Below, piece after piece: positions 1-64,000 of a DNA stretch of 64,000 nt. The notes beneath the pieces were generated by a model, which was not told where the DNA came from, ran no database searches, and worked only from the letters and a program-made list of their open reading frames with translations. Source of the DNA: Telopea speciosissima (taxonomy: Eukaryota; Streptophyta; Magnoliopsida; Proteales; Proteaceae); the NCBI RefSeq assembly GCF_018873765.1, contig NC_057924.1:1860001-1924000 (forward strand). Reading direction: 5' to 3'. Made by a program: the position numbers and the translations under genes. Position 1 is the stretch's first letter; every line of letters starts with the position of its first letter.

Positions 1-3000
1 TCGTGTTTGCAATAGAAGCCTCATTATTAATACTGGTTTGATCTGCATTATTAGCATATGGTGCAAGAACAGGGCTTCGCAGAGCAGATCCATCAGCTGC
101 ACCATTATCAGAAATAAGCAAGTTGTGCCCGGTTGGATTTCTTTCAGTGTCTACAGTGTCCTCACCATCCATATCAACATCAGCATTCACGTGAGCTGGA
201 GAAGTATGACCATCACCTACATCAGGCAATTGAGAACAAGGACCCACCACGGCACAGTTAGTGGACAGACTATCTGTTCTCGGAGGTCCATCACAACCTG
301 CACTTTGAAGTTCCACATCTTGGGAATTTGTATCCAGCGAAAATCTGTTTTGAGTCTGGGGATCTCCACCTAAGTCAGTGGATGGTATAACAACCTCAGG
401 GATTACCTCTGACTGCTCAGCAGTAGCACCAAAATCCCCAATTTCCATACTTTCATTGCCATTTAGCAACACATTTTGTTGTCTTAACAAAGATCCCAGA
501 GCCAGTAGACCCTCATCTGCTTCATGTGCAGCAGAATCTGCATTGGCTTGTCCATTTGATGATTCAGGAAGATGAGAATCACTTTCAGCCACTGGATTCT
601 CTTGATGATGTGCTGATTCAGCCCCAATTTCTTGATGCTGAGCTTCATTCGGTTGGCTGACTACATTATCACCAACTACTGGTGGTTGGCCATCAACATT
701 TATTAGGACATCTGATTGTTGTTGGTCATGTGGCCCAGAGTTCTCAGAATGCCTTTGAGCTGGAGGACTATTCACAGAAACCACACTATGCAACTGAGAA
801 ATGAACAGTTCCTCCACTGCCTGTGCAATGGCAGCTGCTTGACCACCAGCCTGCGGCTGACCATCATCAGTCCAACGACCATCACCTGGTCCTCTTCGTC
901 CTGCCAAATGCAAAGGATCCATACCCAGAGAAAAATCAATCAAAGGTGGTGGTGCTGCACCGACCAAGCGGTCACCAAAGAGGGTTGCTGAAGGATCAGA
1001 TGGAAGAACAGGAGCATCAAACATATAAAAATGGGCTACATCAAAACTTCCAGCTGACAGAGCTTCTAAATCTCTGGATGAGTTCCCACTCGAAGACCAC
1101 AAGGAAGATGAATCCCCGGACTGGTATGGCCTTAGGAGGAGTGGATGTTGGAAACCACCTCCATCCAGGCCAGATCGCTCAAGGAAAGACCTGTTACCAT
1201 TTTGACGGCGGCGCTCAGCACCTGAGGACCGGCGAAGACCAAATATGTCATCAACATTAACCCCTTGGAAGGGCTCAGATGCAACATCTATCACAGCTCC
1301 AGGTCGCCCAAGAACCTGCAAATGATCTAAACCATCCAGGCCTTCCCGCCACCTAACTTCTATAACACGATTCTCATGAAAATCTTCTTCTTCATCATCA
1401 ATCATATCATCATTGTAATCCTCTCCTAGACCATTATCATCATGGTCCTCTACATCTGTATCAGCAAGAGACATCAAGGTAGCACCCTCTTCCGCTATAT
1501 CCTCATCCTCCTCATCTTCATCATCGTCTTCATCATCATCCTCCCCATCATCCCCCATGTCTTCATCATCTTCATCACCAATATCATCATCTGTCCTATG
1601 CTCAACTTGGAAAGTCATCTCAACTCCATTCGTATTGCGTAAAACATCACCTTCTACCATTTCTTCATGCGGGAACTCCACCTGATGCCCCATAGGGGGG
1701 TTAGAAGTCGTAGCCTCCACTTCAATTCTCATATCATGCTCCATTGTTTGGTTTTGATTCCCAGCATGATCCCCTGCATTATGAGAAGTTCCTTGCTGCT
1801 GCTGAGGTTCAGTCTGTGTGGTTTCTCTGGCTTCCTGTTGACTGCTCCCATTCTGATCATGATCCACAGCTTCTCTGGAAGAAAAAGTATTTGTCTGATC
1901 TTCTGTTCTTCCAGTTGTGCCTGTAGACCTTTTCTTGTTGGCCCCATCTGATTTGTAAACTTGCTCACTAGCATTAGCAGCCCTTGTCAAGCTCTCCAAA
2001 GCCTTGACTATAAGATTTACGACTTTCGGAGCATCAGGATGATCCAAGTCAATTACCTGAAGTATACCAGTTAGAGATTGGACCATTCCTCCATCTATCA
2101 TGGTTTTTGCCATGTCTGGCGAGCAACCAGGACCTGGCAAATTGCTGGAAGATGAATTTTTGGACAAAATGGAATTAACCAAATCAGCAAAGGCTAAGAC
2201 CTTTCTATTTGGCACTAAAAAGATGTTCACAGAGTTGCTCCCAGAGGTTGAGATTGAAGAAAATGCTCTCACTATTTCACCAATCACTCGTCTACGCCCT
2301 TCACCAGAACGACCGCACAGAACTACCAAAAACCATGAAGCCTTTTCAGACAGTTTGTCTCTCCATTCTTCAGTTGCTTCTGTGCTTTTATCAGATGATA
2401 CTGGAAGAAGGCGATGCAAAATATGATAGAGTATCCCACCATGTCCAGGTCCATCTACTTGACTGGATCCTCGGAGTTGACATGTCTCCATATCTCTTCT
2501 CAAAATAACACCAACTGCATGAACATACATGAGAAGAATATCACTCATCAACTTGAGCACAAAAGTCACCTTAGCTAGCATTGCTGACCTCTCCGAGAGG
2601 TCATCGGATTCCATTTTCTTTGTCTCAACAACCTTTGACTTTCCCTTCTCCCTGGTAGCAGGTTCATCAACCTCCATAGGAGATAAAGAGCTCACACACT
2701 CTTCCTGTTTCTTTGGCAATGGGTAACTCATTATTATTTCCAGAAGCTGGTCAATTACTTGAGTAAGATTCGCAGGAATCCTTTTATGGACTTTTGAACA
2801 TTTACCCGGCCCATCATGAAGCTTATTTTCTGGCAGTCGAACACACTCATGAGAAGACCCAACCTCAGCACCAGGGGCTTTCATTTTGTCCTTCTCCTTC
2901 TCTTTTTCCTTTGATAAGACAACGTTAGTCCTCCCTCCAGAAGATTCCAACTGACAAACAGAAGCTGCAGCTTTCATAAAGATCACAGGGTCTCTGGATA

Positions 3001-6000
3001 TAACAGATGCCATGGATGTCAAAAATGCTCTAGGTGAAAGACGACCACCATGCCGGCTGAGGATGCCGGTCAGTGTCTGCCGTATCTCAAACTCCATAGC
3101 TGTTTGTAAGGTCTGTGGATCTTCAAGGAGATGCCGAACAATAACAGACGCCACACTATCATACCCAGGAAAGAAACAACTTCTTGGAAGACTAAAAACA
3201 GCAGCCAAGCCTCCACTCTCAAGGAATTGCATAGCTATAGCATGTGTTTTAGTTAAACGAGCACATAACTGTAAAACAGCCTGCATTACCAGAGCAGGAA
3301 CATGCTGCTTTATAAACTCACAGGAAACTGCTAGGGCCCTGTGACACTCATCAAGAGTCATACAACCAGTAGACTTCCCAAGTATCTTCTCAAATGCATT
3401 GCCAGATTGTTTTTCATGGGCATCTGAAGCAGGATTCTTATCTGTAGGCAGCAATGAGGAAGCATTCTCTCCAGATGAGTCAACTAAAGATTCTGTGACA
3501 AATCCTTCAGCATTTTCAGAAGAAACTCTGGGTTTGAACTGCAACATGCTGTCTAGGATAAGCAGTAAAGCGCTAATACATTTTGGGGCAAGAACCACAT
3601 CTCCTGACTCATTTTTCACCTTGAAACTTATCAATATATCTATTGCAGTGGAGGCAAGACCATTCTTTGCACCAATTTCTCGCGTACTGCCATCTTCAGA
3701 AAGAAGCAGGGCCAGAATATGTGATATCGTACACAATGCACTTGTGTCCCTTGAAAAATCTGATGGACAAAGCTTCAACTGTTGAATAAGATAAGACACC
3801 ACCTTCGGACAATCTTCTCCTTTGTTCCGATGGCAAAGAGTCACAAGCAAATCTGTCAAAGGGAAGGCCACTGAATCACTGCTCTGAAACAACCTCATAG
3901 ATGCAGCAAGAACATCATCAATGGGAGGTGGTTCAGCTCCTTTATCTTCTGCCAATACATCTCGTGACTTATCAGTGCTATCCTCCTTCGTTGTTTCTGA
4001 TGAATTGCCCAGTGACAATGCAAGTGCCCTAGCCAGCTCATCATCCTCCTGCACAGGATCTTCAGCATGACTAAACAACCACTCCATAGCCATCTCAACA
4101 CTATTTGTTTCCACCCGCCGCAGTGCTTCCTCTGCTCTTGCCCTACTAAAACCCATCTCAACTATAGTATCAATGGTAGCTTCATCTGGAGGAGGACCCA
4201 TGACACGTTGGCTTGTGCTTCCTCCAACACCATTCCGACCCCGTTTTACATCTCCAACACCAGAGTATATATGAGTAACAAGTGAAACCATTGACGTGAT
4301 GAAAGCTGGGTTGCAATTAGGGAACATGGGATGGTTCCATACAGAAAGTATCACGTCCAGAACCTGAGACTGTAACATACGAACAAACACTTCTGGGTCC
4401 CTTGGAACAGGGAATAACCCAATCGACAATCCTGCTGCAACAGGCTGAACAAGCAGCTGAGCCTGAGATGCAGATGTTGGAGACAAGAGTAAAGCAGAAT
4501 TAACAAAGTACTCAAGCATTTGACAATAATTCTGCAATGTATCAAACAACCACGTATTGTGAGACAACTTGCTCCCTTCAACTGCCTTTTCTTGATCATT
4601 GCCAGACGGAGGAATAGAATACGGAAGTGTCCAAAGCAACTGGCTTGTAGCCTCAAATGTGGTCAAAAGCTCCTTGAAGGTTCCATGAACATAAAAGTTA
4701 TTTACCAGGGCAATATTGCATGCGCGTCTTCTGCTATCAAATATTAGTGCAGCCATGTCATCCACAACCTTTCCTAGATAACGGCACTTGACTGATAATG
4801 AAGTTTCAAGACCAGCAGATGTAGAATGCCCTGGGAAACTAAGAGCCTCATGGAAAATTTTAGCCAAGGCAGTTGCAAGGCTCTTAGAAGCAGAACTCAG
4901 TGAACCAGAGTCTGCTCTGCGACGGTTTGGAGATGTAAAGCCCTTAACAAGAGTTGCATAGAAAGAGCGCATAGCAAATGCAAGCTTATTCAGATTTTCC
5001 ATGACCATAACATCAGGACTTTTCCTTTTAACATCTTGGGTAGAAGAAGTCTCAGATACATTTGCAGAACCTTCTGAATCAATGTTTGAAACCTCCATCT
5101 GTCGATTGGACCTTCCACCCCGCAACCGTGCCAAGCCGTGTCTACCATGACGATGTAAGCCTCCACCACTTCGAACTACTGATAGAAACTCATGCTCCCC
5201 AGACCAGTGGGACTGAGTAGCATTCCTTACAGAAACAGGATTCCTGTATCTCACAGGTGGAACAAGGTTTGCATCATCATCACTTTCTCTTCCTGCAGCA
5301 TTAGATAATGCCACATCTGCCTGACCACTTTCTGGATCAGCATCTCGTTTCTCATCCACCTTGGTGTCACTACACAAAGAAATATGCCACAGTATTTCCC
5401 TGTAGGCCTTTCCAAGATCCTTCAGGACATCAGTATCAGCTGAACCCAATTCAGATACCATAGTAGTAGTCCCCTTCAACAAAAAGTTGGAAAGAGACAG
5501 AATACCTTCCAGACTAGAAAGACATCTCAAGATCTTTGTTAGTTTTGCAGCTTCCAGCTCAGCAAGCTGAGTGCCTCCTACAGATGTTAATAGTTCATCA
5601 GTTAATTTCAGATGATCCCGCAAGAACACGCATACAGCCCGAGCCAGAGCAGCAGAATGCTGAGGTGAGAAATTCTTAAAAGCAACAGATATACTCTGAC
5701 CAACAGATACAGAAAGAGGCATTAATGGCAAAGTAAATAACTGCAGAACAGCTTCAACACCCTTCTTCTCAATAAATATCCGGCTTGTGTCAGCATTCTG
5801 AAGAATTGTTTCAAGAAGGCGAGCAGCATTGCTTATGCATTCAGGAAGAAAAGATTCAATATTCACTAAGGAACCATCAGAAGAAGGCTCAGTTGCATGC
5901 TCAGCACATTCCATCTTGGACGACTCTCCATCATCTGATGACAACAAATTCTTCTCTTCCGCATCAGTTTCCATAGGAACAGGAGTGGAGGAGCAGATAG

Positions 6001-9000
6001 AATCAGTGGACGGTGAAGGGGCTTCTACTCCAGATCCGATCTTCATAATAGTATTCAAAATCTCCATCAACATCTCTACTCCAGGCCCACGCAATGAGGA
6101 AGCATGGCGCATTAGTTCATCTAGTCCACTAGACAGGGATCCTGGAGTGTCACCAGTAAGTGCACGCAAATATGTTCGAGAAGTAAATACTCTCACAAAG
6201 CACCTCAAAGCATTACGATCCTTCACAGCTTGGAGGCCATTATTGTTCAGGCACAAGGCATCCAAGCATTGTGGAATGCAACTCACAGCTTCAGCAGAGC
6301 AAAGAATGCCCCCCATTATAGCATCCAAAAAGGTGGAAGGCAGACCAGCCGCATCTAACACAGGGAAACATGTAGGATCTTTATGAATAAGATCGCTCAT
6401 CACAGTTGCTGCAAGCGAGAATACTCCACCACCAAAATCCTTTGCTTTTCTAAAAATATTGCATAAGCAGTGTGGCAATAAACTCTCCTCTGAACCATAA
6501 ATGCGAGATGTGCTTCCAGGGGCATATGTTCCAAGTGATATAGCACGAAGTAAAGCTTTCATCAGCAACCGCCGATGATAAGCAACTAAAGCTTCAGAGT
6601 AGAGGGGCTGCACATTATCTACATCATTCGAAGAACTTAGGACAACTTCTTTGCCTTTCTTACTGCATTGAGAGTCTTCACCATGTTTCTTTGATCCCTT
6701 GTCTACACAGGATACTTCCACTTTCAGGCGTGCAATAGCATCATCTAAACCCCCCAAGTCTCTGAACAATGCAGCAGCTGGATTACTGTAGTCCATAAAA
6801 GCTTCAAGAACATGAACTGCAGTGCTGACCAAATGTAGATGTTGGGGATCTGTATCTTTAAGAAGAGGAAGAAGAGTAGGTATAAATCCTGCTTCCCGCA
6901 GAGCTGAACACCCTGAAGAAGATGAAACCAAAGCAGTGACAAGTGATAAGAGAGCCTCTGCAAATACAACAGACCATTTTGAAGAGTCACTGGTAATAGA
7001 ATCAATTGCCTTCTGCATAAGACTGGGTAAGATTCCACGATGCCCACCAGATGTCACAGCAGAAAGTACAGTTGGTTGACGGGACCGATCTTGGCAAAGA
7101 GCAACCAATGATAGAATACCCAGAATACGAATCTTTTCGGGAACTGCATCTTCATAACTTAATAATGATACCAGTTCATTGATGAACTCAGGTTCATTGT
7201 TAAAAAAAGCAGTCAAGTCATCAGCATCATTGCTTGCTTGAACAAGAACTACAAAGGAATATAAGCGAATGCATATATACTGCTGTCTAGAGGCTAAAGA
7301 ACCAAAAGCACTTGCAAAGCGCAATCTCGTCAAAAGTGAAAATCTTAAACTAGGAGGTACATTGTACTCTCTCACCAACTTATTCAGTAGCTCAAGGTCA
7401 CCCTCTTGATGATTGTTAATGTTAGGCAAATGAATAACTTGTAGACCTTGGGTTGATTGTTCACTAGTTGTAGGTTCGTTTGATGAATCTTTAACTGCAT
7501 AAAACTCAAAATGGAGGGTACTACCTAACTCATATGCAAATGAGTCGCAACCATCCTGTACAGAGCACGCAATTAATCCAAGGCCTTCTTCCTTGCCTCC
7601 CCAACCTTGTGAAAAGGCAAATAACTTAGAACTCAGAGAAACATCTCGTATGGAGCACTTCCCAATTGTTTTCTTCAAGAATGCAGCCAAAGTCTGGAGG
7701 CTAGCCTCAACCACATCCGGATCAGTAGAACCAAGAAGAGACGAAAGATGCTGCTGCATTGCCAAAAGTACAACGAAATAAGAATTTAAAAAAATAGACT
7801 ATGGTGGTAAAAAAAATTAATAGATACAAGCGGAGTAGAAAACACTAGCAGAACCAATTGATGTGTCTTATTTAGTAACCAACAGACCAAATGCAAGGTA
7901 GTAGATAACAAAATTAAACCACCAGAAGAAAATCCACTCATCTGGCATAACTGACAAGAACGGGCAAATTCTAGAAGAAAGTAAACATACTTCATAAGAA
8001 CTGTAGAAGTGCTTGTTTGTACAGTTCTCCAAAATGATCCGTATAACACGAAGAATTTGCAGAACAGCTTCCCTTGGAAAAGGAGGATCAGCAGACAAAA
8101 AGTTGTCCTCTAACTGTAAATCCTTCCTCGATTTTATATGCTTCTCAAAGAATGAATCAAAATGATTGAAAAGATCAACCCAGTGATGAAAATCCCCCTG
8201 CTCCAAGTAAATTCAGACGAGAATCAATGAAACTGCATTTACCTTCAAATAACTCAAATAACAAAAAAATTAAGAGATCACACCTTATCATACTCCCAAA
8301 CAAAGCCTTTTAAGGGCTCTTCGATATTCTCAAGTGGAACAGCAGTGACGCTGTTGATGAAAGATCTGATTTTTGGAGGCTGAAATAAAATAAAAATATT
8401 CAAGCTAGTCCACAGATTTCTAACTGCAAATCAGCACTACTACCTCAATGAAGCCATATATGACAAAGAAAAAAATATTGACAAGCAAAAACGATATTTT
8501 GGAACGTTAACATATTAGTGTATAGTGGAAGTGCAGAACTGAATTGAAATGATACAAGCAGCAAAGACTAAACAAATTAATATCTGGTGACAGGTGAAAG
8601 TGCAGAACCGAATGGAAATAATGCAGCAGCAATACTACGGTTTTGAGAATCAAAAAGGCCTAGAAGAATTTTCCAGCCAATACACAGGGACCACCAAAGA
8701 ATAAGTTACTTTGGGGTTTGAGTCATTATATTGGCCTTTTATACATCACTGCTAGTGTGGCTTTGACTAACAACTCTAACTCCTCATATAATAACTCTGA
8801 TCTCTTTATATGACAGCTTTGGATTTTTTCAAAGTTAAATTTTAACTTGGCATTACTTTATCTTGGGTGGCAGAAGCTCATTGAACTAAGAGAGGGGGGG
8901 ACATAGGCAAGATCTTTGTAATATTACTGTGCTGTCTCCACTCAAGTTAGTCAAGTAAGATTCACCAGAAATATAATTATATAAAAGGGTCAACATAAGC

Positions 9001-11967
9001 AGTAGTTGAAACTAAGAGTAAATATAAAATTGAATTGGGATTGTTGTCTCTACTCATGGTTTTGCTGTTATAAATTTTCTTTAATTCTTTTCCCTCCAGA
9101 TACCATGAATATCAGCAATGAACTTTTCCATTGGTCCCTGCTCACATGATTGACTTTTTACCAAGGGTCGCTGGCTAAATGTGAAGAAGATATAGAAGAA
9201 TACTTCCAGTGCAAGTGGAAGTTTTCCTACAGCACATTAGTATCCCTTTTTTCAGTTGAAATTTGTTTTCCAAAATCAGATTACTGCTTTTTTCATAGTA
9301 GCAGACCAGATTGGTGGCTTCCACTAAATGGTACATGCAGCTTTTCCACAAGTTACAGTTTGGTATACGTTAGTAGACCAAAAGTGCCACTCATATATCA
9401 GATAATACCCAGTGAAAGTTCCAAATCTAGGTTGGAAGTGCTGTTCTTGTATCAGATATTGTCTAGTCTACATTTCAATTAAGAATTTAAAATCTATTAT
9501 TAATCAGTACTGAAAATTTTACATTTTGGACCCATAATCCACCCAGATCAATTAGGATAGTTGCTGAACTCATCGTGTACTGCTTCACATATTTGGTGGT
9601 TTGACAGCTAATGATAAATTTTAGTTGGAAGAGGGATGAATTTACTGCATCTTTTAATTACAGAAAGGTAATCTCACTAAAACTGTGAATCACTGTACTT
9701 TTCCCTGCAGTTCCATTGTAGCCTAGGAGTACTCGTTTGCAGGGGTTGTTTGGTTTAATGTATAGGGCCCAGAACCCACAGGGCTAGGGTTTAGTGTGAT
9801 CCCTGTCCTGCATCAGGAATGTGATTCAAATAGCAAAAGAAAAAGAGAACTAAGAAGTGAGACTCCTAGGATTCTGCCTTTCAATATAGCGGTCCTCATA
9901 ATATGTGATCATACTTTCATGGCAAAAGGGCAGAATAGCGGCAAATCGTTAACTGCCTCCACATCTCCAAGGCATGAAGGGCAGGCACTAGGAAGACAGT
10001 GTCGCATTCAAATTAAATTATCAACAGCCATGATTCAGTCATCTGTCTCAATTCTGCAATTATGATTTGTCTGATTAAAAAAAATCAAGGCCGTATAATT
10101 ATAAATGGACACAACCTGTTGACACATTACACCTCTAAGCCCTATGTGTATGACTATGTATTATAAAGCATACAAGAAACTTAACAAGCTATAAAATATA
10201 GCAATACAATTATACAAATGTATATATGTCGATATTTGTAATCGAAATAGTATTATAATAACAAATATTATCACCAAACATTTTAGAAGGGCAGAATAGC
10301 AGCAATAAAATAGTATAAAAATAATAAATAGTTATCGTTAGTAAGTATTAGAAGTTAGGGGATTCTGCTGGCACCATTCCACAGCCAGTCTCAATCATGG
10401 ATAAAGGAAGCTGGATGCATCATGTTGACAACCATCATTCAAAAGCCTAGGTGAGAGGTTTAGCAATGGCACTTTGAAATCCTTATTCCAACAATAGCTC
10501 TCATTACGTTGGAACAGAAAAACAGGATTTGTAGACAACTCCAAGTGCCAAAGAATGGACAAATTTGCAAGGTTTTGAACTCATAACATCCTTTAATATG
10601 AGAAGGCTCACTGAACTTGCAATGGGGTACATGGGGTACAAACAACATATTATTTTTTGATTGATTGTAATGATCTTCAGCTCCATTATGCAGCTTTTCT
10701 TGTGTAAAATTGATGATTCATGACAGATTCACTAATTTCCACAAAACATTGAAGTGCATAATGTCTAAATCACAACCCCCTTTTTTTTTCCTTTTCAAAG
10801 GGGAGATGAGAGGTCAATTCCAAACTCAAAGTATCCAGTTCACATGGTTATCCAATTACATAACCTATCCCAAATTAATGAGACCATAATTACAACTGCA
10901 ATTCCATTTGAGCCCCTCTAATCAAATCCATAACCACAAAGTACAGAAACTTCTTAGAGATTAAGCAGCCAAAAAATTGTAGACTATTGTTTACAAGGAT
11001 TACCAACTCTCATCCAAGAATCACACAAACACTTAATAACTTTCTGGATTTCCCCAGATTTCACAAGGGCCTTCCCTGAGTGGGGAAGTATTGCAGCTAA
11101 ATTTAAGAAAACTCAAACCCTATTGCAAAGGCCATTCAAAAGATGGTTCCATGCTGGAAACAAAAAGATCATGTTTTATTAACAGATGTCATGCAAAACT
11201 CATAAAAATAATATGATCTCTGATGTCAACAATAAAGTAGGTCAACAAAAATCAGCTTCTTGTAAAATTTCCTCCAGATAATTGGATTAGCAACCACTGA
11301 TAAAAGAAGAAGAAGAATCCAACAACGCAAAAGATACCAACAAAACACACAGGCTGCAGTCTTGAGTTATTGTAGCATCCACTTTTTCCAATAAGCTGAA
11401 ATATTGTCATGCATACTGTAATCCTCTAGAACACCAACGAACTACTAACTCTGTGAACGGCCCACTTAACACATAATGCATGAATTCTTTTATCCCTTGA
11501 ATGACATACTCAAAAGAACAGCAATAATCTAGGAGTGGTAAACTTAAAGAAGACAAACATGTCCCACCAAACTGACTGAGCTTTTAACTGTATCTAACCA
11601 TGCAATACAAAGAGCTTTCAATAATAACATTGAAAAGTAGGAAACTCTTCGATGAAAAAAAAAAAAACAAAATTTTCAATTCCAATTCTGAAATTCACTA
11701 CCTATACTACGCAGACGTGATCAGAAAACAACGAATACATACATGCATGTTTCTGTGTGAATAACAAATTAAGTACTGAAAAGACATATTTTACGCATGG
11801 TATATCAATAAATGGCAATCCACCTATTCCGAACCAACAAAAACTCTAAAATGCTGTCAATCAAAAAAAAATCATAAACCCTAAAATTACTTCACTGTAA
11901 TTGAACATCGATTTCACCAAGCAAAAAAACGTACCACTTCCAAAACTCTTCTTCTCTTGAACTTCAT
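1..11967 (-). CDS. UPL1/UPL2: HECT E3 ubiquitin-protein ligase UPL1/UPL2-like (N-terminal ~2,696 residues; 3' end outside window)
   Basis: Giant E3 ligase that in Arabidopsis UPL1/UPL2 (about 3,650-3,700 residues) passes ubiquitin to substrates through a C-terminal HECT Cys; that domain is beyond base 1. Exons read on the minus strand: 11967-11935 (MKFKRRRVLEV), 8379-8284, 8197-7991, then 7753 to at least 1; every junction has GT/AG and keeps frame. The 207-nt exon encodes GDFHHWVDLFNHF and FPREAVLQILRVIRIILENC, hallmarks of the DUF908 start. Further on: a UBA domain at about residues 1304-1343 (IDTIVEMGFSRARAEEALRR, near 4,180-4,060), a UIM at about 1348-1360 (DDELARALALSLG), a very acidic Asp/Glu run at about 2165-2196 (near 1,595-1,500), and a DUF4414-like Gln/Ser-rich region up to the edge. 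I read the last exon in segments and met no stop. UPL1 versus UPL2 cannot be decided. Family assignment is very secure. Confidence 0.95.
8380..11934 (-). other. Intron 1 of the UPL gene (3.55 kb)
   Basis: Donor GTACG follows the 11-codon first exon and the acceptor TTTCAG precedes PPKIRSF. The intron is AT-rich. I recognise no transposon with clear ends, no second gene and no RNA gene in it. A long first intron just after a very short coding exon is common in plant genes and may hold expression-enhancing elements, but no motif here proves this. Confidence 0.8.
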
Positions 11968-12420
11968 CTTGAATTAAGAAGAGGAAAGCATTGCTGATAT
12001 AGGAGACAAGACAGAAGAACGATCAGTTCTGTCAAATATCCGATTAGAATTGGAGTTGCGATTGGGCCAGAAACAACACAAGAGACTCTGATTAAACCAG
12101 ACAAAAAGCGAAAGTAGGGCTTTTATCTTCTATATCTCTTCCTTCTCCGAAATATCGAATCCTCTTCGAGTAAGCGGAAAGGAATGAAGAAGACTGATAA
12201 AGACGAACATATAAATTCTCAAATGGTAAAGTTAGGGGTTTAAAAGAAGGGTTTCTCTTGTCGATCCGATCAAGAAGAAGGAAAGAGAGAGAGAATTCTT
12301 AACTGAGAAGAAAGCTTATGAGTATCATGTTTATAGAACGAGGAAGAAGAAAAGGACGGAATAATGAAAAGAGAGAGAAAATTATCTGATACAATTTTCA
12401 GAAACGAAATTTTATGATTG
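11968..12420 (-). promoter_or_regulatory. Probable 5' UTR and proximal promoter of the UPL gene
   Basis: Directly upstream of the ATG at 11967 the minus strand is CT-rich (read as GA/AAG-rich on the plus strand, about 12,120-12,390), a usual feature of plant 5' leaders. I could not fix a TATA box or transcription start. The position follows only from the gene start. Confidence 0.4.
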
Positions 12421-12469
12421 AACAAACACATAAAAAATTAATAAAATTACTTTTAAAAATACCCTTTGG

Positions 12470-12660
12470 AACACGCAATATCTACAAGGTTGTTCAATAG
12501 TTTATCGATACCAATACCGATATTCAAGGGAGGGTAAAATGGTCTAAAAATCAAGGTATCGGGAATTTAAAGGGTAAAACAGTCCAATCAGATCCTATAC
12601 GAAGATACCGATACAGGTGCCAGTATCGAGTATGGCAGAATAGACCAAACCAGCCACCCA
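12470..12660. repeat. Dispersed 'CGATACC/GGTATCG' repeat copy
   Basis: Contains several overlapping CCGATAC/GTATCGG words. Similar word-rich stretches occur near 40,600-40,760 and 55,580-55,800, so this is a dispersed degenerate repeat rather than unique promoter sequence. Ends are not defined. Confidence 0.45.
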
Positions 12661-12754
12661 ATTGCTTGGCTAACAGATCACCCTAAAAACAAATAAAACC
12701 GCTTGGCTAACACGTTTTGTCATTGTTTTCATGGGCAGTTTTATAAGACAATTT

Positions 12755-13230
12755 ACAGATTGATCGTTCGGGTTCAATCGGTTTTGGTGTGGTAATGGTT
12801 AATCCGAAACCAAATCAATAAGGAAACTTTGGTTTCGGTTCTTATCGGTTTTTAATCGAGTTGATTCGGTTTGAGATATATATGTATAAAAAAAATATTT
12901 AAAGAATATGTTTTTTAATGAGTTCCGAGCTCTTATCGGGATATATTGATTTGGTTTCGGTTTGATTTGGTTTGTTTTAGGGGTGCAACACCCCCAATCT
13001 AAAGCCGATCCAATGATGATCAATTTTGTTCGATTCGGGCCAATTTTGTCAGTTCGGACTAGAGTTTGGCACCCCTAAGCTACCACATGGGCTGTAATTC
13101 CCACATGGCAGCTCGACACTCTCAATCAAGGTTTAAAAATTCAAAACCAAATATGGGATTAGCCTCCATCGGTTTGATTCGAATCGTATTTTTTATTTTT
13201 AATTAGTCGAAATTGGCTGAGAATCGATCG
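12755..13230. repeat. Dispersed 'GGTTTCGGTTT' repeat region
   Basis: Repeated near-copies of TCGGTTT/CGGTTTGATT, closing with a GGCACCCCT-type terminus near 13,070, are typical of a widespread plant interspersed repeat whose ends read AGGGGTGCC or AGGGTGTCAA. A second member with clearer ends lies at 39,891-40,529. The flank to 13,230 carries a related TTTAAAAATTCA/GATTCGAATCG stretch. No coding potential. Confidence 0.45.
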
Positions 13231-13389
13231 AAATCCTATAAATTAAATTGATGAGAAAAAATAAGATTTAAACATATACGTAAATTGTTTAGAATTTTTT
13301 ATTCAAAGGACTTGTAGATCTTGCTACAAGACACAAGTTTCATTGACTCTCTACAATTTTACTTACAGATTCTGAAATAAGTTGAAGGA

Positions 13390-13866
13390 ATCAATGCAAC
13401 CACTCAACCTTATCCCAGTTAAATGGGGTTGGTTACATGGATTCTTGCCCTCCAATTAGTTATATTTGAGGTCATATTTGATACAAGGCCTAAGCTATGC
13501 ATGTCTTTTCTCACTACTTCTCCTAATGTCATTTTAGGTCTGCCCCTAACTCTTTTAGTTCCTTCATTCTGAATCAGATCACTCCTTCATACTGGAGCAT
13601 CCAAAGGCCTCTGTTGAACATGTCATGTCAACTCAAATGATTTTCTTGTAGCTCATTCTGTATCAGAGCTACTCCCAAACTAGTTCTAACATGATCATTA
13701 TGCACATTATCTTTCTTAGTTTTGCCACTCACCCATCTAAACATCCTCATATCTGCTATATTATTGAGTTTATCTATATCATTCTTTTTACTTGTCCAAC
13801 ATTTGGCACCATACGTCATTGTCAATCTTTTGACTGTCATACAACACTTCAGATGCATCTATCTAC
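13390..13866 (-). pseudogene. RTE-type LINE 3'-end fragment
   Basis: Translating the minus strand gives the C-terminal part of a non-LTR retrotransposon ORF: YGAKCWTSKK, then ADMRMFRWVSGKTKKDNVHNDH, then LGVALIQNELQENHL. The same block (GAECWAIKK / AEMRMLR / KTKKDKVQNEHIRADLGVAPI) is in the longer copy at 32,618-34,330. The end reads as the usual 3' tail around AACCCCATTTAACTGGGATAAGG on the minus strand. It is 5'-truncated and lacks the reverse transcriptase core, so it is dead. Confidence 0.8.
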
Positions 13867-15445
13867 TTCATTCATCATATTTTAATTATCTGTGGAACAT
13901 CATAATTGAGGATTGACCGTTGTCTAAAACCAAGTTGTCATTGTGTTGATTTGAATATATCAATTCAAATATGATATGAATTTAATTATATGATTTGAGT
14001 TCAATTATGTAATATTAGAATTAGGGCAATAGATCATTGCATGTCACTTGGCCCCTACACTAGCGTCGAGGCCAATGAGTGCGTGCAGGGGCATCAACGG
14101 ACATGATGGTTATTTCATGCAATCCTGTATGTGGGCACATGTTTCACACGACCAAGTAGTACTCTTTTTTCCCTTAGACTTATTAGTGTAGTAGTAATGA
14201 TAGCGTTGTGTTGTCAGCTCCATAGTTTCTAAATAAGAGTAAATCCACAGTTAACTAGGAAAATTTTAAATTGCTCTATTTTTTTTTTATTTCTTTAAGA
14301 AAGTTAATAAAATTTCTATTTCAATGGCTACTATTCTTCTTCTTTTGGCTTTTAAAGAAAAATAAAAATGCATTTTCATTGTAAATTCTAGTTGGTGAGT
14401 GAGATCTTATTTGAGTTTGAAATTCTCTTGTAATGAGATGAGTTCTCAAGAGACCCTAGAGCTAGAATTAAGTGGCCATCTATTCATCTCTAACCCTTAT
14501 TATCATGTACTTTTTTTTTTTTTTTTTTGGCAATAAAACTTAAATCATTTTATATCTTATCTTGTTTTTTTTTATTTATTTGAATAAGGGAAAGAACCAC
14601 ATAAAGAATGGATCCATAAGATTGTTAAATATCAATATGTTTGAGGGTTTATCAAGTGCATTTTCTATAGATCTAACAATCACAATATCTGTTTACCCCC
14701 CCCCCCCCAAATCACAATATCTAAATCATTTTCCCCATTTTGAGTTAATGTAGAAGTAAAACTTAATAACTTTAGGAAATACGCGAGGAAGACATCAATT
14801 CAAGTAGATTGTAAGGTTGAGTTATACTACTAAATTTGACATGTGGCCAATCAATATTGGACTGCAAATCCTAATCTACCCGATGGTTCAAATTTTACAC
14901 CCAACCTTTCCATGTGGCTCAAATATTGGTTATGATACTTTGCTTCATGGCAATTTAGCAAAATTTTGTATTCCTTGCATTTGTTTTGCCATATGTATTT
15001 ATTTTTTGTTTAACCGAACTGCCATGTGGCAAGTGTAGTGAACAATAGTGCAATACAAATTTTTTAGATTAAAATTCATAGGAATTGATAAGCCTAAAAA
15101 ACATAATGTAGTCGTAATATTGATTTTTTTTACTATTTACTAATATATTATTTTGGGAGACCTATAGACCTGAACAAAGATGCATTTTGCTTTGTTGTCC
15201 AATGCCCCAAAAGTAAAATTAAATAGGGAAAGATTTTTAGTTTTATTTTTTCCTTTTTAGGTCTCCGAGTATAAAATAAAAGAATAGTTTACTTAAGGCT
15301 TCTTTGGTGTCATTTGTAGTTTTTATTTTTGTTCAAAAAAACGTTTTTGGTTGTCTTTGGTATCATCTATGGAGCTTATTTCTACTTTAAAAAAAATTAC
15401 AAAAACTCAAAAACCACAAATAGGTCCTGACCCATTTATGTGTTT
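13867..15445. other. AT-rich intergenic sequence, with one dispersed repeat at 14,025-14,175
   Basis: No gene recognised. At 14,025-14,175 a block (CACTTGGCCCCTACAC, then GAGGCCAATGAG, then CGTGCAGGGGCA) resembles blocks near 36,240-36,420, 49,990-50,165 and 58,010-58,130, so it is a dispersed repeat. Poly-T runs (14,511-14,528) and a poly-C run (14,696-14,708) are present. Confidence 0.5.
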
Positions 15446-15449
15446 TGAC

Positions 15450-15612
15450 AAAAAATCAGTGCACAAGGCTCCCTCCACTGTGGGGTCTAGGAGAGTCATA
15501 ATGTTATGCAGCCTTACCCCTCGTTTCTTGGAGAAACTATTTCCTAACTCGAACTAGTGACCAATATGTTGCAATGGAGCAACCTTACCGTTGTGCTGAA
15601 GTCTACCCTCTT
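15450..15612 (-). mobile_element. Au-type SINE (tRNA-derived), partial
   Basis: Read on the minus strand, the order is that of plant Au SINEs: box-A-side CGGTAAGGTTGCTCCATTG, a degenerate box B around AGTTCGAGTTAGGAAATAG, then GGTAAGGCTGCATAACATTA and a 3' part ending AGCCTTGTGCACTG. Several substitutions show it is old. A related copy lies at 29,330-29,476 on the other strand. Confidence 0.8.
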
Positions 15613-17000
15613 GTGGGCATAAAATAATGAATCAAAATTATTTTTCTTATTCTGATTCACTCCAAAATTAATATTTTATGCTCCTTTGTTTTTCACTTCT
15701 ATTCATTTTTCGTTGCAACAAATATAGCTTCAAGAGATACTAAATGACAAAATCAACTCTCACACCCATCAAGAGGGAGTACTAAGCTAGTAAATCTGGA
15801 TGAAATATAATCACAATTTAGCATGAGGGGGGGGGGGGGGGAGAGTTGTTGCTTGCCTAGTTGGTAATGGAACTCATTTTGAATGATATAATATCTTTAA
15901 AGAGTGGCCCATTCAAGATTGGAAGAAATGCACTAAAGTGTAGATAGGTTTTGTACATGATTGGTTGGCAATGGAGCTGAGTCTGAATGACCTTAATATA
16001 TCTTACTAAAGCAGCCATAAGTGGAGCTGGTTGGCATCACCCTCCCCCCCCCCCCCCCCCCAACCTTATTGATTATAAATGGGCTCGGCCAGAGCATACC
16101 CATCTTCCCATTTTTAGATCCGAAGAGTTCAGGTTGGAATGACATATTGTCCGGGAAGTTTAGCTACCCACCAGAACCCACTCAATTGCCTCTGTTAGAA
16201 TCATCGTCCTCAACATAATCATCTGCAACGCAGGAGAAGGGTGTCAACCGGTTGGGCCCCGTCGAACTTAATCAGTCCCCCACTAATTTAAGACTTTGCA
16301 CTGTTTTTGCCTGTTTAAGTAATCAGGCCTCATAATACGTTTCTATTCGGTTAGTCAGTTGCTGATCCATAATCAGGCTCTCACTGTAATTGGATTATAA
16401 TCAGGCCTAATCGAGCAATAAACAGGCTATAATCTATTATCAATCGATCATAGTTTTTGGCCGGAGTACTGCCAAACCATTACCTTGTACCAGGAACACC
16501 TAATTATTAATCTGTCGGTACTTGAATCCTTCACGTTTATGAATTGATCGGGCCAGTCTCAGGCTTCAATCAGTCGGTTCAGATCAGGCCTACTGGCGCA
16601 GGCCATTTTTTCACCCTCCTTCACTTTATCAAACAATATCATGTGAGATAGGAGTTGTTATACCAAGGATGACAGCTTTCATTATTTTGGTGGTGTGTTA
16701 GGAGATTCATTACTTCTGTTTGTATGGGAGAGGATCAAAGGATCCTTCATGCCTCTTCATTTTCATGTTCTGTTCACGTCTTTGGAAGGCATGTGAACCA
16801 TCTGCAAAGTTAGGCATGAATACAGGCAAAAGCAGTGCAGGTTCCGATCACAGACCCACTTTCCTTATACCAACCTCTAAAAGACCCCAATACTCTAATT
16901 CGAGGCAGGCAGAAATTCCAATCAAAAGAATCCTGTTAGACAAAAAAGAAAAGAGAAGAAATGGGGTCAGACCTGAACCCTCCCTTAATTTACACTCTCC
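15613..17000. other. Intergenic spacer with homopolymer runs
   Basis: Holds a poly-G run (about 15,826-15,841), a poly-C run (about 16,043-16,060), and a stretch at 16,250-16,600 with repeated AATCAGGC/CAGGCCT words that looks like another degenerate interspersed repeat. No coding region is supported. Confidence 0.5.
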
Positions 17001-18144
17001 TCAGATTGCACTTTAGAGATGCAAGACCTACTGTGAATTCTACCAGTGTCTTCCAATGCTTCAATATGTAACATTTGCAGATAAGAAGATTACAGTATTC
17101 AACCATCTAATTCAATGAAACGAAACATTGATACGGCTTTAACAATGAAACCATTTTGTGAACTTCAAAGGCATGTTTTAGACCAGGAACTATCTTACCC
17201 AGCTTGCACGACATAGTTTGCCAAACACTATAAAATCACTGAGCAAAATTTTGTAATAGTAACTTTACAGCAACCAACCAATCAATTCAACAGAACAATG
17301 AAGAATAATCCTCACCATAAAAACATCTAATCAAATGTAAAGAAATAATTTAGAGCAGAAACATACCTAAATCTGCCCTTTCGCTGAATTCCTTTTCCCT
17401 AGTTGATGATACATGGCGACACCATTCAGAAGCATTGAGAACCAAAATGAATAGTGAAGAAACTCAAAAGTGTAACAGAAAACGGTAGAGAGAGACTGCA
17501 TTAGGGATAGAAAGCATCCAGTCACAAAGAATATCCTGCTAACCCCTTCTTCAGCCAGATAACATACAAGCTCAATCACCTCTCAGAATGTCTCCAAGTG
17601 AAGTTCCTTGCCATGTTGCTTCCTTTAAGTTCATATTTTGTCACAGAAAGGCAGTCCATGCAGACCAGATTGTGAATGCGAATCTTTTAGGACATAGAGA
17701 GAAACCCATTCAATAGTGAATAAATATGTTAGAAGAAAAGGCCAAAGGTCAAGAAGGCAATTCATAGATCACATGGTAAAGATTGTTTGATCAGGTTAGT
17801 GTTAGCCTTGAATATCTTAGATAAAGTTCTTGGATTTCTGGACAACACCCCCTCTGTATAGTGGGCAAATGAGCATCTGCCCAATGTGGCAGGTTCCTAA
17901 CAGTCTGAATGGCTGGCTCAGGTTGGTAAACATCATAAACTTGTAAAATCAGGTTACAGCCTCAATTATGTAAGGTAAGATCATTTCATGCTAGATGAAA
18001 CACCCTTGTATGATAGTGGCAAGACCAGCTGGACAATTTGGCATCACTCAATGCCGGATGATACCCCTTTCTATGATGGTGACATAAGCAGCTGTGCATT
18101 TTGGCAGGTTTGCAGAAGTCATCTAGACAATTAAGTGAATTATC
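17001..18144 (-). other. Probable 3' UTR / downstream region of the unknown-function gene
   Basis: Lies directly downstream of the stop at 18,145-18,147. Three diverged ~50-bp copies of one motif occur at about 17,846-17,896, 17,999-18,045 and 18,059-18,110 (a run like ACACCCyyTnTATrATaGTGGCA followed by a CAnnTTGGCA). No further exon with homology is recognised; the transcript end is not determined. Confidence 0.35.
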
Positions 18145-20491
18145 TCAGTTATCACTATCACTGATCTCAAAGCTATTGATATTACTTGCAACAAGGGAAG
18201 ATGAGATGAGTGGTAGTGTCTTTCTACCTTTTGATTGGCAGATAGAGATTGTAGGTTCATTCTTCCTCACAGCAATACTGAGATTATTGGCTGCCAAGAC
18301 AAAACGTTCCCCTACTTCTGCTGTTCCAAGCTTACTCCTTGAAGTTCCAGGACTTGGGTTGCCACACGAAGAAAGACACATTCTAGATGGTGTCTTGGCT
18401 GCATATGGAAGCCTGTTGCCAACTTGCAATTTAGTGCATTCCTCATCTGTTTTGGATTTCAGTGATTCATCTAGGTAAATTTGATCGGCTTCACAGGCCA
18501 CAACGTCATTACAAACTCCATACCTTGAAGGAGGGTCAAATTGGTTCACCTCATCAAACATTGAAAAATATTTTGTAATGATACCTGTCACTGATACTAC
18601 CTCAGATGAGCTCTGACTGTGGGTGCCCTCAATAATTGTCCACGAAGACCATTCATCTTCTCTACAGTCCACTTCATTCTCTCCGACATGACCCAACCTC
18701 TCCCTGGAAGAAAAACCATGACTGTCCATTCCACCAAGAAATCCTTCATCCTTTCCCTTAAAATTGTTTCTGTGCTTTTCTTTTAATCTCTTGTTTTTCC
18801 CTTCCCTTGTATTACAAGCAGACGGCAGTTCTTCTGCAGACTTATCAAGTTGCTGGAATCTTTCTTTCCTTTTTCTAGAATTGTTTTTCACGCTATCGTA
18901 ATCCAATTTAACATGCTCTTCAGGTTTCTGAGATCTAGTTAAATTGTTACCGTTATGAACAGAGTCACTTTGTTCAGCAACCAAACCTTGCAATGAACAT
19001 GGCTGATCAAAATTATTCCTAGGACTTGCTTCCACATGAAGAAACCAAGTTCCTCTCAATCCTTGATAGGCATTCTTTATAGGGACAAAGTTGGGTAGGT
19101 GGTAGAAATATGATTTTCTTTTGACCTATATGAATCCAAGACAAAATGAGGTCCATGCAGTAGAAATATTATAGGAAATAGCAGAAATGGTACCCGTTAA
19201 TCAAATTTGAATTCTAAAATATCAAAACACTGTAATTATTGTACCATTAATGCATTAACTTTGATCTCTCCAAACTTTGGGAAACAAGTGTGATGCTCCT
19301 TCCCAATTTCTCCTGTTAAACGATCATCACTCTGGTTACTTCCCCAGAAAAAAGAGTATCAGGAAGGCATTTTAAAGTTCATTGAGATTAAAAAAAGTAT
19401 CCTTTAAGGAAAGAAAATAATATTTGGTGACACAAGACAACGAAGAAAAAGAAAAGAGGAAAAAATTATGGAGCAGATGATGAATGCCTGTCACGCGATT
19501 AGAAGGGAAACATCATGACAATTCAATGGCCATACCATTGACTGAATGTATTCTGACCATCTAAAAGCACAAAAATACAATCTTACAGTTAGATCAATTT
19601 GAATAGGTTGATTATCGTCCAAGGATACCAAAAGGTTCTAATACATCTTGTTAAATGGAAGGTCCTGACCAATGCATAGAAGAGAAGAAAAGAAGAAATA
19701 ATTTTTTTGTCAATGGGTTATTTTAATTGAGATGGTTACAGTTAGAGCTTTAAACGCCCTATCCCAACTGCATGGAACTGAATCCACAATCCACACAAAA
19801 GAAGGAAAGGGGGTGGGGGGGAAGGAAAGAAAAACAGAGAAGAAAGCCCCAACTGCTTCGAGTTGGCACTTCCACACGATATATATCTGCTAAGTTAGCA
19901 TTCCAATGTTTCCTGTGGATAGTTAAAAGATACATATAATTGAAAACAAGTTACTGGGCAAAAGCATCAACAAAATTTCTGAGTGAATTGATTGATCATA
20001 ATTGCTTGAGTGCCTGTGGGAGTCATTTGCAATGTCACAAATAAAAGCCCCTAAAAAACATGGTTTGCATTCTGCAGGAACCAGAGGAAGGCAATGCTAA
20101 TACAATGAAATGGGGGCAAATTCAAAAAATGCATCTTCCTAATATATAATTAATGGATTAGCACCCGGGAAATTGTCGGTAAGTTTTATTTAAAAAGAAA
20201 ACGAAAAAGAGGAGCCAAAATTAAGAATTAAGGTAACAAAAGATGATGAAATACAAAAAAGATTACTGAATCGACAACACGAACAAGAGAGAGAGAGAGA
20301 GAGAGACGATTTTTCTTAGTTATTAAAGCGACAATATGAAGGAGAAAGACCCTATTTTTCTTACTTTTGAGATCACCAGCTGTTATGTCCGGCGAGACAG
20401 CCAGGACTAGGTGGGTTCCTAGGTTTGTGTCTGTAAACACTGCAACTTTGGTAGACAAATCCATTGACGCTTTGAGGGGAATTGGAAACAT
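18145..20491 (-). CDS. Conserved plant protein of unknown function, ubiquitin-fold-like N-terminus
   Basis: Three exons on the minus strand: 20491-20365, 19312-19245 and 19125-18145 (1,176 nt, 391 residues plus stop). The joins are GT/AG and in frame: DLK-REIGKEHHTCFPKFGEIKVNALM-VKRKSYFYHLPN. Residues 1-90 (VAVFTDTNLGTHLVLAVSP, then DITAGDLKREI, ending AYQGLRGTWFLHVE) have the feel of a ubiquitin-like domain, as in a set of uncharacterised plant proteins; that is recall, not a search. The middle is Lys/Arg-rich (SRKRKERFQQ; GKNKRLKEKHR), suggesting nuclear localisation, and the C-terminus (GERFVLAANNLSIAVRKNEP, ending FEISDSDN) looks conserved. The start is the first Met of the open frame; a second Met at residue 10 is possible. 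No enzymatic motif seen. Confidence 0.75.
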
Positions 20492-20911
20492 GGGTTTTGG
20501 TATATTCTCATTCGCTGCTAACTTTCAACTGTGAAGAGTCACAGACGATTGAAGAAGCACAGTACGAGACATGGAGAGTGCGGACGCTTCGCTCCCCGAG
20601 AGCACCTTGCTTCAAGATTTGAGAGCATGCGCTGGCGTTGGGGGGTTTGACACTGCAAGTCTGCGAGTGCTGCACTACCCATTATAATGTTGGACTGTTG
20701 GATACTTGAATGTGCCCCTAAAACCTCAAATACTGGATGGTCTCTACTCTCTACTCTCTCCTCTAAACAGCAATCTCGTTCGGCTGCTTGAACATGCACG
20801 TACATTAATTAATCCTTCGGAACTTTTTTCCCCGCAACCGGGCCGTAATCGAGTGGGCCGACATTGAAAAATCCCCTTCCCATATGGGTTTGGCAAACAG
20901 CCTTTTAAATT
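20492..20911. promoter_or_regulatory. Upstream region of the unknown-function gene
   Basis: About 420 bp between the gene start (20,491) and the Mutator-like insertion. It probably holds the 5' UTR and core promoter, because everything further out was displaced by the insertion. No TATA box is confidently identified. Confidence 0.4.
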
Positions 20912-22657
20912 GGGTTAAGTACGCGTACCCCTGTAATGCACTCAATATTCCTCGAACCCTCTAAGCTTTTGATACGTTCACGTACCACCTCTCAATATTT
21001 TACGTACCACCCCTGTTTTACCCGCTAATGCCATTTAAATCAACACCAGGTATTAAATGCATAAAAATTAGCAAACTATCCTTTCTAAATTTTGAAAAGA
21101 TCTAATTGCCCTGACCTATTTGCTAAATTTTGAAAAGATCAAAATGCCCTCATCTTTCCTAAATCATCATCTTCTTTTACATACCCACCACTATCGGTCC
21201 ACCACCACCGCCATCACCATCATCACCACCACCACCACTACCAACGCCACCCACCATTAACACCATCAACGAACGAACTAACAACGAAGCAGAGGAATCT
21301 GGTACTCTGAACTACAATCAAAATTTGCAGATCACAACTCATTTCATATTGCCAAGTTCTGGTCACCAAAAGGACAATATAGAACCCTACCCTCAATAAT
21401 AATTCAGTCTTCAATGGAACACGTCAGTTAACCACATCTTGTTTCTTCCTCCCCACCCCCCAATGTGTCCCTGGATCTTTATCACCTCCGGTTTGCTGAC
21501 CGCCCAGTTCCCCAGTTCCTCTAACAAAGGAGGACTGAAATGACCTCTCTACCCATGCCCAAACACCCTGCCCGGGTGGGGTCCACCATCCCCCTATTAG
21601 AGGACCTGGGGAACTGGGCCGGTCAGCAAACTGGAGGTGATAATTTTCCATGTGTCCCTTACCCACAATTCACAAAGACCTAGTCAATACACTGACTCAC
21701 TGAGAGCCCTGTGAAACACGCAAAATGAAAAAACAATTAACCCCATTCCCTCATCTGCATTTCCCACCCAACCCCTTTTCCTTTTTGTTCAACCCTGTTA
21801 CTGATTTTTTTTTCTTCAAATACAAGTATTCTACTACTCTGATTTAGAACTGCCGTTTTTCCTCCTCTTTTCCTTTTCTGATCTTTCTACGATTCTGCTC
21901 TCTGTCAGCTTTCCAGCAATCCTATCGTTTGGTTTCTGTTCTAGGGTTTCGGATCTGGATACATCTCTCTCTCCTGTACATGCAGCCAGTGTAACTTCAA
22001 TTTCATTGTTTTCGCTTTAAAACAAAGTAGATATGTAAAGTGAAATTGAAAAGGAAGAAATCCAGCAAAATCTTTATCAAAAGACGAAGGAGAAAACGAG
22101 AGATCTGTTACTCCGAGAAAACAAATCACCAGAGACACCAATCGTCCAATTCTAATCCCTTTCTGCATATTTTCCCTGATCAATCGGGTGCCCTTTTCTT
22201 CCTCCTTCCCCCTTTTCACAGTCTCCGATTCCGTGGGATTCCTTTCTGAATTCTGAACTTGTTCCTCCAAAGCTGCTTTTTTTTTTTTGTTTTTGAAATT
22301 TTATTATTTGGGAGATTTCAAAGTACGATTTACGTAGTGCGTACATTAGCTCTCTAAGAATAGTGGTGGTGGGTACGTAAAAGAAGATGATGATTTGGGG
22401 AAAATAAGGGCATTTTAGTCTTTTCAAATTTTAGCAAATAGACCAGGATAATTAGGTCTTTTCAAATTTTAAAAAATATAGAAGAAATGGTAGTTTGATC
22501 ATTTTATAGCATTTAATACTGGTGTGGACTTAAATGGCATCAGGGGTTAAGCAGGGGTGGTATGTGGAATATTGAGGGGTGGTATGTGGACTTATCAGAA
22601 GCTTAGGCGGGTACGAGGAATATTTGGTGCATTATAGGGAGTACATGTACTTTACCG
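20912..22657. mobile_element. Mutator-like element (non-autonomous), 1,746 bp with 9-bp target-site duplication
   Basis: Both sides carry the same 9-bp duplication TTTTAAATT (20,903-20,911 and 22,658-22,666). The termini are long inverted repeats of about 290 bp (roughly 20,912-21,200 and 22,365-22,657), pairing GGTTAAGTACGCGTAC with GGTAAAGTACATGTAC and continuing through AATATTCCTCG and AGCAAA/TTTTGAAAAGATC stretches. Long terminal inverted repeats plus a 9-bp duplication are the signature of MULEs. No transposase is encoded. The interior at about 21,830-22,260 looks like a plant 5' leader (TTCTAGGGTTTCGGATCTGG on the plus strand), so it may be a captured gene fragment. Confidence 0.9.
21473..21649. 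mobile_element. Miniature element nested inside the Mutator-like element
   Basis: A 177-bp inverted-repeat unit: the left arm TATCACCTCCGGTTTGCTGA matches the reverse complement of the right end (TCAGCAAACTGGAGGTGATA), and the arms go on through CCCAGTTCCCCAG. It is flanked by the direct repeat ATGTGTCCCT (21,463-21,472 and 21,650-21,659), a 9-10-bp target duplication. It therefore landed after the larger element formed. Confidence 0.85.
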
Positions 22658-22677
22658 TTTTAAATTTTAGTATTTTT

Positions 22678-22902
22678 TAAAGGAGAAAGTTTTCCTCCAC
22701 TCATAATGACGATTCACAAATCCATCCTAGGAATTTAGTGATGTTCCAAAAATGCTGTCGTAATTCCTTTTCCCATGTATCTCACATCTGCGATAAATGG
22801 GGAGAGGAAAACTCAGTCATTTTTCAAAATACCTCTTTTCATTGAGGTGGGATTCAACGCCTCCCAATTACATGTAGCAGGAAAATTTTGTCCTTTGGTA
22901 AG
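22678..22902. repeat. Short inverted-repeat element (weak)
   Basis: AAAGGAGAAAGTTTTCCTCC near 22,680 pairs imperfectly with AGGAAAATTTTGTCCTTT near 22,880-22,900. A similar GTTTCCCTCCACC...GGTGGAGGAAAATTTTGTC pair bounds 49,773-49,965. Ends and target duplication are not resolved. Confidence 0.4.
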
Positions 22903-23477
22903 TACCTAGTTCACAATATCAAAGCCGCGATTGATTGCTATCAATACTTTAACTAGGGTCATCTAGGTTTAGAAATGACCAGACCACGTCTGAGTCAGTC
23001 TTAGTTTTCATTGATTTGATTTGTTAGCCCGAGTCATGTGAAACTCACTAACTCTCCTTTTTTTCTTCTTCTCACCTAGGAAGTAACCAAAGCCTCAACC
23101 CCTCCTCACTTGAAGAGAGAGAAAAAATGAAGATATTAAAAATATAAGACAAAAAAACTGGACTCACTCAAATCTCCAAGTTTTGAAAATGATGAGTTGA
23201 GTGAAAAAAAACATAGTTTTCCAACTGAGTTAGAATGTTAAAACATGTATTTCTGTTAAGGGAGATGGTTCTCTAAGCAAATGACATAGGGGAGTGCGAG
23301 GTGTAACAAAATACTATCATTATGCGGAAGACAACAAAGTCATTTCACATGTGTGTGTGAGAGAGAGTGCTCTGTGCCCTACTCAATAGTTTAAGGAACC
23401 GTTTTTTTTTCCCTGTCTGGCTGTGCAGGGTTTTTTTTAAAAAAAAAATAAAATTTAAAAAGCATTTAATTTTTAAA

Positions 23478-23664
23478 TTATGTTTGATATGCATTATTGG
23501 AATGTATTATAGGTTGACAAAACTTTTTGAGACCAAACCCTAAAACAGGAAAGAAAAAAAATTTGTTTGATCTGCATTATCGTTCATGGATGTTATAATG
23601 CAATCCATTATGGAACGAGTTATCTTGCTCATTCTATGTTAGAAATGCATACCAAACACAGCCT
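23478..23664. mobile_element. Harbinger/Tourist-like MITE upstream of PARN
   Basis: Left end TTATGTTTGATATGCATTAT pairs with the right end ATGCATACCAAACACAGCCT. The element at 59,047-59,205 has the same termini and a clean TAA duplication. It ends about 160 bp before the PARN start codon, so it probably lies in or beside that promoter. Confidence 0.65.
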
Positions 23665-23822
23665 ATGGCACACAAACACAGTGAAACGCACCCTATTAGC
23701 ACTACTGGTAGCGTTGGGAGCAGGAAATTACCCGACAGTGAGCACACAGGCTTGTCCTTTGCCCCGTCTCAGACTCTCAGGTCTCAAAGGGGGACAACGG
23801 CAACCAGAGCTTGAGCCGAAAA

Positions 23823-26800
23823 ATGAAGAAAGTACCTATAGGAAGAGCGTCAGCTTTAGTCCGCCATGGGACTTCTTTCACCTGTAGGTCATTCTGCTCT
23901 GCAACGTCGACCTTCTCTTTGAAGAAAGTGACAAAGACCAATTTCGATTCAGCCCTCGAAGATCTCCGAGGCCATGTTCGCGACGCCGATTTTGTCTCCA
24001 TTGATCTCGAGATGACCGGAGTCACGAGCGCTCCATGGCGAGAATCTTTCGAGTTCGACCGCTACGATGTTCGGTATCTCAAAGTGAAGGACTCTGCCGA
24101 GAAATTTGCCGTCGTTCAGTTCGGCGTATGCCCCTTCCGCTGGGATGCTTCCAAGGAATCTTTCGTTGCTCATCCGTGAGTCCTTTTTTTGTATTTTTCC
24201 GTGATTTTGATATACTGTCTTGTGAGACTTGCCAACACCTCCAAAATGAAGGAAAATTTTGAATTCAGTCAGTTCATGCTACTTCTTGTCTGAAAAGGAA
24301 ATGCAACCAAGAAGGAACTTAGATGTTGAGTAGATTAAGTTTCGTTTTTGAGTTAGTATTATACTTTTTTCTGGCATTTTTATGCTAAACCCAAGAAGAA
24401 AAAGGAAGACCTATCCTTTCATGTGCAAAAGGATTCCTGTTTCTGGATAACGGTGTACCTTTTCGAGCTAGCTGGTGGATAAATTATGCTGGTTTGAACA
24501 AAAGTTGTTCTGTCCTTCATTTCGGTTCACGTTTTTAATCCCTCCGTTCTAACTGTTGTTGTTTACTTGTTTCTGTATATGTAATCTTATTGCTGTGGAG
24601 AATATTGTTGTATTGGACCGTGTTCTTACAAGCTTTCTGAACTTTAGGACTTGTGAATATGATAATAACATGGATCCTGTCTTCAAACAGGCACAATTTC
24701 TATGTATTTCCTCGCAAAGAGCTTCCTTTCGATGGCCCATCTTATGAGTTCCTTTGCCAGACAACCTCTATTGACTTCTTGGCCAAATATCAATTTGATT
24801 TCAATGCTTGCATCCATGAAGGTTCGTTTTTCCTCCTGCTTGCTTAGTTTTCGTTTTGGATGGTTTGATGGACCTGGATAATGGGGAGCAGGTATTTGAT
24901 GGGCTCATCAAAATTAGGTTATTCTTTAGTTTTAGTTACAATTTACAGTGATGAGGTTTTTCTTTTTTTGTTTCCTCCTTCCTTCGTGTGTGAGTGGGTG
25001 GGTATATCATGGGCCTTTAATTATGCATGCTATTGGTTTGTGCTTTGAAACATCTGCTAATGCTGAGTGTGCACTTCAAATGAGTACCTGATCTTTTTCT
25101 TTTCCTGTTATGTCAAATCTGCCATGTTGGAACATAATCATATGCCTATATGCTTGAATATATCGTCATTGTCTATTACCCCAACCCTAGGTACCGATCG
25201 ATGCATGCTTTTGGGTGCTGAAAAATTGTTGTCAGTGTGTAGTTTAACGTTCATTGTCAGATAATTAGGACCATATGCTCTAGTAAAATATTGTTGTTTG
25301 GTAGAACTACCAGGAGAGCATTATGGTGGGTTGCTAGTTTCTGCTCTCTTAAGCAGTCCAGTCCTGTAATATACGGTTGGTAGTCTACAAGTTTACTTCT
25401 GTTGTTGTGTCCTATTTCACATTGTTGTTTATTTAATATAGGTTTTTCGGGAATTTACACTCTTGGGTAATCCCAGGAATTTCTTATTTATCCAGAACAC
25501 AAGAAGCTGAAGCGTGGCGTCACTTCAATTTGGAATATGAGGATGACTTATCTAAAGAAGTCAGAGATATACCATTGATTAGTACAGTGGATGTTCTTTT
25601 CACTGAGCGGGTAAAGAACAGATTTAGAGAATGGCGTGATGGGTTGTTGCGGAATACAAATGTGGGGTCTCAGTTTGAGGGGAACTCAAATGACTCGAAA
25701 CAAAAATTTCAAACTGTTTTCTTCAAGATGCGTCCAGCTCTTACACTGAAGGGGTTCACTTCTCATCAAATGAGATTGATACAGCTGGTAATGTTGTTTT
25801 GGTTTACTATGTATACATTCATGCTGTGAAATAAAGTAAATTACTGTTCGAAATGTCGTGTATACAACAGAATTTTTTTGTGGTAATATTGTTTTACTGT
25901 TTTTAGTTTGTACTTTTGTGGTGGGAAAGTAAAGTAGTTGGATGTTAGAAATGTGTACACAAACATCCAACTACTTTGTTTTACTAAGTATACATTCATG
26001 CTGTGAAATAAAGTAAATTACTATTAGAAATGTTGTGTATACAGCAGAATTGTGGTAATACTTTTTTTACTGTAGTTTGTACTTTTGTGGTGTGAAAGTA
26101 AAGTAGTTGGATGTTAGAAATGTGTACACAAATAGAATTTCGTGGAGTTTTTGCTTATGAATTATTTTCAGTTTTTTATTCATTTTAATCAATAAAATAA
26201 ACAATCTATATTCTTATTGTCATATTGATCTCGTTTAAAGAATTAAGCAATTAAACAGTTTCCAAGTTGATAATTGTATTTTGGATGACGAAACTATCCC
26301 TTGGGATGTTTCATGACGCTTTCTGCAAAGTCCATGGGGAGTATCTTTAATTTGGAGCCCAATAACATGTCAGTATGTCATGTGTCTTGGGTTTAGGGAT
26401 CGCAATGGGGTGGGTTAAAGCGTGCTCCACTGCAGCTTGCCATTAATTGTTTGGGTTTGGTATGACCAAGATTTGGTTAGAGTGGGTTCTGTGTTTGAAA
26501 TTACCCAAGGTTCACTCCCTGCCTGCCATGGTTGCCTTGTAATTGGTAAAGCCCCGTGCATGTTCTGTGGGGTGGATCCTGGTTGATCAATGTATTAAGG
26601 GGGTTGGATATGGTTTTGGCAAAACCTTCCCTGCCCCAGTGTCATCATTCACAGGATCAGGAGCTAAAAGTAGGTGAATGGTGAGTTTATATGCAATCAA
26701 GGAGCTTGGTCAGGTGATTTTTAATCATCGGGTCACTTTTCCGAGCTATTAGAATCTCTTTCGTAATTCTTGTTAGGTGTTCAAATAAATATTGAGAAAA

Positions 26801-29800
26801 ACATGCAGGATCCTCCACTCAAACTATTTTGTCTAATTAATTTCTTCAGTGCGGTGCACCCAAGATACTTCCATGCACTTTTTGATGCTTAAGAAGCTTG
26901 TTCCAAAATGTAAAATCAGCAGATCATTTTTCTTGGACTCTCTCTCTCTCTCTCACACACACACACTCACACACACACACACACACACACAAGTGACATG
27001 TTTGTTTTAGGATTCTGTGCAGAATGAAGCTGTTACTTTCTTCTTGAGAACCGCTAATCTCTCTCTCTCTCTCTCTCTCTGATGTGCGTGTGTGTTTTGG
27101 ATTCTATACACATTGAAGGTACTGGATTGTGGGTGTTGCTAATATATGGAACTGGAAACGTGCAGGTCATACGACAACAATTCAAAGATCTTGCTTATGT
27201 ATGTGTGTATGGTGAAGATTTCGTTGAACAAAAACTTGTTGTTTACACAGACTCTGAGGATGATAAACACCTGCTTATGGTAAGAAACTAATGTCTATGA
27301 TTTATTATGTTATCAAAACCATCCATTTCAAAATGGAATTTCCAAAGGCTTTATTTGATATTCCTGAGAAGGCATTTATATGTGCTAAGTAAACTATTGC
27401 AATTTCCCAAACTGGGATGGAAAATTTAGTGGAACTTCGATGGCAAAGAGGTAGCCATTAAATAGATATACTACAAAAGCTCTAATACTAATTTGGTGCA
27501 GACAAGAGCCAAAAGAGGTTATTGGCTAACTAGAATAGAGTTTGGATTCAGGATATCAAAAAGAAAGAAAAATACTAGGTTACGGGTTGAGATTAAGGGA
27601 AAGTGCTGGGAAAGGTCTCTATGTAATACAAAGCTTAGCTTGATAAAATATTAGGTTTAGTTGATAAAATATTATGGTTTAGTGGAAGCTTGGAACTCAA
27701 TCTTGAACAGGATTGCAGAAAATTCTGTTGGTTGGAATTCAATTAAAAAGGGGCATAAAATAGAGCCATTAAACAGACTAAGGTGATAAGAGATCTGATA
27801 CTACCATCAATTCTGCTGGTTAATCAGTTCCAGCAATGTGACTTTGATTAAATCTCGTGTTTTTTATTGCTGGTTTCAATTTTTCTTTGGGAAGCGAGGC
27901 TTGCAACATAGCTTCTTGGGGAATCCTGCAATCGGTTCATTAGGGTTTTGCATTAGGAGTCGCAAGCTGTTGAATTAAAAGTGGAAATGATGATTTGTAA
28001 GACGAAAAATGCAGGTTAACTGACATTTTAGAGCCGAGGTAATAGGAAAATATCAAATCAAAAGGGAAACAGGGGTGTTATTCATCAAAAAAATAGGCAG
28101 GGGGTTTCAAGTGATGGTATTGATTATATTACCCAGATCTGCATGAATTTTGAGGTATCTGGTACAAAAAATTGCATTTAAAATGGAATTATCCAACACA
28201 ATTTGATGCCCATTCAAAGTTTTGGAGTAACATAGAATATATAGAAAAAGATCACTGCTGTATGAGATGAATTTCTGATCCTTATAAGGCTTAACTTATC
28301 TTTCTCTCTTCCTGCAGCAAGAGGTAAAGGATGGGTTACACAAGGAAGCGGAGAGGAAAATTAAAGCTGCGGTTGGCTTTCGACATGTTATTGACCTTCT
28401 TTCCTCAGAAAGGAAGTTGCTTATTGGTCATAATTGCTTTTTAGGTATCTTTATCTTCTCAATCTTGTAAAGATATCTGTACCTTTAGCACGCACTTTCC
28501 TCAGACATTCACTTATCTGATACAGATATTGCACACATATATAGCAAATTTTTTGCTCCACTCCCTTCAGCTGTGGAAGAATTTGTATCTTCCTTTCATA
28601 AAAAGTTCCCATACATTGTGGACACAAAGCACCTCTTGAGGACCAACAATGCAATTCAGAATTTGATGAAGAAGCACAGCACATCACTATCTTCAGCCTT
28701 TGCCCATTTGTGTCCTGAAATTGCTTGTGTTGCAAAGGGTTCTACTTTGCCTCATCTCTCCTATCTGAAGGTTGAGGTTCAAGTGGATGACATGAGGTTT
28801 GTTCCCTGTCCTATTATCGATTCTTATTTTGCAATTTTTCTGATTACAGTTGTGAAACTTCCAAGATAATTAAGACTTTGACAACCATTGAAGTTCAATT
28901 GCTTTTATTTCCAAAAGATTTCAGTGTTATTTGTTCTCCAGTTTAATTAACAATATGTAGCAAGAGGCCAAGAGCATCATCTAATCCTGATTCCATGGGC
29001 AACCCTTAAAAACTACTCAAGTCAAGTAGGTTATAAAAACCGGAAAGTTATCAAACCACATCAGAATTAAAGGTTATTAACACTTATTTTAGTCTTCTTC
29101 TCATTTTACTCTGAATTTGTATCAAGATATGTATGATTTTTCAAATTTTCTCTGCTGTCATTGCCATGTGGCACACATTCAAATCCACTGCAAATGGTCG
29201 AACAGATGTAAGGTTTTGATTTGGATGATCTAGATGGTGATTATCATTGGATTTTGAATATAGGGTTTATAGGAGGGTAGGGAATATATTTTGTGTGATT
29301 TGAGAAAGTAGGTTCTGATTTGGGGTTTAGAATGATGTACGCAGCCTTACCCCTGTTTCGCAGGTTTGAGTTGGGAAACAGCCTCTCCGCAAAGTGGGGG
29401 TAAGGCTGCGTACAATGTGACCCTCCCCAGACCCCACAGGGCGGGAGCCTCATGCACTGGGTACGCCCTCTTTTAATGATGTTTGGCATGAGGTTGAAAT
29501 AGGGTATGGATGAATAAATTCAAGAAATAGGCTTAGGCATGCATTGGATTGATAAGTTCAAGAAATAGTTCCAAAATGATGTTTGGGTATCTAAAGATTT
29601 GATATGAAGGGTTGTAAAGGACTAAAGGGATCAGATGGGTGGTGGAGATTTCTTCGATAAAAAGCAGGTTTTTGATTGAAGAACCCAATTGTGTAGAGTT
29701 TGAGGTTAATGTTTTGTAGTTAGTTCATGGGTACTGAGAAAGAAGGTTTTGAGAATTCAGAGAAAGAGAAGCAATCAGATTCAATGGAATAGCTGAGAAC

Positions 29801-31641
29801 AGATTTACATTGAGAAATACTAAGAAGAATAAACAAGGATTCGATTTAGATTAGAGAAAAATAGGAAGAAAAGTAGTGTTAAAAGGCAAACAAACGGGAG
29901 AGAAGATAGAAAAATATTCTAAGATTGGAGACCTCTCCCAAAAACATTCAATTAAAATTATACTGGGTGGCTACATGCCTACATCATATGAGACTACTAA
30001 ATTTCATATTTAACCTGATCTTGAGAAAGAGCCTGGTGGCTGTCACTTATCTGCTTGCTACTTGAGCAAACTACCTGCACTAATAAAAGGGGTTAATAGG
30101 ACATTAGGACCTCACACAACTGCTGACCTGCAGAACTAAAATTAGAATATCAACCCCATATACATAAGGGTGCATCTTGTTGTCACCAAGTAGGTGAACT
30201 TAGAAGTTGCAACCTTATTTTTTTGCCCCTTGTCTTATTCCCAAAAGTTATATAATGGGGGGGGGTAATCTTGTCATATCACATGGACAACGACTGCTTT
30301 TGAAAATGACATAATGATAAGTTGCTTTCAACTTATTTTGAAAACCCATTTTAACCCACGACTAAAATAACATTTGAGAATAAGACAAGGGGCAAAAAGG
30401 CAAGGTTACAATCTTGTTGAGGTTGGTTACAACAAGATTTTCTCTATACATAAATACACTTGTCCCCCTTAATTTTGGGCCATGATGGTAGCTCAATTAA
30501 AGCTTATGAACAGAAATCTCTATTGCTGCATTGTTTCGCTATCACGTTTCTATTATATTATATTCCATGCACAGGATTATCCAAGTTGGAGATTTCTTAA
30601 GGCACCAACACAATTAGGATTGAACATGAGAAACTTGGAACCTGTAGTGTGCCTCTCGACTGTTATTCCAGAAGTGGTGAAGCTCAGTTCTACCATAAAA
30701 TGCAAGTCAATGCAATTTCTTTTTGCCATCTAGTAAATTGGACTGCAACTATGGAAGTGGGTTCTTCTGATTCAAAAAGCAATTCACCCTACAGGTCCTC
30801 TAACTGGAATTCAGGAGCTAAGCATGAAGCTGGTTATGATGCTTTTATGACTGGATGTGTGTTTGCTCAGGCATGCAGTCGTATGGGTATTGATTTCAAA
30901 CTCTATTCCCCATCAACAGTCTTGGCCTACAATGAGAAGCTTCAGAAGCACATGAACCTTCTATATCTCAGCTGGAATATTGGAGCTGTTATTGATTTAA
31001 GCAGTGGGAAGGTGACTCCAGAGTCCTCAGGTTTCTATTTCAACAAACGTCGATATCCAGAGGTGGTTTTCCAAAATATTGTTTTATTCTGGGGATTTCC
31101 CTCCAAGCTCAAGCCCCGAGAGTTGAGGGAGTGCATTGCTAAAGTATTTGGCCCTGATTCAGTTACCGCCATCTACTACTTGGATAAAACTGCATCATTC
31201 ATCCAATTCAGCAAGGAAGAATTTGTGACTGGTTTCCTTGTGTTGAAGGAAACACTAGAGAGAAATAATGATCCAATCTCAGTCTTGCACCCTCTCTCCA
31301 AATTATTAGAAGGTGGGCATACCCATGCTGCCAAGTATGAGGTTTACAAAGAGATTTGTAGCTCTGCCATTTCAAGAATTTTATTTGCAGATCAAGCCAA
31401 TTCAGTTTGTATTAAATTGAGGGAAGAATTGGATACTCAAGAATTGGTAAGTTCCAGTGAGATAAGTGAAGCTGGGAACTCAATTTCAAGTTTTGTTGCC
31501 AAAAGTGAGTCAAAGTCAACAAAGAGTAATGATGTGTTAAATGATCCGTCGTATCGCCATTTCTCATGTGATGAAATGAACGATGCCTTGTATATCATCA
31601 AGTCTCAACTAGGGAAACAGACAAAGAATGCTAAATTATGA
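23823..31641 (+). CDS. AHG2: Poly(A)-specific ribonuclease PARN (AHG2-like, probably mitochondrial)
   Basis: 3'-5' exonuclease of the DEDDh family that removes poly(A) tails; Arabidopsis AHG2 trims mitochondrial poly(A) and affects ABA responses. Exons: 23823-24175, 24691-24821, 25477-25787, 27166-27279, 28318-28444, 28526-28796 and 30795-31641, all GT/AG, summing to 2,154 nt (717 residues; Arabidopsis about 690). Active-site residues are all present: D61 and E63 (FVSIDLEMTG), D346 (HNCFLDIAHIYSKF, codon split by intron 5), H446 and D451 (KHEAGYDAFMTG). About residues 528-600 form an RRM-like region (VLFWGFPSKLKPRELRECI). Residues 1-40 are rich in Arg, Ser and Lys without acids, like a mitochondrial presequence. 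The ATG at 23,823 is the first in frame. Six introns, the largest 2.0 kb. Homology and frame are unambiguous. Confidence 0.95.
25805..26132. repeat. Tandem duplication in PARN intron 3
   Basis: Two ~150-160-bp copies (about 25,805-25,965 and 25,982-26,132), both running from GTATACATTCATGCTGTGAA through TTTGTACTTTTGTGG to GTTAGAAATGTGTACACAAA. The junction CATCCAACTACTTTG is the reverse complement of the copy-end motif AAAGTAGTTGGATG, forming a small hairpin. Copies differ by scattered substitutions and a few small indels. Confidence 0.85.
26938..27080. repeat. CT/AC microsatellites in PARN intron 3
   Basis: A (CT)n tract passes directly into an (AC)n tract (about 26,938-26,992), and a second (TC)n tract lies at about 27,059-27,080, some 85 bp before exon 4. 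The second could serve as extended pyrimidine tract for the acceptor. Confidence 0.85.
29330..29476 (+). mobile_element. Au-type SINE, rearranged, in PARN intron 6
   Basis: The plus strand carries GGTTTGAGTTGGGAAACAG (degenerate box B), GGTAAGGCTGCGTACAATGT, CCCCAGACCCCACAGGGCGG and GTGCACTGGGTACGCCC-type 3' sequence as in Au SINEs. The expected 5' tRNA-like part is replaced by TGTACGCAGCCTTACCCCTG, which is an inverted copy of an internal part of the same element. Confidence 0.8.
30168..30444. mobile_element. Mutator-type MITE in PARN intron 6 (277 bp)
   Basis: Flanked on both sides by the 9-bp direct repeat TATACATAA (30,159-30,167 and 30,445-30,453). Ends pair CATCTTGTTGTCACC with GGTTACAACAAGAT, and inner arms pair at GCCCCTTGTCTTATT. 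The nearest exon (30,795) is 350 bp away, so splicing sites are untouched. Confidence 0.85.
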
Positions 31642-32600
31642 AGCGTATACCTAAGTTGCAGCAAATGTTGAATCTTATATTTTTCCTCATTTGTTGTTTT
31701 AGCAATATTTTTTTAAAGAAAATTGTAATTCTTGAATTCTCATTGTGCATATGCTGTCATTTTACAAAAGGCACCACTGGTACATGTGCAATAGATATGG
31801 CTTTGGCGTTCATTTATCATCGGCCTCTTCATTGTCAATGGTAGAGAGTTGTGAGACAATACAAAGATGATCCCATGGATCCAGCAATGAGCTTCTGTGA
31901 GCGAGGAGAAAGGAAAATGATCCGTGGGGTCAAAAGCAATTTAAATTATGGCTTGGGATCTTTGCATAGGTTTTTGATTTTTTTTTGGTGTCTCCCACTG
32001 CTACCTTTACATCTCGGAGCTTATGACTTATGCGAGGTGGCTGGCAAACATGTGGTTCATTATGAAAGGGAAAATCTTATTATAAGCAAAGTTGTGAATT
32101 AAGAAGTATTTTTAGACCGTTTATTGCATCTCCTTAATGCACTTCCTATACCGCTTGCTTTGAGAACCCTCTCTTTTTTCTTTTTTACTTAGTTTCTTTC
32201 TGTTTTCGTTAAAAAAAAAAAAGAATTCAGTTTACTCATTAGTGAGTTTAACATTAGCTTTTGAATTCTACCCAAAAAAAAAAAAAACATTAGCTTTCGA
32301 ATTGACATTTCAATGTTGCAAATTTTGGATTGAAATTGTGGAACCTCTTGCCTTAACCTAAATTTTTTGAAGTTGAATTTTTCAAGAGCTTTTTTTTTTT
32401 AATGAAAATTTTCAGTATAACTTTAGGGTAAAATATTCCCACGATGAATATTCAAAATGGAAATTGTAAATTTTTTTAACCGTACGATATGATATAGTTA
32501 AAATGACTCAAAATTTGAATGAGATGGTAAACAAAGTAGTCAAATATTTTCAGAACGGCCAAAAAAAAAAAAAAAAAAAAACCTATACAAATTTTAAACA
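31642..32600 (+). other. PARN 3' UTR and downstream spacer
   Basis: AT-rich sequence after the stop codon at 31,639-31,641. Poly-A/T runs at about 32,210, 32,275 and 32,560-32,580 may be repeat tails; the last lies just before the LINE. The true poly(A) site is not identified. Confidence 0.4.
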
Positions 32601-32617
32601 ATTAGATTAGAAAAAAT

Positions 32618-34330
32618 ATGACAAAAAAACAAAGCAATATATACACCAATTATAAGATTAATTCGTTGTTAAATAGGATTATGAACACAAGGAAGATGGC
32701 AGATGAATGGAAGAGAAGAATTGTAGTTCCGATCTACAAAAATAAAGGTGATTTCCAAAGCTGCAATAACTACAGAAGCATAAAGCTAATGAGTCACACA
32801 ATGAAACTTTGGGAGAAGGTTATTGAAGCTCGGTTGAAAAGAGAGACTCTTATCTCGATGAAACAATTTGGCTTTATGATAGGTGGATCCACAACTGAAG
32901 CAATCTACTTATTGAGGAGGCTTATGGAAAGATATAGAAATAGCAAGAAGGATCTCCATATTTCTTCATCGACTTGGAAAAAGCCTATGCACGAGTCCCA
33001 AGAGATCTAATCCAACATGTTCTTATCTTACCAAAAAAAAATAAAAATCCAACATGTTCTTGTGAAGGGGGGTGTCAAGTAAATATATGGATATCATTAA
33101 AGATATGTATAAGGGCATGGTGACTAGAGTGAGATATGGGGGAGGTCAGGACAAGGAACTCCCAATTTCGATTGTATTACATCAAGGCTCAGCATTAAAC
33201 CCTTACCTTTTTGCGCAATTATCATGGATGATATAACCAAGAGCATTCAAGACGAGGTCCCATAGTGTATGCTCTTTGCTGATGATATCGTTTTGGTGGA
33301 TGAGACAAAAGAAGGGATTAACTCTAAATTAGCTTTGGAGGCCAACCTTGGAAACAAGAGGATTTAGGATTAGTAGAACGAAGATAGAGTATATGAGGTG
33401 TAATTTTGGTCACATGCACCTTTATGGATACTGATATAGTGCGAATTGAGGAAAGAGAGATACCGCAAAGTGACTATTTTAGATACCTGGATCAATCATA
33501 AATAAAGAAGGTGACATAAAGGATGATGTTACACAGAGAATTAAAGTGGGTTGGATGAAGTGGAGAGGTGCGATCGAAGTGTTGTGTGACTAACGTATTC
33601 CTCTAAAACTTAAAGGAAAGTTCTATAGGACTGTTGTTCACCCGACCATGATGTATGGGGCAGAATGTTGGGCAATTAAGAAGTGTCATATTGATAAGCT
33701 TTGTGTAGCAGAGATGAGGATGTTACGTTAGATGTATGGAAAAACAAAAAAGGATAAAGTACAGAATGAGCATATAAGAGCGGACTTGGGAGTTGCTCCA
33801 ATCAATGGCAAGCTCCGAAAGAATCATTTAATTAGGTGGTATGGTCATATTCAACAGAGACCTAGGGACACCCCAGTAAGGAGGAGTGATATGATTCCAA
33901 TTGAAGGGGCTAAAAGAATTAGGGGCAGACCTAAAATGACCATAGGAGAAGCGGTGAGGAAGGACATGCATAGTCTAGGTCTGGTCCCAAGTATGAATTT
34001 GGACAGAACCTATTGGAGGGCAAGGATCCATGTCGCAGACCCCATTTAGCTGAGATTATCCTAACGTGTTGGGCTATGTCTTTTTTGCTATTATTATCTT
34101 TCATCTTTCAGCCTATTTCATCCACAAAAAAAAAAAATCTTTCATCTTTCTATTTATCTTCCATCTTCCATCTATTATTTTCCTGTCTTTTCTCATCTCT
34201 TTCTCCATTACTTTTCTCTCAATTTTTTTAATATATTTTTGTTTTCTCCATTTTGTTTTTTGTTTGCATCCATGTGGCCGACCCCATTAAGTTAGGATAA
34301 GGCTGAGTTTGTTGTTGTTGTTTTGTTGTA
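32618..34330 (+). pseudogene. RTE-type LINE, 5'-truncated and frame-broken reverse transcriptase
   Basis: Non-LTR retrotransposon remnant. The first open frame (32,618-33,010) has the RT N-terminal blocks: MADEWKRRIVVPIYKNKGDF, NNYRSIKLMSHTMKLWEKVI, QFGFMIGGSTTEAIYLLRRL. Later pieces in other frames include LHQGSALNPYLF near 33,178 and the catalytic FADD motif near 33,275, then KAGWMKW-like and GAECWAIKK blocks, and a last frame (33,732-34,049) with RADLGVAPINGKLRKNHLIRW. The 3' end has CCCCATTAAGTTAGGATAAG followed by a (TTG)n tail at about 34,309-34,328, typical of plant RTE LINEs. Several frame breaks and stops make it dead. A short direct repeat (CCAACATGTTCTT) around 33,015-33,062 flanks a small A-rich insertion. 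Confidence 0.9.
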
Positions 34331-35850
34331 TAAGACTAACTCATGTTTTCTTCCTTAACATTGTGTTCAATTTAGAAAACACAAAAAGGGCAAAAAGACA
34401 AGGTGGCAAAAAAGAGTGTTTAAAATGTGATTTAACTAAGTATGTGCTGTAGCAGAGATACTATTCCACACCATCTCACTATTGAGGATGTTCTCTCACA
34501 TAATACTCTATGCTCAAACAAAATGTGAGCCCTTGCTAAAAGAATCTTTCTTCTTGCGTTTTGAAAAACCTTTGCCCATACTTTTTATTGATAAATTCTT
34601 TGCTCATACTTACAAACTCTTAACATATTGTGTAACGTCCCAAGAAAACAACATAGTATCGATTTGCATCGGAGATCGGTGAGGTATCCTCATCAAAAGA
34701 CGACTTAGTACCAATAGGTTTGGGAGATCGATGAGGGGATACAAACTTAGTCCCACATCAATTAGGAAGAAAGATCTTGAGCTATTAGTAAAGGGTGGTC
34801 ACCTCGATGCGTTTTAAAACCGTGAGACTTATTGGGTCAAAGTGAACAATATCATGCTAGATGAGGGATTGGGTCATATTATATGTCACCTGATGGTTTC
34901 AATTTGAGATTTGTAAAACAGTCTATGTGTTTCTTCTTCTTTGACTCAATTTTCTGCAAATTATTCTTAATTTTCAATTTTCTTTTTCCTTTGGCTTTGG
35001 CAACAATCTACTAGGCCTCATCTATCTCCCCCACCATAAAAAAATAAAAAAATAAAAAAAATTCCACTAGGCTGAAGTAAGTGTGAATTACTTTATGTTT
35101 TTTTGGATGAATAGATAGTGTGAATTTCTTGTTAAACCACAAATGATGAAATTCCAGAGAGAGAGAGAGATGAGATCAGCCATTGAATTACTGCTTTGAT
35201 ATTGAGAAATCTAAATAGTTACAGATATGGGTAACATGTTGATGAAGAGGGTTAATTTCAAGTTAAAAGTCTTCTCGTTTCTGGGTGATTATCATTGAAT
35301 TCAAATTGTGGTCAGTGGTCTTGGTTCTTCTCGATGAATTCTGAATTCCTGAACCTTTTTGTCTCGACTCTCCATCGTTATGTCCTCACCCCGCCGTCAT
35401 CCTCTCATCAACATTGCCATCACAATCGACCATCAACCTGGAGGAGGACTTTCCCTTATCGGTGTTGTGGTTGTAGTTCAACCTTTACGCTTGCTCCTCT
35501 CCACTGTGGGCCCCGTGGACCTCACGTTTCTGACTTTCTGGAAGAAAAGAAAACGAAAGGATTTCAAGGATTTCGAGTTCGGTTCCCTTACCATCAGGTG
35601 AACGTACATGTGAGAACCAATCATCTTTTCTATTTTTGCTATTTACAAGGAGAGGAGAGGTTTTTATAGAAACAATATTAAAATATGTGATTGGCTCTAA
35701 GATGTATGTTTACCTGTTGGTACTTGCAGTTGATTTATATTCTCAGGATTTCTATTAGATTCTACTCTTTTGCATTTCAAAACCTTGAGTAGAGAGGTAC
35801 TGTTTGAGGTCTCTATGTGGCAATCCATGCAAGCAAGAATCCGGATCAAC
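34331..35850. other. Spacer with a probable LTR fragment at 34,631-34,880
   Basis: At 34,631 TGTAACGTCCC begins a segment with AGTCCCACATC and GATGCGTTTTAAAACCGTGA, then ACAATATCATGCTAG, words that recur in plant LTR retrotransposons; the other end is not found. The rest is AT-rich with a GA tract (35,157-35,170) and C-rich low-complexity sequence at 35,380-35,560. No gene supported. Confidence 0.4.
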
Positions 35851-35990
35851 GAGTCCAGTTCACGTTCACGTATGAGAACGGCTCACAGCCGTCAAGATGG
35901 AATCCACCCCACATGGGTTCCACAGGGTGGATTCCATCTTGACGGCTATGAGCCATTCTCTACGCTCACGTACGTGAATGTGAGCCCAAC
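35851..35990. mobile_element. Fold-back MITE, 140 bp, flanked by an 11-bp direct repeat
   Basis: TCCGGATCAAC occurs immediately at both sides (35,840-35,850 and 35,991-36,001). The inside folds into a hairpin: GCCGTCAAGATGGAATCCAC pairs with GTGGATTCCATCTTGACGGC around a short loop near 35,910-35,925. The long perfect inner arms suggest recent activity or gene conversion. Confidence 0.85.
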
Positions 35991-36237
35991 TCCGGATCAA
36001 CTCCCTCCCACTTGGAGTGGGATGATTCTTTATGTTCGGTTTCGTGACAACATGTGTCATTTTTCTTCCACAAATGTCCCTCTAAACATTCATAATGGCA
36101 GCACAAAGGAGGGACATTTATAGAAACAAAAGAACATGTGTCAACATGAATCTGTACATAAAACCTTCACGTACATGGAGCTTTCTAGGCTTTGCCAATG
36201 CTGGTGTGACTGCTAATTTAAGTAAATAATTTAAGAG

Positions 36238-36420
36238 AAAAAGAACATTGTCGGATCGCATGGCCCCTAAACCAGCACAAGGATATGCAAGGGGCTTCGA
36301 CTAGGGGGATTTTTCATTTTGTAAGGGGTTGGGTGGTCATTTTTCAGAGGGGGATGTGTGTGGGTGCAGACTACATGTGACCGGACATCGTTATTTTTCC
36401 CATAATTTAATAAAGAAAGA
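36238..36420. repeat. Dispersed repeat copy
   Basis: Starts near AAGAACATTGTCGGATCGCA and holds GGCCCCTAA, then AGGGGCTTCGA. It resembles blocks at about 14,025-14,175, 39,055-39,215 and 49,988-50,165. Ends are uncertain. Confidence 0.4.
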
Positions 36421-36429
36421 ATGCTTTCA

Positions 36430-36755
36430 GGCTACGTATAGTATACATGCATTGGCGCCTCCTTGTTTCTATCTCTCTCCTTCCCCAACAAGAGACATAT
36501 GTCGAATCTGACTCTCCTCCCGTGGCAGGAGCTGGAGGGTCCAGCCCAACAAAAACAAGGGGGTATGGTCATTTTTAGGGGGGCCCACTTGGGTCTCACC
36601 TGTGAAATGACCAAAACCCCCCTTGTTTTACTAGGCGCGCTGGACGACCCTCCAGCTCCTCCACAGTTGGAGGAGAGCCAAATTGATATATGTCATTTCA
36701 TAGGAGGGGATGAGAGAGATAGACACAAGAGGCGCTAGTGTATGCGACGCAGGTT
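36430..36755. mobile_element. Inverted-repeat element (~325 bp)
   Basis: Outer arms pair GGCGCCTCCTTGT with ACAAGAGGCGC and TATCTCTCTC with GAGAGAGATA; inner arms pair GGAGCTGGAGGGTC with GACCCTCCAGCTCC-type sequence near 36,528 and 36,647. A shortened relative with the same TCTATCTCTCCTTCCCC and GTATAC ends is at about 38,785-38,905. Confidence 0.7.
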
Positions 36756-36930
36756 GACAACCTTCTTTTCCCATAAAATGTCCTCTCGTACATTGACTCA
36801 GTCAGATCAATGTAGGAGAGCCAGATTAAGCTCATAAAACCACTACAGGATGATAGAGAGCGGGTAGAGACCGGGAGTCTCATGAGATAGATGGTTAGTG
36901 TAGTTCCATGGCCACAAATATAGCAACTCA

Positions 36931-37105
36931 GATCTTCTATGACGCAGCTGTCCGTCCTGTCTATACTGCACAGACACAGGGCCACGCGCAAAGATTGCCT
37001 TATCCCCACTCAGGTAAGCCACTTGTGTAGGGGTAAGGTGGTCTTTGCGCAAACTCCTATGTCTGCGCAGCAAAGGCAGGACGAGCAGCTGCGCCATAGA
37101 GAATC
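36931..37105. mobile_element. Inverted-repeat element (~175 bp)
   Basis: TCTATGACGCAGCTGTCCG near 36,936 pairs with the reverse complement of CGAGCAGCTGCGCCATAGA near 37,082; the arms go on through GCGCAAAGA/TCTTTGCGC. The loop region is about 37,000-37,025. No clean target duplication was found. Confidence 0.75.
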
Positions 37106-37464
37106 CAAATCCCAAATAGAGGTGTTAGGTTTACATTGGTCAGATAGTATGCCATGCTAGACTTATGATTCAGTGAATGATTCTTCACACTAAAGCTTGG
37201 GCTTTTAAATTGAACACCATCAGATATTAACCCTAAAAAACAAGGGGGTTAACAGTAGCTATTTGGATCCTAACAGTAGCAGCAGTCACTGGCCGTCTGA
37301 CCAAAACAACAAGAAGAGGGGATTACAATAACCAATTAAGAAGTCAGAAAAATAATCTAAAAAATGATATTATCTAATGCTTCATAAACAGCTCTAGAGG
37401 AGTGGAGGGGCAGCTACACTCTCAACTCATTGCTGCAATTAATAAAGAAGTATGTGTGTGGAGG

Positions 37465-37467
<3 letters not shown>

Positions 37468-37519
<52 letters not shown>
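37468..37519. repeat. (GA)n microsatellite
   Basis: About 25 uninterrupted GA units. Further GA tracts lie at about 37,770-37,790, 38,094-38,114 and 38,254-38,270, the last two inside the 158-bp duplication. Confidence 0.95.
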
Positions 37520-37522
<3 letters not shown>

Positions 37523-37965
37523 GATGACAGAAGAAGAGAGAGCACACTCCCAGCAATAGCCAAGACTAGTTGTTGTCTATTTGGCCCATGTTGGGTTGTG
37601 CTCACTCTCTTCTGTCAACATTTTTTATTCTCATCGCTGTCCCCATCTCTCTCCGCCTTCTTCATTCAACTTCTTCCGTCCTCCGTCGATGGCTCTGCAT
37701 ATCCCTGCAATTCAACTCATGTCTGATGATGACAACAAAGTTATATAATATGCATACATTAAATCAATGCAGAGAGAGAGAGAGAGAGAGGCGTATAATT
37801 AAGCTAAGAATTCTGTAACAGTGAGTTATGAGGATCGTAAGGACCTTATTTATAAGTGTCTCAGAGGAAACCCAGTAGACAAGCGGCTAAAGTCGGACTA
37901 GTATGATCCGGAAAAGTTGGGGAGTAAGGTGGTCCTACAAAGTTAAGAAATTACTGGAACAATAG

Positions 37966-38030
37966 GGCGTGAAGAGACCGCTGCCCGAACGCCTTGCCCG
38001 AACAGGGTAAGGCGGTCTCTTCATGCTTCA
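37966..38030. repeat. Short hairpin
   Basis: GCGTGAAGAGACCGC and CCTTGCCC pair with the reverse complement of the right half (GGTAAGGCGGTCTCTTCATGC). It looks like a deletion product of a palindromic element of the kind found at 36,931-37,105. Confidence 0.6.
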
Positions 38031-38048
38031 CTGTGTCTGGCGCTACAT

Positions 38049-38366
38049 GTGCAGCTCGGGCAGGGTGCTGCACAGGACCCATTTGGACATTATGGAGAGA
38101 GAGAGAGAGAGAGAAAAAGAAGCGCTTGTTGAAATGGCAACAATTACGTAAGGGAAACGCATTAAGCCAGAATTGTGGTTCTTGTGAGAGGCGAGGCGAG
38201 AAACCAGTGCAGCTCGGGCAGGGTGCTGCACAGGACCCATTCGGACATTATGGAGAGAGAGAGAGAGAAAAAGAAGCGCTTGTTGAAATGGCAACAATTA
38301 CGTAAGGGAAACGCATTAAGCCAGAATTGTGGTTCTTGTGAGAGGCGAGGCGAGAAACCAGTGCAG
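38049..38366. repeat. Two-copy tandem duplication (~158 bp unit)
   Basis: Copies at 38,049-38,206 and 38,207-38,360, starting GTGCAGCTCGGGCAGGGTGC, followed by a stub GTGCAG. They differ almost only in the number of GA dinucleotides and one T/C, so the duplication is recent. Open frames across it are by-products of the repeat. Confidence 0.9.
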
Positions 38367-40824
38367 TTATGACGCTTTCAATGTGGAAAGCAGAATAGTG
38401 TGTTCGATGGAAAGCAGCCATGCAGTTATCTCCAGTGACGTCTCTGCTTTGAAAATTCTCACTCTTTACCTGCTTCCTCACAAAATAGCTCACCTCACCT
38501 CATCATCTTTCACACTTCAACTCTTTTTTCACCGCCACCGCCATCGTCTGTCATATGGGTGGTGGTATTGCTCGAGTCTCCCCCCCCCCCCCCCTCATGT
38601 CAGCTCTTTCTCTCTCTCTCTCTTGGCAACATAGATGATGGGACATGGTTTGAGGTATCGGTATTGTATTGTGCATATCAGGCGATATGTATTTTGTAAG
38701 TCAGCTATTTTGATACTGTATTATTATCATATCGGTGAAACAATACAGATATCAAATTTGGGAAAATGAGCATTGTGAGGCTGCATAGTATACGTTAGTA
38801 TTTCCAAATGTCTATCTCTCCTTCCCCTATGAAATGACATATTGATTCCATTGTCAGTGGAAAGGTAGACACAGCAAGATAAGATTTTAACGTATACTAC
38901 AAGTTGGACAAGGGATTCAATCTCATTAAATTTTATAGAATTTTTTTTTTCTTTTGATGGTTTGATCTATAATCTTTTTATTTTTTTTGGTAAAAACAAT
39001 CAATTTCAAATAGTTTTGTTCCAAAAGCATTATTAAATTAAAAAAAAATTAAGAAAAAGAACACCGTCTAATCGTGTGGTCCTTACATTCAAACACAAGA
39101 ACACATAAAATTATTGTCCTAATCTTGTAAAAAAAAAAATTATATTTATATTAATGACCCTATTTATTCTCATTGGCCCTGGGCTGGTGCAGGCCACATG
39201 ACCAGGCATCGACCTCTTGCCTTTTAAAAGTTTAACCAGTCAGTTTCAATCAATCAACCTACTACCAGAAGAGTAGAACTTGATAAGGAACTTCCACATT
39301 CTTCGCTTGTTCAAAAATTTTTTTTTGGTAAAATTTTAAATTAAATCGTTTGTCCAATTTTGTTTCCTTTTCCTTTGCTTTTCCAATTTTCCTTGTGATG
39401 ACGATATATATATTTTTTTGTGGTAAAATCCTTCTGATAACGATTGCAAGTTAACAAATGGGTACTTTCACCATAAGAGTGGTAACATTACAAGAACACG
39501 TGTCAGTGCAAGGTGCATTGTACATTTTCGATTCGAATCCTTTTCAGTACGGCACGATGACGTATCCCTTACCCTGACACAGTCATCTTTTAGTGGGACC
39601 ACTTCTCCAACTGATCCAGCTTCTCTACGGTGCGGGTGCGATGGAAGATGTTCGGCACACACAGAGGTCGAGACATGGTTGAGATACCGTTCGAACGATG
39701 AGGGTGGATGCAGACATCTGAGCATAATGCACATGTACGATGAAGAGAAGGATTTCTAGTTTGGGTGTGCGCATCCATCTCGCCATTCGAATGGCACCTT
39801 AGTCACGTGTCGACTTTCGGGTTGCATTGGACATCGTCCAACTCAGGGATGCACTGGAGTCTGGAGAGGAGCCTGATCCCTCCACAATAGGGTGTCAAAA
39901 TGGAACCATATATATACAATCGGACCATAGAGAAATGACTCATTTCTAATTTTATAGGTATTCTTTCTAGGTTGGCTTGATTCAGTTCAAAATTAGAAAA
40001 AAGATGATCCTAAACCAAATAGGAATCGATAAAATTGGATCAAATGGAAACATGACTGAATTAACTTGATTTCCTTCTAAGAGAATGTATTTGTAAGGAG
40101 ATTTTTTAGGATGTTAGAACGTACACTAAGAGAACCCGCAATTCATATTGAGATGGTAAGCTTGCTTTAGTTATTCTAAATGTATCTTTTCATGCTCTCA
40201 AGTTAGGTGTAAAAGAATCAAATTAAAGGGTACAAAGGTGAAACCGAATGTGAACCAACATTGTAACCCGCATGTAAACCAAATGTGAATTGGAATTAAA
40301 AACATTACAAATCGGAATTACAAACTGTTTTCCAAAACTAACACTACAAACCGCATGTAAATCAGATGTGAACCAGATAATGAAAATCAAATAGAAACTG
40401 GTAAACTGGACCGAATGCTGATGTTGGCTGGTTTCTATCCAGATTGGTTTTTGATTTGCACCTTGTCAAAATGTAATTCGAATCGAAACCAGACCGAAGA
40501 ATTAGAACCAGACCAATTGACACCCTTAAGGTAGATGACCGTTTAATAAATGGGAATTACTCATTTTGTATAAACAAGGAAAAGTCCAAATCAAGATTTA
40601 GGTATTAGCAGTGATCAATACCGATGCAACATCGGCCGATGTGGTTAGAACTTTTTTTTTTTGTGTCCTGAAATTGCATCGATATCAATCGATGTTGTTG
40701 ATCCATATTAGTATTAGTACCGAGACTGACAACAACTAATTTCGCCACTGATACCATGAACTAAAACCCCATTGATACAAAAAAGAACATAGGGATCCTA
40801 TTTTTTGATAGTGTATATGATATT
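38367..40824. other. Gene-free spacer with dispersed repeats
   Basis: Includes a poly-C run (38,580-38,594), the short inverted-repeat relative at 38,785-38,905, a dispersed block at about 39,055-39,215, and a repeat at 39,891-40,529 whose ends are AGGGTGTCAA and TTGACACCCT and whose inside has many AACCRAATGTGAA-like words. The 40,600-40,760 part has CGATACC-type words. No coding region is supported. Confidence 0.5.
39891..40529. repeat. Dispersed repeat with AGGGTGTCAA termini
   Basis: Left end AGGGTGTCAA and right end TTGACACCCT are inverse of each other (10 bp). The inside is degenerate, rich in AACCAAATGTGAA-like and GGTTT-like words. It resembles the region at 12,755-13,080. Confidence 0.55.
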
Positions 40825-40845
40825 ATATATATATATATATATATA
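40825..40845. repeat. (TA)n microsatellite at the left edge of the tandem array
   Basis: About ten TA units ending exactly where homology to the ~368-bp monomer begins (ATTTGAAATTTATTTTGAC). Confidence 0.9.
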
Positions 40846-42571
40846 ATTTGAAATTTATTTTGACTTTTAGTACCCTACCGATTTATGACATCAAAATTTT
40901 CATATAAAATATACAAGGCATACTATGGTCGAAAAAATACCAAGTCTTAAACCTCCGTACTAATCATATAAAAACCTAAGTGCTGGTCCCAATTTTTTCG
41001 AGTGGCAGAGGATGTTTGGGGGATCCAGGGGCTGACCAGTGTGCAATAAGTTGATCCTTTTTATTTGATGAAAGTATTCATGTCTACCTGAATTGAAGCC
41101 TTTGTGTGACAGTGTTTGGAGGTGTTTTCTTAAAAAAAAAAAAAATTCTTTTGTATCTCGCAAATGAGATATACATCTTACCGGCGAGATGGTAATAATT
41201 TGAACTACATCACTTAATTTAGAATTTACTTTGACTTTTAATGCCCTACCGACTTATGATTATAAATGTCGCATATAAAATATACGAAGCATACCATGGC
41301 TGAAAAAATACCAAGTCTCAAACCTCCGTACTAATCATATAAAAATCTAAATGCTGGCCTCATTTTCCTAGGTGGCATTGAATGTTAGGAGGCTCCAAGG
41401 GCTGACCAGTGTGCAATAAGTTGATGCTTTTGATTTGAAGAAGAGGTATCCATGTTTACTTGAATTGAAGCTTTTGTGTGACAGTGTTCGGATGTGTTTC
41501 CTTTTAAAAAAAATATCTTTCATATCTTGCCGGTGAGATGTACATCTTAATGGTGAGATGCTAATAATTTGAACTACATCACTTAATTTGGAATTTACTT
41601 TGACTTTTAATGCCCTACTGACTTGTGACATCAAATGTCCCATATAAAGTGTACGAGGCATACCATGGCTGAAAAAATACCAAGTCTCAAACATTCGTAC
41701 TAATCATATAAAAACCTAAATGTTGGCCCCAATTTTCTTGGGTGACATTGGATGTTTGGGGGCTCCAGGGGCTGACTAGTGTGCAATAAGTTGATGCTTT
41801 TGATTTGAAAAAGAGGTATCTATGTCTACTTGAATTGAAGCTTTTGTATGACAGTGTTCGGATGTGTTTCTTTCTAAAAAAAATATCTTTCGTATCTCGC
41901 CGGTGAGATGTACATCTTACTGGCGAGATGCTAATAATTTAAACTATATCACTTAATTTGGAATTTACTTTGACTTTTAATGCCCTACTGACTTGGCACA
42001 TCAAATGTCCCATATAAAATATACGAGGCATACCATGGCTGAAAAAATACCAAGTCTCAAACGTTCGTACTAATCATATAAAAACCTAAATGTTGGCCCC
42101 AATTTTCTTAGGTGACATTGGATGTTTGGGGGCTCTAGGGGCTGACCAGTGTGCAATAACTTTATGCTTTTGATTTAATGAAGAGGTATTTATGTCTATC
42201 TGAATTGAAGCCTTTGTGTGATAGTGTTTAGGAGGTGTTTTGGCTTCTAAAATAAATTTCTTTCGTATCTCGTCGGTGAGATGTACATCTTACCGGCAAA
42301 ATGCTAATAATTTGGAGTACATCACTTAATTTGGAATTTACTTTGACTTTTAATGCCCTACCGACTCATGACATTAAATGTAGCATATAAAATGTATGAG
42401 ACATACATACTATAGGTGAAAAAATACCAAGTCTCAAACCTCCATACTAATCATATAAAAACCTAAATATTGACCCCAATTTTTTTGGGTGGCGTTGGAT
42501 GTTTGGGGGCTCCAGGGGTTGATCAATGTGCAATAAGTTGATGCTTTTGATTTGATGAAGAGGTATTCATG
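40846..42571. repeat. Tandem repeat array, left block (~368-bp monomers, 4 palindromes)
   Basis: Monomers share, in order: TTTACTTTGACTTTTAATGC, CCATATAAAATGTACGAGGC, ATACCAAGTCTCAAAC, CTAATCATATAAAAACCTAA, GGATGTTTGGGGGCTCCAGG, GCAATAAGTTGATGCTTTTG, TGAATTGAAGC, GTGACAGTGTTCGGA, and a palindrome. Palindromes lie at about 41,166, 41,530, 41,900 and 42,272, spacing 367-375 bp. The block starts in mid-monomer after the (TA)n tract and stops where the LTR-like insertion begins; the last five bases (TCATG) are its target duplication. Confidence 0.95.
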
Positions 42572-45295
42572 TGTCGGACCCGCAAACCACCCCCTGGGAG
42601 GATTTGGCTCGTGACCCGAATACCCAAAGTATTCGAAGACCTCCAGGATCTAGATGTAGTATTTACACTTCACAAGTACAACATCATATCAAGATAAAAA
42701 GGATTTCATTGATCTGAGTGCGCGAAAAGTATAATTCACAAGTTTATATATATATATATTATTTACATTCAAATCCTTTTTTTTCCAAACAGCCTGGATT
42801 TACATAGTTTCATCCATTGGGCCAGAAATAAGCTATACTAAAATATTTACAGTGGAATTACATCTGCCAAAAGAGTGGAGTTTTAACAAAAGAAAATAAA
42901 TGAAAAGACTTCGTCATCAGTCCCTATTTTCTAAGTAATCCCTTCCGCCACTATTGTATCCACTTGCAAGATCATCTAAAAGAAAATATTCCACAGGGGT
43001 GAGATCCACTGAGCCTAGTAAGTAAAGGATAGACCACACACAAGCAATCACAGATACAAAGCAAAAATCCTAATGCATGGATTCAATTTTAAACCTAATT
43101 TCTACCTAACAAACAATGCCTAAGTCTCTAAGTCGTACTACGCCAACAACTCGGGAAAATAGACTTGGGTCCGTCAACCTAACCCAAGCCGTAACCTCAA
43201 TTGTTGCATGGAGCCCACATAGGTTGTAATCCCCAGATCCCCCCGTGGGTAGACCCCGATAATCATAGCCTGGACCCCACCCCAGCATTCCACACACTCC
43301 TCAGTGACAGGGAGCTATGACCACCCAGCACTTGGACCCCTGCTGGTAAGGGTGGTAGTACCAAGGAATGACGTCCCTAGCCATGTGCAGACTGTATGGC
43401 ATAGTACAAGGTGTACAGTGCTCTTGCATCTCATACTACGGTACACAATACCTCTCGTTTCCAAGCCGTCTACGACATCTATTCTAGCATACAAATCACA
43501 CCATCAAACATGTTCCACATTTCATCATAATTCCACAATTTCATAATCACAAGATATGAATGAAGTAAATAATAAGACAAGTTCTAACAAGAATAATTTC
43601 ACACATATGCTCATTTCCTGATAATTAATATAAAATGATAAACACTCCAAAATAAAATCAAGGCCTATCCCCACTCACCTTGCTATAGCTGATTTTGCGC
43701 TACTAGGTTAGTTCACAAGTCGTTTGCCGGTAGGTTCAATGACCCAAGAGTAAGGTCCTAATATTTATAAACCAAACATATACGTTAGGTGGTATTCTAA
43801 TGTTACTGAAGTTCCAATATAGGTTATGGTTAATTTAAAACAAGTTTGGAGTTAAGAGAACACCTGACAGCAACACTGGTCTGTGTCTTTGGTTGACAAA
43901 TGATTTCCACCAGAGACAAACAGTAAATGAAAATTGACCCAAGAGTTAGGTTTTTAATATTTATTAACTAAGCATGCATGCTAGATGATATTCTAATGAT
44001 ACTGAAATCCCAAGATAAGTTAGGGTTGATTCAGAATAGGTTTGGAGTTAAGAAAACACTTTTCAGTAACACTGGTTTGTGTCTCTGGTTGACCAGTAAC
44101 TTCCATCAGAGACAAACAGAAAATGAAGAAGGAGGTTTTGGCTTGGTCTTCCCCAATTGACATCAGGGATGATTCCCACATATAAGATTGAGTTCTTGTG
44201 ATTCAAAATAGGCTAGGGAGGTGGGCAATTTGGGGAATTGGGGTTCAATTAATGACCATGGTTCAGATATGTAAGAAATATTCAGAATTATTTTACATGA
44301 ACTGAACCAACTAAATATGGTTGGAAAACTAATTATACAACATGGATTAAACTAAACAAGATGCTAATTGATGGTAGCACCAACAATCTAGGACCTAGAT
44401 GAAACTTCCTAATAGAGTTTAGCATATATGGAGATAGCTTAACTATATTAAATAGTCTTCTTAAGTAAACCCACACCCATGAAACTAGGTGCTTGGATTT
44501 CCCAAATCAGGGATAAATTTGACACAGGAAACAGGGTAAAAGTAATTGGAATTTAGATAGAATGAGATGTGGGTGGTAAGTCTCTTACCAAAACAGGATT
44601 TTTGACTCAGCCTTCTTCTTCTTCTTCTTCTTTCTTCTTCACTCAGCTTTCATTCGTTCAGGTTTGAAGAGAGGTGAATAATGAAAGATGTTTTATTTAT
44701 ATATGGTGTATTAGTCGGTCACTTAAATCTTATCCCTATTAATTATTAAATGATTATTTAGCCAAATTTGTGTATGAAGGTTAGTTAAACGGGTCCCACT
44801 TACCAACATTATTGGGGAAATATTTCAACAAGCTAAATGGGACACGACGGCAAGATCCCCTACTCGAGGCACCGGGTCCCGCACTCTCGAGACAGGAATC
44901 TACAGTAATAGTACTCTGGTTGATATATGTGGTTGATCAGAAGATCCACCAGAGTGTGTTTTATGTGCTGTCCAAGTGTCGGAAAGCCTCGAGCTTTGGC
45001 GGTTTTGCGTATTAACACATTTCCAACGATGTTTTCATGCCCCAAATACCCAAAACATGGTCAGGGTCGCTTTCCATGATTTATACATTAGATTGTAAAT
45101 TTTGAAATTGTATGGGGGAGGTACGCATCATTTTGCCGGTAGACAACGGGTTACCACCAAGATTCCTTCTTCATCTTCTACTCGTTCGAACATCAAAACA
45201 ATACACCAAAATGTATACAAGGCTGCCACTTCGGATTCTGGACCTACCATCGGATTCAGTTTAGGGTTCGGGTCGAAAAAAGTCAAGCTGTAACA
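42572..45295. mobile_element. Solo LTR (or non-autonomous LTR element), 2,724 bp
   Basis: Begins TGTCGGACCCGC and ends GTCAAGCTGTAACA, i.e. the TG...CA ends of LTR elements, and is flanked by the 5-bp direct repeat TCATG (42,567-42,571 and 45,296-45,300). The array monomer continues across the junction without loss of phase. No gag-pol frame, primer-binding site or second LTR is seen, so a solo LTR left by recombination is the best reading. A length of 2.7 kb fits large-LTR Ty3/gypsy groups, but the clade is a guess. It has an internal tandem duplication (43,739-44,135) and a CTT tract (44,617-44,640). Confidence 0.85.
43739..44135. repeat. Internal tandem duplication in the LTR-like insertion
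   Basis: Two ~198-bp copies start TGACCCAAGAGT (43,739 and 43,937) and share TATTCTAATG, GGTTTGGAGTTAAGA-like, CAACACTGGT-like and CAGAGACAAACAG words. They are diverged by many substitutions, so the duplication predates this insertion and belongs to the family. Confidence 0.8.
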
Positions 45296-48200
45296 TCATG
45301 TCTGCTTGAATTGAAGCTTTTATGTGACAGTGTTCGGAGATGCTTGCCAAACAAAAAAATTTCTTTCGTATCTCACCGGTGAGATTTACATCTTACCGGC
45401 GCGATGCTAATAATTTAAATTACATCATTTAATTTGGAATTTACTTTGACTTTTAATGCCCTACCGACTTATGACATTTAATGTCCCATATAAAATGTAT
45501 GAGGCATACCATGGCAGAAAAAATACCAAGTGTCAAACTTCTGTACTAATCATTTAAAAACTTAAATGTTAGACCCAATTTTCCTAGGTGGCATTGGATA
45601 TTTGGGGCCTTCTGGGGCAGACTAGTATGCAATAAGTTGATGCTTTTGATTTAATGAAGAGGTATTCATGTCTACCTGAATTGAAGCTTTTGTGTGACAG
45701 TGTTCAGAGGTGTTTCTTTCTATAAAATATTTCTTTCGTATCTCGCCGGTGAGATATACATCTTACCGACGAGATGCCAATAATTTGAACTACATCACCT
45801 AATTAGGAATTTACTTTGACTTTTAATGCCCTACCGACTTATGACATCAAATGTCCCATAGAAAATGTACGAGACATTCCCTAGCCGAAAAAATATAAAA
45901 TCTTAAATCTCTGTACTAATCATATAAAAACCTAAATGTTGGCCCGAACTTGGGTGGAATTGGATGTTTGGGGGCTCCAAGGGCTAACCAGTATGCAATA
46001 AGCTGATGCTTTTGATTTGATGAAGATGTATTCATGTCTATCTGAATTGAAGCCTTTGTGAGACAGTGTTCAGAGGTGTTTCCTTCTAAAAAAATATATA
46101 TTTTGTATCTCGCCGGTGAGTTGTACATCTTACCGACGAAATGTTAATAATTTGAACTACATTACTTAATTTGAAATTTATTTTTACTTTTAATGCCCTA
46201 CCGACTTATGACATCAAATGTCCCATATAAAATGTACGAGGCATACCATGGCCAAAAAAATAGTAAGTCTCAAACCTTCGTACTAATCATATAAAAACTT
46301 AAATGTTGACCCAAATTTTCTTGGGTGACATTAGAAATTTCGGGGCTCCAAGGGCTGATCACTGTGCAATAAGTTGATTCTTTTGATTTGATGAAGAGTT
46401 ATTCATATTTACCTGAATTTAAGCCTTTGTGTGACAGTGTTCGGAAGTGTTGCCTTTAAAAAATATTTCTTTCGTATCTTGCCGGTGAGATGTACATCTT
46501 ACCGGCGAGATGCTAATAATTTGAACAACATCACTTAATTTAGAATTTACTTTGACCTTTAATGCCCGATCAAATTTGAGACTTACTATTTTTTCGGCCA
46601 TGGTACTAGTCATATAAAAACCTAAATGCTGGCCCCAAATTTCCTAGGTGACATTGGATGTTTGGGGGGCTCCAACGGCTGACCATTGTGCATTAAGTTG
46701 ATGCTTTTAATTTGATGAAGAGGTATTCGTGTCTACCTGAATTGAAGCCTTTGTGGAACTGTTTTAAGAGGTGTTTGGCTTCTAAAAAAAATTTCTTTCG
46801 TATCTCGCCGGTGAAATGTACATCTTCTCGGCGAGATGCTAATAATTTAGACTACATCACTTAATTTGGAATTTATTTTAATTTTTAATGCCCGACCGAC
46901 TCATGACATTAAATATAACATATAAAATGTACATGACATGTATACCATGGACAAAAAATATCAAGTCTCAAATCTCCGTACTTTTCATATAAAAACCTAA
47001 ATTTTATCCCAGATTTTTCTGGATGGCATTGGATGTTTGGGGGGCTCCAGGGGTTGACCAGTATGCAATAAGCTGATGTTTTTTATTTGATGAAGATGTA
47101 TTCATATCTACCTGAATTGAAACCTTTGTGTGAGTGTGTTCTGAGGTGTTTCCTTCTCAAAAAAATATCTTTCGTATCTCGTCGGTGAGATGTACATCTT
47201 ACTAGCGAGATGCTAATAATTTGAACTACATCACTTAATTTGAAATTTATTTTAACTTTTAATGTCCTACCGACTTATAAAATTAAATGTCTCATATAAA
47301 ATGTACGAGGCATACAATGGCCAAAAAAATTCAAAGTCTCAAACCTCCGTACTAATCATATTAAAACCTAAGCGCTGGCCACAATTTTCTTAGGTAGGTT
47401 TGGATGTTTGGGGGCTTCAGGGGCTGACCAGTATGCAATAAACTGATGCTTTTGATTTGATGAAGAGGTATTCATGACTACCTGAATTTAAACTTTTGTG
47501 TGATAGTATTCGGAGGTGTTTCCTTCTAAAAAAAATACCTTACGTATCTCGCCGGTGAGATTTACATCTGACCGGCGAGATGCTAATAATTTGAACTACA
47601 TTACTTAATTTGAAATTTACTTTGACTTTTAATCTGCTACCAACTTGTGACATCAAATGTCTCATATAAAATGTATGAGGCATACCATAGCTGAAAAAAT
47701 ACCAAGTCTCAAACGTCCGTACTATTCATATAAAGAGCTAAATGTTGACCCCAAGTTTCCTGGGTGACGTTGGATGTTTCGGGGCGCAAGGGGCTAACTA
47801 GTGTGCAATAACTTTATGCTTTTGATTTAATGAAGAGGTATTCATGTCTATCTGAATTGAAGCATTTGTGTGATAGTGTTTAGAGGTGTTTTGGCTTCTA
47901 AATTTTTTTTTTCCCGTATCTCGTTGGTGAGATATAAATCTTACCGGAAAGATGCTAATAATTTGGAGTAGATCACTTAATTTGAAATTTACTTTGACTT
48001 TTAATGCCCTATCGATTTGTGACATCAAATGTAGCATATAAAATGTACAAGACATATATACCATAGCCAAAAAAATACCAAGTCTCAAACGTCCATACTA
48101 ATCATATAAAAACCTAAATGTTGGCCCCAATTTTCCTGGGTGGCTTTGGATGTTTGGGGGCTCTAGGGGCTGACCAGAGTGTAATAAGTTGATGCTTTTG

Positions 48201-49770
48201 ACTTGATGAAGAGGTATTCATGTCTGCCTGAATTGAAGCTTTTGTGTGACAGTATTCGGAGATGCTTGTCAACTAAAAAAAATTTCTTTCGTATCTCGCA
48301 GGTGAGATTTACATCTCACCAGCGAGATACTAATAATTTGCATTGCATAACTTAATTTGGAATTTACTTTGACATTTAATGCCCTATCGACTTATGACAT
48401 TTAATGTCCCATATAAAATGTACGAGGCATACCATGGCAGAAAAAATACGAAGTCTCAAACTTCTGTATTCTAAATGTTGGACCCAATTTTCCTAGGTGG
48501 CATTGGATATTTGGGGCATTCTGGGGCTGACCAGTGTGTAATAAGTTAATGCTTTTGATTTGATTAAGAGGCATTCATCACTACCTGAATTGAAGCTTTT
48601 TTGTGACAGTGTTCGGAGGTGTTTTCTTCTAAAAAATATTTCTTTCGTATCTCCCCAGTGAAATGTATATTTTACCGGTGAGATGCTAATAATTTGAACT
48701 ACATCACTTAATTAAGAATTTACTTTGACTTTTAATACCCTACTGACTTATGACATCAAACTTCCCATAGAAAGTGTACGAGGCATACTATGACCGAAAA
48801 AATACAAAGTCTTAAACCTTCATACTAATCATATAAAAACGTAAATGTTGGCCTCACATTTCTAAGGTGGCATTGGATGTTTGGGGGTTACAGAGGCTAA
48901 CCAGTATGTAATAAACTGATGCTTTTGATTTGACGAAGAAGTATTCATGTCTACCTGAATTGAAGCCTTTGTGAGACAGTGTTCAGAGGTGTTTCCTTCT
49001 AAAAAAAACATCTTTCGTATCTCGCCCGTGAGTTGTATATCTTACTGGCGAGATGCTAAAAATTTGTACTATATCATTTAATTTGAAATTAATTTTGACC
49101 TTTAATGCCCTACCGACTTTAGACATCAAGTGTCCCATATAAAATGTACGAGGCATACCATGGTTGAAAAAATAGTAAGTCTCAAACCTTTGTACTAATC
49201 ATATAAAAACCAAAATGCTGACCCTAATTTTTTTGGGTGGCATTAGAAATTTGGGGGCTCAAGGGCTGACTAGTGTGCAATAAGTTTATGCTTTTGATTT
49301 GTTGAAGAGGTATTCATGTCTACTTGAATTGAAGGTTTTATTTGACAGTGTTCGGAGGTGTTTAGCTTTAAAAAATATTTCTTTCGTATCTTGGTGAGAT
49401 GTACATCATACCGGCGATATGCTAATAATTTGAACAACATCACTTAATTTAGAATTTACTTTGAATTTTAATACCCTACCAACTTTTGGCATTAAAATAT
49501 TCGAGGCATATATACCATGGCCAAAAAATACCTAGTCAAAATCTCCATACTAATCATATAAAAACTAAATGTTAGCCCCAATTTTTTTGGGTTGCATTGG
49601 ATGTTTGGGGGCTCTATGGGCTAACCATTATGCAATAAGTTGATACTTTTGATTTGATGAAGAGATATTCGTGTCTACGAATTGAAGCCTTTGTGTGACA
49701 GTGTTAGAGGTGTTTGGTTTCTAAAAAAATATCTTTCGTATCTCGCATGTGAGTTGTACATCTTACCGGC
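45296..49770. repeat. Tandem repeat array, right block (~368-bp monomers, 13 palindromes)
   Basis: Same monomer as the left block. Palindromes at about 45,378, 45,744, 46,111, 46,481, 46,809, 47,183, 47,551, 47,922, 48,297, 48,651, 49,021, 49,391 and 49,745. Spacing is 352-374 bp except 328 bp between the fourth and fifth, caused by a local inversion plus deletion (46,571-46,603). The clearest palindrome is 46,477-46,510. The array stops inside a palindrome at about 49,770, where a different inverted-repeat element begins. Confidence 0.95.
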
Positions 49771-49772
49771 CG

Positions 49773-49965
49773 AGTTTCCCTCCACCCACTGTGAATGGGA
49801 TCACCACCCACTTGTGAATGGGATCCCATTCACCGAGGGGCTGGAGAGGGCAGGAATGAATATTAGAAGGGTATTTTGGAACATACTAAAACCTAGGAAG
49901 GGTTATTGAACCCTAGGATGGTGGGTGAACCGTCCTCTATAGGTGGAGGAAAATTTTGTCTACAA
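49773..49965. mobile_element. MITE-like element ending the tandem array
   Basis: GTTTCCCTCCACCCAC on the left is mirrored by GGTGGAGGAAAATTTT on the right; between them GAATGGGATC occurs twice near 49,792-49,840. The insertion point cuts the last palindrome of the array. No clear target duplication. Confidence 0.5.
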
Positions 49966-51412
49966 TTATATATTATAAAATATATGGGCAAGAGATCGCC
50001 GCATGGTTGTGTAGCCTTGCACCACCAGGAGGGCCAATGAGAGCACGTGTAGGGGCAATGACATGGATGGGTTTTTTGATTTCACAATGGGGTAGGGTTA
50101 TTAATTCGCGAGCTCTGTGTCTGGGTGTTGGAACCATGCAACCAAGTAACATTTTTTTCCCCATATTATATATATTGGATCAGGTGGGGCACAAGAACCA
50201 TGCAACCCCAAATTATATATACATGGTCAGCCTGGGCTGGGCTGTGCTGGGCTCAGCCCAAGACCTCAGTATAAGCCCAGCCAGCCCTACCTCGGGTTGG
50301 AAATCTCAATCCTAGACGTATTTCAGTGTTGGAGAAAGTTATTCACCGCCCAAGATGAAGAGAATAGGTTCAGATGTGGTAGCTTAAGAAATTCTTACTT
50401 CACTGTGGGTGAAGGGAAACTCGGTCATTCAATATTTAACAACCAAATCCTTTTGATATGGATGGTGCTCCGTACTCTTACTCTAAAACTTCAAATTCAC
50501 TCTAGAAGAGCATGTACATTCTTCGAATTCAAATGTTTAGGAATATGATTAGAAAAAAGATGTTCCAAGTTAAAGAGTATTCTTGAGGTAAATTGAAATT
50601 TTGACTTAGTTGGACACAAGATCCATAGTGAACCAAATATTAAACATGCTTCCTTTCTCCATTCTATGAAAATCCATTTATACAGATAATGACATAGATA
50701 TGCTTTATCAAGATGATGGTCTCCACTTTAAAGGTTACAACAAGGGGAGTGTCACTATCATGAGTCATGTTGAGTAATAGAGTTTAGGTTTGTATCTATG
50801 TTGAGTCATAGTTGTATTTATGAATCAACAGACACAAGCCCTAGCTCTACAACTCAGCATAACAGATTTTCATCCTCTCAAGTAAACTGCCCAGTGCACA
50901 TTTTAAGTGCATCCATTGGTGACCACTGCACTTGAGAGGATAAAATCCAAGAACATGTTTTTGACCATCGTTGGCTACACTTTAACAGTGCACTGGGCAG
51001 TACACCGCACTTGAGAGAATAAAAATTCCAACAGAACTCACAATAGGGACACACTCCCCCTATGTGAGTAACCTTTAACAATGCCAATTTGAGGTTGGCA
51101 AGTGAATCAACTTGGATTACAATCCAATCTCAAGCACCAGTTCGAAAGGGTTCTCGCTGAATCCATCACACACTAGTTACCCTTCACTTATCCAAATTGT
51201 TAGTAACTATCTGTGTCTACTGCAGCAAAATAGACCATATTATACCCATGATCCCGAACATCCAATCTCTCCTTGCAGAAAGTGCCCCCCCCCCCCCCTC
51301 TTTTGTCTTTAAAGATCAATCGAATCAGAAAGAGGCCACAATTGTGTAAAATTATAAATACTAGCATCTTCATTGCTGTAATTAAAGTTCAATTCAACCT
51401 CCATTTTTACAT
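49966..51412. other. Spacer with small repeats; probable 3' UTR of the C2 gene at its right end
   Basis: Holds a dispersed block at about 49,988-50,165, a GGGCTGGGCTG-rich patch at 50,225-50,300, an inverted-repeat element at 50,869-51,028, and a poly-C run at 51,287-51,300. The last ~100-250 bp probably form the 3' UTR of the minus-strand C2 gene, whose stop is at 51,413-51,415. Confidence 0.5.
50869..51028. mobile_element. MITE (~160 bp)
   Basis: Left ATCCTCTCAAGT...ACTGCCCAGTGCAC is mirrored by GTGCACTGGGCAGT...ACTTGAGAGAAT on the right. A partial inner copy (CACTTGAGAGGATAAAATCC at 50,929) shows an internal rearrangement. Confidence 0.75.
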
Positions 51413-54400
51413 TCAACTTGAAGGAGCCTGATGGGAATCAGAAGGAAGATCAACCCACTTGACTTTTAACTCAATCTCTCCAGATTCAACCTCACACAGC
51501 CTCAACCAAACATCCTGCACAATCTCTCCATCTACACAATTCACAGAGCTCTCCCTGACTAGGCAATTGTCACTGGCTGGGACCACCTTTCTGATCATTG
51601 TCTCCCCATCTGATACACGTAGAACCCGTCTCAGCCGTGCAGCGGATGCTATGGGTTGGATGGTGAGGTGAGCCCGACCCATTTTGTCATCCGCCTTAAA
51701 ACGGTCTCTGTCAAACACCTCCTGTTTAAGAGTAGGAAATATGGTAAAGACACAGATGTACTATGCAACATCATGAATGTCATATATGGGGATAAAATTT
51801 CAATCTTCAAGTATAATCCATATGCAACGGAAAGAAGAGCACAGACTAGCTAAATGGTTTCAGTGGATTTATAATAAGCTAATATTAGAAAACTAGAGAT
51901 GCCTTTATGAAGGAAACAGAAAATTTGTATTGGTATGGCCAAAGATCTGGTTCAGCGGTGGATAAAATGATCAATACAAGAGATCAGAAGTTGTATAACT
52001 TATTGTGTTCCATGTCGTATCTTGTTGACATGGGTACTTCCGTACTTGGGAGTGACATGAAGGATCTATGCAATAGAGACCAAAAGCCGTGAAACCAGTC
52101 AATGTGCTCCTTTGTGGATAGGTCACAGGCTAAATCAAACTGACACAAATTATACAAACCATCTTAGTCATTAAATACATTGACTGTTGAGAATTCTTCT
52201 GGTCATAACTGGGGGTTAAAAAATGAAGATAGTCCAGATACTAAAAGTTTGGCTCTACCAATTCATGACGTATTTCTATGGGACTACAGGACAATGGGTG
52301 CATCCACTTGAGGCCTAAAATGCTCAACCAATTTTATATTTCCTCCAACAGTGGCATGGTGATCAAGCAAAGAGTAAAAACTTCAGAGAATAGTTATATA
52401 AAAGAGAGGCTGTCATTGACCAAATTTCGTAACTCAGATTTTAAATGGTTCACAGAAAGTGAAATATGCAAACATAGGGAACTTACCAAGTTTAGAACTC
52501 CAATGGGTTCAGTTACTGAGAACGTAAACTCTTCATTCCAGACAGGATTCAGGCAACTGTTAATAACCTTGGTCTTCACAGTCTGGTAGAAACAATGAAA
52601 AAAATAATGTCTGATTAAAATCAAAGTTTGATATGAGATAATGAAAGAATAAGACAGGAGGTTAAAAATGGTGGTTTGATGAGGCCCAAGCATTAAAAGA
52701 TTCCGACATGATGACAAGTTTACATTAAATAAAAGTTATATAATACAGGAGATCAAAGTTTTACTCAGTATAGTAATAATAATAAGAGAAAAATACTTGG
52801 ACACCCCCTGTCCTATGGCCTAATTACTTGTTCTCCCCAACTTTTCAAACAATTACTTGAACACCCCCTGCAGTTTACCATTTCTTTCGAGTAGGTCAAG
52901 TTCGTTAGTTTAGCGATGATGTCATCAGTTAAATTTTTTTTAATGCCTAAACTACCCTTAAAGAGTACTGAAGTGATGGATTTACCCTCTTCATCTTCCT
53001 GCAACCAAAAAAAAAAAAGGGGCAGCCATGGCTGCTGTTTCAAAAACCATTAGGGCATATTGTGAGCATACCGCAGCTAGGTAACAAAGCCCTAACTTTT
53101 ACCACAAATCCTTGCTGAAACACTATCTCCTATATGTAACCCTAACCTGGAACCTCCACCGCAAGCCACGGCATTAACAACGAAGGTGGTGGCAACGACA
53201 CAACAAATTGGGCCAGGAAGAAGAGTGCCAAAGGAGGGATAATCGGTTTCTGTTTGACGAATCGATCTCATCCTTGATCTCTTCCACTTCAGACTCCTCT
53301 TCCTCTAACGAATCTTTCGCCCTCTCTTTATTTACTCCTTTTCCCATTACTACCTTCGTTTTGAGTTTTCCAAGTTGCTTATGGCAGATGGGTTTTGCAT
53401 CTTCTGGCGTTTCAGAAGTAATTTATTGTAGGACACTAGGGCAGGGATAATGGGTTTTTCTTCTATTGTTTTTTCTTTGGTGGGTAAGGGAGGTTTTGGT
53501 TTCTTGTACTATAGGTGGGGTTGAGAATGGGAATTTTGTGGTAAATTTCAGGAGATAATTTGTGGGTTTGTGTCAATATTGTTATATTTTAGGGGATTTG
53601 TGGTGGTTTTGGACTTGAGATTGGTGGTTTTCAAGTCCAGTTTAGTGGTTTTGAGGGCGGAAACTTTTAAGCGGTTCAATTCAAATTCGAAAGTTCGCAG
53701 CAGTTTGGCTATTTGAGAGTGTTTCAGAAGCAGATCGAACACCTTTGGATGCAGTTATTTTTGTTGACTCTATTGGAGGATTAGGGTGGTTTTAGCCTGT
53801 CATTGGTGGCGTTACATTTGTAAATTTTCCGTCAGAAACGTTATGGGCTTGTTTTAGTTTCCGGAGATGAATTCGAATATGCAAGATTTTTTCAAAGTTT
53901 TTCGGTTCCTCGTTTGAAATCACAGCTTGAAAGTTGAAACCCCTTTCAGAGAGGAAATCACGATCTGTTAATGAGCGTTATACTATGAGGTTTCCCCAAT
54001 CTGAGCTTTCCTGGGTTGTTTGCAGGAGGAAGAAGAAGGAGAGTAATTTGGTAATTTTAATTTCACTGTTTTCTATTGAATAGGTGATAAGGGTAAAATG
54101 GACATTTCCATTTAAACACTAACAGCAGACTAACACCGTCAGGTTTCAGGGGGTGTCAAGTAATTGTTCAAAACGTTGGTAATCGTAAGCAAAATGACCA
54201 TAGTACAGGGGGTGTCCAAGTAATTTTCTCCAATAATAACTAAGAACAAACCTATTGAGCTGGGTCACTGCCTTGGAACCTGCAAAAGCGGGAACTAACG
54301 AAATTCCAAACCTACATTCTCTTTTATTCTTACACGTTTCTTTAATATCATGGCTAAAAATATTTTAGCTTCCTTGATATGGATTTCATGTGTTAGTGTG

Positions 54401-56806
54401 ATGGCATGGAACTAAGGAATTCCTAACCCAAATTACAGAAATTAAGGTTTGATGCTTAGGACTAAATTAGGGTAGAAAGGAATGGGCTGATTAAGGTTAC
54501 GGGTTAAGGCTAGAAAGGAAGTTCAAGAACAGAAACAATTGAGTCTGAAGAAACCAAGATCAAAGGAATAACAGAATTGGGAACATGACAAGGCTAGGGC
54601 TTGGCTGGAAGAAACTGATATCTCACAAACTCGGACTTTGCTTGGGTGGAAACTCCACTAGAGTACTTGACTAGGAGAGACGCATCAGTGGTCAGAATCT
54701 CAGCCTAAACTGAAGTCTACAGCAGGGTGCGATCAGGGCTAACGCTAACTTACAATAAAACAGGGCAGATAGCAAGACAAATGAAATGAGGGTTGGAATG
54801 ATGGTATAATGGATTGGTCTGAGAGGAATGAACAGGGTTGGTGGGTGAAGTTACAGAACAAACCAAGCAGAACAGAGAAAGTTATGAGAAGTAGCAGATG
54901 CTGGAAAATAACACTAGAAAACAGAGCAACTGCAGGGTATGGAAAACAAAGGAAATCTGACCTGATTGCTGGCTTTCAATTGGGTGATCTGCAGGGACTG
55001 AAGTTGGGACAATAGAGGTAGATTAACAGTAGCAATGGAGACCAGATATCCCCTTGGTTAGGCTGCGGAATCCACCCTCAGACTCAAGGAGAATCCTCTC
55101 CAATACTCACACAGTACTACAGTAGTGCCATGGGGAATCCACCCTTAGAGTTTGAGGAATCAAACTCAAGACCAAAAGAATCCACACCACAATAAGCGAG
55201 CAACAATTTTCAATAATCAAAGAGAATGCTTTACAAGGAAGGGCCAACCATTTTCTATAGAGAAGGGTTCAGTCTGGCTGCTAGGACTCCAAGTACAAAA
55301 CTTTCCTGATACAGACTATAAATCGAAAATAGAAACTACTCTAACCTATGAAGAAATTTCCAGAACAATAACAAATTTTAAAACTAACTACCAGAACCCA
55401 AAATAAAAACTATGAACTCCTAAGCTGCTGCTGATAGAAACCTCTAGAAACACAAAATAAAAAGTACTAGCACCTCATCCCATATAGGACTCTAACCCCT
55501 CAAACTTTGGCTTATAGAAATTGATCCATTACAACAGAAAACCCAAGAATACTTAGCCCATGACCCAAATACATGGATTTAGTTCACGATATTGGTGATG
55601 GTATCGGTCACAGCCGATACCGATACGTATCAGCTGGAACGGCCCCATTCTAGATCAAGACAACATTTTTTTTCCATAAAAAAACCATATCCGTACCACT
55701 CATACCATATCGGCCGATCCATAATGGTCAGACATTGGTATTACCGATACGAAACGGCCAACATGGTCAATCCAATACTGATTCCTAAAACCGTGCCCAT
55801 ATAACCCATTGGGGACTTAAGATTGAATCTAGTTAAGGCTGATTGATCAAATTTGGTGTCACTGCCTGCACAATAATGACTGAACAAGTAGTAAACTCAA
55901 TAAGGCTTCACTGTAAGCTGTTGGTCCATATTTTCTCAATATGTTCAGGTTTCGAAAATGACAATAAATGAATCATTCAATAAATAAATAAAAGAATGGA
56001 TAGCGTGAGTAACAAAACAATTGCCTTTTTTTTTTTTTTTGTAAAGAACAAAATAATGCCTGACATGTCTTGAGCAAGTGCCTAAGAAGAAGAAAAGGCC
56101 CCAGTTAGCTATAAATAAAAAATGGAGACTCTATCTTTCTTTTCCCCCCCTTAAATTTCAGTTGAAATCACTTTGTTCCAAATCTATTAAAAGCTTAAGA
56201 GCACCATAGATTTTGAGTTCAATCAACTATTTGAATACACAATATACAGATAAAAGAAGACCAGAAAAGACAACAGTTGAATCCTGCATAATATAGAGTG
56301 AAGAAAAATTCTCATAAACCCTTTCAGGATCCCCTAAATAGTTAAACTAAAAGAACAAAGTAAACTATAAGTTGAAGAACGTAGAACAACAACCATAAGT
56401 TGAAGAACGTAGAACAACAAACAGGTGACGCCACAGTTAGCATACCTGCACACAAAACCTGGCCGTCTATAAACTTTTTTTTATGAATTAAGAGATTTAC
56501 TTGATTACAACATTATGGAATAATTCATTCAGATGATCAGACCAGAAAGCAACATATCCAAAGGAGAAAAAAAGATATCAACAAACTCAATATTGAATGG
56601 ATAGTTGGTGGTCGAATTAAAAAGAAAAAGGAAAAATTAAGTGGTTCCACAGTAGACAGAATGCGAGAAGACCAAAAGTAGAACTGAAAATAGACCTGAT
56701 TGCCCAGCTTGACGATGACATAAGGATCACTACTCTTGAAATCCCGGACTACTAGCCTTTTCCCCTGTGCTACAGTTACTTTTAGCAGCCCGACGAGCTC
56801 ACCCAT
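51413..56806 (-). CDS. Small C2-domain protein, CAR/GAP1-like
   Basis: Single C2 domain protein; the CAR family binds phospholipids with Ca2+ and brings ABA receptors to the plasma membrane. Coding exons on the minus strand: 56806-56696, 52582-52487, 51721-51413 (516 nt, 171 residues; CAR proteins are about 165-185). Frame is kept: MGELVGLLKVTVAQGKRLVV, ending at GNQ, joins TVKTKVINSCLNPVWNEEFT, then EVFDRDRFKADDKMG. Putative Ca2+ ligands are D22 and D27 (RDFKSSDPY) and D73, D75, D80/D81. The C-terminal block (LRLCEVESGEIELKVKWVDL) is the usual plant signature. It looks closest to the Arabidopsis At5g47710 type rather than CAR1-CAR10, so the receptor-recruiting role is an inference. The intron between the first and second coding exons is 4.1 kb and holds transposon sequence. 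Confidence 0.92.
51722..52486 (-). other. Second coding-region intron of the C2 gene
   Basis: 765 bp between the NL and EVFDRD codons; donor GTAAGT at 52,486 and acceptor AAACAG at 51,722. AT-rich; no repeat or gene recognised. Confidence 0.8.
52786..54231. mobile_element. Terminal-inverted-repeat element (~1.45 kb) in the C2 gene intron
   Basis: Left TACTTGGACACCCCCTGT is mirrored by ACAGGGGGTGTCCAAGTA on the right. Each end has a second subterminal copy (AATTACTTGAACACCCCCTG near 52,850; CAGGGGGTGTCAAGTAATTG near 54,145). Flanks share AATAATAA (52,778-52,785 and 54,232-54,239), fitting an 8-9-bp duplication of Mutator or hAT type, though that sequence is simple. No transposase. The inside has a short open frame (53,208-53,450, Ser-rich) that may be captured host sequence. 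Confidence 0.8.
54240..56695 (-). other. Remainder of the large C2-gene intron
   Basis: About 54,400-55,540 reads like antisense LTR/leader sequence (ACACCACAATAAGCGAGCAA, then TTTCTATAGAGAAGGG), an unclassified retrotransposon fragment. At 55,580-55,800 there is a dense CCGATAC/GGTATCGG repeat copy. A 20-bp unit, AAGTTGAAGAACGTAGAACA, is duplicated at about 56,370-56,418. No further exon recognised. Confidence 0.45.
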
Positions 56807-57720
56807 ATATCCACCTCTACGAAGAAATCAACTTCTGAGAGAACACCATGCCAAAAATGTTAAGCACAACATAATTCACGGTAAGCATATTGCCTAAAAT
56901 ATCCTCAAAAAATCACAAGAAACAAGAGAATCAAGTCCAGATAACAGATGATAAATCCATTCTTTCACTGAATTAGACACCACAAACTAAGATGTACATG
57001 TCAAACCTTGGAAGAGACGTTTATTACTTTCATGCAAGAGATGAATCAACCAAATGACCAAATATGGTCCAGAAAAAGTATAAAACAAAATAAACTATCA
57101 TCGTCACCACAATCCCATCCCATCCCACCACTTATCAAAATGAAAGAGGAAAGAGAGAAGAAAAATGAAACGGTACATGCGAATTAAGTAGGTAAAAATG
57201 CATAAAAGCTGCAACTACATAGTCGACGGGAGAGGAAAGTATCAAAACATTGCTTCGCTTTACTTCTATTAATCTAACGGCAACGACTCCAAGACCTCAG
57301 TGGAAAGCAAATAAGCAGCATAGAACAACAATCGCCATAGAAGTCTATCTAAACCCTCTGAATTATTTTTAAACCCCTAAAATAAAAATCAAATTGAGAG
57401 AGAAAACAAACCGCAATAACTCCACAATTCTGAACGTATTACAGAAGCAATTTAACTAACAAGAATAAAAAAAAAACACTTGAGGCAAACTGAATCTTAC
57501 GCAAAAGGAGGAAAAATGAAAACCGAATTATCTGAAGAACTGCATCGAAGCGCACTCAGTACGTGTCCTGTAGAACAACATCAAGGCGAGAAGAAAACCC
57601 ACAAACGAGTTGCACCGGAGACCCAAAAAAGCCAAAGTTTACCTGTCGGTGTTTCAGTCTCCTTCGAGATCTTTTCCTGCCGAGTGCCGAGTGCCGAGTG
57701 CCGACTATTATATACAAAGA
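56807..57720 (-). promoter_or_regulatory. 5' leader of the C2 gene with a probable leader intron, and promoter
   Basis: Immediately before the ATG (56,806) the minus strand reads TTCTTCGTAG|AGGTGGATAT, a good acceptor at 56,817. A matching donor CCGACAG|GTAAAC lies at 57,642. This suggests a ~826-bp intron in the 5' UTR and a first non-coding exon from 57,643 upward. The first exon has a triple repeat of GCCGAGT near 57,678-57,702. Inferred from splice signals only. Confidence 0.5.
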
Positions 57721-58195
57721 CAGACACACCAGCGATTCTACTCGCTGACGCAGTGATATGCCTAATGGCTAAATGCTCGCTCTACTTAGACTTGCTCAAA
57801 CCCTCTGAATTCTGTTTGACCCCGTGCTTGACGGGTCACAGAAAAAGAGCCAAAATACCTGGTCCAGCTGGATCAAGAAATCCTTTCCTCTACAATTAAT
57901 CGATTGACACGTGGATATGTATTAAACGTGTAACCCAAACTGAACCGGAATTAAATTCGAACCAAACTGAACCAAAACAAATTCGTGGACGTTTTTTTTG
58001 GGGGGAGAGTTTTCTGGGGAGCATGGTCCCTACGCATGTGTGGAGGCCAATGGGAGTGTTTGCGGAGGTATTAACCAAGGGAGCATTTTTGCCTGTCATT
58101 GCGAATGGACGGTCATTTTGCCCCCTCTCTCATAAGAGAGGGTTAGAAAGACAAATCCCCCACCTATTTGACACATCGTAACCCTCATCCCTCTC

Positions 58196-58382
58196 GAATT
58201 TTTATCCTGTCAGGTTCTCTGTCCGGTACGATTGTCCAATTCCTCTCTTAGGGACGCAAAAATGACAACTTAACCTCACTTGGGCAGTGTGCTCGAAAGG
58301 AGGTTAGGTCGTCATTTTTGGCCTTCTATGAAAGGAACCAGGCAACTATACCAGACAAGGAACCGGAGAAGATAATGATCCC
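58196..58382. mobile_element. Palindromic MITE (~187 bp)
   Basis: TTATCCTGTCAGGTTCTCTG pairs with the reverse complement of CAAGGAACCGGAGAAGATAA, and GACAACTTAACCTC pairs with GAGGTTAGGTCGTC. Flanks share CCCTCTC, a possible short target duplication. Confidence 0.65.
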
Positions 58383-59046
58383 ACCCCTCTCATGCATGAA
58401 AACCTTCCCTTTAATATTTGAAGATTTTATTTCTTAAAATAAATGAAAAAAAAAAAAATCAATTAACAGACTGTCTTTTTGCAGTTTTCTTATCTAACAA
58501 CTGCTTGTCAAGTGGAATTCAATTTCTTGACCAAAAATCTATTTGTCAATCCAAAATTGAGATAGAAACAATACCAAATCTAGCCTTCATGCTAGCTATC
58601 AAACTCAATTCACACCAAATTAGAGAGAACGCAAGCACATTTTGGTGGGGAATAAGAAGGATAACCAAAGATGTTTATGCTTCAAATTATAAGAAAATCT
58701 TATGTAGATTGAAGAACCAGAGTGAGTTGGCTGGTGTTTTAAGAATCAAGATCAGATCAGTTGGATCAATCGATTCATATCTGAATTGGCTAAGGCCGAT
58801 CTGGATCGGTTAATCTATACTAATTTATAAAGTTAAGGCACATATTGGTCGATTTTGGTCAATTCCTGAACAGTCCAGACTGATCCTGAGCCGACCCCGA
58901 TTCTGTTGGTTTCAAGAGAAGATATCAGAGCTAGGCACCTCATCCGGACTCTTCAGTGTAGCTTTTTTTTTTTTTTTTTTTTTCTTTCCAAATTATAACC
59001 TGACATTACAACTCAGATTGGGGTGAAGAATATTAAAAAGATTTAA

Positions 59047-59205
59047 GGCTGCGTTTGATATTCATTATTGGAATGCATTCTAAGTTGATTTTGCATTCTC
59101 CGATGATAAAATAATTTTTTTTTGATGAATCTGATGATAAAATGTTTTTATTGTTTAAGAATGCAAAATCAACCTAAATTGCAATCATGCATACCAAACA
59201 CAGCC
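59047..59205. mobile_element. Harbinger/Tourist-like MITE, 159 bp
   Basis: Flanked by TAA on both sides (59,044-59,046 and 59,206-59,208), the target duplication of PIF/Harbinger elements. Ends GGCTGCGTTTGATATTCATT and ATGCATACCAAACACAGCC are inverted repeats; inner arms share TTGATTTTGCATTCT/AGAATGCAAAATCAA. Confidence 0.9.
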
Positions 59206-61156
59206 TAATTATGTCAAGAAAGTTTTCAGAATTTTTTCGTCACTAGTGATGTAACTTTATGATAGGACTCTGCAGCAATTATTCCCCTTCTTAATTGTAG
59301 AATGTAGAAGGTTGAAAACACCATTTCCCATATTAATCAAAGGTCAAATCTCCATAGGGAAGAGATGGATCAGGAGAAGAAACTGGGTCCAATTCAAAAC
59401 CCTAATTCACTTGGGGCTATAGTGTCAAAAGGCCAAATACTTTCACCCTAAACATATTTTCTTGAGTCGCAGCCAAAAAGTAATGCTCTTTAAATATGGA
59501 AGAGCATTGAAAAGACAAAAATCATGGTTTAAAAAATTGATTTGTTGAAGAATAGGCGTATGAGAAAACCCATAGATACCTCAATTGGATGATGTCACAT
59601 GTTCATATTTTTAAGGTGTTTGAATTCTACAGAATGATTGAGTGAATTGATCAACAATAATAGGACTTGGAATTTGTGCCCCTTTTTTTTAATGAGAAGT
59701 TGGAAGGTCTTTGCTTTGTTTGTGTTCCTCCTTTGATGTGTTCAAACATAATCGACATATTATAATAGAGAGACATGGTCAAAGGGAAACTACAGAAACG
59801 ATCAAGACTACAAATTCTCTATCTAGAAGGGTATCCAGGAGTTACTCCCTACACGAACAATGATCCAAAAATTTCTTAAAAATCCATCTTTAGTGCTATA
59901 TCCTCCTCAGGAATCAGAATTGAGATTTTAAGTGCACATTTGAGAAAGAACTCATCAGGCTTTCCATTCAACTTCTCTGTCAAAAAAGGGGAAATTTGTT
60001 GATTGTAGCCAAGAGGCACCTTATCGGCATATGCTATTTAGCAGGCCAAGAACAACCTGGTTATATATATATATATCAACAGGAACACGACAGAATTTTA
60101 TCATTTTTTAACCAATGTTGCGGAGAACAATCATATTTTTTAAAAACCAAGGTACCCAAATATATACTGAGACAGAAACAGAGGCTACACATTCCTCAGA
60201 TACTCAGGAATGCTTGTCACTTTGCACTGCAGAATACCATTTTGATAATCAAGAGGTGAACTAATGATTCTGTTACTGCTCACTCTGGTTGCCACACTTT
60301 AATGGTTGATTCCAAGCAAGGTTTAAAAACCCTGAATCGCAGTAAAATTCAGATCAGCCCCGAACGATTCCCATCTGATAAAAGATTGGTCAGGATTCAT
60401 GAAACATCGATAAGAATCAACCCACATAAACCCTAACCCTAGTTTTTGGAAGTGGATCAGGCTGAGCCGTATCAGCCAGAATGTGTATTGGCCGATCTGA
60501 TCCCAATTTTTGAAACCCTGATTCCAAATGCAAATCAACAAGAAGCATGGGTGGGATCAGGACGATCTGTCTTGAATCTAGAAGCCGAATTACAAGGGAT
60601 TGAGGCAGCACTAGAGTGCAAAGGCCTTCGGCCCATCAGATCAATAACAATCATTTGTCAATCTCATGATTCGACCGGAAGAGGATCATAGAGCATACAA
60701 GGTATGCATTAAGCTAGCAAAAAGGGTAGAGGGTGAAGTTTAAGCTAGCAAAAAGAGTACAGAAGGGTGAAGTTTAAGATAATACACTTACAGAAGGTTA
60801 GTTGAATACATAGCATGATTACTGTACATGTTGCCCATCAGCTCCATCAATAGTAGCCTGTTTATTGGATGGGCTACAATCCAGGACCCCAGGTATTATA
60901 AACATGCAATAATCCTAAGTGCCTAACACAGGTTAATACATAGGACAGCTGGAACTGGAACAATGTTACATGAATGTAGATGGCAAAAATACTATGCATA
61001 GCACATGAGCCCCCAATGAGAGGAATGATTAGCACTGTTTATAAAGTATCCCTGCTTAATTAGAAAAGTTCAGTGATACATCTCTTGATCCTCATTTAGG
61101 CATTGGCAACAACCTCGAACTTCTGATGATGCCACTGCTTGTATCTTAAACTGGAT

Positions 61157-63823
61157 TTATACTCCTTTCCTTCCCCGATGCTTCCATGTGCTCTGCATGG
61201 GTAAAATTAGTCAAGATACTGGATTGTAGAAAAATATAAAAAGCAGAGAAAAATTTACAGACAAGGTACAAGACTAAGAGGCAAGTACAAGGGGTTCATT
61301 GTCAGAATTATCCGAATCTCCAGCGTCTCCAGATTCAGAAGGATCTGATTTCTCATTCTTGTCGAATGCACTTCCTTTGGAATCTGATTGCTCTTCTTTA
61401 TTGGATTCCTCCTCATCAGATGGGCTACTCTCTGCAGCTTCCACCTGTTCTTCAGAATCTGATTCTGATTCTTCGTTGCCACCCTGTGCATTTGATGTGT
61501 TCTTAGCTGAATACTGCACCCGCTCCCCCTCAGACTCTGGCTTCTCTTCTTCGTCGGATTCCTCTGTACCTGTTGCGCACATCTCAACTTCATCTTTAGA
61601 AAATGGTTTCTCCGCACATGATTCTTCTGCCAGGCTCCTTTTTGTTTTATCTACCCGTTTCTCTTCAAAATCACCATGAACAAAAGCAAAGAAGTCAAAA
61701 TACTCTGGCATTTTAAATGTTTTTCTAATAACATATGTACAAAGTCAATTGTGTAGGAATTAATATATTCCCTAATAGAGGCGTCTGTTTATAAACACTG
61801 AAGGGTTTTGTAGGTCGGCTATCTCAATGATATATCTATAAAAACAAACCATTTCTGAACAGAATTTCAACCCATGATCAGTTCTCATTATTGAAGAAGA
61901 TCAATGGATGTGAAAGGTGCCTCTTGGATAATTTCAAATGGTGTGTGTTGTATACAGGTAGTTACTATTTTCTGTTGGATGAAAGGCGAGATGACAGTGC
62001 ATTGATCAATTTGGTCCAGGATCAGAGGGGATTGCTGTAAAATTTCAACCAGATATTAACAAAAAGGGTGTTCAAGTGGCGACTGTAAAACAATACAAAT
62101 TGTTGACGATAAGAATGTTATACTCTGAAGTCCAACCTGAGAGGCAGTCTCTAATATGCATAACATGTTTTTGAATGGGGGTGGACATGCCCCAATTGGA
62201 ATATACAAGCCCATTCGTTTGGAAAATATAGGGTTACAAAATGTCTCTTACATTTATGGATGTTACCCGCTTTCATTATGTTATCTCCCTTGAGAGCCAC
62301 TTCACAGAATTAATGCTCTCTCCATCTTGATTTCCCCTCCCCTCTATCTCCAATGAATCCAAGTGTCTAAACCTATTGAAGCAACCTCATTCAGTAGTAA
62401 CTTTTTTCCAACATGATTTTCTTGTCGTCTTTATCTGGCACTGAGACAAGCACAAGTCTGTATAGTGTGAAGTTTCTACACTTAATTTGGTAGATGTATC
62501 CAGATTTATTTTAAACAGCTAAATATGCAGATTGTAGCATAAATTCTCTATCTACCATAAAAATGTCCCAAAATTGGTGAATCTTCAGATCAGAATCAAT
62601 CGCCTCAGAACTGAACTTCTATACAAACTTGCCAGATTTTTCTTGTCTCACTTCAACTCCTTGTAAGTGGTAGTTTTCAGGGACGCATTTTCAATTTCCT
62701 CAATCATATCTAAATGCACCAGAGTTCCAAACTACAAGATTGCTCAATCTTCAGGAACTATAGCCCATTGAATCTCCAAGTATCAATGGATCCTACCCCC
62801 ATAAACTAAAATGCCATAACATTTCTGTTTTCTTTTCTAACTAAAAGTTTAATGTAACATTCCTGATGCTAACTTTGTATGAAGAAGATCACAGCCAAGG
62901 ATTGTTACCTGCGTTCACTCCATTTTGTTTTACAGTTATGGTGTGCTTGGGACTTGAGTGAGAAGCACTTCCACTCTCAACTTCTGTGTCAGCATCACTT
63001 TTACTTTCTGATATATGATTTTGTCTATGCCCCACGGTTTTCTTCAGTGTTCTTTTCTGTCTGTCCACAGACAAAGGATACATCACCCAAACTTGAAGTT
63101 CATAAAGCAATAACATAAATACTTTTATATAAATACACCAAGAGAAAGATTCCTCTCACTTCTTATTGGATTTCTTATTCCATCTTGATCTGCCTGAAGT
63201 CCTTTTGTTCTGTTTCTGCTGCGGTGACCTATAAGGAGGATAATGAAATATCAAGTACTGAACTAGCTGTCTCCAAACAATTAGTATCCTTTGGCAATGA
63301 GGAACATTACAAGTACACCAGAACCTAGATGCAGCAGGTTGAGAACTACCAATGTGACAGTAACCTACCAAACACCTTTTTCAATGATGAAAGAGAAGGG
63401 AACAATTTTCTCAATGAAGTCAGAAGATACTTACACCCCTTTAGAGACTCCTTTAGAGGGGGATATTTTTGGTGATTTTAACCGCTGTAAAAGATATTAA
63501 CAAACAATACCGCATTAGAAACTTGCGTAACCATTGATAGCTGCCAGGAGAAACATGGTTTCAGCAGCAAGCAGAAGTACAACGATACCTCTGTAGGGTT
63601 GGGAGTATCACGAATGAGCTCCCATTGTTCCTTCTCTAAATTAAGTACTTCCACATCTCCATCGTCATATAATATCTTCAATTCAAGATAGTTAGGTTGG
63701 CAATCTCTTAAAAGAGAGGACAGAGATAGGTATGTGAAAAAAATCAACCTAATAGAAAAGGAGCAGCTTACCGCATGTTTTCCCTTTCTTGGATCATAAG
63801 ATTGTATCACACCTTCATAAAAC
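61157..63823 (-). CDS. PDS5: Sister chromatid cohesion protein PDS5 homologue, C-terminal part (5' part outside window)
   Basis: PDS5 binds cohesin and regulates sister-chromatid cohesion in the nucleus; plants have several copies with a C-terminal Tudor-like domain. Exons on the minus strand: 63823-63772, 63675-63589, 63218-63160, 63060-62909, 61662-61289, 61192-61157, all GT/AG and in phase. The first two give FYEGVIQSYDPRKGKHA then ILYDDGDVEVLNLEKEQWEL, the Tudor-like core. Then a basic linker (KRTSGRSRWNKKSNKK), a Ser/Asp/Glu-rich stretch, and an acidic tail. The last 12-codon exon gives EPL-STWKHRGRKGV and a stop; similar basic ends close other plant PDS5 proteins. If the GTACTT donor at 61,288 were ignored, the frame would run to LVLAS and stop at 61,274. 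The preceding exon (expected to end in the WWP..DK motif) is right of the window. Confidence 0.9.
61663..62908 (-). other. Intron between acidic-tail exons of PDS5
   Basis: 1.25 kb between the donor after NGVNA (62,908) and the acceptor TTTTGAAG before the acidic exon. AT-rich, no transposon with clear ends and no gene recognised. Confidence 0.75.
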
Positions 63824-64000
63824 CTGTGGACATTAGCAACATATCTTACAACAAAGCAACATCCAAATAGCTCACTCTTGAAAGATAAGACTGTCACGGA
63901 CATCAACCACAAGGTATCAAGTTAGACCTTAAAGCCACTCTACAATATTAGCATATTCGATATGGCAAGGAGGAATTTCGGTACTAGTGTTCAGAAGAAG

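Follow-up and report, generated by a model that had tools for sequence, protein, structure and literature searches.

The window analysed here is a 64,000-nucleotide stretch of the Telopea speciosissima genome (C9:1,860,001-1,924,000), and the feature under study is a tandem array of 17 head-to-tail units of ~370 bp on its forward strand (40846..49770). A sequence-only reading had placed the array between PARN and a C2 gene. The PARN assignment is upheld by a CAF1 domain match (E 6e-27), while the C2 match is weak (E 0.003-0.005) and falls under the Pfam cut-off. Upstream of the array, the open frames at 32606-34049 resemble, in our own reading, a non-LTR retrotransposon; the first gives a weak RVT_1 match (E 1e-5, under the cut-off) and the second has no Pfam match. 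A young duplication at 38049-38366 consists of two nearly identical tandem copies of 154 bp, which TRF scores at 96% and which agree at 100% over 114 bp. On the other side, an element with 26-bp terminal inverted repeats (92%) occupies 49770-50424 and starts at the last base of the array; no clear target duplication was seen, and a search of the window with its end sequence recovered its own two ends and nothing else.

Structure of the array

The array that had been reported from the sequence alone, with about 17 units of ~368 bp, is real. A landmark sequence within the unit matches 17 times at ≤3 mismatches, on the plus strand throughout, a number reached by none of 100 shuffled controls (mean 0.03), and TRF finds a 370-bp period over 40,844-42,572, 45,296-46,567 and 46,603-49,770. 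The consensus of the 17 window units is 370 bp. Leaving out the spacing that crosses an insert, the landmarks lie 356-375 bp apart with one spacing of 326 bp, a small correction to the 352-375 and 328 bp given earlier. Units cut at the landmark measure 366-375 bp, with unit 5 taken without its insert, and the exceptions are unit 9 (326 bp), unit 14 (356 bp) and unit 17 (316 bp). Without the insert the array is 6.2 kb long, the same figure that had been obtained before. Pairwise identity between the 17 units averages 83.4% (range 77-91%), so that a divergence judged by eye at 10-20% is slightly wider when measured, at 9-23%.

Unit 17 (49455..49770, plus strand) is truncated and ends the array, which does not restart within the window beyond 49770. 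Outside the array, nhmmer found no copy of the unit in the 64-kb window at E ≤ 10, and BLAST gave 13-16-bp matches only. Three open reading frames of the array were scanned and have no Pfam domain; the window contains no Rfam family at the gathering score and no tRNA. A 185-bp half-unit substructure was considered and rejected, as the self-match of the consensus at E < 1 is confined to a palindrome described below.

Internal history of the array

Identity between units is highest at a distance of eight: over all nine pairs at lag 8 the mean is 0.857, compared with 0.826-0.849 at other lags. Five successive pairs carry this excess, with units 4-8 (41964..46545, plus strand, insert included) forming the first copy of a duplication and units 12-16 (47616..49454, plus strand) the second, at 87-90% identity to the first. 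Their average is 0.887, and permuting the order of the units 5000 times never reached it. In the unit tree, four of these pairs form starred clades and the fifth, units 7 and 15, has support of 89/85. Sequence states shared by only two units point the same way, with 38 of 98 found at lag 8, although 13 of these are columns where the gaps of units 9 and 17 overlap. As a single long self-match, by contrast, the window array reaches only 84.8% at this lag (lag 2,917). Units 9 and 17 have two rare substitutions in common, yet neither is the best match of the other, and no lag-8 excess was found for units 1-3 against units 9-11. For these two reasons the duplicated block was either five units with a three-unit gap or eight units of which the end of the second copy was lost.

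Smaller events are recorded in single units. Unit 3 (41594..41963, plus strand) is a hybrid whose front resembles unit 4 and whose rear mostly resembles unit 2: 50 sites distinguish units 2 and 4, and in unit 3 the first 20 of them comprise 17 four-like, 2 two-like and 1 neither, and the last 30 comprise 22 two-like and 8 four-like. This is the pattern that a one-unit tandem duplication with mid-unit breakpoints would leave. Unit 9 (46546..46871, plus strand), at 326 bp, is 44 bp under the consensus; besides this loss of sequence it shows a micro-inversion near 46,572-46,603, which is seen as a minus-strand nhmmer match as well.

The inserted LTR noted by the sequence-only reading was also recovered. 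It is a solo-LTR-like insert of 2,724 bp (42572..45295, unstranded) with TG...CA ends and a 5-bp target duplication (TCATG/TCATG), and no long terminal repeats were found inside it. At ≤2 mismatches the genome has 15 matches to the first 30 bases of the insert, counting the one in the window (control 0). Two of them are on the same strand of C9 with 6.0 kb between them, a spacing that would be expected for both ends of a complete element. With these ends, the target duplication, the lack of a partner LTR and relatives in the genome, the insert is best called a solo LTR. It sits in unit 5 and is missing from unit 13, the duplicate of unit 5, and is therefore younger than the lag-8 duplication. 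Within the insert, a tandem duplication of 173 bp at 196-bp spacing (43759-44127) has an identity of 81%.

An imperfect palindrome in the unit

Positions 301-336 of the unit form a 36-bp imperfect palindrome, exemplified by 41894..41929 in unit 3 (plus strand, with a minus-strand match), which extends to 46 bp at 87%. Sixteen of the 17 units carry a recognisable copy, the exception being unit 17, which is cut off inside the palindrome, and the palindrome score was reached by none of 1000 simulated consensus sequences. Genome-wide there are 698 and 892 matches on the two strands at ≤3 mismatches (control 0), numbers that are not a copy number because the sequence is nearly its own reverse complement and a single place may be counted on both strands, as two pairs among the matches listed show. 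Dyads are enriched in many centromeres (PMC8997354). Together with the retention of the palindrome, this would be consistent with a working element whose hairpin or cruciform matters for chromatin or recombination.

The pattern of substitution argues against such a role. In the window the paired fraction of the arms is 0.789 against 0.790 after shuffling, and in 355 monomers from other loci it is 0.7533 against 0.7507 for within-locus shuffles (47 of 300 reach the observed value) and 0.7516 for overall shuffles (75 of 300). With arms that show no compensatory change in either set, a hairpin under constraint was rejected. Nor does the palindrome segment show excess conservation once base context is allowed for. 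Over the unit as a whole, the highest residual conservation of any sub-region is 0.039, compared with a 95% permutation level of 0.046, and an A-tract at 279-293 is conserved slightly under expectation (-0.080 vs -0.079). The predicted DNA fold of the whole unit has a z of -1.8, and 5 of 100 shuffles do as well. As far as these data go, the palindrome is a property of the founder sequence that has been passively inherited, and we regard a working element as quite improbable.

C-to-T decay of the units

About half of the changes that separate the window units from their consensus are C>T or G>A (307 of 595). The C>T rate is 0.13 and the T>C rate 0.02, a bias that polarising the consensus by majority can inflate. 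By context, C>T changes in the window occur at rates of 0.179 in CG, 0.145 in CHG and 0.111 in CHH, and the 355 monomers of other loci give 0.182, 0.189 and 0.120, respectively. From sequence, this pattern would fit deamination of methylated cytosine.

Divergence at A/T sites varies between loci. It is 0.065-0.068 from the family consensus in C11:46.26 (L039), C11:48.50 (L041), C18 (L043) and C78 (L044), and 0.040-0.042 in C2 (L029) and C4 (L030), while C>T decay is alike (0.126-0.145) in these high and low groups. There is no strict tie to higher-order structure, as the C7 loci have values of 0.048-0.050 and the monomeric C11:48.50 has 0.065. We do not claim mutagenic re-amplification, since A/T divergence is high in only some higher-order loci and also in monomeric C11:48.50.

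A genome-wide satellite family

The sequence-only reading had proposed that the unit might be common to a larger satellite elsewhere and that a genome search could reveal further arrays. Both suggestions were borne out when the assembly (822.9 Mb in 1,287 contigs) was searched. The landmark has 1,295 and 1,745 matches on the two strands at ≤2 mismatches, 3,040 in total, compared with 6 and 8 (14) for a reversed-pattern control, and the arrays are on several contigs. A third marker has 423 and 661 matches at ≤1 mismatch (control 0 and 0). One supporting genome search scored 8 of 121 candidates. Since 13 of the 17 window units pass the landmark threshold of ≤2 mismatches, the count suggests that the assembly contains about 4,000 units, which amount to 1.5 Mb. 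Head-to-tail tandem order, high copy number over several arrays and a non-coding unit together identify the repeat as a satellite, and a family of this extent rules out a private local seed.

Among the matches listed, the exact landmark is found on at least seven of C1-C11 (C2, C4, C5, C6, C7, C9 and C11), and the third marker adds one further place on C10; landmark matches are also found on small contigs. There is no exact landmark or third-marker match to C1, C3 or C8 among those listed. No earlier description of the present 370-bp unit was found in the open-licence literature, which was searched for unit strings and, by title and abstract start, for Proteaceae satellites.

Monomers and higher-order repeats across loci

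For comparison we took 20 stretches of up to 10 kb from elsewhere in the assembly, which represent fewer than 20 independent arrays, three coming from the C5 cluster and two from C11:48.40-48.51. They yielded 355 full-length monomers that, with 15 from the window, give a set of 370. Mean identity is 81-85% within loci and 80-85% between loci: monomers from separate arrays resemble each other roughly as closely as adjacent ones do, and for 11 of the 15 full-length window units the best match lies at another locus. Between the window consensus and that of the 355 monomers there are differences at 2 of 370 positions, so that the window array samples the family's common ancestor. Single-locus consensus sequences differ from the family at 0-11 positions.

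The suggestion that the window array is a small satellite seed can be weighed against these data. A family that arose at the window locus and spread from there would account for an array so near the family consensus, and its units, at 9.8% divergence, are less diverged than those of 16 of the 20 other loci. This divergence lies within the 9.0-11.9% found at other loci; the C2 and C4 loci are closer still to the consensus (9.0%), and the C1063 consensus is identical to it. Moreover, the window has no recent block in common with any of the 20 sampled loci. We therefore consider an origin at this locus highly improbable.

Self-comparison, limited to the five best matches of ≥700 bp per locus and with multi-unit repeats marked at ≥87%, identified such repeats in 9 of the 20 loci (lags 1.5-7.6 kb, 87-98%). 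These are C78 (lag 5,128 bp, 97.8%), C186 (1,474 bp, 92.3%), C18 (7,605 bp, 91.1%), C9:57.56 (2,588 bp, 90.7%), C5:63.53 (3,698 bp, 89.2%), C11:46.26 (2,972 bp, 89.1%), C114 (6,529 bp, 88.1%), C7:6.37 (2,933 bp, 87.8%) and C7:16.33 (2,221 bp, 87.2%). Mostly two or three copies of the multimer are visible per 10-kb stretch. By the same five best self-matches, C2, C4, both C6 loci, C11:48.40, C11:48.50 and C11:50.94 are below 85%; also under the 87% mark are C5:63.42 (2.7 kb of array), C5:63.50 (86.6%), C83, C1063 and the window (84.8%). The family as a whole thus contains higher-order repeats, and the window, judged by its units, has one two-copy block at lag 8.

Multi-unit blocks are also common to different contigs, pairing C7:16.33 with C9:57.56 (88.9% over 2.6 kb), C1063 with C7:16.33 (90.6% over 3.0 kb), C11:46.26 with C18 (92.7% over 1.7 kb) and C186 with C5:63.53 (90.5% over 4.6 kb). 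None of the 20 loci pairs with the window array in this way: the best of its matches of ≥700 bp has 87.3% identity across 753 bp, and its matches of 1 kb or more do not exceed 86.3%. A 40-base marker of the C78 block (≤2 mismatches) occurs only in C78 (five places) and C763 (one). A spacer of ~175 bp that is not part of the unit recurs in the C78 higher-order repeat (3853-4028 and 8998-9175 of L044) and in the C11:48.40 array (1538-1747 and 4392-4566 of L040) at 79-97% identity.

Origin and fate of the window array

We consider it very probable that the monomeric array in the window, which belongs to a dispersed plant satellite family, is old, isolated and mostly inactive, and that it grew by unequal exchange and is decaying by deamination. 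The family may have spread as an already fairly uniform sequence, after which out-of-register exchange or template switching would have duplicated stretches of one to several units. Where exchange continued, as on several small contigs and on C5, C7 and C11, it may have given rise to higher-order repeats; where it stopped, as in the window, units would have aged by deamination of methylated cytosine and taken up insertions. Exchange between arrays, instead of one old spread, could also keep the consensus sequences alike. No host function is indicated, and judging by its sequence the window array is most likely a relic that persists passively and is probably methylated.

A different origin would be a tandem repeat borne by a transposon, such as the 3' untranslated repeats of Tat/Ogre elements or a repeat borne by a Helitron, that was carried to each site. 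In one well-studied plant many satellites begin as transposon-borne tandem repeats (PMC7004042). In the present family, 6 of 10 3' array edges fall inside a single stretch of 49 bp within the unit (P 0.026 in a post hoc test), in a set that omits the C6:57.62 edge, which is cut by the fetched stretch, and includes a C11:46.26 edge that adjoins N. By contrast, 5' edges are scattered over unit positions, the flanks are mutually unlike at the edges, with only 18-27-bp matches in the 900 bp past the 3' edges, and the three scanned array frames lack Pfam domains. When the non-satellite parts of the 20 loci and the window were compared for matches of ≥60 bp, no common element emerged; the matches were the ~175-bp C11/C78 spacer, a 114-bp stretch common to two C11 loci, and dispersed repeats that lie in the window but not in the array. 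Helitron-like tandem arrays have borders at fixed TC...CTRR ends, and the edges seen here, at scattered unit positions, show no such fixed borders. The sequence-only reading had named membership of a known transposon family as one finding that would undo its proposal, and as far as tested the frames, the flanks, unshared at array edges inside the 10-kb stretches, and the varied edges give no sign of it. We therefore judge a transposon-borne repeat to be unlikely, and read the clustered 3' edges as hinting weakly at a preferred site of breakage rather than at a mobile element.

Comparison with known satellites and placement of the arrays

Arrays of this kind and higher-order repeats in plants are already known (PMC10048060, PMC4053949, PMC8997354). 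Short euchromatic satellite arrays have been reviewed, and for arrays dispersed inside transposons the number of monomers is given as fewer than 10 (PMC10048060). The window array resembles them in being a small head-to-tail array in gene-bearing sequence whose unit is common to larger arrays elsewhere, and differs in having 17 units and an old internal block duplication. With the higher-order repeats of switchgrass and other plants (PMC4053949) the family has in common multimers of variant monomers in a plant satellite, although both unit and multimers are longer here.

Human alpha satellite (PMC8997354) likewise combines diverged monomers, multimers of higher identity (here at lags of ~4 to 21 units) and separate monomeric arrays. 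The present family differs in that it has a 370-bp unit of its own, its block copies are mostly 87-93% identical and once 98%, and its placed arrays lie 2-16 Mb from contig ends. An alpha-satellite-like layering in a plant, in which the family would have spread to most chromosomes in a short time, its monomers aged, and the aged monomers later become part of locus-specific higher-order repeats that pass between chromosomes, is a tentative and rather doubtful reading; it would make the distal monomeric arrays, that of the window among them, the fossil remains of large blocks that were once heterochromatic or even centromeric.

Under the preferred reading, of an old monomeric array left behind by unequal exchange, the window array alone is ordinary in kind and matters only as one step of growth or decay. 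What one genome and one unit provide is a series of stages that includes small monomeric arrays that have aged, blocks duplicated in part, and higher-order repeats that are nearly clean; this lets models of satellite growth such as unequal exchange and break-induced replication be compared with real plant intermediates.

The placement of the arrays is no more than suggestive of a distal preference. Twelve placed sites, picked from the listed matches with isolated single matches excluded, are separated from the nearer contig end by 3-24% of the length of the contig, and the mean end-proximity has a P of about 0.0008 if the sites are independent and 0.007 with eight clusters. The potato subtelomeric satellites CL14 and CL34 (PMC3276127) are similarly a distal family on several chromosomes, with a CL34 unit of 339 bp. 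Their arrays reach up to 1-3 Mb and join telomeric repeats at some ends, whereas those of the present family lie megabases inside contigs. Four placed arrays, on C5, C7, C9 and C11, are 6.37-6.44 Mb from a contig end, which may be chance. The unit strand flips near 63.49 Mb in the C5:63.42-63.56 Mb cluster, and near 3.0 kb in the C4 array (L030), pointing to large inverted arrays at both places.
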